Made by a program: the position numbers and the translations under genes
Notes under the pieces: model-generated
Seen by the model: the letters and a program-made list of their open reading frames with translations, nothing else
Databases searched by the model: none
Told to the model about the DNA's origin: nothing
In this document: positions 1 through 64,000 of the stretch, one piece after another
How the letters are laid out: every line of letters begins with the position of its first letter
Position numbering within the stretch: the first letter of the stretch is position 1
From: Deltaproteobacteria bacterium
Lineage (GTDB): Bacteria; Myxococcota_A; Polyangia; Polyangiales; Sandaracinaceae
NCBI GenBank assembly: GCA_017303575.1
Contig: JAFLCL010000005.1
Coordinates: 1 to 64,000 of the forward strand
Direction: 5' to 3'
Length of the DNA stretch: 64,000 nucleotides

Positions 1-167
1 ACGACGGCGCGGATCTCGATGTCCGCGGCGGCCTCGTCGAGAAGGCGCGCAAGCTCGATCACCATCGTGCTGTGGAGAGCGTTCTTCTTCTCGGGACGGT
101 TGATCCGCAGCAACGCGACATGCGGCGCCGGCGTCTCTCGGGAAATCAGTTGGGACAGATCGGTCAT
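1..167 (-). CDS. enoyl-CoA hydratase/isomerase family protein (N-terminal part, cut by window edge)
   Basis: Only the first 55 codons lie in the window. The translation starts MTDLSQLISRETPAPHVALL and continues with the crotonase-family strand-turn motif RINRPEKKNAL, then HSTMVIELARLLDEAAADIEIRAVV. In this superfamily the asparagine-alanine-leucine after the first strand, followed by a helix of about 20 residues and an I..RAVV strand, forms the start of the acyl-CoA binding fold. The protein would act on acyl-CoA thioesters in the cytoplasm, as hydratase or isomerase in fatty-acid or related catabolism; the exact reaction cannot be given because the catalytic and oxyanion-hole regions lie outside. 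The ATG is 26 bases beyond the proposed stop of the kinase gene on the same strand, so the two may be co-transcribed. Confidence 0.75.
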   Translation of the reverse strand, partial: MTDLSQLISRETPAPHVALLRINRPEKKNALHSTMVIELARLLDEAAADIEIRAV

Positions 168-193
168 GCTTAGGAATCCCGAAGAAGACGAGG

Positions 194-1281
194 TTAGCCC
201 AGCAACGCGCGGGGCAGGAAGGTTGTGAGCGACGGGACCGCCGCGACAAGGAAGAGCAGCTCGTGCGCGACGGCGGCTCGAGCACGTCGGCGAGGTTGCC
301 CGGCGGCGCGATGCCTCCGCGCCCGATCGAGATCGATCCGCCCGACTGCACCTTGTCGAGGTCGGCGATCATCTCGGACATCGTCTGGTAGCGCGTCTCC
401 ACCTTCTTCGAGAGCGCCTTGAGGATCACGTCCTCGATGGCCCCCAGGCCCACGCCCTTCGCCTGGCTCGGCGGGATCGGGTCCTGGAACATGTGCTTGC
501 TGAGGATGCCCATGAACGTGTCGCCGTCGAACGGCACACGGCCCGCGAACATCTCGTACATGATCACGCCGAGCGCGTAGATGTCGGTGCGCCGATCGAC
601 GGTCTGACCCGCCGCCTGCTCGGGGGACATGTAGTGCGGCGTGCCGAAGATCATGCCGGTCTTCGTGAGCTTGCTCGACGCGCCGCCGACCTTCGCGATG
701 CCGAAGTCGAGCACCTTCACGAAGCTGTCGTCCGCGCCCTGCTTCACCACGAAGATGTTGTCCGGCTTCATGTCGCGGTGGACGATCCCGCGCTCGTGCG
801 CCGCGTCGAGCGCGCTGGCGATCTGCCGGATGATGTGGAGCGCTCGCTGCGTGGGGATCGAGCCGCCGCGCGCGATGATGTCGGTCAGCGACAGACCATC
901 GAGGTACTCCATGACGAAGTACGCGGTGCCGTCCGGCATCTTTCCGAAGTCGGAGATGTCGATGATGTTCGGGTGACCGATCTGCGTCGCGCTCTGCGCT
1001 TCTTGGATGAAGCGCTGCACGACCTCAGCGTCGCGCGACATGTCACCGCGCAGGAGCTTGAGCGCCATGCGCTTGCCGAGGACGGCGTGGGCGATGAGGT
1101 AGACGATGCCCATCCCGCCCTCGCCGAGGACGCTCTCGACGCGGTAGCGCCCATCGACGACGCGGCCGATGTAGGGGTCCTTCGGCGGCTCCTCGTGGGC
1201 CTCCTGCGTCGGCGTTCCGTCGTGAGGGCAGAACGCGACGGGCTCACTGAACCGAGTGCCGCACTGGGAACAGATCCGCAT
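194..1281 (-). CDS. serine/threonine protein kinase with N-terminal zinc ribbon; probable frameshift near the 3' end
   Basis: Hanks-type kinase. The N-terminus MRICSQCGTRFS with C4, C7 and CPHDG at C18 looks like a small zinc ribbon, common on myxobacterial kinases. It is followed by the glycine-rich loop LGEGGMGIVY, catalytic H168-R169-D170, K172, N175, DFG at 192-194 and the activation-segment end FGTPHYMSPEQ (212-222). All catalytic residues are present, so it should be an active cytosolic kinase. After about residue 335 (GNLADVLEPP) the frame becomes Ser/Arg-rich and runs without a stop through the next gene. Shifting by one base between about 240 and 280 gives a well-biased tail, ELLFLVAAVPSLTTFLPRAL, ending at TAA 194-196, which could be a membrane segment. 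I therefore place the end at 194; the shift may be real or a one-base sequence error. An alternative in-frame start is ATG at 1317. Confidence 0.8.
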
Positions 1282-1441
1282 CGACGAGGCTCGGACCGAG
1301 GATACCTCGGGGTCCATGGCACCCGCACGATTGTGAGGGATCGTGGGCGGTTGCATCAGACCGCCATTTGCACACGGCCTCCCCCCAGAGGTCAACGTCC
1401 GCGCACGCTGGGCGGCGGGAGTCCGCGTATCCTCCGGCCCC

Positions 1442-2266
1442 ATGCGGATCCACCACCTCGACTGCGCGTCCATGTGCCCCCTCGCGCGCTCGGCCACCAA
1501 CGGTGACGGGGGCTTCTTCGAGCGCGGCGCGATGCCCGCGCACTGTCTCCTGATCGAGACGGATCGGCACGGTCTGGTCGTGGTGGACACGGGCTTCGGC
1601 GAGGCCGACATCGCCGATCCCCGGGCGCGCCTGGGGGCCCTCTTCACGACGCTCATCGGCGTGAAGAGAGGCCGCGCGACCTCGGTGCTCGGTCACGTGA
1701 AGGCGCTGGGCCTCGATCCGAACGACGTGCGGCACATCATCGTGACCCACCTCGATCTCGATCACGCCGGCGGCCTGGGCGACTTCCCGAACGCCGTCGT
1801 GCACGTGCACGCGAACGAGAAGGAGGCTGCCTACGCGCCCACGCTCCTCGAGCGCGAGCGCTACAAGGCAGTGCACTGGGCGCACGGCCCGAAGTGGCAG
1901 ACGTACGACGCGACCGGCGAGCCGTGGCGCGGCTTCCCCGCGGTGCGGCAGCTCGCAGGCCTGCCGCCGGAATTCCTGTGCGTCCCGATGAACGGCCACA
2001 CGCGCGGGCACTGGCTCGTCGCGGTGGAGACGAAGGACGGTCCGCTGGTGCACTGCGGCGATGCGTACTTCCATCGCGGCGCGGTCGAGGGCACGAAGAT
2101 GCCGTGGGGCGTCGCTGGCTTCGAGACGCTGCTCGCGTTCGACCGCTCGAGGATCGCAGGCAACCACGCGCGCCTCCGCGAGCTCGCGGCCACGGGCAGC
2201 GGGATCCGCCTCTTCTCGGCCCACGACCCCGTCGAGCTCGCCCGCCTGCAGGCATCACCGACCTGA
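1442..2266 (+). CDS. MBL-fold metallo-hydrolase
   Basis: A 274-residue metallo-beta-lactamase-fold protein. The metal-binding signature THLDLDHAGG lies near residue 100, followed by GHTRGH near 190, CGDAYF near 210 and a late FSAHDP near 260, which together supply the His/Asp ligands of a dinuclear zinc site. The start was set at MRIHHLDCAS; an upstream in-frame start would add a 33-residue tail without family resemblance. The layout resembles the lactonase/glyoxalase-like branch that hydrolyses small soluble substrates, and no signal peptide is seen, so it is probably cytosolic. The substrate cannot be told from sequence. It is divergent from the kinase gene and convergent with the leftward genes that follow. 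Confidence 0.85.
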   Translation: MRIHHLDCASMCPLARSATNGDGGFFERGAMPAHCLLIETDRHGLVVVDTGFGEADIADPRARLGALFTTLIGVKRGRATSVLGHVKALGLDPNDVRHIIVTHLDLDHAGGLGDFPNAVVHVHANEKEAAYAPTLLERERYKAVHWAHGPKWQTYDATGEPWRGFPAVRQLAGLPPEFLCVPMNGHTRGHWLVAVETKDGPLVHCGDAYFHRGAVEGTKMPWGVAGFETLLAFDRSRIAGNHARLRELAATGSGIRLFSAHDPVELARLQASPT

Positions 2267-2418
2267 AGATCCTCGAGCACCGCGAACTCCACGTAGGCGG
2301 CGGGAAGCGACATCCCGTTGCGTGCTTCGAGCGCTGCGACATCACGGTCAGAACAGCCTCGGACCGGCTTGTCAGACCGTCCCTCGATTCGCTGCAAAGA
2401 CCACTCGACTGATCTCAC
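2257..2418 (-). pseudogene. SMI1/KNR4 (SUKH)-like N-terminal fragment
   Basis: In this strand an open frame begins MRSVEWSLQRIEG and contains SDRDVAALEARNGMSLPAAY followed by VEF. This matches the hallmark SUKH pattern of an acidic helix, a Glu-rich turn, Leu-Pro, then Tyr and Phe. The resemblance stops after about 50 codons, where the frame runs into the antisense of the MBL hydrolase and becomes random-looking. SUKH proteins are often immunity proteins of contact-dependent or polymorphic toxins, so this could be the eroded remnant of an immunity gene. No toxin gene is nearby. The call rests on a short motif and could be chance. Confidence 0.35.
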
Positions 2419-2426
2419 GCCATTCG

Positions 2427-2780
2427 TCAGGCCTCGCCGTCACCGCGCCCCACCCGGTCCTCGTCGAGCTTCGTCGTGCCTCTCACGTCGCCGTAGACAC
2501 CTCGCTCGACTTCGACGGTGGGAATGCCGTGCTCGTCGATCGCGACGGAGATGCGAGCGTCACCGATCCGAGCCCACCAGTGGTCGCCGTCCATCCACTC
2601 GAGGTGGAACCACTGATCGACCACGAGCTCGTCGAAGCGGCAGTCCTGTGGGACCGCCGGATTGGCGTCGGTTCCGGAACGAAGGGTGACTCCCTCCAAT
2701 CCCGATCGACGTAACCCGACCCGCCAGTCGGTGCCCGTCTGACCTTCGTCGTGATCCGTTTCATCAGTCGAGTGCGACAT
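2427..2780 (-). CDS. hypothetical protein, 117 residues
   Basis: Begins MSHSTDETDHDEGQTG with a GGGAGG-like ribosome site about 7 bases upstream. The first 20 residues are acidic and polar; the rest (WRVGLRRSGLEGV, FDELVVDQWFHLEWMD, WWARIGDARISVAID) looks like a compact beta-rich domain with several tryptophans. There is no signal peptide, membrane segment or recognised family. It starts 41 bases after the stop of the Ada/AlkA gene on the same strand and could be read through from it. Third-position G/C bias supports coding. Confidence 0.65.
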   Translation of the reverse strand: MSHSTDETDHDEGQTGTDWRVGLRRSGLEGVTLRSGTDANPAVPQDCRFDELVVDQWFHLEWMDGDHWWARIGDARISVAIDEHGIPTVEVERGVYGDVRGTTKLDEDRVGRGDGEA

Positions 2781-2821
2781 CGGTGAGCCCTCCCGGAGCT
2801 CGCGAGCGTCGCAGCGTTCGG

Positions 2822-4288
2822 TCACTCCCACCAGAGGTGCTGCGCCGCATACGCGCGGAACGGGCGCCAGGCCTCGGCGCGCTCCGCGACGTCTTCGGCC
2901 GTCGGCCGTTCGCCGTTCACCTCGAGCGCGCGGAGGATGCCCACGTCGCTCGCGGGGAAGCCGTCGGGGTCGCGCAGCGCGCGGAGCGCGACGTACTCCT
3001 CCGTCCAGCTGCCGATGCCCGAGAGGCCGCGGAGGGTCGAACGCGCGTCTTCGATCGAGGTGCTCGGTGAGAAGAGCGCCCCGTTCGTCGCGGCCTCCCG
3101 CGCGAGGGTCGCCAGCGCCTTCACGCGCGCGCCGGGCATGCCGAGGCGCGTCTCGGGCAGCACGTCGGCGAGCACCGTGGCTGAAGGGAACACGCGCGTC
3201 AGCGCGGCGTGATCGGTCACGACGGGCGCCCCCCAGCGCTCGATGATCACACCCGCGAGCTGGCCCGCGCGCGCAACGGACACCTGCTGGCCGAGGATCG
3301 CGCGGATCGCGCTCTCGAACGGATCCCACGCGCCCGGCACGCGGAGCCCCGGTCGTGCACGAAGTCGCGCGCGAAGCGCCGGATCACGACGCAGCACACG
3401 ACCGATCGCGGCCACATCGGCGTCGAGATCGAACATGCGCCGCACGCGCGCGACGATCGTGGGCAGGCGCGTGACGTCGGGAAAGCGGACCGTCAGCGCG
3501 AGCGCGTGCTTGCCGGGCGCGGGCGCGACGTGGATCGTGCCGATCTGATCGCCGAACGCGATCGTGCGCGTGTAGCCAGTCTCGTCGACGTGCTCGACGC
3601 CGGGCAGCGCACGGGCGCGAAAGAACGCGACGAACTGCGACCACTCGAGCGGCGGCACGTAGCCGAGCGTGAGCGTCGTGCCGCGCGCAGCCTTGGCGCT
3701 CTTGCCGCCGGCTCGCCGCAGGCTCGTGGGCGCGCGGCCCATCGCGAGCGCGAACGCCTCGTTGAAGCGCCGCACGCTGCCGAAGCCCGACGCGTGCGCG
3801 ATCTCGGTCATCGAGAGCGCTGTCTCGTGCACGAGCTTCTTCGCGAAGAGCACGCGACGGCTCTGCGCGACGGCGACGGGGCTCGTGCCGAGGTGCTTGT
3901 CGAAGAGGCGTCGAAGCTGCCTCTCGCCCATGCCGAGGCGTGACGCGAGCGACTCGACGCTGCTGTCGTCGAGCGCGCCCTCGCCGATCAAGACGAGCGC
4001 GCGAGAGACCGTGGCGGAGCTGCCGCGCCAGGCCGCGACGTCGGGCGAGGACTCGGGGCGACACAAGAGGCAAGGGCGAAAGCCCGCCTCCTGCGCGGCC
4101 GCCGCGCTCGCGTAGAAGTCGACGTTCTCGAGCCTCGGCGTGCGCGCGCGACAGATCGGCCGACAGAACACGCCCGTCGTCCGCACGCCCACGAAGAGGC
4201 GTCCGTCGAAGCGCACGTCGCGCGCGAGGACGGCCCGATACGCGCGCTCTCTCTCGCTGCTCCTCGGGCTCGCCGTCGGGCTCGTCAT
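2822..4288 (-). CDS. alkA: Ada-like regulator fused to DNA-3-methyladenine glycosylase AlkA
   Basis: A 488-residue fusion. Residues 1-80 form an Ada metal-binding domain with the four zinc cysteines C42, C46, C73 and C76, one of which is the methyl-phosphotriester acceptor in the family. Residues about 85-180 are an AraC-type DNA-binding domain. Residues about 195-488 are an AlkA glycosylase with the helix-hairpin-helix GLSGIGSWTEEYVALRAL and catalytic aspartate D448 in FPASDVGI. It should sense methylated phosphate backbone, activate alkylation-repair genes and excise alkylated bases such as 3-methyladenine. It lacks Ada's own O6-methyltransferase domain, and that activity is supplied by the divergent ogt gene. 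Self-regulation through the inverted repeat at 4322-4376 is likely. The ATG was chosen at MTSPTASPRS, directly before the Ada domain. Confidence 0.92.
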   Translation of the reverse strand: MTSPTASPRSSERERAYRAVLARDVRFDGRLFVGVRTTGVFCRPICRARTPRLENVDFYASAAAAQEAGFRPCLLCRPESSPDVAAWRGSSATVSRALVLIGEGALDDSSVESLASRLGMGERQLRRLFDKHLGTSPVAVAQSRRVLFAKKLVHETALSMTEIAHASGFGSVRRFNEAFALAMGRAPTSLRRAGGKSAKAARGTTLTLGYVPPLEWSQFVAFFRARALPGVEHVDETGYTRTIAFGDQIGTIHVAPAPGKHALALTVRFPDVTRLPTIVARVRRMFDLDADVAAIGRVLRRDPALRARLRARPGLRVPGAWDPFESAIRAILGQQVSVARAGQLAGVIIERWGAPVVTDHAALTRVFPSATVLADVLPETRLGMPGARVKALATLAREAATNGALFSPSTSIEDARSTLRGLSGIGSWTEEYVALRALRDPDGFPASDVGILRALEVNGERPTAEDVAERAEAWRPFRAYAAQHLWWE

Positions 4289-4321
4289 GGCGAGCGATGT
4301 AGCATCGCGCCCCCGCCGCCC

Positions 4322-4376
4322 CTGGCGGTTTTCGGACGCGCTCCTCGGCGGCGTGACGACGTCCGAAAAGCGCCAG
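4322..4376. promoter_or_regulatory. inverted repeat in the alkA/ogt divergent promoter, candidate Ada operator
   Basis: Arm CTGGCGGTTTTCGGACG (4322-4338) and arm CGTCCGAAAAGCGCCAG (4360-4376) are reverse complements at 16 of 17 positions, with 21 bases between. It is the only AT-containing island between the divergent alkylation-repair genes. Each arm carries GAAAAGCGC or its complement, reminiscent of the AAAGCGCA core of the E. coli Ada box. Two facing sites would suit one activator serving both genes. Confidence 0.5.
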
Positions 4377-4408
4377 ACCTCGCGCCCAGGCGCTGGCATC
4401 TCTCGGTC

Positions 4409-5029
4409 ATGTCGAACCACGACCTCCGCTACACCACCACGCTCCGCACCGCGATCGGTCCCCTCACGCTGCGCGCACGTGCGCCGCGGAAGAACGAGCG
4501 CGACGTCGTGCTCACCGGCCTCTTCTTCTCGAACGATGCCCGCGGCGAGGACACGCGCCTGGTGAAGGACGACGCGCTGCTCCTGCCGCTCCGACGCGAG
4601 CTCGAGGAGTACCTCGCGGGGGATCGTCGTCGCTTCGATCTCGCGCTCGACTTCGACGAGGGCACGCCGTTCCAGCAGCGTGTGTGGCGCACGCTCGGCA
4701 CGATCCCGTTCGGTCGCACGTGGAGCTACGCACAGCTCGCGGTGGCGATCGATCGACCCGCGGCGATCCGCGCGGTGGGCGCGGCGAACGGTCGCAACCC
4801 GATCGCGATCGTGCTGCCCTGTCACCGCGTGATCGGTGCCGATGGTCGCCTCGTCGGCTTCGGCGGAGGCCTGCCCACCAAGGCGAAGCTGCTCTCGCTC
4901 GAGGGCCTCTCGGACCTCGAGGGTCGGCCGCTCGCAGTCGGCTCGGTGCTCGCGAAGCCTTCGATGGAGGCCGGGAAGCCTTCGCGACGAGTCACCAAGC
5001 CCTCGCGGTCGCGTGCGAAGGCTTCGTGA
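4409..5029 (+). CDS. ogt: methylated-DNA--[protein]-cysteine S-methyltransferase
   Basis: A 206-residue suicide repair protein that transfers methyl groups from O6-methylguanine (and O4-methylthymine) to its own cysteine. The active-site motif LPCHRVIGADG places the acceptor at C138, preceded by the DNA-binding helix and the Asn of AANGRNPIAIV, and followed by GFGGGLPTKAKLL. The N-terminal domain has the usual length. The C-terminus carries an unusual basic extension of about 35 residues, rich in Lys, Pro, Ser and Arg (AKPS, GKPSRR, TKPSRSRAKAS), which may add nonspecific DNA affinity. It is divergent from the Ada/AlkA fusion and probably co-regulated with it. Confidence 0.95.
   Translation: MSNHDLRYTTTLRTAIGPLTLRARAPRKNERDVVLTGLFFSNDARGEDTRLVKDDALLLPLRRELEEYLAGDRRRFDLALDFDEGTPFQQRVWRTLGTIPFGRTWSYAQLAVAIDRPAAIRAVGAANGRNPIAIVLPCHRVIGADGRLVGFGGGLPTKAKLLSLEGLSDLEGRPLAVGSVLAKPSMEAGKPSRRVTKPSRSRAKAS
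4975..5025. repeat. 11-bp inverted repeat inside the 3' end of ogt
   Basis: GAAGCCTTCGC at 4975-4985 and its perfect reverse complement GCGAAGGCTTC at 5015-5025 flank a 29-base loop. A further partial copy, GCGAAGCCTTCG, is at 4952-4963. The repeats encode the Lys/Pro/Ser-rich tail of Ogt. There is no following T-run, so a classical terminator is not supported; an mRNA 3' stem is possible. Confidence 0.5.
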
Positions 5030-5092
5030 AGGCCTCCGAAGAACTGTGAACCGCGGCGACGCGAGGGCGCACCGTGCTAACCGTCGCGCACC

Positions 5093-6040
5093 ATGAAGGT
5101 CGCCACCTCGCGTTCGCACACCGAGCCGCTCGCGCTCGTCGAGCTCCCCTCACGCAAGCTCCGCGCGGACGAGCTGCGGGTGAAGGTCGTGGCCGCGGGC
5201 GTGAACCCCGTGGACTGGAAGATGCGGGAGGGTGGACCGCTCCACCTCGCGTACTCGGTGATCGGGCCGGGCAAGCCGTTCGTGCCCGGCATCGACTTCG
5301 CGGGTGAAGTGATCGAGGCGGGCGAGAAGGCCGAGCTCGCGGTCGGCGCGCGCGTGGTCGGTGGCACGGACTTCTCGCGCGGCCAGCACGGGAGCTACGC
5401 GACCGAGGTGATCGTGAAGCGCGATCAGGTCGCCGAGGTCCCGGCGAACGTGTCCTTCGACGACGCGGCGACGCTGCCCGTGCCCGCGGTGACCGCGTGG
5501 ATGGCGATGCAGGAGCACCAGAAGATCGGGCCCGGTCACAAGGTGCTCGTGCTCGGAGCCGCCGGCGGCGTGGGCCTGGCCGCGCTCCAGATCGCGAAGA
5601 TGTTGGGCGCGCAGGCGGTCGGGGTGTGCTCGAGCCGCAACGTCGCGGTGGTCGAGAGCGAGGGCGCGATCGCCATCGACTACACCGCGGGCGACCCGCT
5701 CGAGGCCGCCAAGGCCCACGGCCCCTACCAGCTCGTGCTCCAGCTCGTGGGCAGCGACACGTACCCGCTCGCGAAGTGTCGCGCGCTGCTCACGCCCACC
5801 GGCAAGGTCGAGCTCGTCGTCATCCAGCCCAGGGACTACTGGGCGATCGCGTTCACCGGCAACGTGAAGACCCTGCTCGGCGCGCCCAACCGTGCGCGGC
5901 TCGAGCCGCTCGTCGACGCCATGAGCAAGGGGCGACTGAACGCCCGCATCGAGGCCACGTTCCCCCTCGCCGACGCCGAGAAGGCCCACGAGCGCTCGCG
6001 GAGCGGCAAGGTCGTCGGCAAGCTGCTCCTTCATCCCTGA
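5093..6040 (+). CDS. NAD(P)-dependent zinc-independent alcohol dehydrogenase / quinone oxidoreductase family protein
   Basis: A 315-residue medium-chain dehydrogenase/reductase. The GroES-like N-terminal half contains VVAAGVNPVDWKMREGG and PGIDFAGEVIEAG, typical of the quinone oxidoreductase branch. The Rossmann motif VLVLGAAGGVGLAALQIAK near residue 145 binds NADPH. The Cys/His zinc ligands of alcohol dehydrogenases are absent, so it should reduce quinones, enones or similar carbonyls without a metal. The protein is cytosolic and full length. It begins 63 bases after ogt, probably from its own promoter (a GCTAACC element lies about 10 bases before the start). Confidence 0.88.
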   Translation: MKVATSRSHTEPLALVELPSRKLRADELRVKVVAAGVNPVDWKMREGGPLHLAYSVIGPGKPFVPGIDFAGEVIEAGEKAELAVGARVVGGTDFSRGQHGSYATEVIVKRDQVAEVPANVSFDDAATLPVPAVTAWMAMQEHQKIGPGHKVLVLGAAGGVGLAALQIAKMLGAQAVGVCSSRNVAVVESEGAIAIDYTAGDPLEAAKAHGPYQLVLQLVGSDTYPLAKCRALLTPTGKVELVVIQPRDYWAIAFTGNVKTLLGAPNRARLEPLVDAMSKGRLNARIEATFPLADAEKAHERSRSGKVVGKLLLHP

Positions 6041-6146
6041 GGCTGACGTCGCGCGGGCCGCTCGACACGATCTCGAGCCCGTGCGCGATCCATCCAACCT
6101 TCTGGGGATGTCGTGCGTCGAAGGCCCGTACCCTCGGAGGTCCTCG

Positions 6147-6563
6147 ATGCGCCTGTCTCCTCAGCTCCTCTGCCTCGTCGCCGGAACCGCAGCGGTCGCG
6201 TCGCTCGGGACCCTGACGATCGGGTGCACGGAGAGCCGAGCCGTGGCTGCTGCGCCCGTGGCGCGGGCCACGCCCCTGAACACGCCGGCGCCCGCGATGC
6301 GGCCCATCGACTTCGAGGCTCCGCCCGTGGTCGAGGTCACCGAGACCGAGGCCGTGAGCGCGCTCCCCGTCACCGAGGTCACCGAGGTCAGCGAAGAGGT
6401 GACCGAGCTCGCCACGACCGAGCCGCCCATGGGTCGGCCGCGACGCGCACCACGCAACAACCCCGACCCCGACCTCTCGAGCGTCACCGTCCCGATGGAC
6501 CAGCTCTTCGTCGGCATCGGCCCTGGCGAGCATGGCGTGGCCGCGAACTGCGGGCGCGGCTGA
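6147..6563 (+). CDS. small exported CGRG-terminated protein 1 (candidate MNIO precursor peptide)
   Basis: A 138-residue protein. Its N-terminus MRLSPQLLCLVAGTAAVAS leads to a lipobox-like TIGC near residue 30, so export and perhaps lipidation are likely. The middle is low-complexity, rich in Pro, Val, Glu and Thr (PIDFEAPP, VTEVTEVSEEVTELATTEPP), with no globular domain visible. It ends in ANCGRG, the tetrapeptide shared by the three genes downstream. A CGGAGG ribosome site lies just upstream of the chosen ATG. In known MNIO pathways (methanobactin, 3-thiaglutamate, bufferins) the enzyme modifies cysteines of precursors encoded beside it, and bufferin precursors also carry export signals. By that analogy the terminal CGRG cysteine is the likely site of modification here; this is inference. 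Confidence 0.75.
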   Translation: MRLSPQLLCLVAGTAAVASLGTLTIGCTESRAVAAAPVARATPLNTPAPAMRPIDFEAPPVVEVTETEAVSALPVTEVTEVSEEVTELATTEPPMGRPRRAPRNNPDPDLSSVTVPMDQLFVGIGPGEHGVAANCGRG

Positions 6564-6602
6564 CTCGCTCGGATCTGCGCGCCCTCTTCGAATGGAGTCT
6601 GC

Positions 6603-6974
6603 ATGCGTCTGTCGCCCCGCTTGCTCTCGATCGTCGCTGGCACCGCCGTCACCGCCGCGGGCTGCACGGCCGTCGCCGAGGCCTCGCCCACGCAGCCCCC
6701 GATCGCCGTGGTCGCGCCGCCCGCTGCGGTGGTGCCGGTCATGCAGCCGATCGACTTCTACGCGCCGCCACCTGCACCTCCAGTCGAGGTCCGCACCGCC
6801 CCCGAGCTCGATGTGGAGAACGTCTCGCGCGAGCCGATTGCCCCCGAGCCTCCAGCGCAGGAGCACGTGGTCGCGCGCCACCGTGCACGTCGAGCGCGCC
6901 AGCAGCCGCAGCCCCCGGTCACACCCCCCACGCCCCCGATCGACCTGATCGTCCCGGCCTGCGGGCGCGGCTGA
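6603..6974 (+). CDS. small exported CGRG-terminated protein 2 (candidate MNIO precursor peptide)
   Basis: A 123-residue paralogue of the gene before it. It has nearly the same export signal, MRLSPRLLSIVAGTAVTAAG, with Cys at about residue 21, then a Pro/Ala/Val-rich region containing PIDFYAPP (PIDFEAPP in protein 1) and a short Arg-rich patch (RHRARRARQQ). The C-terminus is IVPACGRG. Apart from the signal cysteine, the only cysteine is the one in the final CGRG, which fits a single modification site. It follows protein 1 after 39 bases and probably shares its transcript. Confidence 0.75.
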   Translation: MRLSPRLLSIVAGTAVTAAGCTAVAEASPTQPPIAVVAPPAAVVPVMQPIDFYAPPPAPPVEVRTAPELDVENVSREPIAPEPPAQEHVVARHRARRARQQPQPPVTPPTPPIDLIVPACGRG

Positions 6975-7051
6975 GCGCTCGGGCCCCCCATTCGCCAAGC
7001 CGTCAGCGCTCCCGCTACAGTCGACCGTCGAACGCCGAGCCAGGAGGCTTC

Positions 7052-7306
7052 ATGCGTCTGTCCCCTCGATTGCTCTCGCTCGTCGCCGGCACTGCGCTCA
7101 GCGCCGGAGCCGTGGGGTGCGGCGGCACGCAGACCCTGGCACGCACGGAAGAAGCGCAGCCCGCGCCGCAGCCCGTGGTCGTCGCGCGCCGCACCCCGAA
7201 CAACGTGAACGCGCCCACCACGACACCCGAATCACCTGACGTCACGCCCGTGAGCCAGCCCTACGAGTTTCCCGAGGACGTGCCGGTCGACTGCGGTCGC
7301 GGCTGA
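7052..7306 (+). CDS. small exported CGRG-terminated protein 3 (candidate MNIO precursor peptide)
   Basis: An 84-residue paralogue with the signal MRLSPRLLSLVAGTALSAGA and lipobox-like AVGC. A short Pro/Thr-rich linker (NNVNAPTTTPESPDVTP) leads to the C-terminus FPEDVPVDCGRG. It has a strong AGGAGG ribosome site 5 bases before the ATG and a GCTACAGT element about 30 bases upstream, so it may have its own promoter in the 77-base gap. It is the shortest copy, showing that only the signal and the CGRG end are conserved. Confidence 0.75.
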   Translation: MRLSPRLLSLVAGTALSAGAVGCGGTQTLARTEEAQPAPQPVVVARRTPNNVNAPTTTPESPDVTPVSQPYEFPEDVPVDCGRG

Positions 7307-7331
7307 CCTCCTCCTCGAGACCGGAGACACC

Positions 7332-7625
7332 ATGAAGATCGATGCACGCATCCTCGGCCTGGTCGCAGGCTCGGCCCTCACCGCGAGCGCGTGTGGCGGC
7401 GTCACGCAGCTCGAGAGCGGAAGCACGAGCACCACGGCCGCGAGCACGTCGAGCACGACCACGACGACGAGCACCAGCACCGAGGACACGACGAACACCA
7501 ACGTCGCCTCGAACGACACGACGAGCGAGACCGACACGAGCTCGGGTGACGGAACGACGAACGTCTCCGTCAACCCCGAGCCGCTGCGCCCCGAAGACTA
7601 CCCGCCGCCCTGCGGGCGAGGCTGA
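7332..7625 (+). CDS. small exported CGRG-terminated protein 4 (candidate MNIO precursor peptide)
   Basis: A 97-residue member with a diverged signal, MKIDARILGLVAGSALTASA, then Cys at about 21. The middle is almost pure Ser/Thr with Asp, Asn and Gly, like an extended or glycosylatable spacer. It ends EDYPPPCGRG. Its stop is 13 bases before the start of the MNIO fusion gene, so this copy is the most tightly linked to the enzyme. No globular fold is visible. Confidence 0.75.
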   Translation: MKIDARILGLVAGSALTASACGGVTQLESGSTSTTAASTSSTTTTTSTSTEDTTNTNVASNDTTSETDTSSGDGTTNVSVNPEPLRPEDYPPPCGRG

Positions 7626-7638
7626 GCGGACGGTCGAG

Positions 7639-9852
7639 GTGAGCGAGCCCGCGCACGCACCGCTGCGTGACGACGCGGTGGCCGTCGGTCTGCTCCTCTC
7701 GGCCACCGAGGACTTCCGCGACGCGAGCCATCCGCTCTTCGCCGAAGGCATCGTCGATCGCCTCATGTGGAACCTCGACCTGGGGTGGTCGAGCAAGGGC
7801 ATCCCCGCGTGGGCCGCGGCGCTGCTCGAGGTGTACGGAGAGGCCGAGCGCCTGCACGGTCACGGCGTGGAGCTCTCGCTCTTCTCGAGCCCGCTCACCG
7901 CGCGGCAGGCGCGCTGGCTCGATCGCTTCGCCCAGGAGATGCGCGCACGCCGCTACCAGCGCGTGACCGAGCACATCGGCTTCATCACGGCGGGTCCCTT
8001 CGAGAACGGGACGGTGTTCCCGCATCCTCGCTGTCACGCCGCGCTCGCCGTCGGGCGTGATCGTCTCGCGCGTTTGTCCGAGCTCGCCGGCATGCCCGTC
8101 GGCCTCGAGAACCTCGCGCTCGCGCTCTCGCGTCGCGACGTGGACGAGCAGCCCGACTTCCTCGAGGCGCTGCTCGCGCCGACGAACGGCCACCTCCTCC
8201 TCGATCTGCACAACCTCCTCTGCCAGGCGGAGAACTTCGAGGTCGATCCGATCGCGCTCCTCCGCCGCTACCCGCTCCATCGCGTGCGCGAGATCCACCT
8301 CGCGGGTGGCGAGATCGATCACCCTTCGAGCGATCCCCGCAAGCGTCCGTTCCGTCGCGACAGCCACATGGATCACCTGCCCGAGGGAGTGTTCACGCTG
8401 CTCGACGAGGCGCTGGCGCGCTGCCCGAGCCTCGAGGCGATCTTCTTCGAGCACGCCGATGGTGTGCTCGCGCGCGACGACGATCAGGCGCGCTTCCACG
8501 ACGAGTTCCGCCGCGTGCGCGCGAGGGTGGGTGCGATCCGCCGCAACGTGCCGATCACCGACGAAGAGGCTCCGCCGGCCCCGCCGCGCACGCCGATCGA
8601 GATCCGCGCGTGGACGCCTCGTGAGGACGCGTCGATCGGTGCCTACCAGGCCGCGCTGCTGACCGCGCTCGACGAAGCACCCGATCCGCATGCTGTGCGC
8701 GCGCGTCTCCTCGAAGACGCCACGATCGCCAACTTCCACGTCGCGGTGGAGGACATGGAGCCGCGCGCGCTCGAGGTCGGTCAGTCGCTGATCCACCTCT
8801 GGGGCGACCGTCGAGGCGCGCGGCCCGAGCGCGCGATGCGTGCGCTGACGTTCACCGGTCCGCACCGTCCGCTCTCGCTCCTGCACGCGCCCCTGCCCAC
8901 CCCCTCGGCGGGGGAAGTGCGCATCCGCGTGTTCGCGAGCGGGGTGTGCGGCACCGACGTGCACATGCAGGAGGGCTCGTTCCCCACGCCGTGCCCGATC
9001 GTGCCCGGCCACGAGCCCGTGGGCGTGATCGACGCGCTCGGTGAGGGCGTGACGGCCCTGCGTGTGGGCGATCGTGTGGGCGTGCCGTGGGTGCAGGAGG
9101 GCTGCGGCGCATGCGAGGCCTGCGCACGACAAGCACTCCACCAGTGTCAGCGCCCGGTGACGTGGATGCACCGCGGCGGCGGTCACGCGGAGTGGATGAT
9201 CGCGCGCGCCCGCGGCTGCGTGCGCCTGCCCGACGACCTTCCGTTCGAGCTCGCCGCGCCGCTCTTCTGCGCGGGCTTCACGGTGATGAGCGGCCTTCGT
9301 CGTGCGGCCTCGCGGCACGCGAAGAAGCGCGTCGGCGTGCTCGGCCTCGGTGGGCTCGGTCACCTCGCGATCCAGGTCGCGCGCGCCGAGGGCCACGAGG
9401 TGATCGCGATCACCTCGAGCGCGAGCAAGAGACGCGGCGCGATGGAGCTCGGCGCGAGGGAGGTGCTCGTGGTGCAGGACGACGTGGGTCGCGAGCTCGC
9501 CGCGATCGGCGGCCTCGACGTGCTGCTCGGCACCTCGAACGATCTCGGCGCCACGAGCCGCGCGCTCGCGGGCCTGCGCCCCGAAGGCACGCTGGTGACG
9601 ATGGGCCTGCCGAGCGTCGAGCCCGCGCACCTGGTGCTCGATCCGCGTCGCATGATGGGCCGCGGCCTGTCGGTGATCGGGGGCAAGCAGGGCCCGCGTG
9701 AAGATCTGCACGACCTGCTCGCCTACGCCGCGCGCGGCGAGGTCAGGCCCGTCGTCGAGACGTACCCGATCACGCAGGTCGCGCGCGCGATGCAGCGCCT
9801 CTCGGAGCAGCGCGTGCGCTACCGCGCGGTGCTGCTGCACTCGTCCTCGTAG
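7639..9852 (+). CDS. MNIO (DUF692) enzyme fused to a zinc-dependent medium-chain alcohol dehydrogenase
   Basis: A 737-residue fusion starting at GTG 7639. Residues about 10-290 are a DUF692 multinuclear non-heme iron oxidase TIM barrel. Metal-ligand-type residues are seen at H112 (TEHIGF), E157/N158 (GLENL), D189 and H191/N192 (LLLDLHNLL), H220 (REIHLAGG), D241/H243/H246 (DSHMDHL) and E271 (FFEHAD). Residues about 300-400 are a helical segment (YQAALLTALDE, TIANFHVAVEDMEP) that might act as the substrate-binding partner other MNIOs take from a separate protein. Residues about 405-737 are an alcohol dehydrogenase with catalytic zinc ligands C437, H458/E459 and C544, structural zinc cysteines C489, C492, C495 and C503, and the NAD(P) motif GLGGLGHLAIQ. 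Inferred role: oxidise the cysteine of the upstream CGRG peptides with iron and oxygen, then adjust the product's redox state. The fusion as a whole is not one I recognise. Confidence 0.85.
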   Translation: MSEPAHAPLRDDAVAVGLLLSATEDFRDASHPLFAEGIVDRLMWNLDLGWSSKGIPAWAAALLEVYGEAERLHGHGVELSLFSSPLTARQARWLDRFAQEMRARRYQRVTEHIGFITAGPFENGTVFPHPRCHAALAVGRDRLARLSELAGMPVGLENLALALSRRDVDEQPDFLEALLAPTNGHLLLDLHNLLCQAENFEVDPIALLRRYPLHRVREIHLAGGEIDHPSSDPRKRPFRRDSHMDHLPEGVFTLLDEALARCPSLEAIFFEHADGVLARDDDQARFHDEFRRVRARVGAIRRNVPITDEEAPPAPPRTPIEIRAWTPREDASIGAYQAALLTALDEAPDPHAVRARLLEDATIANFHVAVEDMEPRALEVGQSLIHLWGDRRGARPERAMRALTFTGPHRPLSLLHAPLPTPSAGEVRIRVFASGVCGTDVHMQEGSFPTPCPIVPGHEPVGVIDALGEGVTALRVGDRVGVPWVQEGCGACEACARQALHQCQRPVTWMHRGGGHAEWMIARARGCVRLPDDLPFELAAPLFCAGFTVMSGLRRAASRHAKKRVGVLGLGGLGHLAIQVARAEGHEVIAITSSASKRRGAMELGAREVLVVQDDVGRELAAIGGLDVLLGTSNDLGATSRALAGLRPEGTLVTMGLPSVEPAHLVLDPRRMMGRGLSVIGGKQGPREDLHDLLAYAARGEVRPVVETYPITQVARAMQRLSEQRVRYRAVLLHSSS

Positions 9853-9900
9853 GTGTGCGGCGCGCGGTCTCCGCGCGGTGTCTGCTAGGGTGCACGCGCC

Positions 9901-11268
9901 ATGACGTTCAACCGCCACGAGAGCATCCTCGGCACGATCGGCAAGACGCCGCTCGTCCGCCTGAACGAGATCACGCGCGGCATCCCCGCGACCGTCTGGG
10001 CGAAGGTCGAGACCTTCAACCCCGGCCACTCGATCAAGGACCGCATGGCCCTCCGCATGATCGAGGACGCCGAGAAGAGCGGCGCGCTCAAGCCTGGCGG
10101 CACGATCATCGAAGGCACGAGCGGCAACACCGGCATGGGCCTCGCGATGGCCGCGATCGTGAAGGGCTACAAGTGCATCTTCACGACGACGGACAAGCAG
10201 TCGAAGGAGAAGGTCGATGCCCTCCGCGCGTTCGGCGCCGAGGTGATCGTGTGCCCCACGGACGTCGATCCCGAGGACCCGCGCTCGTACTACTCGGTGA
10301 GCTCGCGCCTCGAGCGCGAGACGCCCAACTCGTGGAAGGCGAACCAGTACGACAACCTCTCGAACAGTGCCGCGCACTACGAGACCACGGGCCCCGAGCT
10401 CTGGGAGCAAACCGGCGGCAAGATCGATCACCTCGTCGTCGGCGTCGGCACCGGTGGCACGATCTCGGGCACCGCGAAGTACCTGAAGGAGAAGAACCCG
10501 CGCATGAAGGCGTGGGGCATCGACACCTACGGCTCGGTCTTCAAGAAGCTCAAGGAGACGGGGATCTTCGACAAGAACGAGATCTACCCGTACGTGACCG
10601 AGGGCATCGGCGAAGACTTCGTCCCGCAGAACGTCGACCTCTCGATCATCGACGGCTTCGAGAAGGTCACCGATCGCGACGCCGCGATCTGGACGCGCGA
10701 GATCGTGCGCAAGGAAGGCATCTGGGTCGGCAACTCCGCGGGCTCGGCGATCGCGGGCCTCCACCAGCTGAAGGCGCAGTTCAAAGAAGGCGAGACGGTC
10801 GTCGTGATCTTCCACGACCACGGCACCCGCTACGTCGGCAAGATGTTCAACCCCGAGTGGATGCGTGCGATGGGCTACGAGCCGGTCGATGGCCCCACCG
10901 CGCGCGAGCTCGTGAAGAACAAGGAGGTCACGTCGGTGGTCGGCGTCGAGGAGACGGACACCGTCGAGCACGCCGTGGCGCGCATGCGCGAGAACGACTT
11001 CTCTCAGATCAGCGTGCTGCGTCAGGGCCGCATCGTCGGCTCACTCCGCGAGGCAGACGTCTACTCGCGCATGATCTCGGACGAGAAGATCCGCGAGCAG
11101 CCGGTGCGCTCGATCATGCAGCGTCCCTTCCGCTACGTGGACATCGAGACGCCCGTGAAGCTCCTCGCCGGCATGATCACGCCCGAGAGCCCCGCGGTGC
11201 TCGTCCGCGATTTCCCCGCGAACGCGACCTACATCCTCACCGGCTACGACGTCCTCGCCGCCCTCTGA
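9901..11268 (+). CDS. cbs: cystathionine beta-synthase
   Basis: A 455-residue PLP enzyme with a C-terminal pair of CBS domains. The catalytic core runs from ESILGTIGKTPLVRLN to about residue 325. The PLP lysine is K46 in GHSIKDRMALRM, the phosphate-binding loop is EGTSGNTGMGLA, and GVGTGGTISGTAKYL is the second signature. Residues about 340-455 hold two CBS motifs (TDTVEHAVARMRENDFSQISVL and a second VRSIMQRPF). It condenses serine with homocysteine to cystathionine in transsulfuration, feeding cysteine synthesis. There is no heme-binding N-terminal extension. A GCTAGGGT element 10 bases before the ATG may be a close promoter. It follows the MNIO gene by 48 bases, so a role in supplying sulfur is possible but unproven. 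Confidence 0.93.
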   Translation: MTFNRHESILGTIGKTPLVRLNEITRGIPATVWAKVETFNPGHSIKDRMALRMIEDAEKSGALKPGGTIIEGTSGNTGMGLAMAAIVKGYKCIFTTTDKQSKEKVDALRAFGAEVIVCPTDVDPEDPRSYYSVSSRLERETPNSWKANQYDNLSNSAAHYETTGPELWEQTGGKIDHLVVGVGTGGTISGTAKYLKEKNPRMKAWGIDTYGSVFKKLKETGIFDKNEIYPYVTEGIGEDFVPQNVDLSIIDGFEKVTDRDAAIWTREIVRKEGIWVGNSAGSAIAGLHQLKAQFKEGETVVVIFHDHGTRYVGKMFNPEWMRAMGYEPVDGPTARELVKNKEVTSVVGVEETDTVEHAVARMRENDFSQISVLRQGRIVGSLREADVYSRMISDEKIREQPVRSIMQRPFRYVDIETPVKLLAGMITPESPAVLVRDFPANATYILTGYDVLAAL

Positions 11269-11274
11269 TCTCCC

Positions 11275-12531
11275 TCAGGGCTTGGCGGGGATCTCCGCGC
11301 GGATGCGCGTTCCACGCGGCGAGCGGTCGTTGAGCTCGAAGCGTCCTCCGAGCAGCTCCGCGCGCTCGCGCATGCCGCGGAGACCGCTCCCCTCGTGGCC
11401 TTCGCGCACCACGAGGCCCGAGCCGTCGTCCTCGATCTCGATCACCAGCAGGTCTCCCGAAACGGTGAGCGAGACGCGCGCGTGCGTCGCGTCGCGCGCG
11501 TGTCGCACGAGGTTGGTGAGCGCCTCCTGCACGATGCGGTAGACGGCTGTCTCGACGGTCGTCGGCAGCTCGTTCGGTGGCTCGAGGACGCGCTCGATGT
11601 CGATGTCGAGTCGCTCGCCCGCGTCGTCGATCAAGCGCTCGAGCGCGCCGCGAAGACCGATCTCGTCGAGGGCCGCGGGACGCAGACGTGCGAGCGCGCG
11701 GCGCACCTCCTCGATCGTCTGATCGGTGCCCTGCGCGATGCCGTGCACGAGCTTGGTCGCGGCCTCGCGCGACTCCGGCTCCGGCTTACCGAGGTGCGCA
11801 GAGAGCACCTCCGTCTGGATGCGGATCGCTGTCAGCGACTGCGCCACCGAGTCGTGCAGATCGCGCGCGATCGCGCGTCGATCCTCTTCCTGCGCCGCGA
11901 TCGCCGCCAGGCGCAGCGCGCGCACGCGCTCCTCCATCGATCGGGCCGCGAGGCGCTCGACCAGACCCGCGATGCGCTCCTCCGCCAGGCGCGCGTTGCG
12001 GAGCGCGATCGCGTAGACGAAGAAAGCGAGCACGATGGAGAGCAGGGTGAAGCCCAGCAGCACCACGCTCGCGCGCTGACGCAGGGCAGCGCGGCTCGAT
12101 CCCACCCACACCGTGCCCAGGCGTCGCCCGCTCACCTCGAGCGGCGCCGAGGTCCACGCGAGCGACTCGGCCGGCACCTCGTACGATCGGGCGTCGATGG
12201 GCACGCCGTGCGCGTCCACGACGTCGATGCGCACCACGTCCGCCTGCGTCTCGAAGTAGCGGAGGTGCTCGACGAGCTTGAGCGAGTCGTAGCGCCAGAG
12301 CACCGGCTGCTCTTCGGCGTAGCGAGCGAGCGTCTCGGCCGCCTGCGAGGCGAGCGAGCGGCCTCGATCGTCGAGCTCACGCGCGCCCATCACGAAGAAC
12401 GCGAGCGGCGCCGACACCGCGAAGAGCGCACCGAAGAGGACGAGCAGCGGCGCCAGGCGCTCGCGCACCGTGCCCGAGATCGCGCCGGCACCCACCGCGT
12501 CGGACTGGGTGCTCTGCGTCGGGCCGCTCAT
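11275..12531 (-). CDS. sensor histidine kinase, NarX/DegS (HisKA_3) type
   Basis: A 418-residue membrane sensor. A first membrane helix (LLVLFGALFAVSAPLAFFVMG) near residues 30-50 and a second (VVLLGFTLLSIVLAFFVYAIAL) near 155-175 flank a periplasmic domain of about 100 residues. The dimerisation helix RRAIARDLHDSVAQSLTAIR carries the phosphorylatable H226. The ATPase domain has the N box VQEALTNLVRHA, the G1 box EIEDDGSGL and GLRGMRERAELLGG. No response regulator lies beside it. Its start overlaps the stop of the upstream periplasmic binding protein by 4 bases (ATGA), strongly suggesting translational coupling, so that protein may present the signal. It is the last gene of a three-gene leftward operon. 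Confidence 0.9.
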   Translation of the reverse strand: MSGPTQSTQSDAVGAGAISGTVRERLAPLLVLFGALFAVSAPLAFFVMGARELDDRGRSLASQAAETLARYAEEQPVLWRYDSLKLVEHLRYFETQADVVRIDVVDAHGVPIDARSYEVPAESLAWTSAPLEVSGRRLGTVWVGSSRAALRQRASVVLLGFTLLSIVLAFFVYAIALRNARLAEERIAGLVERLAARSMEERVRALRLAAIAAQEEDRRAIARDLHDSVAQSLTAIRIQTEVLSAHLGKPEPESREAATKLVHGIAQGTDQTIEEVRRALARLRPAALDEIGLRGALERLIDDAGERLDIDIERVLEPPNELPTTVETAVYRIVQEALTNLVRHARDATHARVSLTVSGDLLVIEIEDDGSGLVVREGHEGSGLRGMRERAELLGGRFELNDRSPRGTRIRAEIPAKP

Positions 12532-13433
12532 GGCGCCTCGAGCGGCAGCGCGGCAGCGCCGGCTGACGCGATCACCTGACGCGCTTGCTCGCTCGTCGCG
12601 AACGCGAGGAAGCGCGCGACGGAGGGGTCTTCGGCGTTCCTCACCACGAACGACAGATCCTTGAAGAACGGGTACGAGCCATCGCTCACCGCGACGACCG
12701 AGGGCATGCGACCGTCGACCGCGAGCACGCGGGCTGTCGGCGCGTTCGCGCGAGCCTGCGCGAGATCGGCAATGCCGAGGCCGCCACGGAGGCCGAGGAT
12801 CGCGCGGGTCAGCTCGTCGTCGTGATAGACGACGCGGAAGCGTCGGGTCGCGATCGCATCCTCCTCCGCGTCGCCGAAACCCTCGATGCGCGACGCCACC
12901 ACCGCACTGCCTGCGTCGCCTCGCTCACGGAGGAGCCAGACGCGCGGCGTCCCATCACGCCAAGGAACCGACTCGCCGCGCAGCGAGCGCACGATCTCGT
13001 CCGAGGAGATGTCGCCGTCACGCACGTCGGGGTGCGCGAGGAACGTGATGGGCACGCGCGCGTAGCCGACCACCGAGAGACCGAGCTCGCGCTCGGCAGG
13101 CCGCAGCGGGCGCGCGACGAGCCCGATCGCGATCGCGCCGCTCGCGACCGCTCGCACGCCGCCCGTCGAGCCGATCGAGTCGTGCACCACCACACGATCG
13201 TTCGGTCGCGACGTGCGGTAGGCAGCGGCCAGCGCACGCGTGACGACGAGGTTCGAGCCCGAGCCCGCGAGGTGCAGGCCGCGTCCCAGCGTCTCGTCCT
13301 CGGCGCGGTCGCCTCCGGCCTCGAGCTCCGCGCGCGGCGTCGTGAGGTGCGGGGGCGTCTCGCCACGCTCGACCCATGCGACCACGATCGCGACGGCCGC
13401 CAGGAACGAGACGAGCACCAACGCCACGCGCAT
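12528..13433 (-). CDS. phosphate-binding (PstS)-like periplasmic protein
   Basis: A 301-residue exported protein with the signal helix MRVALVLVSFLAAVAIVVAW. GSGSNLVVTRALAAAYR and IGSTGGVRAVASGAIAIGLVARPL correspond to the anion-binding loops of the PstS type, and PITFLAHPDVRDGDIS to the next strand. It lacks a lipobox. No permease or ATPase genes (pstC, pstA, pstB) are adjacent. Instead it is coupled to a NarX-type kinase through an ATGA overlap, so a sensory role is more likely than transport. The ligand may be phosphate or another oxyanion. Confidence 0.75.
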   Translation of the reverse strand: MRVALVLVSFLAAVAIVVAWVERGETPPHLTTPRAELEAGGDRAEDETLGRGLHLAGSGSNLVVTRALAAAYRTSRPNDRVVVHDSIGSTGGVRAVASGAIAIGLVARPLRPAERELGLSVVGYARVPITFLAHPDVRDGDISSDEIVRSLRGESVPWRDGTPRVWLLRERGDAGSAVVASRIEGFGDAEEDAIATRRFRVVYHDDELTRAILGLRGGLGIADLAQARANAPTARVLAVDGRMPSVVAVSDGSYPFFKDLSFVVRNAEDPSVARFLAFATSEQARQVIASAGAAALPLEAP

Positions 13434-13439
13434 CGCGGC

Positions 13440-14843
13440 TCAGAGCTCCAGCGCATCGCCGCGCTCGGGCGCGAGGATGTCCTCCTGCCCGATCGCCGCG
13501 AGCTTCTGCGAGAGAACGCGCTGAGGGCCCGGCTCGCCGTGCACCAGCGCGATCCGTCCCACGCCGCCCTTCTCACGCATGCCTCGCACGAGACCGACGA
13601 GCTCGTCCTGACCCGCGTGCGCCGAGAAGCCGTTGAGCACCACCACGTCGCAGCGTCGATCGCGCTCGACGCCGAAGATCCTCACCTTGGTTCGTTTCTC
13701 GACGAGCCGACGACCCAGCGTGTGCGGCGCCTGGAATCCGACGATCACGACTGTGTTCTCCGTCTCCTCGACGGCGACACGCAGGTGATGGAGCACGCGG
13801 CCCGACTCGCACATCCCGCTGCCCGCGAGGATGACCATCGGCGACCGATCGGCCGAGATCCGCTTGGACTCGTCGGGGCTCGCGACGTAGCGCAGCGAGT
13901 CGAAGTCGAACGGCGAGCCATCCGCGCGCAGGCGACGATGGAGCTCTTCGTCGTAGCAGTCCGGGTGCATGCGGAAGACCTCGGTGATCTTCACCGCGAG
14001 CGGCGAGTCGACGATCACAGGCACCGTAGGGATGGCGCCCGAGAGCGTGAGTGACTTGAGCGAGAGGATGATCTCCTGCGCGCGCTCGAGCGCGAACGTC
14101 GGCACGATCACCTTGCCCCCGCGCTCGACCGTGCGGCGCACCACGTCCGCGAGCGCCGCGTCCATCTCCTGACGCGCGGGGTGCACACGATCGCCGTAGG
14201 TGCTCTCCATCAAGAGCAGATCGGCCCGCTCGGGGATCTCGGGATCGCGCAGGATCGGCATCGAACGACGGCCGACGTCGCCCGAGAACACCACCCGCTT
14301 CGTCGTCGCCCCATCACGCACGTCGAGCTCGACGATCGCGCTCCCGAGCACGTGGCCCGCATCGAGGAAGCGCGCGCGCACGCCGTGGGCGACCTCGAAC
14401 CAGCGGTGGTAGGGCACCGCGATCATCGTCTCGAGCATGTTGATCACGTCGTTGTCGCCGTAGAGCGGCTCGATCGGATCGCCGTGGAGCAGGCCGCGCT
14501 CGATCTGCTTGTTGAGGAAGCGCGCGTCGGCCTCCTGCACCATCGCCGCGTCCTCGAGCATCACCGCGCAGAGATCGCGCGTGGCGGGCGTGCAGAAGAT
14601 CGTCCCGTGGAACCCGCGTGACGGCAGCATCGGCAGCGCGCCCGAGTGATCGATGTGCGCGTGCGAGAGCACGACCGCGTCGAGCGTCCGCGGGTCGAAC
14701 GGCAGGTTCCTGTTGCGATCGAACGTCTCGCGCCGCGGGCCCTGGAAGAGACCGCAGTCGAGGAGCACGGTGGCCCTCGGAGCCTCGAGGAGGTGCATCG
14801 AGCCGGTGACAGTCTGCGCCGCACCGAGGAAACGGACTCGCAT
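13440..14843 (-). CDS. MBL-fold / beta-CASP exonuclease (CPSF-like RNA metabolism enzyme)
   Basis: A 467-residue metallo-beta-lactamase nuclease starting MRVRFLGAAQTVTGSMHLLE. The zinc motif SHAHIDHSGALPML lies near residue 60, DAGHVLGSAIVELD near 160, FSGDVG near 185 and LMESTYGDR near 205. The beta-CASP region includes PTFALERAQEII and ILAGSGMCESGRVLHHL, and the final metal-site motif is GFSAHAGQDEL. This is the architecture of bacterial CPSF73-like and RNase J-like enzymes that cut or trim RNA. Length and motifs are complete. It ends 6 bases before the PstS-like gene and forms the first gene of the operon; no functional tie to the sensor pair is obvious. Confidence 0.88.
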   Translation of the reverse strand: MRVRFLGAAQTVTGSMHLLEAPRATVLLDCGLFQGPRRETFDRNRNLPFDPRTLDAVVLSHAHIDHSGALPMLPSRGFHGTIFCTPATRDLCAVMLEDAAMVQEADARFLNKQIERGLLHGDPIEPLYGDNDVINMLETMIAVPYHRWFEVAHGVRARFLDAGHVLGSAIVELDVRDGATTKRVVFSGDVGRRSMPILRDPEIPERADLLLMESTYGDRVHPARQEMDAALADVVRRTVERGGKVIVPTFALERAQEIILSLKSLTLSGAIPTVPVIVDSPLAVKITEVFRMHPDCYDEELHRRLRADGSPFDFDSLRYVASPDESKRISADRSPMVILAGSGMCESGRVLHHLRVAVEETENTVVIVGFQAPHTLGRRLVEKRTKVRIFGVERDRRCDVVVLNGFSAHAGQDELVGLVRGMREKGGVGRIALVHGEPGPQRVLSQKLAAIGQEDILAPERGDALEL

Positions 14844-14876
14844 GCTGCACGGTACCAGCGTCGGCACACGTTCGTT

Positions 14877-14891
14877 TCGGGGAAACCCCGA
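14877..14891. repeat. short palindrome in divergent promoter region
   Basis: TCGGGG-AAA-CCCCGA, 6-bp arms with a 3-base centre, lies in the 92 bases between the leftward nuclease operon and the rightward MopE-like gene. It could be an operator or a small transcript hairpin; there is no evidence to choose. Confidence 0.3.
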
Positions 14892-14935
14892 CATTCGACC
14901 TTCGTTTTTCTGTAGTCTGGTTGGGAGGAGCTTCC

Positions 14936-17887
14936 ATGCGCATCACCTCCCTCCGGCTCGCACGTCTTCCCCTGTCGCTCGCACTGTTCTGTCTCCCCGC
15001 CCTCGCCGGGTGTGACTGCGCGAGCACGCCGATCGAGTCGTGCAGCACGAGCGCGGACTGCGAGGATGGCTTCACGTGCATCGATCGCCTCTGCGTGCCG
15101 CGCAGTGACGCGGGACAGCGCGATGGCGGCGGTGCGGATGCGGGCCCCTCGTGCGTGGATGTCGATCGTGATGGCCACTTCGCGATCGACGCGGCGTGCG
15201 CGACCGGCGACGACTGCAACGACCTCGATCCCACGGTGCACGGCGGTCAGCCCGAGCTCTGCGCCGACGGCATCGACAACGACTGCAGCGACGGCGTCGA
15301 CGAGCCCGACTGCGGCTGCGACGTGGGACAGACGGTGTCTTGCTACACCGGCGCCACGGGCACGAGCGGCGTGGGTCTCTGCCGTCCCGGCATCGCCGTG
15401 TGCGGCGAGGTCGGCGTGCCCGGTGAGTGTCGCGGCGAGCGACCGCCGGTCGCCGAGGACACCGAGGCGCTCTGCAACTTCGAGGACGACGACTGCGACG
15501 GCCTGGTCGACGAAGGCTTGCGCAACGCGTGCGGCGTGTGCGCGACCGACGCGCTCAGCGAGCTCTGCGGCGACGACGTCGACAACGACTGCGACGGGCT
15601 CACCGACGAGGACTGCGACTGCGACTACCGCTGCCTCTGCGATCCGATGACGTCGTGCGAGTGCACGCCGCCCACGAACCAGCCCTGTTACGAAGGCCCC
15701 TTCGGCACCGACGGTCAGGGCCAGTGCCGCGGCGGCGTGCGCGACTGCATCGTCGCCGGGGACGAAGCGCGCTGGGACGCGTGTGAAGGTCAGACGTTGC
15801 CCGGCGCCGAGTGCGCCGGCGGCACGGCCAACGGCGTCGACGAGGACTGCGACGCGCTGGTCGACGAGGGCTGTCGCGACGCGGACTCCGACGGCTCGGC
15901 GTGGCCCATGGACTGCGACGACGACGACGCTGCGGTCCGTCCGGGCGCGACCGAGACCTGCAACGACCGCGACGACAACTGCAACGGCGTCGCCGACGAG
16001 GGCGTCACGAACCGCTGTGGTCGCTGCGGCGCGGTGCCCGAGGAGATCTGCGGCAACGGACGCGACGAAGACTGCGACGGCGCACCCGACGACGGCTGCA
16101 ATTGCGACGCGGGCGTGATGCAGGACTGCTTCCTCGGACCGCCCGAGACGGACAACGTCGGGCGCTGCACCCCGGGCCGACAGACGTGTGAAGGACCGAG
16201 CGAGTTCGCGGAGTGGAGCGCGTGCGTCGGTGGCGTGGGCCCCATCCCCGAGATCTGCAATGGCGAGGACGACGATTGCGACGGCGAGGCCGACGAGCGC
16301 TGGTCCGCGGGCTCGAACGCGTGCGGCTTCTGCAACCCCACCGAGGTCTGCGACGACCTCGACAACGACTGCGACGGACGCGTCGACGAGCACGTCGCCA
16401 ACCGCTGCGGCGAGTGCGGCCCCGAGCCCCTCGAGAGCTGCGACGGCGACGACGACGACTGCGACGGAACCATCGACGAGGGCACGACCAACGCATGCGG
16501 CACGTGCCCGCCCGAGCCTTGCTACACCGAGACGTGGGATCGCCCCGCGGACTGCATGGATCCGGGCCGCACGTGCGACGGCGTCGTCGAGGACGAGGAT
16601 CATCCCGGCGCGATCACGCTCGGCGAGGGCACGCTGACCTTCGACTACATCTACATCGCGGTCACGAACATGGGCATGGTCGCCCAGCTCGACACGACCA
16701 CGGGCGTCGTGAACTGGATCCGCTCGAGCTTCGGACAGAACCCCTCGCGCACGTCGGTCGCGTTCGACGGCAGCGTGTGGGTCGGCAACCGCGGCTTCGC
16801 CGATCCCGCGAACATCGCCATCTCGAACCTCGTCCACCTCGACACGGCGGGAAACCTGATCTGCCGCGCGGCCGGCGCGACGGGCCTCATCCGCGGCGTG
16901 GCGATCGACGCGGAAGGCAACGTGTGGGCAGGCGCCTTCAACGGCCGTCGCATCTACCGCGTGAGCGGCACCGAGGTGGACGCGACCACCTCGCCGCCGA
17001 CGTGCCGCTTGCTCGCGCAGTACGACGTGCCCGCGAACGTCTACGGCCTCGCCGTCGACCCCGACGGCTACGTGTGGACCAGCTCGTCGCCCACGGTGCG
17101 CGTCCGCATCTCCGACGGAACACAGACCACCATCCCCAATCCGTCGCACTACGGCATCGCGGCAGACGGCGCAGGCCGCATGTGGTTCGGTGGCTGGAGC
17201 GGCGGTGGCCCGCTGCACTGGGTCGATCGCACCACGCTGACCGCGACGAGCACGGCGATCCCCAACTCGCCCACCGGCATCACGGTGCACCCCGACGGCT
17301 CGGTGTGGGGCACCGCGTACGGCGCGAACCGCATCGAGGCGTGGGATCCCGCAACGGGCGCGCAGCGGTGCGGTGTCGCGATCCCCGCGATCGCGGGCGA
17401 TGGCAACCCGCACGGCATCGCCGTCGATCGCACGGGCCGCATCTGGGCGCCCAACCGCTACGGCGGCTACGTGAACGTCTACGACTCGACGACGTGCGCT
17501 CACCTCGCGCGTTATCCCGTCTCGCCCGGTCAAGAGCTCTACAGCTACTCCGACATGACCGGTCACCTCCTGCGCACGTTCACGGCGCCCGAGGGTCACT
17601 GGTACCAGGTGTTCGACTCGGGCTACGCGCTCGCCTACTGGAACGAGGCCTCGTGGGTCGCCGACGTTCCGCCCGACACCGCGGTCGAGGTGCGCGTGCG
17701 CGCCTCGGACAGCCCCACGGACTTCAGCGGCTCGGTCGTGTGTGGCCCGTTCACCACGAGCCCCGCGGATCTCACGGGCTGCGCGCTGGGCCGACACCGC
17801 TATCTCCAGCTCGACGTCGTGCTGCGCAGCATGCGCTCGGGCGCGCGTCCGATCGTCTATCGCGTCGATGCGCGCTGGGCGTACTGA
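14936..17887 (+). CDS. MopE-like Cys/Asp-repeat lipoprotein with C-terminal beta-propeller
   Basis: A 983-residue secreted lipoprotein. The signal peptide ends in the lipobox LAGC at about residue 31, with a strong GGGAGGAG ribosome site. Residues about 35-540 contain many copies of the MopE-type unit, of the form CNDRDDNCNGVADEG or CDGDDDDCDGTIDEG. These Asp-rich loops are calcium-binding-like, and each copy is framed by paired cysteines. Residues about 560-880 form repeated blades (GLIRGVAIDAEGNVWAGAFN, ITVHPDGSVWGTAYG, HGIAVDRTGRIWAPNRY) like a streptogramin-lyase/NHL propeller. A final beta-rich domain follows. It is likely exposed at the outer membrane surface, with adhesion or metal binding suggested by the repeats only. 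It is followed 7 bases later by the FGE-like lipoprotein. Confidence 0.82.
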   Translation: MRITSLRLARLPLSLALFCLPALAGCDCASTPIESCSTSADCEDGFTCIDRLCVPRSDAGQRDGGGADAGPSCVDVDRDGHFAIDAACATGDDCNDLDPTVHGGQPELCADGIDNDCSDGVDEPDCGCDVGQTVSCYTGATGTSGVGLCRPGIAVCGEVGVPGECRGERPPVAEDTEALCNFEDDDCDGLVDEGLRNACGVCATDALSELCGDDVDNDCDGLTDEDCDCDYRCLCDPMTSCECTPPTNQPCYEGPFGTDGQGQCRGGVRDCIVAGDEARWDACEGQTLPGAECAGGTANGVDEDCDALVDEGCRDADSDGSAWPMDCDDDDAAVRPGATETCNDRDDNCNGVADEGVTNRCGRCGAVPEEICGNGRDEDCDGAPDDGCNCDAGVMQDCFLGPPETDNVGRCTPGRQTCEGPSEFAEWSACVGGVGPIPEICNGEDDDCDGEADERWSAGSNACGFCNPTEVCDDLDNDCDGRVDEHVANRCGECGPEPLESCDGDDDDCDGTIDEGTTNACGTCPPEPCYTETWDRPADCMDPGRTCDGVVEDEDHPGAITLGEGTLTFDYIYIAVTNMGMVAQLDTTTGVVNWIRSSFGQNPSRTSVAFDGSVWVGNRGFADPANIAISNLVHLDTAGNLICRAAGATGLIRGVAIDAEGNVWAGAFNGRRIYRVSGTEVDATTSPPTCRLLAQYDVPANVYGLAVDPDGYVWTSSSPTVRVRISDGTQTTIPNPSHYGIAADGAGRMWFGGWSGGGPLHWVDRTTLTATSTAIPNSPTGITVHPDGSVWGTAYGANRIEAWDPATGAQRCGVAIPAIAGDGNPHGIAVDRTGRIWAPNRYGGYVNVYDSTTCAHLARYPVSPGQELYSYSDMTGHLLRTFTAPEGHWYQVFDSGYALAYWNEASWVADVPPDTAVEVRVRASDSPTDFSGSVVCGPFTTSPADLTGCALGRHRYLQLDVVLRSMRSGARPIVYRVDARWAY

Positions 17888-17894
17888 CGCATCG

Positions 17895-18539
17895 ATGCGT
17901 CGGTCGCTCGTCTCGCTCGTCCTCGCGCTCACATGCAGCTCGCTCGGCTGTGAGCGCGAGGCACCGTCGCTGCGCGTGGCCAGCTCCGTGTGCCCCGAGC
18001 GCATGGTCCAGCTCGACTCGTTCTGCATCGATCGTCACGAAGCAGTGATCCACGACGGCCACGCGCTCGAAGCGAACGACGAGCTGCCCTCGATCGGCAT
18101 CTCGTACCTCGACGCCGATCGCGCCTGCCGCGCGTCGGGCTTCCGCCTCTGCAGCGAGGAGGAATGGAGCCGCGCCTGCGAGGGCAGCGCGAGCGAAGCG
18201 CGACGCCTGCCCTACGGCCCCACGTGGGAGCCCCACCGCTGCAACGGCATGGAGTGGGACGATCCGCTCGATCTGCCGGTGCGCCCGAGCGGATCGTTTC
18301 CCACCTGCACGAGCCCCGAGGGCGTCTTCGATCTGTCGGGCAACGTGTGGGAGTGGACGAGCGGACTCGATCCCTCCGAGACGCTCCGCGAGCTCCGCGG
18401 TGGCGGCGCGCACAACGCCGAGAGCCAGTCGATCTGCCGCCCCAACGATCGCTTCTATCTCGCGCCCGACACCGACGAGGGCCTGCTCGGGTTCCGATGC
18501 TGCACGCCCGCGCGCGGGCGCTCGACCGAAGCGCGCTGA
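17895..18539 (+). CDS. formylglycine-generating-enzyme (SUMF1)-like lipoprotein
   Basis: A 214-residue protein with a signal peptide and lipobox-like SLGC at about residue 18. The FGE/SUMF1 fold is shown by DSFCIDRHEA, ASGFRLCSEEEWSRACEG, LPYGP, GVFDLSGNVWEWTSG, ELRGGGAHNAES and GLLGFRCC. True FGE enzymes use two active-site cysteines in a GGSW-type loop; here the loop has one (SICRPN), so formylglycine synthesis is doubtful and a structural or binding role is likely. It lies 7 bases after the MopE-like gene and is similar to the C-terminal half of the protein at 38004-39512, suggesting that MopE-like and FGE-like domains work together on the cell surface. Confidence 0.82.
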   Translation: MRRSLVSLVLALTCSSLGCEREAPSLRVASSVCPERMVQLDSFCIDRHEAVIHDGHALEANDELPSIGISYLDADRACRASGFRLCSEEEWSRACEGSASEARRLPYGPTWEPHRCNGMEWDDPLDLPVRPSGSFPTCTSPEGVFDLSGNVWEWTSGLDPSETLRELRGGGAHNAESQSICRPNDRFYLAPDTDEGLLGFRCCTPARGRSTEAR

Positions 18540-18561
18540 CAGAGCGCGAAAACTTTTTCGT

Positions 18562-18590
18562 TTGACTCTCGCGCGAGCGCACGCTACGTA
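18562..18590 (+). promoter_or_regulatory. sigma-70-like promoter
   Basis: TTGACT (18562-18567) is followed after exactly 17 bases by TACGTA (18585-18590). It lies just after the FGE-like gene in a locally AT-rich stretch (AACTTTTTCGTTTGACT). It would start a transcript near 18597 that covers the small ORF at 18655 and ends at the hairpin terminator at 18966-18997. Confidence 0.5.
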
Positions 18591-18654
18591 CGCTCACCCG
18601 CGGCGTGTACGCTGCGGCTCACGCCACCTCTCACCCCTCTCAGGCTGCCCTCCC

Positions 18655-18936
18655 ATGGTCCTCTCGCTGCAACACCGATCGCCTGCGTCGAGCCTCTGGC
18701 TCGCGGGCGTCGTGTCGTTCGGCGAAGGCAGTGCAGCCTTCGGCGACAGCGCGTCGGCGCATCGCGCCGAAGGCATCGCACGCCGCGGATCGATGGGTCG
18801 GAGCGATCAGCGTCGCCCGTCGGTCACGCCGAGCTTCTATCGGGCCGCGCGCAAGCCCTGTCCGATGCTCCTCGGTTCCCTTGAGAACGGCCTCGATTCC
18901 ACGGGGCTCGATTGCACGGGGGTCGACGCCGCCTAG
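18655..18936 (+). CDS. small hypothetical protein, 93 residues
   Basis: The frame MVLSLQHRSPASSLWLAGVV has a clear G/C third-position bias and ends LDSTGLDCTGVDAA. It is bracketed by a good promoter and a double hairpin, so the 400-base unit is transcribed independently. No ribosome site is evident, no domain is recognised, and the unit could instead be a noncoding RNA. The end of the ORF contains a short direct repeat (CTCGATTCCACGG and CTCGATTGCACGG). Confidence 0.35.
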   Translation: MVLSLQHRSPASSLWLAGVVSFGEGSAAFGDSASAHRAEGIARRGSMGRSDQRRPSVTPSFYRAARKPCPMLLGSLENGLDSTGLDCTGVDAA

Positions 18937-18943
18937 GTTGTTC

Positions 18944-18997
18944 ACACGATCGTTCCATCGTGTACGGCCACCTGGGCAACCTGCCCCGGTGGCCTTT
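18944..18997 (+). terminator. double hairpin ending in a T-tract, probable intrinsic terminator
   Basis: First hairpin: ACACGAT (18944-18950) with ATCGTGT (18957-18963). Second: GGCCACC (18966-18972) with GGTGGCC (18988-18994), extendable by three GC pairs beyond one mismatch, followed directly by TTTCTCGTTTCT. Only 7 bases separate the small ORF stop from the first stem. Confidence 0.65.
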
Positions 18998-19245
18998 CTC
19001 GTTTCTGCGCTCCGACTGACCATCCGCAGCCGCGCCCGGCCTCCCGTCCTCGACCTTCCGCTCGCTCGCCTCCGCGCTCCGCCCCCCTCGACACGGCAAC
19101 CCTCGCTCCCGTCGCCCGCCGCGTCCGACTCGTTCCTCTCCCTCGTCTCTTCGGCAGCCCCCCGCGTCACGCGATCCGCGTGCGGACGGTGAGCTGCATT
19201 CAAAAGCACTTCTTTCACGTTTCATACGTATATGCGAGGTGTCCC
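18998..19245. other. intergenic pyrimidine-rich stretch and AT-rich leader
   Basis: From about 19030 to 19165 the plus strand is strongly pyrimidine-rich, with no convincing gene on either strand. From 19195 to 19235 the sequence turns AT-rich (CATTCAAAAGCACTTC, then TTTCATACGTATATGCG with the palindrome ATACGTAT at 19224-19231). This is probably the promoter of the HNH gene, though no exact hexamer pair at 17 bases is seen. Confidence 0.4.
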
Positions 19246-19770
19246 ATGGACACGCTGGTTCTCTCTCAGGGCTACGCTCCCTTACACGTCGTCTCTTGGC
19301 AGAAGGCCGTGACGATGTGCTTCGACGGCAAGGTCGAGGTCGTCTCCGAGTACGACGAGGACATCCGCTCGGTGTCCTTGACGATCAAGATGCCGGCCGT
19401 CGTGCGCCTCGTCCGCACGCACCGCTTCGTCCACCGCGGGCCGCGCTTCACGCGAAGCAACGTCCTCCTTCGTGACGACATGACCTGCCAGTACTGCGGC
19501 GCGACACCGCGCTCGAGCCGCAAGCTCAACTTCGATCACGTCGTTCCTCGCGCCCGCGGTGGAAAGACGTGCTGGGAGAACATCGTGACCGCGTGCATCG
19601 CGTGTAACTCCAAGAAGGGCTGCCGCACGCCGGACGAGGCGGGCATGACGCTGCGTCGTGTCCCCACGCGCCCGCGCTCGCTCCCCTTCTTCCACGCGAG
19701 GCTCAGCCTCGGCGGCGGGATCCCCGACGCCTGGAAGAGCTTCGTCTACTGGAACGGCGCCATGGTCTGA
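19246..19770 (+). CDS. HNH endonuclease family protein
   Basis: A 174-residue protein. The HNH core has a zinc ribbon: CQYCG near residue 83, the catalytic strand-helix LNFDHVVPRARGG near 100, then WENIVTACIACNSKKG with the second CxxC. The N-terminal part (VLSQGYAPLHVVSWQKAVTM, FDGKVEVVSEYDE) is the region found on the stand-alone bacterial HNH family related to McrA-type nucleases. No methylase or other restriction gene is adjacent, so the role (repair, defence or domesticated homing nuclease) is open. The ATG was chosen at MDTLVLSQGY; the upstream in-frame alternative lacks family residues. Confidence 0.88.
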   Translation: MDTLVLSQGYAPLHVVSWQKAVTMCFDGKVEVVSEYDEDIRSVSLTIKMPAVVRLVRTHRFVHRGPRFTRSNVLLRDDMTCQYCGATPRSSRKLNFDHVVPRARGGKTCWENIVTACIACNSKKGCRTPDEAGMTLRRVPTRPRSLPFFHARLSLGGGIPDAWKSFVYWNGAMV

Positions 19771-19772
19771 GA

Positions 19773-19794
19773 CCGAGACACTGTCGTGTCTCGG
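19773..19794. terminator. perfect hairpin just after the HNH gene
   Basis: CCGAGACAC (19773-19781), loop TGTC, GTGTCTCGG (19786-19794): a perfect 9-bp stem starting 3 bases after the stop codon. There is no T-tract, so it is more likely a transcript-stabilising or rho-assisted end. Confidence 0.45.
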
Positions 19795-19839
19795 GATCGA
19801 ATCGAAGCGCTCTCTCCCCACAGATTCCGTTCGCACTCG

Positions 19840-19879
19840 GCCCCGCGCGGCGACCCGTACCGCGCGGGGCTGTTCTATT
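19840..19879 (+). terminator. intrinsic terminator between HNH and pyrD
   Basis: GCCCCGCGCGG (19840-19850) and CCGCGCGGGGC (19860-19870) form a perfect 11-bp GC stem with a 9-base loop, followed by TGTTCTATT. It sits between the convergent HNH and pyrD genes. Confidence 0.65.
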
Positions 19880-19957
19880 CACACCGGACCATTCGGCCCG
19901 GGCTCCGCTCCGTCGTCGCTCCGCTCCTCCCTCGACTCCCACGCGGCGGGCGGGTGA

Positions 19958-21010
19958 TCAGAGGGCGAGGCCCTTGGCGATCGTGACGGGCGTGCGCGGA
20001 CCGCCGTAGATGAAGCCCGTGTAGAGCTGGATCAGCGTCGCCCCGTGATCGAGCCGCTCCTTCGCGTGCTCCGCCGTCTCGATGCCGCCGACGCTGATGA
20101 TCGCGACGTCGCGCGCGAGCTTGCCGCGTAGCCGCTTCAGCACAGCGAGGGATCGCGCCCGGACCGGTGCGCCCGAGATGCCACCAACGCCGAGCGAGCT
20201 CACATAGGCAGCGTCGCTCGCGAGCCCGTCGCGCGAGATGGTCGTGTTCGTCGCGACGATGCCGCCCAGACCCAGCGCGATCGCGAGCTCGGCCGAGGCA
20301 TCGACGTCCTCGTCCGCGAGGTCGGGCGCGATCTTGACCAACAACGACGGTGCACGATCGAGCCCGGCTCTCTCGCAGGCCTCGCTGCTCGCGCGCGCCA
20401 CGGCGCGAAGGATCGGCTCGAGCTTCTCCACGGCTTGGAGGTTGCGCAGACCGGGCGTGTTGGGGCTCGAGACGTTCACCACGAGGTAGTCCGCGTGCGG
20501 TGCGACCCGTGTCGCGCTCAGCGCGTAGTCGGCCGCGGCGTCTTCTTCTGCCGTGATCTTGCTCTTGCCGATGTTCACGCCGACCACGCCGAAGCGCCGA
20601 TCACGCCGCGAGAGGCGCGCGACCGCAGCCTCGGAGCCGCCGTTGTTGAAGCCGAGGCGGTTCAAGAGCGCACGATCCGCAGGCAGACGAAACATGCGCG
20701 GCTTGGGATTGCCAGGCTGCGCATGCGCGGTGAGCGTGCCGACCTCGACGAACCCGAAGCCCAGCGCGAGCAGCGCGTGCATCGCGACGGCGTCCTTGTC
20801 GAAGCCCGCCGCCAGGCCGACGGGCGTGGGAAACACGAGCCCGAGCGCCTTCACCTCGAGGCGCGGATCACGATGCGCGAAGAGCATCGACGTGAGCCCC
20901 GCGAGGCCGGGCACCGACTCGATCACACGCAGCCCCGAGAACGCGACGTGATGCGCCGTCTCGGCAGGAAGTGTGAAGAAGAGAGGTCGCAGCAGCGCGC
21001 GGTAGAGCAT
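19958..21010 (-). CDS. pyrD: dihydroorotate dehydrogenase (quinone), class 2
   Basis: A 350-residue FMN enzyme of pyrimidine synthesis that oxidises dihydroorotate to orotate with membrane quinone as acceptor. The N-terminal extension MLYRALLRPLFFTLPAETAH is the amphipathic membrane-binding part of class 2 enzymes. FMN and substrate motifs are PVGLAAGFDKDA, VEVGTLTAHAQPGNPKPR, NRLGFNN, the catalytic serine loop VNVSSPNTPGLRNLQ, VKIAPDLADEDV and ISVGGIETAEHAKERL. Length and motifs are complete. It begins 23 bases after the HAD phosphatase gene on the same strand. Confidence 0.96.
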   Translation of the reverse strand: MLYRALLRPLFFTLPAETAHHVAFSGLRVIESVPGLAGLTSMLFAHRDPRLEVKALGLVFPTPVGLAAGFDKDAVAMHALLALGFGFVEVGTLTAHAQPGNPKPRMFRLPADRALLNRLGFNNGGSEAAVARLSRRDRRFGVVGVNIGKSKITAEEDAAADYALSATRVAPHADYLVVNVSSPNTPGLRNLQAVEKLEPILRAVARASSEACERAGLDRAPSLLVKIAPDLADEDVDASAELAIALGLGGIVATNTTISRDGLASDAAYVSSLGVGGISGAPVRARSLAVLKRLRGKLARDVAIISVGGIETAEHAKERLDHGATLIQLYTGFIYGGPRTPVTIAKGLAL

Positions 21011-21033
21011 CGTCGGCTCGGTGGGCGCCGTCC

Positions 21034-21777
21034 CTATCCGATTCGGAAGTCCGCGACCACCTCGATGTCCTCCGCGAGCGGGGGCGCGAACGGAACGCGC
21101 TGCGTCTCGAGGAGCACGACCGTCGCGCCCGGGTACATCGCCTTCGCGAGGTTGGTGTTGGCGGGCTCGTTGTCGAAGAACGCGACGATGTCGCCGACAC
21201 GATCGAGCGTCGGGAGCGCGCCCCGCTTGAACGACTCGTCCGGCAGGTTCGCGTCGGGCTTGAGCACGAGCTCGGTGCCGGCGATGCCGATCGGAAAGCT
21301 GCAGTCGCGCAGCGAGCTGATGGTGCCGAGCATCATGCCGGGGATGTCGCGCCCCGTGAGGTAGACGACGATCGCGCCCGCTTCGTAGCAGGCGCGCACG
21401 TACTCGGGCGCACCCTCCACGGGCGCGTCGTGCTGGCAGTAGGCGTCGGTGAAGAAGCGCTCGTGCCAGAAGCGGGTGACGTCCGCGACGACGTCGGCGC
21501 GCGTCACGCCGCAGCCGCGCAGCGTGTCGGAGAGCAGGTACTCGATGCGCTCGGAGGTGAGCGCCCCGAGCGGCTCGGCGACGTCGGGCCGCGTGTCGAG
21601 GATCTGCTCGCGGTACTCCATCAAGATCTCGAGCGTGCGCGGACGGTTGTCGTAGAGGGTCGCGTCGAGATCGAAGACGACGAGCGGCGTGGGCCCGCCC
21701 TGCTCCACGGCGCTCGCGATGCGCGAGAGCACGCCTCGGAGGAGGTTCGTCTGATGGGGAAGAGGCGGCGGCCGCAT
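21034..21777 (-). CDS. HAD family hydrolase
   Basis: A 247-residue haloacid dehalogenase-fold protein. Motif I is VVFDLDATLYDNRPRT near residue 35, with the nucleophile Asp in DLDAT. Motif II is VVYLTGRDIPGM, the lysine motif lies around VLKPDANLPDESFKRG, and motif IV is IVAFFDNEPANTN. It is a cytosolic phosphatase of unknown substrate. The start at MRPPPLPHQTN was preferred to a longer one that reads through Ala/Arg-rich sequence. It lies directly upstream of pyrD, so the two are probably one transcript, though a nucleotide-related substrate is only a guess. Confidence 0.85.
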   Translation of the reverse strand: MRPPPLPHQTNLLRGVLSRIASAVEQGGPTPLVVFDLDATLYDNRPRTLEILMEYREQILDTRPDVAEPLGALTSERIEYLLSDTLRGCGVTRADVVADVTRFWHERFFTDAYCQHDAPVEGAPEYVRACYEAGAIVVYLTGRDIPGMMLGTISSLRDCSFPIGIAGTELVLKPDANLPDESFKRGALPTLDRVGDIVAFFDNEPANTNLAKAMYPGATVVLLETQRVPFAPPLAEDIEVVADFRIG

Positions 21778-21940
21778 GGAGTTGGGCCGACGATAGCCGA
21801 CCGCGATGGGCCCGAGCAACGCTGCCAACGCCCGCGCGGCCCCGACCTCTCGACGCGCGCCTGCGACCGCTCGCACAGCACCTCACGCGCCTCGCACGGC
21901 CGGCTCGCGCGAGCGCACGATGGGCGGCCATGCTCGCTCG

Positions 21941-22300
21941 ATGCGTGTGCTCGCGCTGCTCTACGTCGCCCTCCTGCTCGCCATCGTCGCGCTCGCCGAT
22001 CTCGGGGCGATCGGACCGATCGTGCGCGTGGTCCACGCCGTCCCGTGCCTGGACAAGGTCGCGCACTTCGGATTCGCGACGTTGCTCGGCGCGATCATCG
22101 AAGCCGCCACGCGCTCGCGGGGCCGAGCGCTCGCGATCGTGACGCCGGTGGTGCTGCTCGAGGAGCTCTCGCAGCGCTGGGTGCCTGGCCGGACCTTCGA
22201 TCTGCTCGATCTCGCAGCCGACGGCGCGGGGCTGGCGCTCGGTACCTGGCTGGTCGTGCGCCTGGGTCGCGCAGCGCTCACGCCGCTCCGGCCTTCGTGA
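21941..22300 (+). CDS. VanZ family membrane protein
   Basis: A 119-residue protein with three to four hydrophobic segments beginning MRVLALLYVALLLAIVALAD. The VanZ signatures are present: CLDKVAHFGFATLLGA, LEELSQRWVPGRTFDLLDLAADGAGLALG. VanZ domains are found in small membrane proteins related to teicoplanin resistance and phosphotransbutyrylase-associated proteins; the molecular role is unknown. An ATG at 21920 in the same frame would add seven residues. It is divergent from the HAD/pyrD pair. Confidence 0.82.
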   Translation: MRVLALLYVALLLAIVALADLGAIGPIVRVVHAVPCLDKVAHFGFATLLGAIIEAATRSRGRALAIVTPVVLLEELSQRWVPGRTFDLLDLAADGAGLALGTWLVVRLGRAALTPLRPS

Positions 22301-22357
22301 CGCAGCGCTCGGATTGCGTGCAAACGTGAGGAATCTGCTGCAGGCACGCGAAGCCCT

Positions 22358-24967
22358 GTGATACGCACACGGGACGTGAGGACGTCACGCGCGCGCCTTG
22401 GGCAGCAACCTCGATCGGCGCTCGCGCTGTGCGTCGCGCTGCTCGGTCTGCTGCCGTCGGTGGGTGCCCACGCGCAGGACGCCGGGCCCGCCGATGCCGG
22501 CGTGCCTGTCGACGCGGGTGCGCCGCCTGCGGCGCCCGTGATGGTCCCGCCGCGCGTGCTCGATGCGCCTCCCGTCACGCTGCCCGAAGACGCCGAGCCG
22601 CTGGCGGAGGGGACGAGCGTCGAGCTGCTCCTCACCATCGCTGCCGATGGCACCGTGCGCGACGCAGCGCTGGTGGCGTCCGTGCGCGACGACGTCGACA
22701 CGCTCGTCCTCGACGCTGCCCGCGGGATGCGCTTCGAGCCTGCGACCCGTGATGGAACGCCGGTGCCTGCGCGCATCCGCTTCCGCTACGCGATCGCCAC
22801 CGCCGCGCCCGAGACGACTCAGACGGGCACTGGCACCGACACGGGCACTGGCACTGGCACTGGCACCGACACGGGCACTGGCACTGGCACCGACACGGGC
22901 ACTGGCACCGACACGGGCACTGGCACCGACACGGGCACTGGGACGACGACCGGGACCGACGCTGGGACCGGCACTGGCACCGAGACCGGCACCGAGGCCC
23001 CGCCCGTCGTGGATCCGGACGCGATCCCCGACGGGGAGCTCGCTGTGTTCGGCGCCCGCGCCACCGTCGATCGCCCCGAGCCCGGCGCTGCTTCGCGCAT
23101 CACCCTCACCGGCGCCGAGCTCAGCACCGTGCCCGGCACGTTCGGTGAGCCCCTGCGTGTCGTCGCCACGTTGCCCGGCGTCGTGCGCTCGCCGTTCGGC
23201 CTCGGCTTCTTCCTCGTACGTGGCGCCAACTTCCAGAACACCGGCTTCTTCGTCGACGGTTTCCCCGTCCCGATTCTCTATCACTTCGGCGCAGGCCCCG
23301 CGGTCATCTCGTCCCGTCTCGTCAACCGACTGCGCTTCTACCCGGGCGGTTATCCCACCTCACTGGGCCGTTATTCGGCAGGTGTCGTCGCGCTCGAGAC
23401 AGGCATTCCCGACGACGTGCGCTCGTTCCGCTTCGAGGCCGAGATCGACCTCCTCCGCGCGAGCGTGCTGGCGGTCATCCCGTTCGAGCGAGGCAACGTC
23501 TCCATCGCCTTCCGACGCAGCTACTACGAGCTGCTCGTCCCGCTCTTCGTCCAAGGCCTCCAGGTCGCCTACACCGACTACCAGATCCGCGGCGAGTACC
23601 GTATCGACGATCACCTCTCCGTCTCGCTCTTCGCGTTCGGCTCGGACGACCTGCTCGATCAGAGCGGCGCGCTCATGGGCGGTGCCACGAGCGACGGCTC
23701 GAACACGCGCATCAACTACAACTTCCAGCGCGCGATCGCGCGCATCGACTGGCGTCTCGGGCCGGACTCCTTCATCCGCCTCTCGGGCGCGCTCGGCCGC
23801 AACGGCACCTCGTTCGGGTCGCGCACCGCCGGACAAGCACAGCAGCAGTTCGATCTCGAGTCGTTCGAGCTGGGCCTGCGCCTGGACGCGTCGATTCCCG
23901 TCTCGCCTTGGCTGCGCACGAACTTCGGCATCGACGCGGCGGCGAACGCGTTTGGCATCGCGATCACCGCGCCCTCGCCGTCGGGCCTCGGCGAGTACCC
24001 GCGTCCGGTGTTCGATCCGCAGCTCTTCCAGCTCAACGCGCGCGTCGCGCGCTCCACGCCCGCGATCTACGGCGAGGCGATCCTCGACTTCCATCCCGTC
24101 GAGATCTCGCTCGGCACACGCCTCGAGCTCCTTCGCTGGGGAACGCTCACCGACGTCGCGCCCGATCCCCGCATGGTCACGCGCTGGACGATCATCCCCG
24201 AGGTCACGGTCAAGGCCGCGACGGGCCTCTTCACCCAGCCGCCCTCGGCGTTCCAGACCATCTCGCAGGGTGGCAATCCGAACCTCGGTCCGCAGCGCGC
24301 GTGGCAGACGTCGGCGGGCGTCGAGGCAGACCTCCCGGAGGACATCGACGTCGAGGTCAATGGCTTCTACAGCCACATGTTCGACATCGCTCGCTTCTCC
24401 CAGCAGATCGTGATGGGCGCCGATGGTCAGCCTCGGCGCGAGTTCTTCCGGAACGACCAAGAGGGCCGGGCGTACGGCCTCGAGGTGCTGATTCGCCGTC
24501 CCGTAGAGCAGGGATTCTACGGCTGGATCTCGTACACCCTCTCCCGCTCCGAGCGCCTCAATCCGGGCGGTGAATGGCGTCCGTTCACCTACGATCAGAC
24601 GCACGTGCTGAACCTCGCGGCGAGCTACGCGTTCGATGGTTGGCGCTTCGGCGCCACGTTCCAGCTGGCCACCGGTCGGCCCACGTCGACCCCCACCGAT
24701 CCCGTCTACGACGCCGACGAGAACGCCTACAGCGCCACCTTCGCGGACACAGGTGCACGTCTGCCTCTCTACCACCAGCTGAACGTCCGCATCGACCGCG
24801 ACTTCGATCTCGACTTCGTGACTGGCACCCTCTACCTGGACGTCCTCAACGTCTACTACGGCCAGAACTCCGAAGGGCTCGTCTACCAGTACGACTACGC
24901 GCGCAGCGTGCCGATTCCCGGCCTCCCCATCCTCGGTACGATCGGCATCCGGGCGATCTTCGAATGA
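22358..24967 (+). CDS. TonB-dependent outer-membrane receptor with N-terminal TonB-like domain and TGTGTD repeat
   Basis: About 869 residues from GTG 22358 (GTG 22376 is an equally plausible start). The signal peptide ends near AHAQ. Residues about 70-145 resemble the C-terminal domain of TonB (SVELLLTIAADGTVRDAALV, LDAARGMRFEPATRDGTPV, RIRFRYAI). Residues about 155-215 are a Thr/Gly/Asp repeat. The plug domain follows (FGEPLRVVATLPGVVRSPFG, FLVRGANFQNTGFFVDGFPV) and then a beta-barrel ending in an aromatic-type terminus, GTIGIRAIFE. It would import a scarce ligand across the outer membrane; the substrate is unknown. A TonB-like domain on a receptor is unusual and may contact partners in the periplasm. 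It is translationally coupled (ATGA) to the next lipoprotein. Confidence 0.85.
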   Translation: MIRTRDVRTSRARLGQQPRSALALCVALLGLLPSVGAHAQDAGPADAGVPVDAGAPPAAPVMVPPRVLDAPPVTLPEDAEPLAEGTSVELLLTIAADGTVRDAALVASVRDDVDTLVLDAARGMRFEPATRDGTPVPARIRFRYAIATAAPETTQTGTGTDTGTGTGTGTDTGTGTGTDTGTGTDTGTGTDTGTGTTTGTDAGTGTGTETGTEAPPVVDPDAIPDGELAVFGARATVDRPEPGAASRITLTGAELSTVPGTFGEPLRVVATLPGVVRSPFGLGFFLVRGANFQNTGFFVDGFPVPILYHFGAGPAVISSRLVNRLRFYPGGYPTSLGRYSAGVVALETGIPDDVRSFRFEAEIDLLRASVLAVIPFERGNVSIAFRRSYYELLVPLFVQGLQVAYTDYQIRGEYRIDDHLSVSLFAFGSDDLLDQSGALMGGATSDGSNTRINYNFQRAIARIDWRLGPDSFIRLSGALGRNGTSFGSRTAGQAQQQFDLESFELGLRLDASIPVSPWLRTNFGIDAAANAFGIAITAPSPSGLGEYPRPVFDPQLFQLNARVARSTPAIYGEAILDFHPVEISLGTRLELLRWGTLTDVAPDPRMVTRWTIIPEVTVKAATGLFTQPPSAFQTISQGGNPNLGPQRAWQTSAGVEADLPEDIDVEVNGFYSHMFDIARFSQQIVMGADGQPRREFFRNDQEGRAYGLEVLIRRPVEQGFYGWISYTLSRSERLNPGGEWRPFTYDQTHVLNLAASYAFDGWRFGATFQLATGRPTSTPTDPVYDADENAYSATFADTGARLPLYHQLNVRIDRDFDLDFVTGTLYLDVLNVYYGQNSEGLVYQYDYARSVPIPGLPILGTIGIRAIFE
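22823..22992 (+). repeat. tandem GC-rich repeat encoding TGTGTD units
   Basis: Built from 6-base GGCACT and GGCACC steps with interspersed GACACG, mostly as an 18-base unit. It encodes Thr-Gly-Thr-Gly-Thr-Asp stretches between the TonB-like domain and the plug. Such arrays can change length by slippage or recombination without breaking the frame, since the units are multiples of 3. Confidence 0.85.
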
Positions 24968-25959
24968 CCTCCTCCTCGAACCACCGTCGTGCTCGAGCCC
25001 TCGCGATCGCCGCCTCGGGCGGTCTCTCGCTCGCGCTCGCGCTGAGCGGTCTCTCGAGCACCGCGTGCATCGGGCAGCTGGACTCACCGACGCTGGTCAA
25101 GACGCCGCGCATCCTCTCCGTGTTCGCCGATCGACCCGAGTCGCGCCCAGGCCAAGACATCGAGATCGGCGCGCTCGCCTACGTGCCCAGCGACCCGAGC
25201 GGCGTGACGACGACCTACGAGTGGCGCCTCTGCACGAGCCTGCCGCGCGTGCTCGAGGCGGCGCAGATCCCCGCAGACCTGCCCTTGCCCGACACGTGCG
25301 AGACACTGCCGAGCACCGGCCCGCGCGCCACGATCCCGGGCGATCGCACACAGCGGCTCGCCGACCTCCTCTCGAGCCTGCCGTCGACCGAGGACTTCGA
25401 TGCCTCGTTCCTCCTCAGGATCCTCGAGACCGCGGGCATCCCGTTCCAGATCGAGGTGGACGTGCTCGACGCGAGCGGCACCGTGGTGGTCACCGCGGTG
25501 AAGACACTCGCGATCACGACACGCCAGGCGCCCCTCCCCCCACCCACGAGCAACCCGCCCGTCGTGCTCTTCACGATCGGCGACGGCGTCGACACCACCG
25601 AGGACCTCGACGTCGTGATGCCCGACGACGCGTTCGATCCGCAGTGCATCGCGACGGCGGGTCCGGTGACGGTGCCAGTCGACACCGAGCTCACCATCAC
25701 GCCCGTACCCGGCATCGACTGGACCGAGGAGTTCCCGATCTTCGACTTCTCGGGGACTGTCCGCATCGGACGCGAGAACGAGTACTACTCGTTCTACGCG
25801 ACGGGCGGCGCGATCGCCGACGAGACCACGCGCCCGCCCGATCGAGAGACCACCTGGAGGACCCCCGAAGAGGCTGGAACCGTGCGCCTGTGGCTGATCG
25901 TGCGCGATGGGCACCTCGGCGCGCGCGGTTGCTGGCTCGACGCGATCGTGACCCCCTGA
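24964..25959 (+). CDS. hypothetical lipoprotein coupled to the TonB receptor
   Basis: A 331-residue protein with a long signal and a Cys at about residue 35 (LSSTACIGQLDSP). Two or three beta-sandwich-like regions follow (FADRPESRPGQDIEIGALAY, FQIEVDVLDASGTVVVTAVK, AGTVRLWLIVRDGHLGARG), typical of an Ig-like surface or partner lipoprotein. Four further cysteines may form disulfides. Its ATG overlaps the receptor stop by 4 bases, so the pair are almost certainly made together; by analogy with SusD-like pairs it may bind ligand for the receptor, but no SusD motif is visible. Confidence 0.7.
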   Translation: MTSSSNHRRARALAIAASGGLSLALALSGLSSTACIGQLDSPTLVKTPRILSVFADRPESRPGQDIEIGALAYVPSDPSGVTTTYEWRLCTSLPRVLEAAQIPADLPLPDTCETLPSTGPRATIPGDRTQRLADLLSSLPSTEDFDASFLLRILETAGIPFQIEVDVLDASGTVVVTAVKTLAITTRQAPLPPPTSNPPVVLFTIGDGVDTTEDLDVVMPDDAFDPQCIATAGPVTVPVDTELTITPVPGIDWTEEFPIFDFSGTVRIGRENEYYSFYATGGAIADETTRPPDRETTWRTPEEAGTVRLWLIVRDGHLGARGCWLDAIVTP

Positions 25960-25984
25960 TTCGTGCGCTCCTGAGGAGACATCG

Positions 25985-26641
25985 ATGCTGTACCCCCTTC
26001 TACGCCTCTCACTCTCGTGTTCTCTGCTCGCGAGCCTGGGTGCTTGTGACGAGTCGAGGCCGCCGCCCGGAGAGACCGACGCGGCGGTCGTCGTCGATCC
26101 GCCCGATGCCTACGTCGTCCCGACGGACGACGCGTACGTCGGACCGCCCGATGCGTTCGATCCGGGCGCAGGCGAGACCGGTCGCATGATCGGCATGACG
26201 GAGGCGCACAACCGCTTTCGCGCGATGGCCGACACCGACGTGCCGATTCCCGCGCTCGTCTGGGACACCGACCTGGCGGCCGTCGCGCAAGCTTACTCGG
26301 AGGAGCTCGCGAGGAGCGGCTGCGGGCTCACCCACTCGAGCAATGGCTATGGCGAGAACCTCTACTGGCAACGGGGCCTGAGCCCGGACGCGGCAGAGGT
26401 CGTCGCGGGCTGGCACGCAGAGATCGCCTGCTACGACTTCGGCACGTTCATGGGCAGCGACTCCTGCGACATGGCGTGTACCTCGGCCATGAACGCGAGC
26501 GGCTGCGGCCACTACACACAGGTCGTCTGGCGCACCACGCGCCGCCTCGGCTGCGGCGTGGCCACCTGCTCGAGCGGCGCCGAGATCTGGACCTGCAACT
26601 ACGACCCTCCGGGCAACTACCTCGGTCGCGAGCCCTACTGA
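25985..26641 (+). CDS. CAP-domain (SCP/PR1) secreted lipoprotein
   Basis: A 218-residue protein with a signal peptide and lipobox-like SLGAC at about residue 21, then an Asp/Pro-rich linker. The CAP domain covers about 65-218: MTEAHNRFRAMAD with the first conserved His, LAAVAQAYSEELA, HSSNGYGENLYWQ with the second, GCGHYTQVVWRTTRRLGCG and WTCNYDPPGNYLG. The His/Glu cavity residues are retained. CAP proteins in bacteria are extracellular, with lipid-binding, protease or unknown roles. It has a GAGGAGAC ribosome site and lies 25 bases after the preceding lipoprotein, probably in one transcript. Confidence 0.9.
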   Translation: MLYPLLRLSLSCSLLASLGACDESRPPPGETDAAVVVDPPDAYVVPTDDAYVGPPDAFDPGAGETGRMIGMTEAHNRFRAMADTDVPIPALVWDTDLAAVAQAYSEELARSGCGLTHSSNGYGENLYWQRGLSPDAAEVVAGWHAEIACYDFGTFMGSDSCDMACTSAMNASGCGHYTQVVWRTTRRLGCGVATCSSGAEIWTCNYDPPGNYLGREPY

Positions 26642-26659
26642 CGACGCTCGCGCCGCGCG

Positions 26660-27727
26660 TCAGCGGGTGAGGATCAGGGCGGCGACGACACACACGAACG
26701 CGGGCGCCATGGCGACGCGCGCACCGAAGTCGACCTTCGTCGCGAGCTCTTGGCGTCGGTGGCGCACGAAGAACCCGATCGCGCACGACTCCACGAGCGC
26801 GAGGAAGATGAACAAGATCCCCGCGAGGTGGACCTTGTCGGACAGCGTCATGTACGGAATGTCCGGCAGGTTGTTGGCGACGACCGAGTGCGAGGTCACC
26901 GCGCCGAACATGCCCGCGACGCCGACGCCCACGCGCGCGTCGAGCACGTCGGGATGCATGAAGAACCCGAGGAACGCGATGAAGACCGAGATGAACAGCG
27001 TGAGGAACGTCTTGAAGAACGTGGTCGAGACGTCGTGGTGGAGGCGGATCCTCATGCGGAACCGGGGAAACGTACTGACCTCCTCGGGGTCGACGCCCGG
27101 CATGCCGAAGTTCGTCGCATAGCGCGTCTCGACGACGTCGAAGGTCGGTCGATCCACCAGCCAGCCGGAGATCGGAGGGCTCTCGACGTGGCGCACCGAG
27201 TCCTCGTCCACAGCGAAGAGCACGCTCGCGCTGCCCTCCTCCGCGTGCTCGAGCGCGAGCATGATCTCGTGCTCGTCGAACGGGAACGCATGGAAGTCCG
27301 TGTCGACGAGCACACGCGCGCTCGACCGATAATAGGCATAACGCTCGCCGTCCTCTTCCTGGAGGTACTCGCTCTCTCGTGAGAGCAGCGTGCCGTTCAT
27401 CACCTCGTAAGCCGTACCGTCCGCCGGGCCCCGCCAGCGCGACCACACGTAGTAGGTCAGGGTCGCTGTGCCGGTGCGCATGTCGAGATCCGAGACGCGG
27501 AGCGGGAAGACGCCGAAGTAGATCGTCGTCGGTGCGCTCGGCGCGTCCTCGGTAGCCTCGGGACCTTCCGTCGTCTCCTCGGCAGCAGGCGCGGTCACAC
27601 CTGCGTCGACGTCGAGCACCGCCGCACCTGCGTCGTCGGTCTCTTGCGCGCGCACCACGGAAGGACGCACCGCCAGAGGCGCACAGAGCACCAGACAGGA
27701 CGAGAGCACGAGACCGAGGCTCGACAC
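26660..27727 (-). CDS. Cys-loop-type (pentameric ligand-gated channel) homologue
   Basis: A 355-residue protein starting at GTG with the signal MSSLGLVLSSCLVLCAPLAV ending near VVRAQ. A ligand-binding beta-sandwich covers about 65-225: FPLRVSDLDMRTGTATLTYY, VWSRWRGPADGT and the family hallmark FHAFPFDEHEIMLALEHAE. It is followed by a four-helix membrane domain (FKTFLTLFISVFIAFLGFFM; VGVGVAGMFGAVTSHSVV; KVHLAGILFIFLALVESCAI; MAPAFVCVVAALILT). This is the order of prokaryotic pentameric ligand-gated channels such as GLIC and ELIC, though M2 is unusual (glycine-rich, with DARVGVG before it), so gating or conduction cannot be assumed. It is the last gene of the leftward acyl-CoA dehydrogenase cluster. 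Confidence 0.75.
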   Translation of the reverse strand: MSSLGLVLSSCLVLCAPLAVRPSVVRAQETDDAGAAVLDVDAGVTAPAAEETTEGPEATEDAPSAPTTIYFGVFPLRVSDLDMRTGTATLTYYVWSRWRGPADGTAYEVMNGTLLSRESEYLQEEDGERYAYYRSSARVLVDTDFHAFPFDEHEIMLALEHAEEGSASVLFAVDEDSVRHVESPPISGWLVDRPTFDVVETRYATNFGMPGVDPEEVSTFPRFRMRIRLHHDVSTTFFKTFLTLFISVFIAFLGFFMHPDVLDARVGVGVAGMFGAVTSHSVVANNLPDIPYMTLSDKVHLAGILFIFLALVESCAIGFFVRHRRQELATKVDFGARVAMAPAFVCVVAALILTR

Positions 27728-27795
27728 GCGTCGGCATCGGGGACCGACGAATGCCCGGCCAGCTCTCGTCCCTCCCGCCTCTCGATACGTTCGGC

Positions 27796-28956
27796 TCAGG
27801 CGCCCTCGAAGCCCGGCAGGCTCGCGTAGCGGCTCAGGTGGTGCTCTTCGTCGCCGAAGAGCGCGTTCAAGACGCTCATGCGCTTGAAGTAGAGACCAAC
27901 GTCGTGCTCGTCGGTGATGCCGATTCCGCCGTGCAGCTGGATGGCGCTCTCGACGACGCGCTTGCCGCCGGCCGCGAGCTGCGCCTTGGCGATCGACACC
28001 GCGCGACGTCGCTCGTTCACGTCGGAGTCGTCTGCCTTCATGCCCGCAAGCATGGCGGTGGACTTGAGCAGCTCCGTCTCGACGAACATGTCGACGGCGC
28101 GGTGCTGGAGCGCCTGGAACGAGCCGATCGCGACGTTGAATTGCTTGCGGACCTGGAGGTAATTGACCGTCATCCAGAGCACGGTGCTGGCGATGCCATG
28201 CCCCTCTGCGCAGGCGCCGGCCGCCGCGAGATCCAGCGCGTGCTCGATCGCAGGCAGACCCGTGCCCTCGGTGCCGAGGAGATCCTCGCTGCCGAGCACC
28301 ACGTTCGAGAGGCGCACGCGCGCCGCACGCTGACCGTCCATCGTCTTGGCGCTCTCGATCGCGACGCCCTTGGCGTTGCTGGGCACGGAGAACAGCGAGA
28401 TGCCCGCCTCGGTCCTCGCCGACACGATCAACGTCTCTGCGGCATGACCGTTGAGGGCCCAGACCTTCTCGCCGGAGAGGAGCCAAGTGCCACCCTCCTT
28501 CTTGGCCGTCGTCGAGACGTGGCCCGCGTCGTAGCGCCCGTCCTTCTCGGCCCACGCGAGCGCGAGGCTCGTCTTGCCCTCGATCATCGGGCCGAGGATC
28601 TTCTTCTGCTGCTCGACCGACGCACCCTTCAGCACCGCGCCGCCCGCCAGCACGACGGACGCCAGAATCGGCTCGGGCACGAGCGTCTTGCCCAGCTCTT
28701 CGAGCACGAGTGTCATGTCGAAGAACGAGAGGCCGAGACCGCCGACGCTCTCCGGATAGAAGAGCCCGAGCCAGCCGAGGTCGGCCATCTGCTTCCACAC
28801 GCTCGGCTCCCAGCACCGATCGTGACTGACCACCTCGCCGCCGTGGCCGCCGCCGTGCGATCGCAGCTTGCGGAAGCGAGTGACGGGCGAGCTCTTGGTG
28901 AACTGCGCCGCGGAGTCCTTGAGGAGCTTCTGATCGTCGTTCAGCTCGAAATCCAT
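27796..28956 (-). CDS. acyl-CoA dehydrogenase family protein (second of pair)
   Basis: A 386-residue flavoprotein. The N-terminal helical domain starts MDFELNDDQKLLKDSAAQFT. FAD and substrate loops are GWLGLFYPESVGGLGL, TSLALAWAEKDGR and WLLSGEKVWALNGHAAETL, and the C-terminal helical domain has VRKQFNVAIGSFQALQHRAVD and SAIQLHGGIGITDEHDVGLY. The usual catalytic glutamate position falls in the diverged GIGITDEHD stretch, so the substrate class is unclear. It pairs with the gene 10 bases upstream; such pairs often form heteromeric acyl-CoA dehydrogenases for bulky or steroid-like CoA esters. Confidence 0.88.
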   Translation of the reverse strand: MDFELNDDQKLLKDSAAQFTKSSPVTRFRKLRSHGGGHGGEVVSHDRCWEPSVWKQMADLGWLGLFYPESVGGLGLSFFDMTLVLEELGKTLVPEPILASVVLAGGAVLKGASVEQQKKILGPMIEGKTSLALAWAEKDGRYDAGHVSTTAKKEGGTWLLSGEKVWALNGHAAETLIVSARTEAGISLFSVPSNAKGVAIESAKTMDGQRAARVRLSNVVLGSEDLLGTEGTGLPAIEHALDLAAAGACAEGHGIASTVLWMTVNYLQVRKQFNVAIGSFQALQHRAVDMFVETELLKSTAMLAGMKADDSDVNERRRAVSIAKAQLAAGGKRVVESAIQLHGGIGITDEHDVGLYFKRMSVLNALFGDEEHHLSRYASLPGFEGA

Positions 28957-28966
28957 GTCTGTCTCC

Positions 28967-30148
28967 TCAACCCGGCAATCCCAAGATCATTTTCGCGATG
29001 ACGTTGCGCTGGATCTCGTTCGATCCGCCGTAGATCGTCGTCGCACGGAGGTAGTTGAAGCTCGAGGCGACCCACTGCTCGCCCGCGGGGACGATGTCGG
29101 TCTCGTTGAACCACGCGAGCGAATTCTGCCCCATGACCTCCATCGCGAGCTCGAGGCACTGCTGCTGGATCTCGGAGCCGCGGATCTTGAGGATCGAGCT
29201 CTCGGGCCCTGGCGCGTGACCGAGCTGGGCGCCGGCGAGCGCGCGGTAGTTCTGCACGCGCAGCGCCTCGAGCTTGATCTCGAGGCGCGCGATCTTCGTG
29301 CGGAAGCTGCCGTCCTCGAGGAGCGGCTTACCATTCAGGATCGTGTGGCTCGCGATGCGCTTCACGCGAAGGAGCGCGCGCGTCGACTGCCCGACGGCGC
29401 CGATCATCGTGCGCTCGTGACCGAGCAGCGCCTTGGCCATGCCCCAGCCGCCGTTGACCGGACCGACGACGTTCTCCTTCGGGACGACAGCGTTCTCGAA
29501 CCAGGTGTCGCAGAACGCCGGCGTGTGACCGGTGGTCAGCATCGGCACCGCGCGCACACCCGGCGTCTTCATGTCGATCAGCAGGAACGAGATGCCCGCC
29601 TGCTTCTTCGCGCTCGAGTCGGTGCGCACGAGGCAGAAGATCCAGTCCGCGTACTGCGCGTACGTCGTCCAGGTCTTCTGTCCGTTCACGACGAAGTTCC
29701 CGTTGCCGTCGTCGACCGCTGTCGTCCGCAGCGACGCGAGATCGGAGCCGGCGTCGGGCTCGGAATAGCCCTGACACCACTTCTCTTCACCGCTGAGGAT
29801 CTTCGGCAGGAAGCGCTGCTTCTGCGCGTCGTTGCCGAACTGGATGATCAGCGGGCCGACCATCGACAAGCCGAAGGGCGACAGCAGCGGGGTGCCGCTC
29901 TTCTCGAGCTCCTCTCCGAAGAGGAAGCGCTGCGCCGCGTCCCAGCCGGGACCGCCGAGCTCCTTCGGCCAGTGCGGCGCCACCCAGCCCTTTCGGTAGA
30001 GGACCTTGTGCCAGTCCATCACCTCGTCCATCTCGAAGTGACCATCGACCTCGGCCTTGGCCTTGATGTGCGGGGGCACTTCCGTCTTGAGGAATTCGCG
30101 CACCTCTCGGCGGAACGCCTCCTGCTCGGGCGTGAACGACAGATCCAT
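28967..30148 (-). CDS. acyl-CoA dehydrogenase family protein (first of pair)
   Basis: A 393-residue flavoprotein starting MDLSFTPEQEAFRREVREFL, with a GAGGACGAGGAG ribosome region. Motifs: APHWPKELGGPGWDAAQR, WCQGYSEPDAGSDLASL (FAD/acyl binding), VVNGQKTWTTYAQYADW, GHERTMIGAVGQSTRALL and, near the end, YGGSNEIQRNVIAKMILGLP, typical of the long-chain/FadE-like branch. It oxidises an acyl-CoA to the trans-2-enoyl form and passes electrons to ETF. It heads the pair with the next gene and follows the FHA-type activator by 40 bases. Confidence 0.92.
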   Translation of the reverse strand: MDLSFTPEQEAFRREVREFLKTEVPPHIKAKAEVDGHFEMDEVMDWHKVLYRKGWVAPHWPKELGGPGWDAAQRFLFGEELEKSGTPLLSPFGLSMVGPLIIQFGNDAQKQRFLPKILSGEEKWCQGYSEPDAGSDLASLRTTAVDDGNGNFVVNGQKTWTTYAQYADWIFCLVRTDSSAKKQAGISFLLIDMKTPGVRAVPMLTTGHTPAFCDTWFENAVVPKENVVGPVNGGWGMAKALLGHERTMIGAVGQSTRALLRVKRIASHTILNGKPLLEDGSFRTKIARLEIKLEALRVQNYRALAGAQLGHAPGPESSILKIRGSEIQQQCLELAMEVMGQNSLAWFNETDIVPAGEQWVASSFNYLRATTIYGGSNEIQRNVIAKMILGLPG

Positions 30149-30188
30149 CGAACGCTCCTCGTCCTCTTCGCTCGTCGATCGCGAGCGT

Positions 30189-31610
30189 CTACTCGTCGCC
30201 CGGGATGTCCCGGACGCCATACTTCTTCGCGAGCTCGCGCAGGTGATAGCGGGTGAGGCCCGCTGCCTGTGCGCTGCGCGTCACGTTGCCCTCGTGCTTG
30301 TCGAGGAGCGCCTTCAAGTACGCAGCCTCGAACACGTCGAGGAGGCGCTGCTTGGCCTCTTTGAAGGGCAGCGCCTCTTCGACGAATTGCGTCGCCCAGC
30401 TCGAGGGGTGCTGTCCGCCCTGCACGATCACGGGCGGCGCCTTCTGCGCGGCGCCGGGCAGCACGTCCGCGACGCCGATCTCCATCTCGTCGGCCAGCGC
30501 GGCTGCGCGCTCGATCGTGTTCTTGAGCTCGCGGATGTTGCCGGGCCACGGGTGCGCCTCGAGGCGCTTCATCGCGTCGGGCGTCAGCGTGAAGCGGCGC
30601 TTCTCGCCCGGGAACCGACGCTCGGCGACGTCGTCGAGGAAGTGCTGCGCGAGGAGGGGGATGTCCTCGGGGCGCTGCCGCAGCGGCGGCAGCTCGATCG
30701 AGACGACGCTCAGTCGGTAGTAGAGGTCCTCGCGGAACTGGCCCTCGTTCACGCGCGCGCGGAGATCGCGGTTGGTGGCGGCCACGACGCGCACGTTGAC
30801 GGGGATCTGCCGATCGCCACCGACGCGCTTGATCTCGCGGTTCTCGAGGACGCGCAGGAGCTTGGGCTGGAGGGAGAGATCGAGCTCGCCGAGCTCGTCG
30901 AGGAAGATCGTGCCGCCGTCGGCCTGCTCGAAGCTGCCGCGGTGACGATCGGTCGCGCCCGTGAAGGCGCCGCGCTCGTGACCGAAGAGCGTGGACTCGA
31001 TCAGGTCCTTCGGGATCGCCGAGCAGTCCTGCACCACCATCGACGCGTCCTTGCGACGTGACGCGCGGTGGATCGCGCGCGCGACGAGCTCCTTGCCGGT
31101 GCCCGTCTCGCCGCGGATGAGGATCGTGAGCTCGGTCGGCGCGACCTTCTCGAGCGTCGCGAAGATCTCGCGCATGCGCACCGAGCGACCGACGAGCTCG
31201 AAGAAGCGCTCGCTCTTCGAGAGATCGATGTCGACCGATCCGCTCGCTGGCTCGAAGCGCAGCTGCGACTGCCCGAGCTTCACGACGGTGCCGGGCTTGA
31301 CCCACACCTCCTGGATGCGGAGCTCGCCCACGAACGTGCCGTTCGTCGAGCCGAGGTCGCGGAGGAGGAAGCCCTTCTCCTTGGCCACGAGCTCGACGTG
31401 CGTGGTCGAGACGGCCTTGTCGGAGAGGACGAGATCGCAGATCACGCTGCGCCCGATGCTCGTGCGCTCCTTCTCGATCACGACCTCGCGGCCCTTGTCG
31501 GGACCGTCGACGACGAGGATGCGCGCCTTCTTGAGGCGACGCTTGGTCGCCTGGTTGTCGACGAAGATCGTCGTCAGCGCGGGATCGTTGCCACTCGGAT
31601 CCTGGCTCAC
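30189..31610 (-). CDS. sigma-54-dependent transcriptional activator with N-terminal FHA domain
   Basis: A 473-residue enhancer-binding protein starting at GTG 31610. Residues about 25-105 are an FHA domain ([32 protein letters not shown]), which binds phosphothreonine, so it is probably controlled by a Ser/Thr kinase rather than by aspartate phosphorylation. Residues about 125-370 are the AAA+ domain: Walker [16 protein letters not shown], the sigma-54 loop GAFTGA, Walker [13 protein letters not shown] and ATNRDLR. The C-terminus is a Fis-type helix-turn-helix ([20 protein letters not shown]). Its GTG overlaps the rpe stop by 4 bases. A rightward Ser/Thr kinase starts about 860 bases from it and is a natural candidate partner. 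Confidence 0.93.
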
Positions 31611-32305
31611 GCGCGCGCTCCCTCGGTGGCAGCGCCCGCCGCATCGTTCCGGATCGCTTGGATCGCACGGCCGTACTCGCCGCCGGTGAACACGGCGTTG
31701 CCCGCCACGAGCGCGTCGGCGCCCGCCTCGCACACGGTGCGCGCCGTCCCGACCTTGATCCCGCCGTCGACCTCGAGATCGATCTCGCGTCCTTCGGCGT
31801 CGATCATCTGCCGAAGCCGCGCGATCTTCGGCACCACCTCGGGGAGGAAGGACTGCCCACCGAAGCCGGGGTTCACGCTCATCACGAGCACGAGATCGAC
31901 CAGCGACATCACGTAACGCAGCGCCTCTTCGCTCGTCGCGGGGTTGAGCGAGACGCCAGCCTTCTTGCCGCGAAGTCGGATCGCCTGGAGCGTGCGATGC
32001 AGGTGCGTCGTCGCCTCCGCGTGGACGGTGATGATGTCCGCCCCGGCATCGGCGAACGCATCCACGTAGCGCTCGGGCTCGATGATCATGAGGTGCACGT
32101 CGAGCGGCTTCTGCGTGACCCTGCGGAGCGCCGCGACGACCGGGGGGCCGATCGTGAGGTTCGGGACGTAGCGGCCGTCCATGACGTCGACGTGGATCCA
32201 GTCGGCGCCCGCGGCCTCGACGGCTCGCACCTCGTCGCCGAGGCGCGCGAAGTCTGCGGAGAGGATGGAGGGCGCGATGCGGATCGGCCGAGGAGAGCGG
32301 GGCAC
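31607..32305 (-). CDS. rpe: ribulose-phosphate 3-epimerase
   Basis: A 232-residue TIM-barrel enzyme that interconverts ribulose 5-phosphate and xylulose 5-phosphate in the pentose phosphate pathway. The start is placed at GTG 32305, giving [20 protein letters not shown]; an ATG at 32335 would add 10 residues. Metal and catalytic residues appear in [40 protein letters not shown] and [13 protein letters not shown], and the phosphate site in DGGIK with AGNAVF. It is coupled to the downstream activator gene through a GTGA overlap, an uncommon link between a central carbon enzyme and a regulator. Confidence 0.95.
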
Positions 32306-32404
32306 GAAGGCATCTCGCCACGCCGCCGAGCACATCGTCAAGCGTCCGCACGACGACGGCTCGGCCCTGCGAAAACGGGCGGTCTCCGAGGACGCGTTCG
32401 TTTG

Positions 32405-32433
32405 TTGCCGTGATCGCGCGGAATTCCTAGAAT
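32405..32433 (+). promoter_or_regulatory. sigma-70-like promoter of the Ser/Thr kinase gene
   Basis: TTGCCG (32405-32410), 17-base spacer, TAGAAT (32428-32433), in the 165-base divergent gap between rpe and the kinase. The expected start point is near 32440, about 30 bases before the ATG. Confidence 0.5.
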
Positions 32434-32470
32434 CGCGGTCCCTGCCTCCCGCGGAAGCGAACCCAACGAA

Positions 32471-33943
32471 ATGGCCGTCGAACAGCGATACCGTGTGACC
32501 GAGCGCCTCGAAGCAGGCGGCATGGCCGAGGTGTTCCGCGGCGAAGCCATGTCGGTGCAGGGCTTCAAGAAGCAGGTCGCGATCAAGCGCGTCCTGCCGC
32601 ACCTCGCGCAGAACAAGAACTTCATCTCGATGTTCCTCGACGAAGCGCGCCTCGGCGCGCGCCTCGCGCACGCGAACATCGTGACCGTCTTCGACATCGG
32701 CGCCGCGGACAACACGTTCTTCATCGTCATGGAGTTCGTCGACGGCTGTAACCTGAAGGCCATCATCGAGGAGCACCGGCAGCAGGGGCGCCGCATCCCG
32801 GTGAAGGACGCCGTCTACATCTCGATCGAGGCGTGCAAGGGCCTGTCGTTCGCGCACGAGGTGCAGGACGACGACAACAACGACCTCCACATCGTCCATC
32901 GCGACATCTCGCCGCCGAACATCCTCATCTCCAAGCGCGGCGAGGTGAAGGTCACGGACTTCGGCCTCGCGAAGGCCACGACGCAGCTCGAGAAGACCGA
33001 CCCCGGCGTGGTGAAGGGCAAGTTCAGCTACCTCTCGCCCGAGGCCGCGCTCGGCGAGCCCGTCGACGCGCGTACCGACGTGTACGCGCTCGGCATCGTG
33101 CTGTGGGAGATGCTCGCGGGCCGCCGCCTCTACCTGGGCGAGACCGACTACGCGACGGTGAAGCTCGTCCAGCAGTCGAACGTGCCGAGCCTCTCGCGCA
33201 TCAACCCCGAGGTCGACGCCGAGCTCGAGCGCGTGATCGGGAAGTCGCTCGAGAAGGACGTCGAGAAGCGCTTCCAGACCGCGCGCGACTTCGGCGATGC
33301 GCTCGCGCAGTACCTCTTCTCGCGACAGCAGAAGGTCACGGCGTTCGACGTCGCGAACCTCGTGAAGTGGGTCGTCGACTCGAAGAAGGCGACGAAGGCG
33401 GGGCAGAAGCCCGAGCAGTCGATCATCGATCGCCTCATCCAGGAAGAGCTCCTGCGCTTCACCTCGCTCGACGACGTCGCACCCACGCCCGACAGCGACA
33501 GCGGCGAGAAGGACGGCGCACGTCCACTCGACGGCGGCCTCTTCGAGAACCCCGCCGACTGGTTCGCCGACGACAAGGACGTGCAGAGCGCTGTCGAGAC
33601 GAAGGCGCGCGATCAGAACCGCGGCCCTCGCTGGTCCGAGTCGGGCGTGGAGACGCCAGAGGACGCAGGCGATCTCTCCGACATGCTCGAGGAGAAGGCC
33701 GAGCCCGCGCCTCGCACGAGCGCGCCGGCCCCCGCCGCCGAGCGCGTGTCGGTCCCGCCCGAGCCCAAGACGAGCGCGCCGGTTGCGACGGCAACCGAGA
33801 CGAAGCTCAAGACCACGGCGGAGGACGCGAAGGATCGCCCCTCGGAGGCCGGGAAGTCGAACGCGATGCTGTACGTCGCGATCGCCATCGTCGTGATCGC
33901 GGGCGCGGGCGCCGCCGCGTACTTCGGCGGCTTCCTCTCCTGA
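32471..33943 (+). CDS. membrane-anchored serine/threonine protein kinase
   Basis: A 490-residue kinase. The catalytic domain covers about 7-280: glycine loop [20 protein letters not shown] with the ATP lysine, catalytic H143-R144-D145 in [20 protein letters not shown] and [20 protein letters not shown]. The link region 300-460 is acidic and Pro/Ala-rich, without a fold. A single C-terminal membrane helix ([21 protein letters not shown]) anchors it with the kinase in the cytoplasm and only a few residues outside. It sits opposite rpe and the FHA activator and may phosphorylate the latter; this is inference from position and domain logic. Confidence 0.92.
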
Positions 33944-34404
33944 TGAGCGAGCCCGACGCGAGCCCCGAGTCGGTCGTGCGCTCGGCGGGCTCGGCGTTCC
34001 GGTACGTGTTCGGCGGCGGCTTCTTCGGCCTCGGGATCTTCGCGCTCGTGGCGGTCGCGGAGTACCAAGCGGAGCCACAGCGTGTGCTCGCGGTCGCCAC
34101 GCTGGATCGACTGCGCGTGGGTGATCCCACCGCGAGCGCGATGACGCGCGACGATCTCGCCAGTGCGCTCGCAGGGCTTCCTTCGAGCAGCCGCGAGGGC
34201 CTCGAGATCGTGCGCCGTGCGAGCTCGTTCGTGGCGGGCTGGAACACCACCGTCTCGTGGGGCGAGCGCTGCGTCGAGGTGGATGCCTACGCGCCGTCGG
34301 GCCGGACGCGCCTGTACGTGCCCATGCGTGAGGACGCGACCGTCTGGGTGCTCACAGCGATCCTGACCGAAGAGCCAGACTGGGGTCCCTGCTCGTCCGA
34401 CTGA
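33943..34404 (+). CDS. hypothetical single-pass membrane protein
   Basis: A 153-residue protein whose ATG overlaps the last base of the kinase stop (TGATG), so it is probably made together with it. One membrane helix ([20 protein letters not shown]) lies near residues 23-42, followed by an external domain of about 110 residues with helices ([20 protein letters not shown]) and strands ([20 protein letters not shown]). It has two cysteines. No family is recognised; it could be an accessory or sensor partner of the kinase. Confidence 0.75.
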
Positions 34405-34461
34405 TCTCTCGAACGATCGTTGCCGCGCGCGGCGCACGTCGGCATCCTGGGAACGAGGTCC

Positions 34462-37400
34462 ATGAAGTCCCAGACCCGTGTTTTCGCGCAGACCGCGCTC
34501 GTCGCCGCGCTCTGCTTCTTCCTCCCCACGATCGCCTCCGCGCAGGACCTGCTCGTCGACGGCATGTCCGCCGATCCCGCGATGCGTGCGATCACGCTGG
34601 GCGGCGTTCATCGCTACGACACCGTGCGCGTGGTGCGCGGCGGGACGATCACGGTGCCGCCGTTCGACGGAACCGATCGCGCGAGCACCGGCAACCTCGT
34701 GCTGATCGCGCCCTCGATCGAGGTCGATGCGACGAGCAGCATCACTGCGCGCGGCGCTGGCTACAGCACCGTGCGCTGCGGCAACGGCGTGGGCCCCGCC
34801 GCGCGACCCACCTCGGGCGGACGCGGAGGCTGCTCGGTGCGCGACTCGGGTGGCGGTGGCGCGCACTTCGGTCGAGGAGGACGCGGCACGATCGACGCGC
34901 CCACTGCGTTCCCTCGGGACTTCGAGGAAGACTGCGGCAACACACTCTCGGCGGGCATGTGCACCGATCGGACGGACTGTCGCACCCGCGACGACGGCCT
35001 GCCTTCGGTCGCGGGCGTGGGCTGGTTCCACTCGATCTACGACGTCGAGTTCGGTGCGTCGGGCGGCGACAAGGGCTGTCGCGATGGCGACGGGTTCGGC
35101 ACCGAGCCGATGGTCGGTGGCCCCGGCGGCGGCCGTATCGTGCTCGTCTCGCTCACGCCGGGGTCGACCGGAACGATCCACATCGACGGGCTCGTCACCG
35201 CGAACGGTCGTCGTGGCTGCGGCATCGGCAACGACTCCGGCGGCGGTGGTGCAGGCGGGTCGATCTTCGTCGTCGGCGATCGCGTGACGATCGGCGCGAG
35301 CGGTCGCGTGACGGCCGCCGGCGGCATCGGTGGGGACACGTTCTCTGCAGCGGTCGGTCAGCCCGACTACCTCGACTGTCCCTCGGGCGCGCAGACCGGC
35401 GGCACGTGCGACGACTGCGGGGGCGGCGGCGGCGGTGGCATCATCGCGGTGCAGTCGCGCGTCGCGAGCTTCGCGGACGGCGCCACGTTCGACGTCGGCG
35501 GTGCGACGGGCGGCGTGTGCCCGATCTGCCAGGGCGAGGCGGGCGGCGGCGCAGGCGAGCTCCAGCTCGACGGCCTCTACGTCGGTGAGATCTGCGACGG
35601 CTACGACAACGACTTCGACGATCGTGTCGACGAGGGCCTGGGCACCACGACCTGCGGCCTCGGGGCGTGCGCGATGTCGGGCGCGGCGTGCGACGTCGCG
35701 CGTGGCGTTCCCTCGTCGTGCGCACCGACGACGACCGACGCCAGCTGCTTCGCGACGCGTGACGCTGCGAGGCCCCGCGTCGCCGTGATCCTCGACACGT
35801 CCGCGTCGATGCTCCTCGATCTCGCAGGCTATCCGACGTTCGGTGATGGATCGGTCGAGCACCCGGGGCTCGACACCGACGGCGACGGCCGCCCCAACGA
35901 CTCGCGTCTCGCTCTCGCGCGCGAGTCGCTCGCGAACGTGATCAGCGCCTACCCCGAGATCGACTTCGCGCTCGCACGCTACGCGCAGGACATGGCAGAG
36001 GACCGGTTCTGCCAGAACGCGGCGTGGTTCGAGTGCGCGGGCATCGTGGGCACGTACGACGATCCGCGCGACAACACGGGCTCGCTGGCGTGCAACGTCG
36101 CGATCTCGCCGACGAGCACAGTGCCGGTGCCGCGCGTCTCGATGGGCGACGAGTGCATCAACTACTCGGGCAGCTGTGGCGGCCCGCGCCGAGGTGCGGA
36201 CGTGCTCAGCGGCTTCGGCACGCGCACGCGCGACCTCGTGCGCTGGCTCGATGGACGCGAGACGCGCTTCATCGACGACGAGACGACGGGCGACGTGTGT
36301 CAGCACTCACGCGGCGGAGACTGCGAGGTGCGCGGTGCAGGACCCACGCCGCTCGCGGGATCGCTCCAGGCGATCGAGGACTACATCACGCCGATCCGCG
36401 CGACCGATGCGCAACGCACCTGTCGCACGTACTCCGTGATCCTGGTCACCGATGGCGCCGAGAGCTGCAACGGCGATCCATCCAGCGTCGCGCGCGAGCT
36501 GCACGACGTGTACGGCATCGAGGTCTACGTCATCGCCGTGAGCGTGCGCGCCGAGGAGGAGGCCTCGCTCAACGGCATCGCGGTCGCGGGCTCGGGCGGA
36601 TCGACCACCACGGCGACGTTCGTGCGCAGGCCCGAGGACCTCGTGCCCGCGCTCACCTCGATCATCGAAGACTCGCTCCGCACCGAGCGCTGCAACGGCG
36701 TCGACGACAACTGCAACGGCCTCATCGACGAAGGTTTCGCAGGCCTCGGCGACGCCTGTGACGACGGCGAGCGCGGGGTGTGCCGCGGCACCGGCCGCTA
36801 CGTCTGCACCGCCGATCAGCTGGGCACCGAGTGCCGGATCGAGATGGACGGCATGACGGCAGGCACCGAGTCCTGCAACGCGATGGACGACGACTGCGAC
36901 GAGGCCATCGACGAAGGCCTCACGTGCACCGGGGGCTGCACACCGAGCGGCCCCGAGGTGTGCAACGGCGTCGACGACAACTGCAACGGCACCGTGGACG
37001 AGGCCGATCCGATGCTCGGCACGCCATGCCTCGACGGCGGCCTCTGCGAGCCGGGTGAGATCCGCTGCGTCGTCGGCATGCTCCGCTGCGTCGGCGGAAC
37101 GCCGGCGCGCGACGAGGTGTGCAACGGCCTCGACGACGACTGCGACGGAACCGCGGACGACCTCGCGATGTGCCCCGTCACGACGGCGTGCATCGAAGGC
37201 GCGTGTCGACGCGAGTGCGACCCGACGATGGAATTCCCTTGTCCGCCGGGCTTTCTCTGCGAGATGCCGGAGGGCGAGTCGTCGTCGTACTGCCTGCCCA
37301 CGCCGTGCGCGTCGTGCTTGCCCGGCGAGCTCTGCGTGATGGACGCGTGCGTCGATCCTTGCGACGGCATCACGTGCGACGAAGGCCTCACGTGCCTGAG

Positions 37401-38003
37401 CGGCCGCTGCGTGGACTGCCACGTCTCGGGGTGCGCGCCGGGCGAGCACTGCGTGGCCTCGAGCTGTCAGCCTGATCGCTGCCTCGGGCGCGACTGCGGC
37501 ACGAGCGCTTGCGTCGACGGCCTGTGTGAGGACGTCTGTGGACCGCAGGACTGCGGGCTCGGTGAGCGCTGCGCCGAGGACGGCAGCTGCGAGCCCGATC
37601 CGTGTGCAGGCGTGAGCTGCGAGAGCGGTCGGTACTGCGACGAGGGCACGTGCCGCCCCGATCTCTGCGCGATGGGCATGACGTGCGCGGCAGGGGACGT
37701 GTGCGCGTCCGCGCTCGGCTGCATCGACGATCCGTGCGCGACGATCGAGTGCCCACGCGGTGAGCTCTGCGTCGTGGACGATCGCGGCCAGGCGCTGTGC
37801 GACGGCGGTGGACCGATCATGCCCGGCATGGACGCGGGGACGAGCACGAGCGGGCGCGTGCTCGCGACCGGCGGCGGTCTGTGCGCAGTCACCACCACCC
37901 TCGCGAGCTCCAACCGCACGATCCCGATCGCGCTCGTCGCGATGGCGCTCGCGATCCGCGCACGGCGAAGGCGCACGCGTGCACACCGCGACGGAGGCGA
38001 GCG

Positions 38004-38007
<4 letters not shown>
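34462..38007 (+). CDS. large secreted protein: Gly-rich N-terminus, von Willebrand A domain, MopE-like repeats, MYXO-CTERM-like tail
   Basis: A 1181-residue protein with signal MKSQTRVFAQTALVAALCFF ending near ASAQ. Residues about 20-385 form a Gly/Ser-rich beta-helix-like region. Residues about 440-740 are a von Willebrand A domain with the metal-binding start VAVILDTSASM and ILVTDGAESCNGD. After 745 come MopE-type units (CNGVDDNCNGLIDEGF, CNGLDDDCDGTADD). About 900-1100 is a Cys-rich string of EGF-like modules (CAPGEHCVASSCQPDRC). The end, GGGLCAVTTT followed by a hydrophobic helix and RARRRRTR, resembles MYXO-CTERM surface-sorting signals. It is probably anchored on the outside of the cell for adhesion or cell-cell contact. 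It is coupled by ATGA to the next gene. Confidence 0.82.
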
Positions 38008-39512
<1,505 letters not shown>

Positions 39513-39516
39513 GCCC

Positions 39517-40212
39517 TCACGCCTCGCGGAGCCGGTAGCCCACGCCCGGCTCCGTGACGACGAGCTTGGGACGCGCGGGGTCGGCCTCGATCTTCTTGCG
39601 AAGCTCGGCCATGTGCACCCGCACGTAGTGAGACTGCGTCGCGTACGACGGGCCCCACACCTCCTTCAGGATGTGCCGATGCGTCAACACCTTGCCCGCG
39701 TGCTCCGCGAGCAAGGTGAGGAGGCGGTACTCGATCGGCGTGAGGTGAAGCTCGCTGCCGCCGCGCGTCACGATGCGCTTGACGCGATCGATCGTGACGT
39801 CGCCGAACACGAGCACCTTGGCGTCACCGCTGGGACCCGACGTCGCACGGTGGCGCAGCGCCACGCGCATGCGCGCGAGGAGCTCGTTCGTGCCGAACGG
39901 CTTGGTGAGGTAGTCGTCCGCGCCTGCATCGAGCGCCGTGACCTTGTCGTCCTCGCGGCCACGCGCCGACAGCACGATCACAGGCACCTGCGTCCACTCG
40001 CGCAGCGACGCGAGGAGCTCGAGCCCGTCACCATCGGGCAGCCCGAGGTCGAGCAGGACGAGCTCGGGGTGGTGCGACGTCGCGAGCAGCTTCGCCTCCG
40101 CCACCGTCGTCGCCTCGATCAGCCGATGCCCACGCGCCGTGAGCGCCGCGCGGATGAAGCGCCGCAGCTCCTTCTCGTCCTCCACGAGCAGCACCAGCGG
40201 CTCGTCGCTCAT
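39517..40212 (-). CDS. kdpE: KdpE response regulator
   Basis: A 231-residue OmpR-family regulator. The receiver domain carries the phosphorylation site D55 in VLLDLGLPDGDGL, with acidic pocket EDE at 11-13 and the lysine in YLTKPFGTNELLAR. The winged-helix domain includes LTPIEYRLLTLLAEHAGKVL, EVWGPSYATQSHYVRVHMAE and GVGYRLRE, closely typical of KdpE. It is the last gene of the kdp operon and overlaps kdpD by 4 bases (ATGA). It would activate kdp transcription when KdpD senses low potassium, presumably through the repeats at 49272-49311. Confidence 0.95.
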   Translation of the reverse strand: MSDEPLVLLVEDEKELRRFIRAALTARGHRLIEATTVAEAKLLATSHHPELVLLDLGLPDGDGLELLASLREWTQVPVIVLSARGREDDKVTALDAGADDYLTKPFGTNELLARMRVALRHRATSGPSGDAKVLVFGDVTIDRVKRIVTRGGSELHLTPIEYRLLTLLAEHAGKVLTHRHILKEVWGPSYATQSHYVRVHMAELRKKIEADPARPKLVVTEPGVGYRLREA

Positions 40213-42896
40213 CGGGCACCTTCGAGCGGCTCGGGCGCAGCGAGGCTCGGCGGCGTCCCGATCAGAGGGAGCGTGATCGTGAAGATCGCACCGCCGCCCT
40301 CGCGGTTCGAGGCGCGGATGCTGCCTCCGTGTGCCTCGCAGATCGCGCGACAGATCGGGAGGCCTAGCCCCACGCCCGTCACGCCTTCGTGGCGACCACG
40401 CTGAAACCGCTCGAACACCCGCTCCTCGCTGCCAGGCACCAGACCGGGACCACGATCGCCGACCACCACCGTGAGCGCCCCAGCGTCCGCGCGCGCCGTG
40501 ATGTCGAGCGCGCTCTCTCCCGCGTACTTGGTCGCATTCTCGAGGAGGTTCACGAACAGCTGCTCGAGCAACACCGGATCGACCGACACCAGGGGCACGT
40601 CGGCAGGCACGTCGAGGCGCACCGCGCGATCCCCCAAGCGCGTCTCGAGCTGCGCGATCGCGGCCACGATCACTTCCTCGATCGGCACCCACTCGCGCAC
40701 GAGCTCGACGGAACCGGAGTCGAGCCGCGTCATGTCGAGGAGGTTCGCGACGAGCCGCTCGAGGCGCACGGCTTGATCACAGATCGACGTCACGAGCTCG
40801 TCGTGCGTGTCTCTCGGAAGGGTTGGATCGGCGCGCAACGTCGAGGCCGCACCAGTGATCGCCGCGAGCGGCGTGCGGAGATCGTGCGACACGGCCGACA
40901 AGAGCGAGCTCCGGAGCTCCTCCGTCTTCGCGCGAAGCGCCGCCGAGCGCGCCTCCTCCGAGAGACGCAGTCGCGCGAGCGCGAAGGCGGCTTGTCGCGC
41001 GAGCGCGTCGAGCCACTCACGGGGCTCGCGATCGAGACCGCGCGCGGAGCGGGGCTCGATCGCGAGCACGCCCACGATGCTCGTGCCCGCGACGAGCGGC
41101 GCGGAAAGCGTGCTCGAGCCCGGCAGCGTGTCCGTGCCGAGACCAGCGACGCGCGCGTGGTCGAATGCCCACCCCGCGACGCCGTGCTCTTTGGGATCGA
41201 GGACCGCTCCCTCGGGATGCGAGGCCACCAAGGAGGGCACGCCGTCGGTGCCCGGCAGGAGAAGGAACGCACGCGCGTCGAAGAGCTGACCCGCGTGTCG
41301 GACGACCGCGTTGGCCGAGCTGCCGAGATCGTCCGCAGCGCCGAGGTCACGGCTCAGCGCGTAGAGGGCCGCCGTCCGCGACTCTCGGTGGATCGCGCCG
41401 CGCTCCTGTCGTCGAATGCGCGCCGTCAGCTCGCTGACGAGGAGACCCACGCCGAACATCATCGCGAACGTCAGCACGTAGCGAGTGTCCGCCACCGCGA
41501 AGGTGAAGCGAGGCGGGACGAGGAAGAAATCGTAGGCAGCGACACCGAGCGCTGCAGCGAGCACCGCGGGACCGCGTCCGAGACGGATGGCAGCGACGAG
41601 AACCGCGACGAGGAAGAGGACCTCGAGATCCGGCACCCGGAAGGCATGTGCGAGGCCGAGCGAGATCCCGGTCACGGCCGCCACGAGGACCGCCGCGAGG
41701 AGATAGGCCGTCGGCGACGCGCGCTCGTCCTCGACCTCGTCCAGCCCACGTGGCTCGGCCTCCGACTTTCCACCGATCACCTGGACGTCGATCTCACCGC
41801 TGCCGCGCACGATGTCGTCGAGCAGCGAGCCCCGCAGCCGATCGAGCCACCGCGAGTGCGTAGGCTTGCCGACGAGCAGGCGCGTCACGTTGTGCTGTCT
41901 CGAGTACGCCAGCACGGCATCCGCGACGCGGAGTCCCTCGAGACGAACCACGGAGGCACCGAGCGACTCGGCGAGCCGGAGGTGTCCCTCGAGTCGTGCC
42001 CGGTCCGACGTGCGCTCGATGCTCTCGACATAGACCGCGACCCACGGCGCACGGAGGCCGGCCGCCATGCGGTAGCCCTCGCGGATCACGCGATCGGATC
42101 CGGGTGACGGTCCGACACACACGAGCACGCGCTCGCTCGCGGGCCACGTCTCTTCCACCCCGTGCGCGGCGCGGTACTCACGCACGTCCTCATCGACGTG
42201 CTGGGCCACGCGACGAAGCGCCAGCTCGCGGAGCGCGAGCAGGTTGCCCTTGCGAAAGAAGTGCGCCTTGGCGCGCTCCGCCTGATCGGGAAGATAGACC
42301 TTGCCCTCCGCGAGACGCGCGAGGAGCTCTTCGGGCGGGATGTCGATGACCTCGATCTCGTCGGCGCGCTCGAGCACCGAGTCGGGCACCGTCTCGCGGA
42401 CCTGAACGTTGGTGATCTGCGCCACCACGTCGTTGAGGCTCTCGACGTGCTGGACGTTCACCGTGGTGAAGACGTCGATGCCTGCCTCGAGCAGCTCGAG
42501 CACGTCCTGCCAGCGCTTGGGATGCCGCGACCCCGGCGCGTTTGTGTGGGCGAGCTCGTCGACCAGCACGACCTTGGGCTTCCGCGCGAGCACTGCGTCG
42601 AGGTCGAGCTCGTCGAGCTGACGACCGCGGTGGCTCACCTTCTTGCGCGCGACCGTAGGCAGTCCCTCGAGCAGCGAGGCCGTCTCGGCGCGTCGGTGTG
42701 TCTCGACGACACCGACGACGACGTCGACGCCTTCGTCGCGGAGATCCCGCGCGACCCTCAGCATTCGGTACGTCTTGCCGACGCCCGGCGCGAAACCGAA
42801 GAACACCTTGAGCCGCGCGCGCAGGGCTCGCTGCTCCTCCGACTGGATGCGTCGGAGGAGCTGATCGGGATCGGGGCGCTGCTCCTCGGCGGTCAC
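40209..42896 (-). CDS. kdpD: KdpD sensor histidine kinase
   Basis: An 895-residue sensor. The N-terminal KdpD domain has the Walker-A-like FFGFAPGVGKTYRMLRVA and VLVDELAHTNAPGSRHPKRW. A universal-stress-like domain follows (ERVLVCVGPSPGSDRVI), then four membrane helices (residues about 400-500), a GAF domain and the kinase core with SHDLRTPLAAITGAAS (phosphorylated His), LLENATKYAGE, VVGDRGPGLVPGSEERVFER and GVGLGLPICRAICEAHGG. It senses potassium limitation or ionic stress and phosphorylates KdpE. Both ends overlap neighbours by 4 bases, so kdpC, kdpD and kdpE are one translational chain. Confidence 0.96.
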   Translation of the reverse strand: MTAEEQRPDPDQLLRRIQSEEQRALRARLKVFFGFAPGVGKTYRMLRVARDLRDEGVDVVVGVVETHRRAETASLLEGLPTVARKKVSHRGRQLDELDLDAVLARKPKVVLVDELAHTNAPGSRHPKRWQDVLELLEAGIDVFTTVNVQHVESLNDVVAQITNVQVRETVPDSVLERADEIEVIDIPPEELLARLAEGKVYLPDQAERAKAHFFRKGNLLALRELALRRVAQHVDEDVREYRAAHGVEETWPASERVLVCVGPSPGSDRVIREGYRMAAGLRAPWVAVYVESIERTSDRARLEGHLRLAESLGASVVRLEGLRVADAVLAYSRQHNVTRLLVGKPTHSRWLDRLRGSLLDDIVRGSGEIDVQVIGGKSEAEPRGLDEVEDERASPTAYLLAAVLVAAVTGISLGLAHAFRVPDLEVLFLVAVLVAAIRLGRGPAVLAAALGVAAYDFFLVPPRFTFAVADTRYVLTFAMMFGVGLLVSELTARIRRQERGAIHRESRTAALYALSRDLGAADDLGSSANAVVRHAGQLFDARAFLLLPGTDGVPSLVASHPEGAVLDPKEHGVAGWAFDHARVAGLGTDTLPGSSTLSAPLVAGTSIVGVLAIEPRSARGLDREPREWLDALARQAAFALARLRLSEEARSAALRAKTEELRSSLLSAVSHDLRTPLAAITGAASTLRADPTLPRDTHDELVTSICDQAVRLERLVANLLDMTRLDSGSVELVREWVPIEEVIVAAIAQLETRLGDRAVRLDVPADVPLVSVDPVLLEQLFVNLLENATKYAGESALDITARADAGALTVVVGDRGPGLVPGSEERVFERFQRGRHEGVTGVGLGLPICRAICEAHGGSIRASNREGGGAIFTITLPLIGTPPSLAAPEPLEGAR

Positions 42897-43516
42897 GGGC
42901 CGTCAGTGTCGTCGCTCGGCGTCGGTGCGCCAGCCGCGGGCGCGCCGAACGCCTCGTCGAGCGCCAGGTTCACGAAGAGGACATTCACCCGGGGCGCGCC
43001 CAGGAGCCCGAGTGTCCGCTGCTCGACGTTCGCCTCCACGATCGCGCGCACACGCGACACTTCCACACCGCGCGCGCGAGCGACACGGCTGACCTGATGG
43101 AGCGCGGCAGCAGGGGAGATGTGGGGATCGAGACCGCTGCCCGAGGCGGTCACGAGGTCCACCGGCACCGGCTCGGTCGAGCCTGGGCTCGCTTCGCGCA
43201 GGGCGGCCACGCGCGACGCGACCGCCTCCCGGAGGGCTGGATTCAGCGGGCCCTGGTTCGAGCCCGTCGAGGCCGACGCGTCGTACGCAAACGTGCCAGT
43301 GGCCGAAGGTCGGCCCCACACGTACGCGGGATCGTCGAAGTGCTGTCCGATGAGCGCGCTGCCGACCACCTCGCCGTCGCGAAGCACGAGGCTTCCGTTC
43401 GCCTGCTCGGGAAAGACGAGCTGCGCGATGCCCGTGACGAGCAGCGGATAGACCACGCCCGTCAGAACCGTGAGGAGCGCGAAGAGCACCGACGCGGGGC
43501 GCAAGAGAGTGAGCAT
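42893..43516 (-). CDS. kdpC: potassium-transporting ATPase KdpC subunit
   Basis: A 207-residue subunit with one membrane helix (LLRPASVLFALLTVLTGVVYPLL) and a large external domain. Family motifs: GSLVLRDGEVVGSALIGQHF, YVWGRPSATGTFAYDASAST, GSNQGPLNPALREAV, TASGSGLDPHISPAAALHQ and VNVLFVNLALDEAF. In the Kdp complex KdpC sits beside KdpB and KdpA and aids potassium delivery or ATP binding. It is slightly longer than the E. coli protein. It begins 22 bases after the kdpB stop. Confidence 0.95.
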   Translation of the reverse strand: MLTLLRPASVLFALLTVLTGVVYPLLVTGIAQLVFPEQANGSLVLRDGEVVGSALIGQHFDDPAYVWGRPSATGTFAYDASASTGSNQGPLNPALREAVASRVAALREASPGSTEPVPVDLVTASGSGLDPHISPAAALHQVSRVARARGVEVSRVRAIVEANVEQRTLGLLGAPRVNVLFVNLALDEAFGAPAAGAPTPSDDTDGP

Positions 43517-43538
43517 GGCTCGTTCCTTTCCGTCGGCC

Positions 43539-45617
43539 TCAGCCGACGCCCATCACGGTGAGCAGCAAGTCGATCCCCTTGATGCAGGGGAACGGCAATG
43601 CGACGCCGCCGAGGCCGTACACGAAGAGATTGCGCCCCAGGAGCTTGCCCGCCGGTGCCGGCCTGTAGGCGAGCCCGCGGAGCGCGAGCGGGATCAGCGC
43701 CACGATGATGAGCGCGTTGAAGATCACGGCGGACAGGACGGCGGTCGTCGGCGAGTGCAGGCCCATCACGTTCAGCGCGCCGAGCGCCGGGTACGTCACC
43801 GCGAACGCGGCCGGGATGATCGCGAAGTATTTCGCCACGTCGTTCGCGATGCTGAACGTCGTGAGCGAACCTCGCGTCATCAACATCTGCTTCCCGATCT
43901 CCACGATCTGGAGGAGCTTCGTGGGGTTCGAGTCGAGGTCGACCATGTTGCCGGCTTCTTTGGCGGCCTGCGTCCCCGAGTTCATCGCCACGGCCACATC
44001 GGCCTGCGCGAGCGCGGGCGCATCGTTGGTCCCATCTCCCGTCATCGCGACCAGGTGCCCCTTCGCCTGATAGTCGCGGATCATCGCGAGCTTTGCCTCG
44101 GGCGTCGCCTCCGCGAGGAAGTCGTCCACACCCGCTTCGGCCGCGATGGCTGCGGCGGTGAGTGGATTGTCGCCGGTGATCATGACGGTACGAATACCGA
44201 TGCGGCGGAGGTCGCCGAACTTCTCGCGAATGCCACCTTTGACGATGTCTTTGAGCTGCACGACACCGAGGACGCGCTTTCCATCCGCGACGACCAGCGG
44301 CGTCGCACCACTCTTGGCAACGTCCTCCACGATGCGCTTGACGTCGGGAGACATGGCCCCGCCCTCCGACACGACGAAGCGCTCCAGCGCGTCCGCGGCG
44401 CCCTTGCGAATGCGCTTGCCGTCGAGGTCGACGCCACTCATGCGCGTCTGTGCGGTGAACGGAACGAATGTCGCGCCCAGCTCGCGCACCTCGCGCGCCC
44501 GGATCTGGAACTTCTCCTTCGCGAGCACGACGATGCTCCGCCCTTCGGGCGTCTCGTCCGCGAGCGAGCTGAGCTGCGCCGCGTCCGCGAGGTCGCGCTC
44601 GTCGACTCCCTTGGCCGGAAGAAACGCAGTCGCCTGACGATTGCCGAGCGTGATCGTGCCCGTCTTGTCGAGGAGCAGCACGTCGACGTCACCGGCCGCT
44701 TCGACCGCGCGGCCCGACGTGGCGATCACGTTGGCCTGGATCATCCGATCCATGCCTGCGATGCCGATCGCCGAGAGCAGGCCTCCGATGGTCGTGGGAA
44801 TGAGGCAGACGAGCAGCGCGACGAGGATGGTGAGCCCTACGGGCTGTCCCGTGCCGGAGGCCGCGACCGCGTAATCCGAGAAGGGTCGTAGCGTCACCGT
44901 CGCGAGGAGGAAGATGATGGTCAATGCCGCGAGCAAGATGTCGAGCGCGATCTCGTTGGGCGTCTTGGTGCGCTTGGCGCCTTCGACCATGGAGATCATG
45001 CGATCGAGGAACGTCTCCCCGGGGTTGGTGCTGATGCGGACGATGAGCCAGTCGGAGAGCACCCGCGTTCCGCCCGTCACCGCGCTGCGATCTCCGCCGC
45101 TCTCGCGGATCACGGGCGCGCTCTCGCCCGTGATCGCGCTCTCGTCGACCGAGGCCACCCCCTCCACGATCTCGCCGTCGCTGGGGACGAGCTGACCTGC
45201 CTCGACGAGGACGAGGTCGTCCTTGCGCAGTTGTGACGAAGGGATCTTCTCGCTGGGGGCGTCCTTCCGGGCCTCGGTGAGACGCACGGCGGACACGTCC
45301 TTGCGCGCCTTTCGGAGCGTGTCGGCCTGCGCCTTGCCCCGCCCCTCCGCCATGGCCTCCGCGAAGTTCGCGAACAGCACGGTGAACCAGAGCCAGAGTG
45401 AGACGGCGAGCACGAACCACGGAGAAGCATCGCCCTCCCCCGTCACGAGCGAGTGCACGAAGAGGACGGTCGTGAAGGCACTACCGACCTCGACGACGAA
45501 CATGACCGGATTTCGGATCATCCGGCGGGGGTCGAGCTTTCGGAACGAGTCCGCGATGGCCGCGCGAACGATGGGCCCTTCGAACAGCGGACGAGTGGCG
45601 TTGGATGGCGTGGTCAT
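43539..45617 (-). CDS. kdpB: potassium-transporting ATPase KdpB (P-type ATPase) subunit
   Basis: A 692-residue P-type ATPase. The phosphorylation motif [19 protein letters not shown] carries the catalytic aspartate. Others are GEDGS-region equivalents [28 protein letters not shown] (nucleotide domain), [20 protein letters not shown] and [20 protein letters not shown]. The start at [14 protein letters not shown] was chosen for its position 13 bases after kdpA and its family N-terminus. It hydrolyses ATP to drive high-affinity potassium uptake through KdpA. Confidence 0.97.
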
Positions 45618-45630
45618 GGGGATGCTCCGC

Positions 45631-47385
45631 TCAGTGCGACGCGACGAGCGCGCCCAGCTCGAGGTGCTCCACGATGGGTCCGAGGGCGAGCGCGGGAATG
45701 AAGGTGAGCGCACCGACCAAGACGATGGTGGAGACGAGAAGTGCGACGAAGAGAGGGTCGTGGGTGGGCAGCGTGCCGACGCTCGCGGGGATGCTCTTCT
45801 TGCGCGCCAGCGAGCCCGCGATGGCCAGGACCGGCACGATCACCCAGTAGCGGCCGATCCACATGCAGATGCCGATCGCGGTCGCGTAGAACGTGCCGCT
45901 CACCGTGATGCCGCCGAAGGCCGAGCCGTTGTTGTTGGCACCCGACGAGAACGCATAGAGGATCTCGGAGAAGCCGTGGATTCCGGGGTTGCCCAGGGTG
46001 GCCGTGCCCACGTCGGTAGCGCTCGCGATCGCCGTCCCCAGCAGCACGGCCGCCGACGGGAGGAGGATGACGAGCGACGCCATCTTCATCTCGTAGGACT
46101 CGATCTTCTTGCCGAGGTACTCGGGGGTACGACCGACCATGAGCCCCGCGATGAACACCGCGATGATCGCGTAGACGATCATCCCGTAGAGTCCCGAGCC
46201 GACGCCGCCGAAGATGATCTCGCCGAGCTGCATGAGCCACATCGGGGCGAGGCCGCCCAGCGGCATGAAGCTGTCGTGCATCGCGTTGACGGACCCGTTC
46301 GACGCTGCGGTGGTGGACACCGCCCAGATCGCACTCTCGGCCGGTCCGAAGCGAACCTCCTTGCCCTCCATGTTGCCGCCGCCCGACAGGGCGGTCGCGA
46401 CCTGGTCGACGTCGAGGGAGGTGAGGAGCGGATTGCCGGCCGACTCGACGCCGATCGCGAGGATGGCGAGGGGGATGAAGATCGCCAGCATGGACGCGAG
46501 CACGGCCCAGCCCTGGCGCCGGTCCTTCACGAGCTCTCCGAACGTGAAACAGAGCGCCGCCGGGAGGAGGAGGATGCTGGCGCACTCGAGGAAGTTCGAG
46601 AGCGGCGTCGGGTTCTCGAAGGGGTGCGCGGAATTCACGTTGAAGAACCCGCCCCCGTTGGTGCCGAGCTGCTTGATCGCGACCTGCGAGGCCGCGGGAC
46701 CGAGGGCGAGGAGCTGATCGACGATCACGGAACCATCGGTACGGGTCGTGGCGTCGAGGAGGTGCGCCGTGGCGTGCGGCGCGAGCGTCTGGACGACTCC
46801 CTGGGAGACGAGGACGATGGCCAACACGAACGAGAGCGGCAGAAGCACGTAGAGCGTGGTCCGCACGAGATCCACCCAGAAGCTCCCGATCCCGATCGCG
46901 TTCTTGCGCGTCATCCCGCGGACGAGGGCGATCAGCACGGCCATGCCCGTGGCCGCCGAGACGAAGTTCTGGACGGTCAGGCCCACCATCTGCGTGAGAT
47001 ACGAGAGCGTCGTCTCGCCGCCATAGGCCTGCCAGTTCGTGTTGGACGCGAAGCTCACTGCCGTGTTGAACGACACCTCCGGCGAGACCGCCCCGAGCCC
47101 ATCGGGATTGAGCGCCAGCGAGCCCTGCAGACGCTGGAGGGCGTACACCACGACCACACCGAGGACGTTGAACACGAGGACGGCCAACGCATAACGTGAC
47201 CAGGGCATGTCCTCGTCCTCGCGAACGCCGGCCGCGCGATAGAACAGCCGCTCGAACGGCGCCAGGCCACGCAGCACGGGGCTCGTGCCGTCGTAGACAC
47301 GGGCCATGTAGAGACCGAGCGGGTAGCCGAGCGCGACGACGGCGCCGAGATACGTCGCGAGCAGCGCGATGGACGAGAGAGTCAT
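45631..47385 (-). CDS. kdpA: potassium-transporting ATPase KdpA subunit
   Basis: A 584-residue channel-like subunit with about ten membrane helices. The selectivity-filter regions are in [51 protein letters not shown] and [13 protein letters not shown], matching the four KdpA filter repeats. The N-terminus [17 protein letters not shown] and the [14 protein letters not shown] loop are typical. It binds and translocates potassium. Its ATG overlaps the kdpF stop by 4 bases, which helped fix both genes. Confidence 0.97.
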
Positions 47386-47474
47386 TGCAGCTTCTCCGGG
47401 TAGAGCAGCGCGAAGAACAGATATCCGAGGAGGAGCAGCGTGATCACTCCGGCCACGGGGAGGAGAGCGCTCAT
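47382..47474 (-). CDS. kdpF: KdpF small membrane subunit
   Basis: A 30-residue hydrophobic peptide, [20 protein letters not shown] then [10 protein letters not shown], with one membrane helix. Length and the [15 protein letters not shown] pattern match KdpF, the stabilising subunit of the Kdp complex. It lies directly before kdpA with an ATGA overlap. Confidence 0.88.
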
Positions 47475-47478
47475 GACG

Positions 47479-47559
47479 TCACACCTTCTCGGCGAGCCGG
47501 ATGAAGCCCACCGTCGCGAGGAAGAGAGAGGCCACGAGCGCCAGAAACACGAGATCCAT
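47479..47559 (-). CDS. 26-residue membrane peptide upstream of kdpF
   Basis: MDLVFLALVASLFLATVGFI followed by RLAEKV: one membrane helix with a basic/acidic end. A CAGGAG ribosome site lies 8 bases before the ATG, and the ORF ends 4 bases before the kdpF ATG. Small ORFs of this size and shape occur upstream of kdpF in other kdp operons to my recollection; no function is established. Confidence 0.65.
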   Translation of the reverse strand: MDLVFLALVASLFLATVGFIRLAEKV

Positions 47560-47561
47560 GA

Positions 47562-47783
47562 TCACTGCTCCTGATCGGAGCCATCGGCTCCGTCGTCGTC
47601 TTCGGGGTGGGAGGGCGCGTCCACGGTGCGGAGCGTTCGGTACAGCGCCACGGCGGCGCCGAGCGAGACGACGGCCCCGAGCCCCATCTCGACACCCGAG
47701 CCGGTGCCGAAGATGGAGTAGCTGACGATGGGCCCTGCACTGAACACGAGCAGCGCCACGAGGAGGAGGATGTCTTCGCGCAT
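47562..47783 (-). CDS. small two-helix membrane protein in the kdp operon
   Basis: A 73-residue protein, MREDILLLVALLVFSAGPIV then SYSIFG, a second helix (LGAVVSLGAAVALYRTL) and an acidic tail (EDDDGADGSDQEQ). A GGAGG ribosome site precedes the ATG. It ends 2 bases before the 26-residue ORF start. No family is recognised; its position suggests a role with the Kdp pump. Confidence 0.7.
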   Translation of the reverse strand: MREDILLLVALLVFSAGPIVSYSIFGTGSGVEMGLGAVVSLGAAVALYRTLRTVDAPSHPEDDDGADGSDQEQ

Positions 47784-47881
47784 GGCTGCCTCCGGTCTGG
47801 GGAAACTCCCTTCGGAATCTTCCTCGTCCAGTTCTCGAGAGGGCATGAGCACGCGCGCCTCCTCGCGACTCGGGTCGCGCC

Positions 47882-49234
47882 TCAGAACCACGCCGTCGCC
47901 CCGGCGGTCAGCGTGTCTTGCGACGCGCGGTTGGCGATGAACTGCCCGCTGGTCGCCTCGGTGGAGACGGCGCCTCCGAAGAAGATGTCACTCGCCGCGT
48001 GATCGTGCCGGTACTCGAATCGGAACGACACGTGCTCGGCCGCTCGCACCTCGACCGTGGCAGTCCCGCTCGACACCCACTGGCCGGCGGCCGTCGGATG
48101 AGCGGGCCAGAAGATGGTTCCAGCCACGCCGCTTCCGTTGCGCGCGGTGGACTCGTAGAAGACGTCTCCGCGCAGCGCGAGAAAGAGCTCCGGTAGGATG
48201 CGGGCCCGTGCGTAGAGCGCGCTGGCAAACCAGCCGCTCGTTCCGAAGCTGTTGGGCTCGAAGCCACCATTCACATGCAAGAGGAGCGAGAGCCACTCCG
48301 TCGCATGCCAGGTCGCGTGCGCGTCGAAGAGGTGGCGCCACGCCCTGCCCTCTGGCGCGCCGGTGGGACGCTCGACGCCCGTGAAGTAGAGGACACTGAT
48401 CGCGAGGCGATCGGGATCGGTGTACGTGATCTGCGCCGTGATCGACTTCTCGTCGTTGTTGTCGACGACGGTGTTCCAGCCGTTGTAGCCAGCGAGCGTG
48501 ACCGTCCAGCGTTCGTCCAGCGGATACGAGAGACGAAGACCGGTGTGGTAGAACGGTAGTCCGAAGAAGAGATTCGACCGAGACCAGTTCCAGTCGTCGT
48601 GGACCACCATGCTCTCCGGCCCGATGGGCGAGAGGAACAAGCCGGCTTGCACCAGGAGCCCACGACCCACCTGGACGCGGTAGCCGACGTTCGCCTGCTG
48701 CACGAACTGCCACAGAGAGGCGCTCGTCGCGTTGGTGCCGAGCGCCCCGACGAGCGATGTCTCCGCGATGTAGTAGGTCGCACCCGTGTGACCGACTTGG
48801 AGCGTCACGTTGCCCACCACGTTCTCCCAGTCCCACGAGACGCCGAGCGCGACGTTCTGGATGGTGAACGTGTTGTGCCGGTTGTCGAAGCCGCGAAGGT
48901 GTGTGATCCCATTCGACGGTTGATTGAGGTTGAACGAGTAGTCGGTCTCGGCGTAGCCGAAGAGCGTGTACGGCGCGGGGACTGCCTCCGTGGTCTCGTG
49001 CCCGGCTGCGAGGGCGGTCTCGGTCTCCTCCGCTGCGCCGGTCTCGCGACCCACCGTCGTCTCCGTGTCCGCGGGCGTCCCCGTCGGGACCACCGGCTCG
49101 GACGAGGTGGATGGGGCGACGTCCGACGGGCTCTCGAGACCGCTCTCGCGATCCGCATCCTGCGCGCGGGTCGCGAGAGGCATGCCTCCGACGAGGAGTG
49201 ACGACACCATGACGATGGGTGCTGCGGTACGCAT
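47882..49234 (-). CDS. outer-membrane beta-barrel porin-like protein leading the kdp operon
   Basis: A 450-residue protein with signal MRTAAPIVMVSSLLVGGMPL ending near ATRAQ. An acidic Glu/Thr/Ser linker spans to about residue 85, and a barrel follows from APYTLFGYAETDYSFNLNQP to the C-terminus LTAGATAWF, ending in Phe as outer-membrane proteins do. The pattern (LRGFDNRHNTFTIQNVALGV, GLFLSPIGPESMVVHDDWNW, NLFFGLPFYHTGLRLSYP) matches the BBP2-type porin family. It lies 98 bases upstream of the small membrane ORFs on the same strand, so it may let cations pass the outer membrane for the Kdp pump. Confidence 0.85.
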   Translation of the reverse strand: MRTAAPIVMVSSLLVGGMPLATRAQDADRESGLESPSDVAPSTSSEPVVPTGTPADTETTVGRETGAAEETETALAAGHETTEAVPAPYTLFGYAETDYSFNLNQPSNGITHLRGFDNRHNTFTIQNVALGVSWDWENVVGNVTLQVGHTGATYYIAETSLVGALGTNATSASLWQFVQQANVGYRVQVGRGLLVQAGLFLSPIGPESMVVHDDWNWSRSNLFFGLPFYHTGLRLSYPLDERWTVTLAGYNGWNTVVDNNDEKSITAQITYTDPDRLAISVLYFTGVERPTGAPEGRAWRHLFDAHATWHATEWLSLLLHVNGGFEPNSFGTSGWFASALYARARILPELFLALRGDVFYESTARNGSGVAGTIFWPAHPTAAGQWVSSGTATVEVRAAEHVSFRFEYRHDHAASDIFFGGAVSTEATSGQFIANRASQDTLTAGATAWF

Positions 49235-49271
49235 GACGACTCGATGCCTACCGCATTCGTCGTCACCCCGT

Positions 49272-49311
49272 CGTCAAGCCCGGCGCCCGCGCCATCAAGA
49301 TCTCGTCAAGA
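49272..49311 (-). promoter_or_regulatory. candidate KdpE-binding direct repeats upstream of the porin-kdp operon
   Basis: On the leftward strand TCTTGACGAGA is followed at once by TCTTGATGG (49294-49311 region), giving an 11-base periodicity as bound by OmpR-family dimers. A third CTTGACGA lies at 49271-49278. The group is about 40-80 bases upstream of the porin start. Confidence 0.4.
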
Positions 49312-49355
49312 CGGCCTGGGCTGACCGCGCCGCGCGCGCGGGGCCCGCGGACGGA

Positions 49356-50558
49356 TCACTCCAGCGCGAGATCCACCCACTGCGGGTAGTGATCGCTCGT
49401 GTGCACGTCACGCAGCACCGCCCCTCCGCGCACCGCGAAGCCGCGCACGTAGATGTAGTCGAGGCGGCGGCCGGAGTCGTGCGTGGGGCCGAGATCGCCC
49501 ACGTCTTCCATCGCGTCGTTCCACCCCGCGTGCTCGAGCACGTGACGCTCGGGCGCGCGGGGGTACCAAGTGTTGAAGTCGCCCGCGAGGATCTGCGGTC
49601 GCTCGCACGCGCTCTCCTGCGCGTGATCGAGGATCTCCTTGAGCTGCACCGTGCGTCGCTCGCCGGTCAGATCGTTCGACTCGAAGTGCGCCGAGTGCAC
49701 GCGCACCCAAGCCTCTCCCACGGGGATCTCCGCGGAGATCACGATGCGCTGTCCGAGGCGGGGCTCTTCGTCGTCCGCGAACCAGTCGTACTGCGACGAC
49801 TGACAGAGAATCGACGCGTCACGGAGCGGACGTCGCGACACGATCGCATTGCCCGTGTCGCCTCCGAGCGTGCGCCCGATCGAGAGCTCCACGAACTCGA
49901 TCCCATACACGTAGTCGCCCCCGATGCGCTCCGCGAGCAGGCGCGCGGCACGGCGCACACCGTTGCGGCTCGAGCAGCGATCGAGCTCCGAGAGCAGGTA
50001 CACGTCGCCACGAGACAGCTCCGGATCGGTCGCGAGGGTCTCGATCTGTGCGTCGAGATCCCGCGTGTACTCCATGTTCCACTCGACGACGCGGAGCGTG
50101 CTGGGCCATGCCGCGGGCAGCTCGGCCGGAAGGAACGACCCGGACTCACTCACGGGAATCGACGTCGGCAGTGGACGCTCGTCGATCGGCGGCAGCGACA
50201 TCCCCGTGTCCGGATCGACGCGCGTCACGCTCGAGATCGTGGGGCACACGGACGTGAGCGGGAGCTCCGGCCAGATCCCTTCACGGCAGTCCTCCACGCT
50301 CGGCTCGGCCGAGGGTGTGGTGAGCGGCGGCGTGACCTCGCCGCTGCACGACCAGTCGTACTCGTACGTGAGCGCGTCGATGATGCGAGAGAAGTCGACC
50401 ACCGCGTCACGCGGCGCGTCGCTCGGGCTCCGAGGCGCGTCGAGGCTCGCCGCATCGAGGCCACTATCGACTTCGAGGTGGGCATCGGGCACTGGGCTCT
50501 CGTCCGGACAGCCGGCGAGCACGGCGACCGCGATCACCGAGAGGGAATGTGAGCGCAT
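49356..50558 (-). CDS. endonuclease/exonuclease/phosphatase-family lipoprotein
   Basis: A 400-residue protein. A short signal with VLAGC at about residue 16 and an Asp/Pro/Ser-rich linker place it as a secreted lipoprotein. Catalytic motifs of the fold: VVEWNMEYTRDL, LLSELDRCS (metal Glu), IVSRRPL, VRVHSAHFESND, LAGDFNTWYPRAPE, RLDYIYVRGF and the final TSDHYPQWVDL (catalytic His with Asp). It could be a secreted DNase, phosphodiesterase or phospholipase-like enzyme; the family does not separate these by motif. It precedes the porin gene by 121 bases on the same strand and follows the IgGFc-like gene by 9. Confidence 0.87.
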   Translation of the reverse strand: MRSHSLSVIAVAVLAGCPDESPVPDAHLEVDSGLDAASLDAPRSPSDAPRDAVVDFSRIIDALTYEYDWSCSGEVTPPLTTPSAEPSVEDCREGIWPELPLTSVCPTISSVTRVDPDTGMSLPPIDERPLPTSIPVSESGSFLPAELPAAWPSTLRVVEWNMEYTRDLDAQIETLATDPELSRGDVYLLSELDRCSSRNGVRRAARLLAERIGGDYVYGIEFVELSIGRTLGGDTGNAIVSRRPLRDASILCQSSQYDWFADDEEPRLGQRIVISAEIPVGEAWVRVHSAHFESNDLTGERRTVQLKEILDHAQESACERPQILAGDFNTWYPRAPERHVLEHAGWNDAMEDVGDLGPTHDSGRRLDYIYVRGFAVRGGAVLRDVHTSDHYPQWVDLALE

Positions 50559-50567
50559 GCGTGGCTT

Positions 50568-52316
50568 TCAGAGGAGGAGAGTCTCGACGTCGAGGCCGCC
50601 GGGGAACATGTAAGAGCACGCGGGCGCGACTCCCTGCACCGTGATGCCGAATGGGCTCGAGCCGATCATGCGGTGAGCCCCGGCACCGAGCGGGACACGC
50701 ACCCAGCCATAGCCCGATCCCTCGATGGGTGTGAGCGCCGGCACGATCTCACCATCGAGCATCGGCTGTGCATCCATGGGCGCGGCGATCAAGACGAAGC
50801 TCTGCTCGAACGTGCTCGGCGCGAGGAACACGTAGTCGCGACGTTGTTGCTCGACGGGCACCACGAGCGCCATCGAGGGGTCGCCCGTGGCGATGGGCTC
50901 CGCGCCGAAGACGATTGACTTCCGTTGACCGCTCGTCTCGTATTGCACGAGCTGCAGGCGCCCGGTTCCGCGCACCTCGATACCGCCCGCGAGCGCGAGA
51001 TCGACGAACTCACCGTCGTCGAGATCGAAGCTGCCGAGCGACGCCGGACTGACCTCCACGTGGTTGCCATTCGAGGCCGACACGATGCGGAAGATCGACG
51101 TCTCCTCGGGGACGATGGGGTGCGACGACACGCCGACGGCGCGCACACCCCACGCGCTCACTGGCACCATCTGCTCCTCGAGGTGATCGCAGAACAACCA
51201 CTCTCGCGGCAGATCGACGCAGCGATGACCCCCGAAGACCGCCACCGGGGCGGTGGACTCGATCTCGGTGCCCGTCAGATCCGTCAGGCGCGAAGAGCAC
51301 CCTCCCCCGCCGCCCTCGGGCTGTACGCACTCTGCCTCGTCGAAGAACCAGAGCTTCGAGAGCACGAGGAGCACGTCACCACGATCGAGCGTGTACGTGC
51401 GCTCGTCTCCCTCGACGAGCGCAGTGTCTGTGCCGGGGCCGGGCTGAGTCCGACCGTGCGCGCGTACCGTCACCGACGTTCCGTCCTCGGTCCCGACGAC
51501 CGTGAAGAACGCAGGTGAGCCCGGATACGACGACGGGTTCGCGGGGTCGAGGGTCTCGCGAATGCCCTGAGCGAGGAGGTGCGACGCGTGCGCCACCACG
51601 CGGTAGTCACGGCCGAGCGCGCTCGTGGGCAAGAGCAGCGACGCGTCGTTGCTGTACGACGGGCGCTCGCCCACACGATCCTCGAACGGGCTGAACTGGT
51701 ACGCTGAGACGGGCTGCGTCGAGACGAGGCGATAGGCACCGTCGGTGAGGAGCACGTTCGAGGTCGCGTCGCTCGCGCCCGCGTGGAGCAGCGTCTCGAC
51801 CCACGGCAGCACGATCTCCTGCACACCGTCAGGCGCCACGATGACCTCGGCGACGATCTCGGCGCCGCGCTCGACGCGGACCCGCGCCTCCACCGAGCCC
51901 GTGTTCGCGACGACCACCGCGAAGCGGTAGCGCGTCGGATCATCGACGACGTTCGGTGTGACGGTGGGCCAGTACTCGCAGCCGACGTAGCTCTGCGCAG
52001 CGGCGGCGGCTTCGCACGCGTTCACGCAGAGCCCGCCTCTGCAGCTCTCGCCCTCGAGCTCGTCGCAGATCTCGCCGGTCGGCTCGTAGTGATCACCCAC
52101 GCATCGCGTGACGGCGGCGCCGTCGCACGCGAGCGCAGGCCCAGCGCAGGTCTCCGTAGGCGTGTCGGACCTCGCGGGCGCATCGAGGCTCGGTCCGCCA
52201 TCGTCGTCGTCGTGCGCGCGGGGACATCCGCTCAGCGACCCGCCGATCGACAGGGAGGCCAAGAGCATCCACGCCGACGATGCCGTCCTCACCGAAGCGA
52301 CACGAGCCTCGCGCAT
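50568..52316 (-). CDS. IgGFc-binding-family secreted lipoprotein
   Basis: About 582 residues from ATG 52316 (ATG 52328 adds four). The signal helix (SAWMLLASLSIGGSLSGC) ends at a lipobox-like Cys at about residue 31. A Cys-rich segment (CDGAAVTRC, CDELEGESCRGGLC) is followed by a domain like the IgGFc-binding/VWD-associated N-terminal region: FAVVVANTGSVEARVRVE, LPTSALGRDYRVVAHASH, FFTVVGTEDGTSVTVRA, PVAVFGGHRCVDLP and CDHLEEQMVPVSAWG. Myxobacteria and Bacteroidetes carry such proteins on the surface, where adhesion is presumed. Its start codons lie inside a long stem-loop. Confidence 0.82.
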   Translation of the reverse strand: MREARVASVRTASSAWMLLASLSIGGSLSGCPRAHDDDDGGPSLDAPARSDTPTETCAGPALACDGAAVTRCVGDHYEPTGEICDELEGESCRGGLCVNACEAAAAAQSYVGCEYWPTVTPNVVDDPTRYRFAVVVANTGSVEARVRVERGAEIVAEVIVAPDGVQEIVLPWVETLLHAGASDATSNVLLTDGAYRLVSTQPVSAYQFSPFEDRVGERPSYSNDASLLLPTSALGRDYRVVAHASHLLAQGIRETLDPANPSSYPGSPAFFTVVGTEDGTSVTVRAHGRTQPGPGTDTALVEGDERTYTLDRGDVLLVLSKLWFFDEAECVQPEGGGGGCSSRLTDLTGTEIESTAPVAVFGGHRCVDLPREWLFCDHLEEQMVPVSAWGVRAVGVSSHPIVPEETSIFRIVSASNGNHVEVSPASLGSFDLDDGEFVDLALAGGIEVRGTGRLQLVQYETSGQRKSIVFGAEPIATGDPSMALVVPVEQQRRDYVFLAPSTFEQSFVLIAAPMDAQPMLDGEIVPALTPIEGSGYGWVRVPLGAGAHRMIGSSPFGITVQGVAPACSYMFPGGLDVETLLL

Positions 52317-52340
52317 GCCCGAGAGCATGCACGAGGCTCG
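52303..52340 (-). promoter_or_regulatory. 15-bp stem-loop covering the start codon between nrdJ and the IgGFc-like gene
   Basis: On the transcribed strand CGAGCCTCGTGCATG, loop CTCTCGGG, CATGCGCGAGGCTCG forms 15 consecutive pairs including one G-U. Both candidate ATG codons of the downstream gene are in the arms. A second palindrome CCCGACGTCGGG lies at 52354-52365, just after the nrdJ stop. It could end nrdJ transcripts or limit translation of the next gene; no T-tract follows. Confidence 0.55.
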
Positions 52341-52370
52341 ATCGACGTAGAAGCCCGACGTCGGGGAGTG

Positions 52371-55300
52371 TCAGCTGCAGCCGAGCGACGCGCCGCAGTT
52401 GAGACACTTGTAGCAAGCGCCATTGCGCACCGTGATGTGGCCGCAGCCATCACACATCGGCGCATCGCCCATCATGTTCTCGAGCTGCTGATCGAGCGCG
52501 CTCTTGGCCTTCGTCGTGGCCTCGTCGCGGCCTGCGAACGCCAGCTCCACCTGGGCCGGCGCGACGTAGCCGTCCGGCGGGAGCGACGGCGTCGCCTGAC
52601 CCGGCATGCGCGCCACCGCAGTCACGTCCGTCGGGCTCTGGAGCTCGACCTGATCCTCCTCGGGCGGCACCTGCGCGAAGTCGTAGCGCTTCAGGTACTC
52701 CACTCCGAGCACGCGGAAGATGTAGTCGACGAGCGACGTCGAGAACTTGATGTTCGGGTGACCCTCGACGATGCCGCTCGGCTCGAAGCGCGTGAAGGTG
52801 AACTGCTCGACGTACGCCGAGAGCGGCACACCGTGCTGGAGACCCATCGAGACGGCGATCGCGAAGCAGTTCATGAGACTGCGGAACGCGGCGCCCTCCT
52901 TGTGCATGTCGATGAAGATCTCGCCCAACTGACCATCTTCGTAGTCACCCGTGCGGAGGAAGACCTTGTGTCCGCCGATGCGCGCTTCCTGCGTGAAGCC
53001 GCGGCGACGCTTGGGCAACCGATGACGGACGCTGACCGGCGGCGTGAGGCCGTCGGCGCGCTTGCGCATCGGAGCCTCGACGATGGGGGCCATCTCGGCG
53101 CCAGCCTTGCTCGTCTTCTCGATGACGGCCTCGGCCTTCTTGGCCTCGGTCTTGACCTCTTCTTCATCGGTGCTCGACGTGTTGAGCGGCTGGCTCGCCT
53201 TGCAGCCATCGCGGTAGAGCGCGATCGCCTTGAGGCCGAGCTTCCAGCCCTCGTGGTAGATGTCGGCGACCTCGTCGACGCTCGCCTCGTTGGGCAGATT
53301 GACGGTCTTCGAGATCGCGCCCGAGAGGAACGGCTGTGCGGCCGCCATCATGCGCACGTGAGAGATCGGCGGGAGGAACCGCTTGCCGTGCTTGCCACAG
53401 CGGTTCGCGCAGTCGAACACCGGATAGTGCTCGGCCCTGAGGTGCGGCGCGCCCTCGACGGTCATGCGGCCGATGACGACGTCGTTGAGCTCGTCACACT
53501 GCTTGGCGGTGAGGCCGAAGTGCTTGAGCAGGCTGAATCCGGGCTTGTTGTACTGCTCGGGCTTGAGGCCCAAGCGATCGAAGGCGTGGCTGCCGATCAC
53601 CCACGGCGAGAGCGCCTGCGAGGCGTCGAACACGCCGGGAAGTGCCTTTTCGGCCTTGCCGATCTCGCTCTCCGTCAGGCCCTTCTCGATCAGCATCGAG
53701 CGCGTGAGGTACGGCGCACCGGTGAAGGTGTTCGTGCCGCTCACGTAGGCGACGATGTCGGCCACCTGCGCGGGGTTGTAGCCGAGATGGCTGAGGGCCT
53801 CGGGCACCGACTGATTGACGATCTTGAAGTAGCCGCCGCCCGCCAGCTTCTTGAACTTCACGAGGGCGAAGTCGGGCTCGATGCCCGTCGTGTCGCAGTC
53901 CATCAAGAGGCCGATCGTGCCCGTCGGCGCGAGCACCGTCGCCTGCGCGTTGCGGAAGCCGTACTGCTCACCGAGCTTGACCGCGAGATCCCAGTCCTCG
54001 CGCGCGGCCGAGAGCACGTCGGCCGGAACGCCCGAGTCGCCCTTGCCGACGGTGCCCGGGAATCCGGGGCGATCGATCGAATACGCCGCGTCGCGGTGCT
54101 TCGTCATCACGCGCAGCATCGGCTGGCGGTTGCGCATGTAGCCGGGGAACGGGCCCTTGCTCGCCGCCATCTCCGCCGACACCGCGTACGCGTGGCCGGT
54201 GAGGATCGACGTGAGCGCACCACACCACGCGCGACCGAGGTCCGAGTCGTACGGGATGCCCAGGCGCATGAGCAGCGTCCCGAGGTTCGCGTAGCCCAGG
54301 CCCAGAGGACGGTAGTCGTGGCTGTTCTTCGCGATCTTCTTCGTCGGGTAGCTCGAGAGATCGACGAGCACTTCCTGCGCGAGGAACATCACGCGGATCG
54401 CGTGGCGATAGCCCTCGACGTCGAAGCGACCTTCTTCGTCGAGGAACTTCACGAGGTTGATCGAGCTCAGGTTACAGGCCGTGTCGTCGAGGAACATGTA
54501 CTCGCTGCACGGATTGCTCGCGTTGATCCGCGCGGTGTTCGGGCACGTGTGCCAGGCATTGATCGACGTGTCGTACTGAACGCCCGGATCGGCGCACGCC
54601 CACGCGGCGTCGGCGACCTTCTTCCAGAGATCACGCGCGCGGTACGTGTCGACGACGTGCTCCTTGTTGGTGCGCATCGTCGTCTGCCACTCACCGTCCT
54701 GCTCGACGGCGCGCATGAACTCGTCCGAGATACGCAGGGAGTTGTTCGAGTTCTGGCCGCTGACCGTGTGGTAGGCCTCGCCGTTGAAGTCGCTCGCGTA
54801 GCCCGCGGCGATGAGCGCCCGCGCCTTCTTTTCTTCACGGACCTTCCACTCGATGAAGTCGACGATCTCGGGGTGGTCCATGTCGAGACAGACCATCTTC
54901 GCCGCGCGGCGCGTGGTGCCGCCCGACTTCGTCGCGCCCGCGGCGCGGTCGAGCACCTCGAGGAAGCTCATGAGGCCGGAGCTCGTCCCGCCGCCTGCGA
55001 GCTTCTCCTGCCGTCCGCGGAGGAGGCTGAAGTTCGTGCCCGTTCCCGAGCCGTACTTGAAGAGACGCGCCTCGGTCTTCACGAGGTCGTAGATGCTCAT
55101 CAGGTCGTCGTCGACGGACTGGATGAAGCACGCGGAGCACTGCGGGCGCTCGTAAGCAGACGTCGTCTCGAAGCACTCTTCGACCTTGGCGTCCCACGCC
55201 CAACTGCCACCCTGGCCTTCGATGCCATAGCGGTGCCAGAGGCCGAGGTTGAACCACACGGGCGAGTTGAACGCCGCGCGCTGCGTGATGAGGAGGTAGC

Positions 55301-55706
55301 TGAGCTCCGCCTCGAACGTGTCGGCGTCATCTTTCGACGCGAAGTAGCCGCCCTGTGCGTCCGCTGCCTCGCGGAGCGTGCGCGCCACGCGGTAGACGAG
55401 CTGTCGCGCGCTCGTCTCGCTCTTCTTGGCGTCGCCCTTCACGCCCGCCTTGCGGAAGTACTTCGAGACCGCGATGTCGGTCGCGAGCTGCGACCACGAC
55501 TCCGGGATCTCGGCGCCGCGCATCTCGAACACGATCGAGCCGTCGGGGTTCGTGATGACGCTGTCGCGCAGCTCGTAGGTGATCTCGTCGAGGGGATCGC
55601 TGCCTGCCTGCGAGAAGCGACGCGCGAAGCGAACGCCTCCCGAGGGATCGGCTCCCTTGGTCGGGGTCGAGGCCGCGGGGCTCACATTTCGGAAATCTAC
55701 GGACAC
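52371..55706 (-). CDS. nrdJ: vitamin B12-dependent ribonucleoside-diphosphate reductase (class II)
   Basis: An 1111-residue enzyme starting at GTG 55706 ([13 protein letters not shown]) behind a GGGAGGA ribosome site; no ATG fits better. The catalytic chain has [54 protein letters not shown] with the NPCSE active-site segment, [20 protein letters not shown] and [16 protein letters not shown] Lys/Glu-rich linker leads to the C-terminal domain ([20 protein letters not shown]), ending in zinc-type pairs CDGCGH and [13 protein letters not shown], where redox-active cysteines sit. It makes deoxyribonucleotides with adenosylcobalamin and without oxygen dependence. No separate class I reductase is in the window. 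Confidence 0.96.
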
Positions 55707-56790
55707 AGCGATCCTCCCGGAACGACGTCGGCGACCCGCTCGATCCTGCCCGAGCGAACGAAGCACCGACCATGGATCCTACGACTCACCGGCGCCCCTC
55801 CGCTCGGCATGAGCGGAGACGATGAGAGCACTCACTCGAAGCCAAGACGCGATGCGAACGACGACAGACCACTCGAAGACCAGAACGCCTCACCAACACC
55901 ACGGACGAAGAGACTCCAGCGCCTCCCACGGAACGTCCGCAGGCTCGCCCCCGGCCCACGCCAGCCCCCGCCTGGGGCTGCGCGCCGGGTGCCCACGCGG
56001 ACGACGGAACGCCGACGTGGACCCAACAAAGTCACGACCGAATCCCCCTCCCCACGCCTCCGTACGAGGAGGTCGGACAACCTTGCCCCGCCAACAACAC
56101 CGAGAACAAAAGCCATTCTCCGCGCCTGCAAGACCCCGCCGGTCGTCGACTCCCATCGAGGGAGGTGGGCGAGCGGATCGAGGCCCCACGGGCGGGGAGA
56201 AGGCCGGTGGTAAAGAAACGGCGCGACGGAATCAAGGTGCCAGGTTGGCGCAGTCGGAAGGGGTTCGCAGGCCCACGGAAAGTCTCTGTCTTTTCGATCC
56301 CCTGACGGCGCGGGGCAGCCGCACCTACATCGGCGTGCGGGCGAGGCCCCGGAGCAGGTCATGGCCACACAGGTCACGTCATGAACACTACGATGGGTGG
56401 GGCCAGGGCTCCAAAAAACGCGCAACCCATGGGGTCTGGTCATACTCCGACTGGCCAGGGTGGCTCGGTGCGAGCGACCCTCCGCGCCGACGGATCCGTC
56501 ACGCGATGAAGCCTCCGATTCGATCCTCAACCACCTCATTTCACTGAGCTTTCGCCGAGCGTGGTCGCCCGACCGCGCGAGCGGCCGTGCCGAGCCGTGG
56601 GAGCGCCCGACGTTTGACCTCGTTTGAGGTGCCGTCCGGCGACTCCGCGGGCAGGCTGGACCCATTGCGAGGACGCGTCCGATCGGGGTAGAAGGCTGCC
56701 GCTTCGGAGCGTGGGACGTCCTCGACCCGCGCGCGCCGATGCTCATGAGCACCGACCGCGCACGCGGCCACCAACGTCAGGAGAGACAGA
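55707..56790. other. 1.08-kb region without a convincing gene, between nrdJ and the AIM24 cluster
   Basis: Open frames here lack third-position bias and recognisable motifs. Visible structures: a 7-bp hairpin CAGCCCC/GGGGCTG (55962-55968 with 55974-55980), an imperfect pairing GGGGTTCG/CGATCCCC around 56260-56302, and two copies of GGCCAGGG about 50 bases apart (56401 and 56453). The last 60 bases carry the leader and AGGAGAGAC ribosome site of the first AIM24 gene. The region may hold a long leader of nrdJ or a structured RNA; I could not match a B12 riboswitch, tRNA, tmRNA, RNase P or SRP RNA consensus by eye. Confidence 0.5.
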
Positions 56791-57558
56791 ATGCAACAGC
56801 AGATGGGACAGCAGATGCCCTATGCGCAGACGGCCGGAGCGGTCGGTGGCGCAGCCGGCATCCCGCACGAGATCACGCACGGCCCCTCGTTCGCGATGCT
56901 CCGGGTCGACCTCGCCCCCGGTCAGACGCTGGTGACCGAGGCGGGCTCCATGGTGGCCCGCAGCTCGCACCTCACGATGGACGTGAAGATGAACTCCGGG
57001 AAGAAGACCGGGTTCTTCTCGATGCTGTTCAACATCTTCATCGCGTTCGTCCGCAAGTTCATTGGCGGCGAGACCTTCTTCGTGAATCACTTCCACGGCC
57101 AGCAGCCCGGCAGCGTGTGGATCGCCCCGGGCCTCGCGGGCGAGGTGACCTACCGCCGCATGAACCCTGGCGAGAAGCTGATCCTCTCGAGCGGCGCGTA
57201 CCTCGCCTCGGTCGGCGACATCGACGTGAAGATGAAGTTCGGTGGCTTCAAGTCGATGCTCGCGAAGGAAGGCGCCTTCATGCTCGAGATCTCGGGCAAT
57301 GGCGACCTCTGGTTCAACAGCTACGGCGGCACGACGGCGGTCGACATCAACGGCCCGTTCATGATCGACAATGGCCACCTCGTTGGCTACGAGGGCAACC
57401 TCACGATGAACATCCGCAGCGCGGGCGGTGGTGCGCTCGGCTTCCTCGCCGGTGGCGAAGGCCTCGTGTGCGAGTTCAACGGACAGGGACGCGTCTACCT
57501 ACAGTCCCGCAACCTCAACTCGCTGGTCAGCTGGCTGACCCCGCAGCTGCCCGCCTGA
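56791..57558 (+). CDS. AIM24/TIGR00266 family protein 1
   Basis: A 255-residue beta-rich protein. A Gln/Met/Gly-rich N-terminal tail (QQQMGQQMPYAQ) precedes the family domain: FAMLRVDLAPGQTLVTEAGS, MVARSSHLTMDVKM, FFVNHFHGQQPGSVWIAPGL, LILSSGAYLASVGDIDVKMK, FMLEISGNGDLWFNSYGG and EGLVCEFNGQGRVYLQSR. The family forms double-barrel trimers; the yeast relative is mitochondrial, and the bacterial role is unknown. It has the hydrophobic helix GFFSMLFNIFIAFVRKFIGG near residue 75. It is first of four tandem paralogues and has an AGGAGAGAC ribosome site. Confidence 0.9.
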   Translation: MQQQMGQQMPYAQTAGAVGGAAGIPHEITHGPSFAMLRVDLAPGQTLVTEAGSMVARSSHLTMDVKMNSGKKTGFFSMLFNIFIAFVRKFIGGETFFVNHFHGQQPGSVWIAPGLAGEVTYRRMNPGEKLILSSGAYLASVGDIDVKMKFGGFKSMLAKEGAFMLEISGNGDLWFNSYGGTTAVDINGPFMIDNGHLVGYEGNLTMNIRSAGGGALGFLAGGEGLVCEFNGQGRVYLQSRNLNSLVSWLTPQLPA

Positions 57559-57585
57559 GCGCGCGCTCGAATCGGAGAGACGAAC

Positions 57586-58284
57586 ATGCAAATCGACATC
57601 GGATATCGTCCCGCGCACTCGATGGCTCGCGTCCAGCTGCAGCACGGTGAGGCCATCCTCGCCGAGAGCGGCGCCATGGTCGGCATGAGCACGAACGTGC
57701 AGATGCAGACTGGCATGCAGAACAAGGGCGGCGGCCTGCTCGGCGGCCTGCTCGGCGGCCTCAAGCGCGCCCTCGCCGGCGAGAGCTGGTTCCGCAACAC
57801 CTTCACCGCACAGAACGGCCCCGGCGAGGTGCTCCTCGCGCACGCGGTGTGCGGCGACATGCAGGTCCTCGATCTCACGCCGCAGGGCTATTATCTGACG
57901 AGCGGCAGCTTCATCGCGTCGAGCCCCACGGTCGACATCAACACGAAGCTCGGCGGGATGAAGAGCTTCTTCTCCGGCGAGGGCATGTTCGTGATGCACG
58001 CGACCTCGCAGCAGCCGGGGCAGCTCATCATCGGAGCGTTCGGCGGCGTCCAGCAGCTCAACTGCGACGGCAACCTCGTGATCGACACGGGTCACCTCGT
58101 CGCGTGGGACGCGACGCTCACCTACAAGGTCGGCAAGTCGGGCGGCGGCTGGATCGCCTCGTTCCTCTCGGGTGAGGGCCTGGTCTGTCACTTCCAGGGA
58201 CAGGGCCGCATCTGGATCCAGACCCGCAATCCCGTGGAGTACGGCCGCACGGTCGGCGCGCTCCTCCCCCCCCGCCAGGGCTGA
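57586..58284 (+). CDS. AIM24/TIGR00266 family protein 2
   Basis: A 232-residue paralogue, MQIDIGYRPAHSMARVQLQH, with EAILAESGAMVGMSTNVQMQ, a Gly-rich loop (GGGLLGGLLGGLKRALAGE), FRNTFTAQNGPGEVLLAHAV, YLTSGSFIASSPTVDINTKL, GMFVMHATSQQPGQLIIGAF and GEGLVCHFQGQGRIWIQTRN. The domain is complete and has no signal peptide. It follows copy 1 by 27 bases with a GGAGAGACGAAC ribosome region. Confidence 0.9.
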   Translation: MQIDIGYRPAHSMARVQLQHGEAILAESGAMVGMSTNVQMQTGMQNKGGGLLGGLLGGLKRALAGESWFRNTFTAQNGPGEVLLAHAVCGDMQVLDLTPQGYYLTSGSFIASSPTVDINTKLGGMKSFFSGEGMFVMHATSQQPGQLIIGAFGGVQQLNCDGNLVIDTGHLVAWDATLTYKVGKSGGGWIASFLSGEGLVCHFQGQGRIWIQTRNPVEYGRTVGALLPPRQG

Positions 58285-58313
58285 TTCCCTCGAGAAACCA
58301 AGGAGACACGAAC

Positions 58314-58997
58314 ATGCAATTCCAGCTTCTCGAGAAGCCCGACTTCACGATGGTCCAGATCGGGTTCGATGGTCCGGGCGAGCAGATGATCTGCGAGTCC
58401 GGCGCGATGGTCGCGCGCGACAGCGGCATGGAGATGAAGACCTCCCTCCAGGGCGGCTTCCTCGCGGCGATGAAGCGCAAGGCGCTCGGCGGCGAGAGCC
58501 TCTTCCAGAACACGTTCACGGCGACGCAGCCCGGTCAGCGTCTCTACTTCGCTCCCGGTCCCGAGGGCGACGTCGAGGTCGTGAACATGGACGGCTACAC
58601 GCCGATCTTCCTCAACTCGGGCGCGTACCTGGGCGCACCGCCGAGCGTGACGCTCGACACGAAGTGGGGCGGCACGAAGGGCTTCTTCTCCGGCGCGGGC
58701 ATGTTCCTGCTCAAGTGCACCGGAACGGGCCCCCTCTTCTTCTGCACGTACGGCGGCATCCACGCGGTGGACGTCGGCCCCGGCGGCTACATCTGCGACA
58801 CGGGGCACGTCGTCGCGTTCACGGGCGGCCTCAACTACAACGTGACGAAGCTCGGCGGCCTCGGCGGCCTCTTCTTCTCGGGTGAAGGCCTCGTCTGCAA
58901 CTTCCAGGGTCAGGGACGGCTCTGGATCTCGACGCGCAACGCGCGCTCGCTCGTGTCGTTCGTCAATCCGTACCGTCGGATCCAGCCGCGCGGATGA
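58314..58997 (+). CDS. AIM24/TIGR00266 family protein 3
   Basis: A 227-residue paralogue, MQFQLLEKPDFTMVQIGFDG, with QMICESGAMVARDSGMEMKT, GGESLFQNTFTATQPGQRLY, GYTPIFLNSGAYLGAPPSVT, GTGPLFFCTYGGIHAVDVGP and GEGLVCNFQGQGRLWISTRN. It is much closer to copy 4 than to copies 1 and 2. It starts 29 bases after copy 2, with an AAGGAGACACGAAC ribosome region. Confidence 0.9.
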   Translation: MQFQLLEKPDFTMVQIGFDGPGEQMICESGAMVARDSGMEMKTSLQGGFLAAMKRKALGGESLFQNTFTATQPGQRLYFAPGPEGDVEVVNMDGYTPIFLNSGAYLGAPPSVTLDTKWGGTKGFFSGAGMFLLKCTGTGPLFFCTYGGIHAVDVGPGGYICDTGHVVAFTGGLNYNVTKLGGLGGLFFSGEGLVCNFQGQGRLWISTRNARSLVSFVNPYRRIQPRG

Positions 58998-59085
58998 ACG
59001 CGAGCGAGTGACATCGAGAGCGCCCTCGGCGTCGAGAGACGTCGAGGGCGTGTTCGTTTTTCGAGACGCGATCGCAAGGAGAGCC

Positions 59086-59775
59086 ATGCAGCATCAGATC
59101 CTCGAGAAGCCCGACTTCTCCATGGTGCAGGTTCAGTTCGATGCACCGGGTGAGCAGATGATCTGCGAGTCGCAGGCGATGGTCGCGCGCGACAGCGCGA
59201 TCCAGATGAAGACGTCGATGCAGGGCGGGATGATGTCGGCGCTCAAGCGCGCGGCGCTGGGCGGCGAGAGCCTCTTCCAGAACACCTTCACCGCGACGGC
59301 GCCGGGCCAGCGCCTCTACATCGCGCCCGCGCCCGAGGGTGATCTCGAGTGCGTGAACATGGATGGCTACACGCCGATCATGCTGTCGAGCGGCGCTTAT
59401 CTCGGGGCGCCGCCGAGCGTGACGCTCGACACGAAGTGGGGCGGCGCCAAGGGCTTCTTCTCCGGCGCGGGCATGTTCCTCCTGAAGGCCACTGGCACCG
59501 GCCCCCTCTTCTTCAGCACGTACGGAGGCATCCACGCCATCGACGTCGGCCCCGGCGGCTACATCTGCGACACGAGCACGATCGTCGCGTTCACGGGCGG
59601 GCTCAACTACAACGTCACCCGCCTCGGTGGGCTCGGCGGCCTCTTCTTCTCGGGCGAAGGGCTCGTGTGCAACTTCCAGGGTCAGGGCCGACTCTGGATC
59701 TCCACGCGCAGCGCGCGGAGCCTCGTGGGCTTCATCCACCCGTACCGACGCGTCCAGCCGCGCAACAACGGCTGA
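59086..59775 (+). CDS. AIM24/TIGR00266 family protein 4
   Basis: A 229-residue paralogue, MQHQILEKPDFSMVQVQFDA, nearly colinear with copy 3 (QMICESQAMVARDSAIQMKT, GGESLFQNTFTATAPGQRLY, YLGAPPSVTLDTKWGGAKGF, GPLFFSTYGGIHAIDVGPGG). I estimate by eye about 80 percent identity, so it is a recent duplication. An AAGGAGAG ribosome site lies just upstream. The last of the four, it precedes the nucleotidase/barrel gene by 14 bases. Confidence 0.9.
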   Translation: MQHQILEKPDFSMVQVQFDAPGEQMICESQAMVARDSAIQMKTSMQGGMMSALKRAALGGESLFQNTFTATAPGQRLYIAPAPEGDLECVNMDGYTPIMLSSGAYLGAPPSVTLDTKWGGAKGFFSGAGMFLLKATGTGPLFFSTYGGIHAIDVGPGGYICDTSTIVAFTGGLNYNVTRLGGLGGLFFSGEGLVCNFQGQGRLWISTRSARSLVGFIHPYRRVQPRNNG

Positions 59776-59789
59776 CGCGCGAGGTCCTC

Positions 59790-62159
59790 GTGCGTTCGTT
59801 CGTCGTCTGGGTCGCGGTGCTGGTCGCGCAGGTGTGGTCGGGGCTCGCGTGGGCATCGCCGCTCGCAGCGCAGCGGGACGTGCTCGCGCGCGTGATCGCG
59901 ACGGCGGACGTGGATGGTCACCTCGGCGTGCCCGTCTGCGACGACAGCGACGATCTCGCGCCGCACCCGCGCGCCCTCTACACGTACGCGCTCGTGCGTC
60001 AGGCCCACGCAGCGGATGCACCGCTCGTCGTCGACGCGGGCGGCCTGCTCGGACAGGGCGGCGTCGTGCGCTTCGCAGCGGAGCACGACACGAACGGGCT
60101 GGCGGAGCTGGTCCTGTCGCTCGGCTACGACGGCCTGGCGTTCGGCGCGAGCGAGCTCGGCACGCCGCGCACACGCATGGTGCCGCTCGCCGAGGCGCTG
60201 GGGAGCCGCGGCGTCCCCTTCATCGCCACGAACCTGCGATGCACGAACACACATGCGCGCGCGCTGTGCGACGCGATCACCGACGCGAGCGATCCCGACA
60301 CGATCGTTCACGCGGGACAGCTGGACGTGGCCGTGCTCGCGATGACGGAGCCCGAAGCACTGCCTCAGCTCGAGCCCGAGCTGAGCGACGGCATCGCGCT
60401 CGACGCGATCGAGACCGCGTTGCCCATGGCGGTGAGGCGCGTTCGATCGCGTGTGGGATTCGTGGTCGTGTTGCTCGATGCGGACGAGGACGACGCGCTC
60501 ACGCTGCTCGAGGCGATCGAGCCGGCCGACCGTCCGGACCTCGTGATCCTCTCCGACCCCCGTGCGCGCATGCTCTTCGCGCGACCGACCGGCGTGACCC
60601 CTGCGATCGTGTCACCGCCGCGCTCGGACGCCGTGGAGATCGTCGTGCGCGAGGATCGCGAGGTCCGCGTGGGCATCCCCCAGATGATCGCGCAGCCGCT
60701 CGCGCAGCAAGGCCTGAGCGTGGGCGAGCCGGTGCTCGCGTTCCTCGAGCGCATCGGACCTTCGTACTGCGACGTCTGGGGACAGCGCCTGCCAGGGGGG
60801 CGCCTCGCGCGATCGATCGACCGAGCGGCGCTCAACGACCTCGTCGCGTCGGTGCTGCGCGAGTCGATCGACGCCGACGTGGCGGTCCTCAACCCGTCCC
60901 TCTTCGACGCGACGTTCGAGCCCGCGCACCCCAGCGAGCTCACGGCGAGCGACCTCTACGTCGCGCTCGAGCACGACGAGCTCCTCTACCACGCGTGGGT
61001 TCCGCGCGAGTGGCTGCTCTCTCTCGCGGACCGTCGCAGCGAGCACGCGCTCGCGACGCCCGGACTCACTGGCGCTGGAGGCGATACACGTGTGCGAGGC
61101 AGGCCGCTCGTGTCGCGCGCGAGCTACCACGTCGTCACCACGCGCTACCTCGCGCGCGGTGGCCGGCACGCACTGCCCGATCTGCCCAGCGGGCACTCGT
61201 GGGTCCCGACCCGCTTGTCGGAGCTCGAGCGGTGGCGATCTCCCGACGACGAGAACCTCGATCTCGATCCGACGCTCAGCGTGCGCGAGGTCGCGCTGCG
61301 GGCGCTCTCGGCTCGCGAGACGCGCGATCCTCGTGACGCACGCGTGCCACCGGACCAGAGCCCCGAGTGGGTGATCCAGGGGTTCGTCGACGGCTCGTTC
61401 TCGGGATCGAGCATCGACAATCCGGGTGGCTATCAGGCCGCGCAGCTGAACCGTGCTTCGACCGTCGCGCTCGGCACCGAGGTCAACCTCCGCGCGGACG
61501 CGACCGCGCCCGGATGGACGTGGGAGAACCTCGGCGTCTTCCGCTACCGAACCCAATGGACGCAGGGCACCCCAGTGATGGGCGTGGCGACACCGGGCAC
61601 GTTCACGGAGGCCGTCGATCAGATCCAGATCCGATCGACGGGCAGCTACCGCGGCTTCCGGACGCCGAACACCCACGAGTGGTTCGTGCCCGACCCCTAC
61701 CTCGAGCTCTTCGTGGAGAGTGAGGTCACCGAGCCGAGCACACGCACCTATCACTGGATGCTGGTGCGTCCGACGCTCGGCGCGCGCTTCCCGCTCACGA
61801 CCGATCTCGAGCTCAAGCTGCAGGCGGGTCTCGAAGGCCAGGTCTTCCAGCCCAACAACGACGCGGAGGTGGGCATCGGCGCGATCCTCACGCTGCGCCC
61901 GTGGGACCTGATCCGCATGGGCGATCGACACGTGCAGCTGCAGGGCCTCGTGGACTTCTTCTACGCGGATCCGGGCGACGTGAACCGATGGCAGCTTCGC
62001 GCGAGCTTCGATGCATCGCTCGATCTCGCAGGCCCCCTCGCGATGACCTTCGGCGTGCGCGCGTATCTCCAGCAAGAGCGCGGGGGGAACGTGGGCTTCG
62101 CGCTGGACGCGACTGCGGGATTCCGGATCGGGACGCTCACTCGCGTGATCGGGCCTTGA
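59790..62159 (+). CDS. 5'-nucleotidase/UshA-like periplasmic domain fused to an outer-membrane beta-barrel
   Basis: About 789 residues from GTG 59790, with signal MRSFVVWVAVLVAQVWSGLA. Residues about 30-280 follow the metallophosphoesterase layout of UshA-type enzymes (VIATADVDGHLGVPVCDD, VDAGGLLGQGG, YDGLAFGASELGTPRT, IATNLRC), but several metal ligands look replaced (for example ADVDGHL where the family usually has NDxHG). Residues about 310-480 match the nucleotidase C-terminal domain (GEPVLAFLERIGPSYCDVWG, ELTASDLYVALEHDELLYHA). Residues about 530-789 are barrel-like, with alternating strands (EWVIQGFVDGSFSGSS, YHWMLVRPTLGARFPLTTDL, NVGFALDATAGFRIGTLTRV). It is probably a surface-anchored nucleotidase relative, possibly inactive. 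Confidence 0.75.
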   Translation: MRSFVVWVAVLVAQVWSGLAWASPLAAQRDVLARVIATADVDGHLGVPVCDDSDDLAPHPRALYTYALVRQAHAADAPLVVDAGGLLGQGGVVRFAAEHDTNGLAELVLSLGYDGLAFGASELGTPRTRMVPLAEALGSRGVPFIATNLRCTNTHARALCDAITDASDPDTIVHAGQLDVAVLAMTEPEALPQLEPELSDGIALDAIETALPMAVRRVRSRVGFVVVLLDADEDDALTLLEAIEPADRPDLVILSDPRARMLFARPTGVTPAIVSPPRSDAVEIVVREDREVRVGIPQMIAQPLAQQGLSVGEPVLAFLERIGPSYCDVWGQRLPGGRLARSIDRAALNDLVASVLRESIDADVAVLNPSLFDATFEPAHPSELTASDLYVALEHDELLYHAWVPREWLLSLADRRSEHALATPGLTGAGGDTRVRGRPLVSRASYHVVTTRYLARGGRHALPDLPSGHSWVPTRLSELERWRSPDDENLDLDPTLSVREVALRALSARETRDPRDARVPPDQSPEWVIQGFVDGSFSGSSIDNPGGYQAAQLNRASTVALGTEVNLRADATAPGWTWENLGVFRYRTQWTQGTPVMGVATPGTFTEAVDQIQIRSTGSYRGFRTPNTHEWFVPDPYLELFVESEVTEPSTRTYHWMLVRPTLGARFPLTTDLELKLQAGLEGQVFQPNNDAEVGIGAILTLRPWDLIRMGDRHVQLQGLVDFFYADPGDVNRWQLRASFDASLDLAGPLAMTFGVRAYLQQERGGNVGFALDATAGFRIGTLTRVIGP

Positions 62160-62272
62160 GCGGCAGCGATCCCGGGTGAACAGGACGCCAGGCGCCGACG
62201 AGCAGAGGCTTCGGCCCTCTGTGTGGTGGGTGTACGGAGTGCTATCCGAGTTCGTTCCTCGGAGGAGGATGC

Positions 62273-62326
62273 ATGACCGTCGAGGGAGCCACCGTCGAGG
62301 GAATCACCGTGGAGCGAACCGCGTGA
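62273..62326 (+). CDS. 17-codon leader ORF overlapping the hybrid kinase start
   Basis: [17 protein letters not shown], with a strong GGAGGAGG ribosome site and ATG at 62273; its TGA overlaps the GTG of the next gene by 3 bases (GTGA). The kinase GTG has no good ribosome site of its own, so re-initiation after this peptide is the likely route to its translation. A GCTATCCG element at 62241 may be part of its promoter. Confidence 0.5.
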   Translation: MTVEGATVEGITVERTA

Positions 62327-64000
62327 CCGCACGCCAACGCGCGAGGATCGAAGCGCCTGCCGCAGGAGACACCGATCCGACGCTCGCCTCTCACGACGAG
62401 TCGGTCGCGGTCCTGATCGTCGACGACCGCCCAGAGAACATCGTCGCGCTCCAGGCCGTGCTGTCGGATCTCCCGCTCGACGTCGTGGCGGCGGGCTCGG
62501 GACGCGAGGCGCTGGGCCACCTCCTCCGACGCGAATTCGCCGTCATCCTGCTCGACGTGCTCATGCCGGAGATGGATGGCTTCGCGACGGCGACCATCAT
62601 CCGCGAGCGTGCGCGCACGAGGCACGTGCCGATCATCTTCCTCACCGCGGTGAGCCATCAAGACGAGTACGTCGCGCGCGGGTACGACCTCGGCGCGGTC
62701 GACTACATCGCCAAGCCGTTCCACCCCGAGATCCTCCGCGCAAAGGTCTCGGTGTTCGTCGAGCTCCACCGCAAGAACGCCCAGCTCCATCGACAGGCGT
62801 TGATGCTGCAAGAGGGCGAGCGGCGCGAGCGTGAGCGCGAGCGCGAGGCGCTGCGCCGCTGGGGAGAGGCACGCTACCAGCGCATGGCGGAGTCCATGCC
62901 GCTCATCGTGTGGGTCGCCGACGCCGAAGGTCGCGCGACGTATGCGAACCGCCGCTGGTTCGAGTACACGGGCACGCCGAGCGAGGCGATGACCGACGAG
63001 CTCTTCCGTCGCGTGATCCACCTCGACGACGCCGGTCCGATGCAGACACGCTGGAAGAGCGCGCGCGCGCAAGGCGGCGAGCTCGAGATGGCGGCGCGCT
63101 TTCGTCGCGACGACGGCGCGTACCGTTGGCACTTGCTGCGCGCCGTGCCCGTGGCCGACCCCGAAGGTGGTGTGACGGAGTGGATCGGCACGGCCACCGA
63201 CGTGGACGATCGCACCCGTGCCGAGCAGGGCCTTCGTTTTCTCGCGGACGCGAGCACGGCGATGGCCGAGTCGCTCGAGTACCGACGCACGCTCGGCGAA
63301 GTCTGCGCGCTCGCGGCGCCGACGATCGCGGACTGGTGCGTGATCGAGCTCGATCAGCCCACGAGCTCGAGCTTCTTCACGGTCGGAGGTCCCACGCCCG
63401 ACGCGACCGACGTGGCGCGGCGTGCGATCGCCGATCGAAGCGAGCGCCTCACCAGCCTCTTCCGTCCGTCGAGCGCGGGGCCGCCCGACGCGCGTGAGGT
63501 CGATCCCGTCGACGACACACCCATCACCGCGAAGCTGTCGGTGCCCCTCACCGTCCGAGGCGCCGAGATCGGCTCGCTGCGTCTCGCGCACTCGAGCTCG
63601 GGGCGATCGTTCGGACCTCTCGACGAGGCACTCGCGCAGGATCTCGCGCGCCGCATCGGCAACACCGTCGACAACGCGCGCCTCTACGAGCAGTCGCAGA
63701 CCGAGCGCACGGCGCTCGAGGCCGCCGCGCGCTCGAAGGACGAGTTCCTCGCGGTGCTCTCGCACGAGCTTCGCACGCCGCTCCACACGACCCTGGGCTG
63801 GGCTCAGATGCTCCGCACGGGAACGCTGGATCGCGCGGCGTTCGAGATGGGCCTCGACACCATCGAGCGAGGGGTGCGCACGCAGGTACGCCTCGTCGAC
63901 GACCTCCTCGACATCTCGAGCATCGTCACCGGAAAGCTCCGGCTCAGCGTGGGCCCGATCGATCTCGCGCAGGTGGTGCGCGACTCCGTCGAGTCCGTGA
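62323..64000 (+). CDS. response regulator-PAS-GAF-histidine kinase hybrid (cut by window edge)
   Basis: 559 codons lie in the window. Order of domains: receiver ([40 protein letters not shown] with phosphoacceptor Asp, [16 protein letters not shown]) at about 28-145; coiled-coil ([12 protein letters not shown]-like, about 165-180); PAS ([31 protein letters not shown]) at about 185-305; GAF-like ([40 protein letters not shown]) at about 325-455; and HisKA beginning [20 protein letters not shown] with the phosphorylatable His. The ATPase domain lies beyond the window. An N-terminal receiver suggests it is driven by another kinase and then relays. It is probably cytosolic; no membrane helix is seen. 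Confidence 0.85.

Follow-up and report, generated by a model that had tools for sequence, protein, structure and literature searches.

The window analysed here, a stretch of 64,000 nucleotides, carries on its minus strand at 26660..27727 a gene for a divergent channel protein. The kind of channel is known; the variant to which the protein belongs is widespread but poorly annotated. The protein belongs to the pentameric ligand-gated channel (pLGIC), or Pro-loop receptor, superfamily; both fold and superfamily are settled by sequence matches in the PDB, a family profile, a structure model, and structure searches whose best 50 matches were all pLGICs. We assign a probability of roughly 0.8 to the fuller reading, in which the protein is one subunit of a periplasm-facing pentameric ligand-gated channel with a Pro loop that lacks cysteines. 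Work on bacterial pLGICs has dealt with a small number of them (GLIC, ELIC, DeCLIC, and sTeLIC), which serve as models for nervous-system drug targets.

The reading frame runs for 355 codons from a GTG without an internal stop. Its GC3 of 0.876 lies within the range of the neighbouring genes (0.86 to 0.94), so we take it to be a real coding gene. The exact start is uncertain, since no in-frame start was found within 400 bp upstream of the GTG and neither a ribosome-binding site nor a charged N-region was seen there by eye. A promoter and terminator scan was uninformative, and a search of the window against Rfam gave no match.

Read from its letters, the protein opens with a probable signal peptide (MSSLGLVLSSCLVLCAPLAVRPSVVRAQ; 27644..27727, exact start uncertain) and a 38-residue acidic linker, rich in Ala, Glu, and Thr and presumably disordered (27530..27643). 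A compact extracellular beta-sandwich of the ligand-binding type follows in the alignment and the model (27038..27529) and includes the Pro loop F-P-F-D (27275..27286). The alignment places the pre-M1 position, R192 in GLIC, at 27035..27037, where the window protein has His. The model then gives four transmembrane helices, M1 (26960..27031), the pore-lining M2 (26873..26944), M3 (26762..26845), and M4 (26669..26752), all on the minus strand. M2 reads D-A-R-V-G-V-G-V-A-G-M-F-G, which aligns as Asp -2', Ala -1', Arg 0', Gly 2', Ala 6', and Phe 9', with Thr at 13' and a further His at 15'. The loop between M2 and M3 is NNLPDIPYMT.

Sequence searches of the PDB matched a GLIC-GlyR chimera best (1.8e-16, residues 126-345), followed by GABA-A chimeras (1e-13 to 1e-14) and GLIC (1e-10). 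A family profile (A1) built from 22 relatives of the window protein matched GLIC over the full domain at about 1e-35. We built an AlphaFold (AF2) model of the 288-residue core from an alignment with 77 relatives, and obtained a mean pLDDT of 96 and a pTM of 0.87. It consists of a beta-sandwich with strands at core residues 2-164, followed by long helices at 167-190, 196-219, 229-256, and 260-287. The frame, FPFD motif, sandwich, and four helices described by the first-pass annotation are thus all present, and its assignment to the pLGIC relatives holds. When the model was searched with Foldseek and VIA-align, all 1000 top chains had Z of 8 or more, and the best 50 of these 1000, where the first-pass annotation had allowed that a different sensor family might appear, were all pLGICs (Z 23.0-24.1, 2.0-2.6 Å, 267-279 residues). 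The top match was GluCl (Z 24.1, 274 of 288 residues, 2.0 Å), with GABA-A beta3, the glycine receptor, and GLIC next at Z 23-24. Family libraries scored the protein below their cut-offs. NCBIfam LGIC_1 gave 49 of 500 bits (5.6e-13) and TIGR00860 LIC 44 of 280 bits (1.5e-11), each below the curated cut-off; Pfam Neur_chan_memb gave 17.4 of 28.1 bits, below gathering, and Neur_chan_LBD was not reported for this protein.

The positions that define the superfamily point the same way. In Table 1 of PMC4795631, the Pro of [F/Y]PxD, a motif at the tip of the beta6-beta7 loop, is the only absolutely conserved residue (100%), followed by the pre-M1 Arg (94%), which pairs with the Pro-loop Asp, the Pro of the M2-M3 loop (88%), and the M1 Pro (77%). 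The window protein has five of the seven listed residues: the Phe, Pro, and Asp of FPxD, the M2-M3 Pro, and the beta9 Trp, which aligns with GLIC W160. The pre-M1 Arg is replaced by His and the M1 Pro by Thr, a residue common at this place in the branch (Thr in 20 of 128 relatives, Gly in 31 of 128). Both replacements count against our preferred explanation, but superfamily membership stands because only the Pro-loop proline is absolutely conserved in that table. From the end of the signal peptide up to M3 the sequence is free of cysteine, so the protein strictly speaking falls outside the Cys-loop receptors, and the earlier use of that term was a misnomer. It is of the Cys-less Pro-loop kind, the form in which bacterial members of the superfamily have been described (PMC549065, PMC4795631).

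From these features we infer a mechanism. Five copies would assemble, most likely as a homomer, in the inner membrane, and a small solute or a proton would bind at the interfaces of the extracellular sandwiches. The signal would then reach the M2 helices by way of three elements: the FPFD of the Pro loop, the linker before M1, and the NLP of the M2-M3 loop. The pore would open from a closed state presumably formed by a ring of Phe 9', with its inner mouth lined by Asp -2'.

Comparison with known channels shows where the window protein departs from them. It resembles GLIC in homology over the whole domain (Z ~23 in the structural comparison), the Cys-less Pro loop, the beta9 Trp, the M2-M3 sequence NLPxxPYMT, a short M3-M4 loop, and the acid at -2'. 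Between beta2 and beta5 it has about 19 residues fewer than GLIC, whose IWIPE loop-A segment in this stretch has no counterpart in the alignment. It also has a longer loop C, lacks the M1 Pro, and carries His for the pre-M1 Arg, Arg for Asn at 0', and Phe for Ile at 9'. The animal Cys-loop receptors (GluCl, GABA-A beta3, and the glycine receptor) share its fold at Z 23-24 over 267-279 residues, and its M2 begins similarly to the one in the glycine receptor. Unlike them, it has no Cys-loop cysteines and no long cytoplasmic M3-M4 loop, and its extracellular domain is shorter.

The shortened extracellular domain is shared by a branch of relatives that we call compact. Counted in the alignment up to the Pro-loop proline, the domain has 82 residues in the window protein, 82-96 in most relatives, and 103 in GLIC. 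The branch is further marked by a beta2 Trp (97%), a beta7 Glu (95%), a loop-C Gly (99%), and Arg 0' (94%), with D-P-R, D-A-R, or E-G-R before M2. Gly 2' (89 of 128 aligned relatives) and Phe 9' (75 of 128) are the commonest residues at their positions. M2 of the window protein is indeed glycine-rich, as first described, but given these frequencies it is not unusual for its branch. Together with members from Azospirillum, Hyphomicrobium, Defluviimonas, Planctomycetota, Acidobacteriota, Myxococcota, and others, the window protein has the beta2 W-x-x-W, the D-[PA]-R before M2, Gly 2', and Phe 9'. It is mostly 20-33% identical to them and differs in its pre-M1 His and in lacking both the Asp of the loop-C GD motif and the beta2 Phe.

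This branch is widespread and mostly unannotated. Searching 379 sampled genomes of the phylum with the family profile at 1e-10 or better gave a pLGIC match in 107 (28%), and in 73 of the 237 good-quality genomes. A scan of named genomes with the alignment of relatives as query added members in Pseudomonadota, Planctomycetota, Acidobacteriota, Verrucomicrobiota, Nitrospirota, Bacteroidota, Armatimonadota, and other phyla; the single window protein as query gave no matches in the named genomes or in viral contigs. The family can therefore not be called sparse in bacteria, at least here. No phage match to the channel was found, and plasmid matches were confined to Azospirillum (29% identity), where the annotated ones are named hypothetical protein. 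At a threshold of 0.001, the Pfam membrane domain matched 21 of the 78 alignment rows and the ligand-binding domain 20 of 78. We found no description of the branch in the open-access papers searched. Since it does without the loop-A segment of GLIC, it lends itself to testing which role the loop-A strands have.

The pore sequence bears on what such a channel would conduct. GLIC has Glu at -2' and is cation-selective. The window protein has Asp there, and 94 of 128 aligned relatives have Asp or Glu; with an acid in the place of the GLIC Glu, our guess by analogy is that cation flow is somewhat likelier than anion flow. A chloride channel is possible, though on balance doubtful. The A-R-V-G-x-G that starts M2 resembles the glycine receptor, and in the PDB alignment positions -1' to 4' equal those of GLRA1 save for one V/L exchange. 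The best PDB match, the GLIC chimera with the glycine receptor membrane domain, scores 63 bits vs 42-44 for GLIC itself. In addition, Ala -1' with Arg 0' reads as anion-type under the A-[RK] rule of PMC549065, which is a point against our preferred explanation. What stands against chloride is the ring of Asp at -2', in the place of the Pro of anion channels. With a start of M2 like that of the glycine receptor and an acid at -2', the protein would make a test of selectivity.

The pre-M1 His is its unusual feature. Arg fills this position in 124 of 127 aligned relatives, and His occurs in the window protein and in one other of the 127. The closest relative also has His; it is a protein of Candidatus Zipacnadum vermilionense in the Armatimonadota (L092:5815-6867), which is 34% identical without gaps over 289 residues and, unlike the window protein, keeps the M1 Pro. 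Since the His is common to proteins from two phyla, a sequencing error is unlikely. The two form a clade with support of 99/97 in the tree with wider sampling; a placement beside a Polyangia clade in the first tree (weak, at 81/83) was dropped when that sampling moved the protein to its Armatimonadota relative. The window protein sits on a long branch, no homologue exceeds 34% identity, and no orthologue above 33% was found in the family (10 genomes), order (184), class (241), or phylum (379). The clade suggests horizontal transfer on at least one side, a reading tempered by the long branch.

Because Arg at this position pairs with the Pro-loop Asp, the His of these two proteins may perhaps make coupling pH-dependent. 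On this basis the protein can be read as a GLIC-like channel that is gated by protons or modulated by pH, its coupling salt bridge having become titratable; we consider this reading tentative and rather unlikely. In its favour, the His is unlikely to be a sequencing error of one genome, M2 holds a further His at 15', and gating by protons is known for GLIC, which among the solved bacterial relatives matches the profile best. However, proton sensing in GLIC involves several residues and not the pre-M1 position. The His may also simply keep a hydrogen bond at all pH values. The window protein and its Armatimonadota relative provide a test of whether the pre-M1 arginine is replaceable.

A more ambitious proposal joins these observations: the compact branch would be a separate physiological class with a minimal ligand-binding domain and its own Gly/Phe pore, and the window channel would come from a small sub-lineage, spread across phyla, whose pre-M1 His renders the coupling of binding to gate itself pH-dependent. 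We think it improbable that both parts hold.

The same divergence could mark a degenerating pLGIC copy, without channel function and on its way out of the genome. The long branch, the lost pre-M1 Arg, the absence of the gene from the sister species, and the uncertain start all fit such decay. The frame is intact over its 355 codons with a strong GC3 bias, though, every helix and strand is modelled at high confidence, and the pre-M1 His is common to a relative from another phylum. We therefore regard decay as quite improbable.

The preferred reading, a ligand-gated channel subunit, gains no clue to its ligand from the neighbourhood. The gene lies 68 bp behind a co-directional pair of acyl-CoA dehydrogenase genes, ACAD2 (27796..28956, minus strand) and ACAD1 (28967..30145, minus strand), and faces a convergent gene for a lipoprotein-like protein with a CAP (SCP/PR1) domain (25985..26641, plus strand). 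These neighbours were identified by Pfam and synteny, and the dehydrogenases are not part of the channel system. In the other genome of the genus, the genes for HAD, VanZ, a TonB-type protein, a lipoprotein, CAP, ACAD2, ACAD1, a sigma54 regulator, RPE, and a kinase keep the same order at ~54-94% identity. The channel is absent from this sister species, in which the ends of CAP and ACAD2 are 133 bp apart. The two genomes are homologous up to the CAP stop codon and again from the end of ACAD2 onward, leaving 26642-27795 of the window as a clean presence/absence difference of ~1.1 kb between convergent genes. The 133-bp gap contains a strong 11-bp inverted repeat (GACGGCCGCGC...GCGCGGCCGTC) that is missing there in the window, and the channel gene shows no evident mobile-element repeats at its borders. 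The two genomes are equally compatible with a gain of the gene in the window genome and with a loss in the sister.

The relatives show no constant neighbours either. Across 101 flanking genes, no Pfam family recurs more than three times and no recurrent neighbour emerged. The gene of the Armatimonadota relative is flanked by genes for a GFO/IDH/MocA oxidoreductase and a GH1 glycosidase, with no acyl-CoA dehydrogenase adjoining. Within the family, the ACAD pair is present in eight of ten genomes (the window's and seven others) and pLGIC matches in three of ten.

The first-pass annotation had correctly placed the gene beside the acyl-CoA dehydrogenases; the lipid or acid ligand that it drew from this context finds no backing, and the fatty-acid link was rejected on the family synteny and the neighbours of the relatives. 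A channel that senses a fatty acid, an acyl-CoA, or a related acid and works with the adjoining dehydrogenases is very improbable, even though co-transcription across 68 bp is possible and PMC10859675 describes modulation of GLIC by short-chain mono-carboxylates such as butyrate and crotonate, because the sister keeps all ten flanking genes without the channel, the dehydrogenase pair is found in more genomes of the family than pLGIC matches are, and the Armatimonadota gene has other neighbours. The position beside fatty-acid genes is a local accident.

Among prokaryotic homologues, Tasneem et al. (PMC549065) reported some fused at the N-terminus to PBP-I or MCP-N/Cache domains and others with PBP-II or Cache genes next to them, and proposed that they act as chemotactic receptors. 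The window protein shares with their bacterial ART-LGICs the superfamily and a simple extracellular domain with four helices, and differs in that neither its own frame nor an adjacent gene carries a periplasmic binding or Cache domain.

Elsewhere in the window, the frame at 22358-24967 (plus strand) joins in 869 aa a TonB_C domain, a long Thr-Gly-Thr-Asp repeat linker, and an apparent TonB-dependent receptor barrel, so that a domain of the transducer type seems to be fused to a receptor.

The source genome has three pLGICs: besides the window gene, contig C1 carries a paralogue and contig C493 a pLGIC of more typical form. The paralogue (L003, C1:66915-68006) is a second compact pLGIC of the F-E-G-R type and is present in both genomes of the genus (L007 in the other); it looks vertically inherited, unlike the window copy. 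The typical pLGIC, with a Pfam Neur_chan_LBD, overlaps the gene of a dCache_3 membrane protein by 4 bases (L001:1087-3542), an arrangement like the Cache-channel operon of Rhodopseudomonas (PMC549065).

Two further arrangements appeared among the relatives. In eight loci (L015, L020, L022, L023, L024, L029, L031, and L036), from families f3 and f5 of the window's order, a pLGIC continues in frame after M4 into a C-terminal SBP_bac_5 (DppA-like solute-binding) domain. The fused frames span 817-1013 aa, match the Pfam SBP_bac_5 domain at E values of 1e-30 to 1e-43, and form one clade with support of 100/100. The C-terminal placement fits the topology, as the C-terminus of a pLGIC is periplasmic, and it looks new next to the N-terminal PBP-I and Cache fusions of PMC549065; we found no report of such a C-terminal SBP fusion in the open-access papers searched. 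Judged by its domains, such a fusion could be a solute- or oligopeptide-sensing channel, and these proteins may deserve more attention than the window gene. The other arrangement is two different pLGIC genes side by side (L009/L057, L010/L047, L012/L079, L051, L098, L088, L089, and L095), found in Myxococcota, Alpha- and Gammaproteobacteria, and Bacteroidota. In the Myxococcota pairs each partner belongs to a different clade, a pattern suggestive of heteromeric channels. In three of the pairs (L088, L089, and L095), one partner carries an N-terminal dCache/PDC sensor domain.
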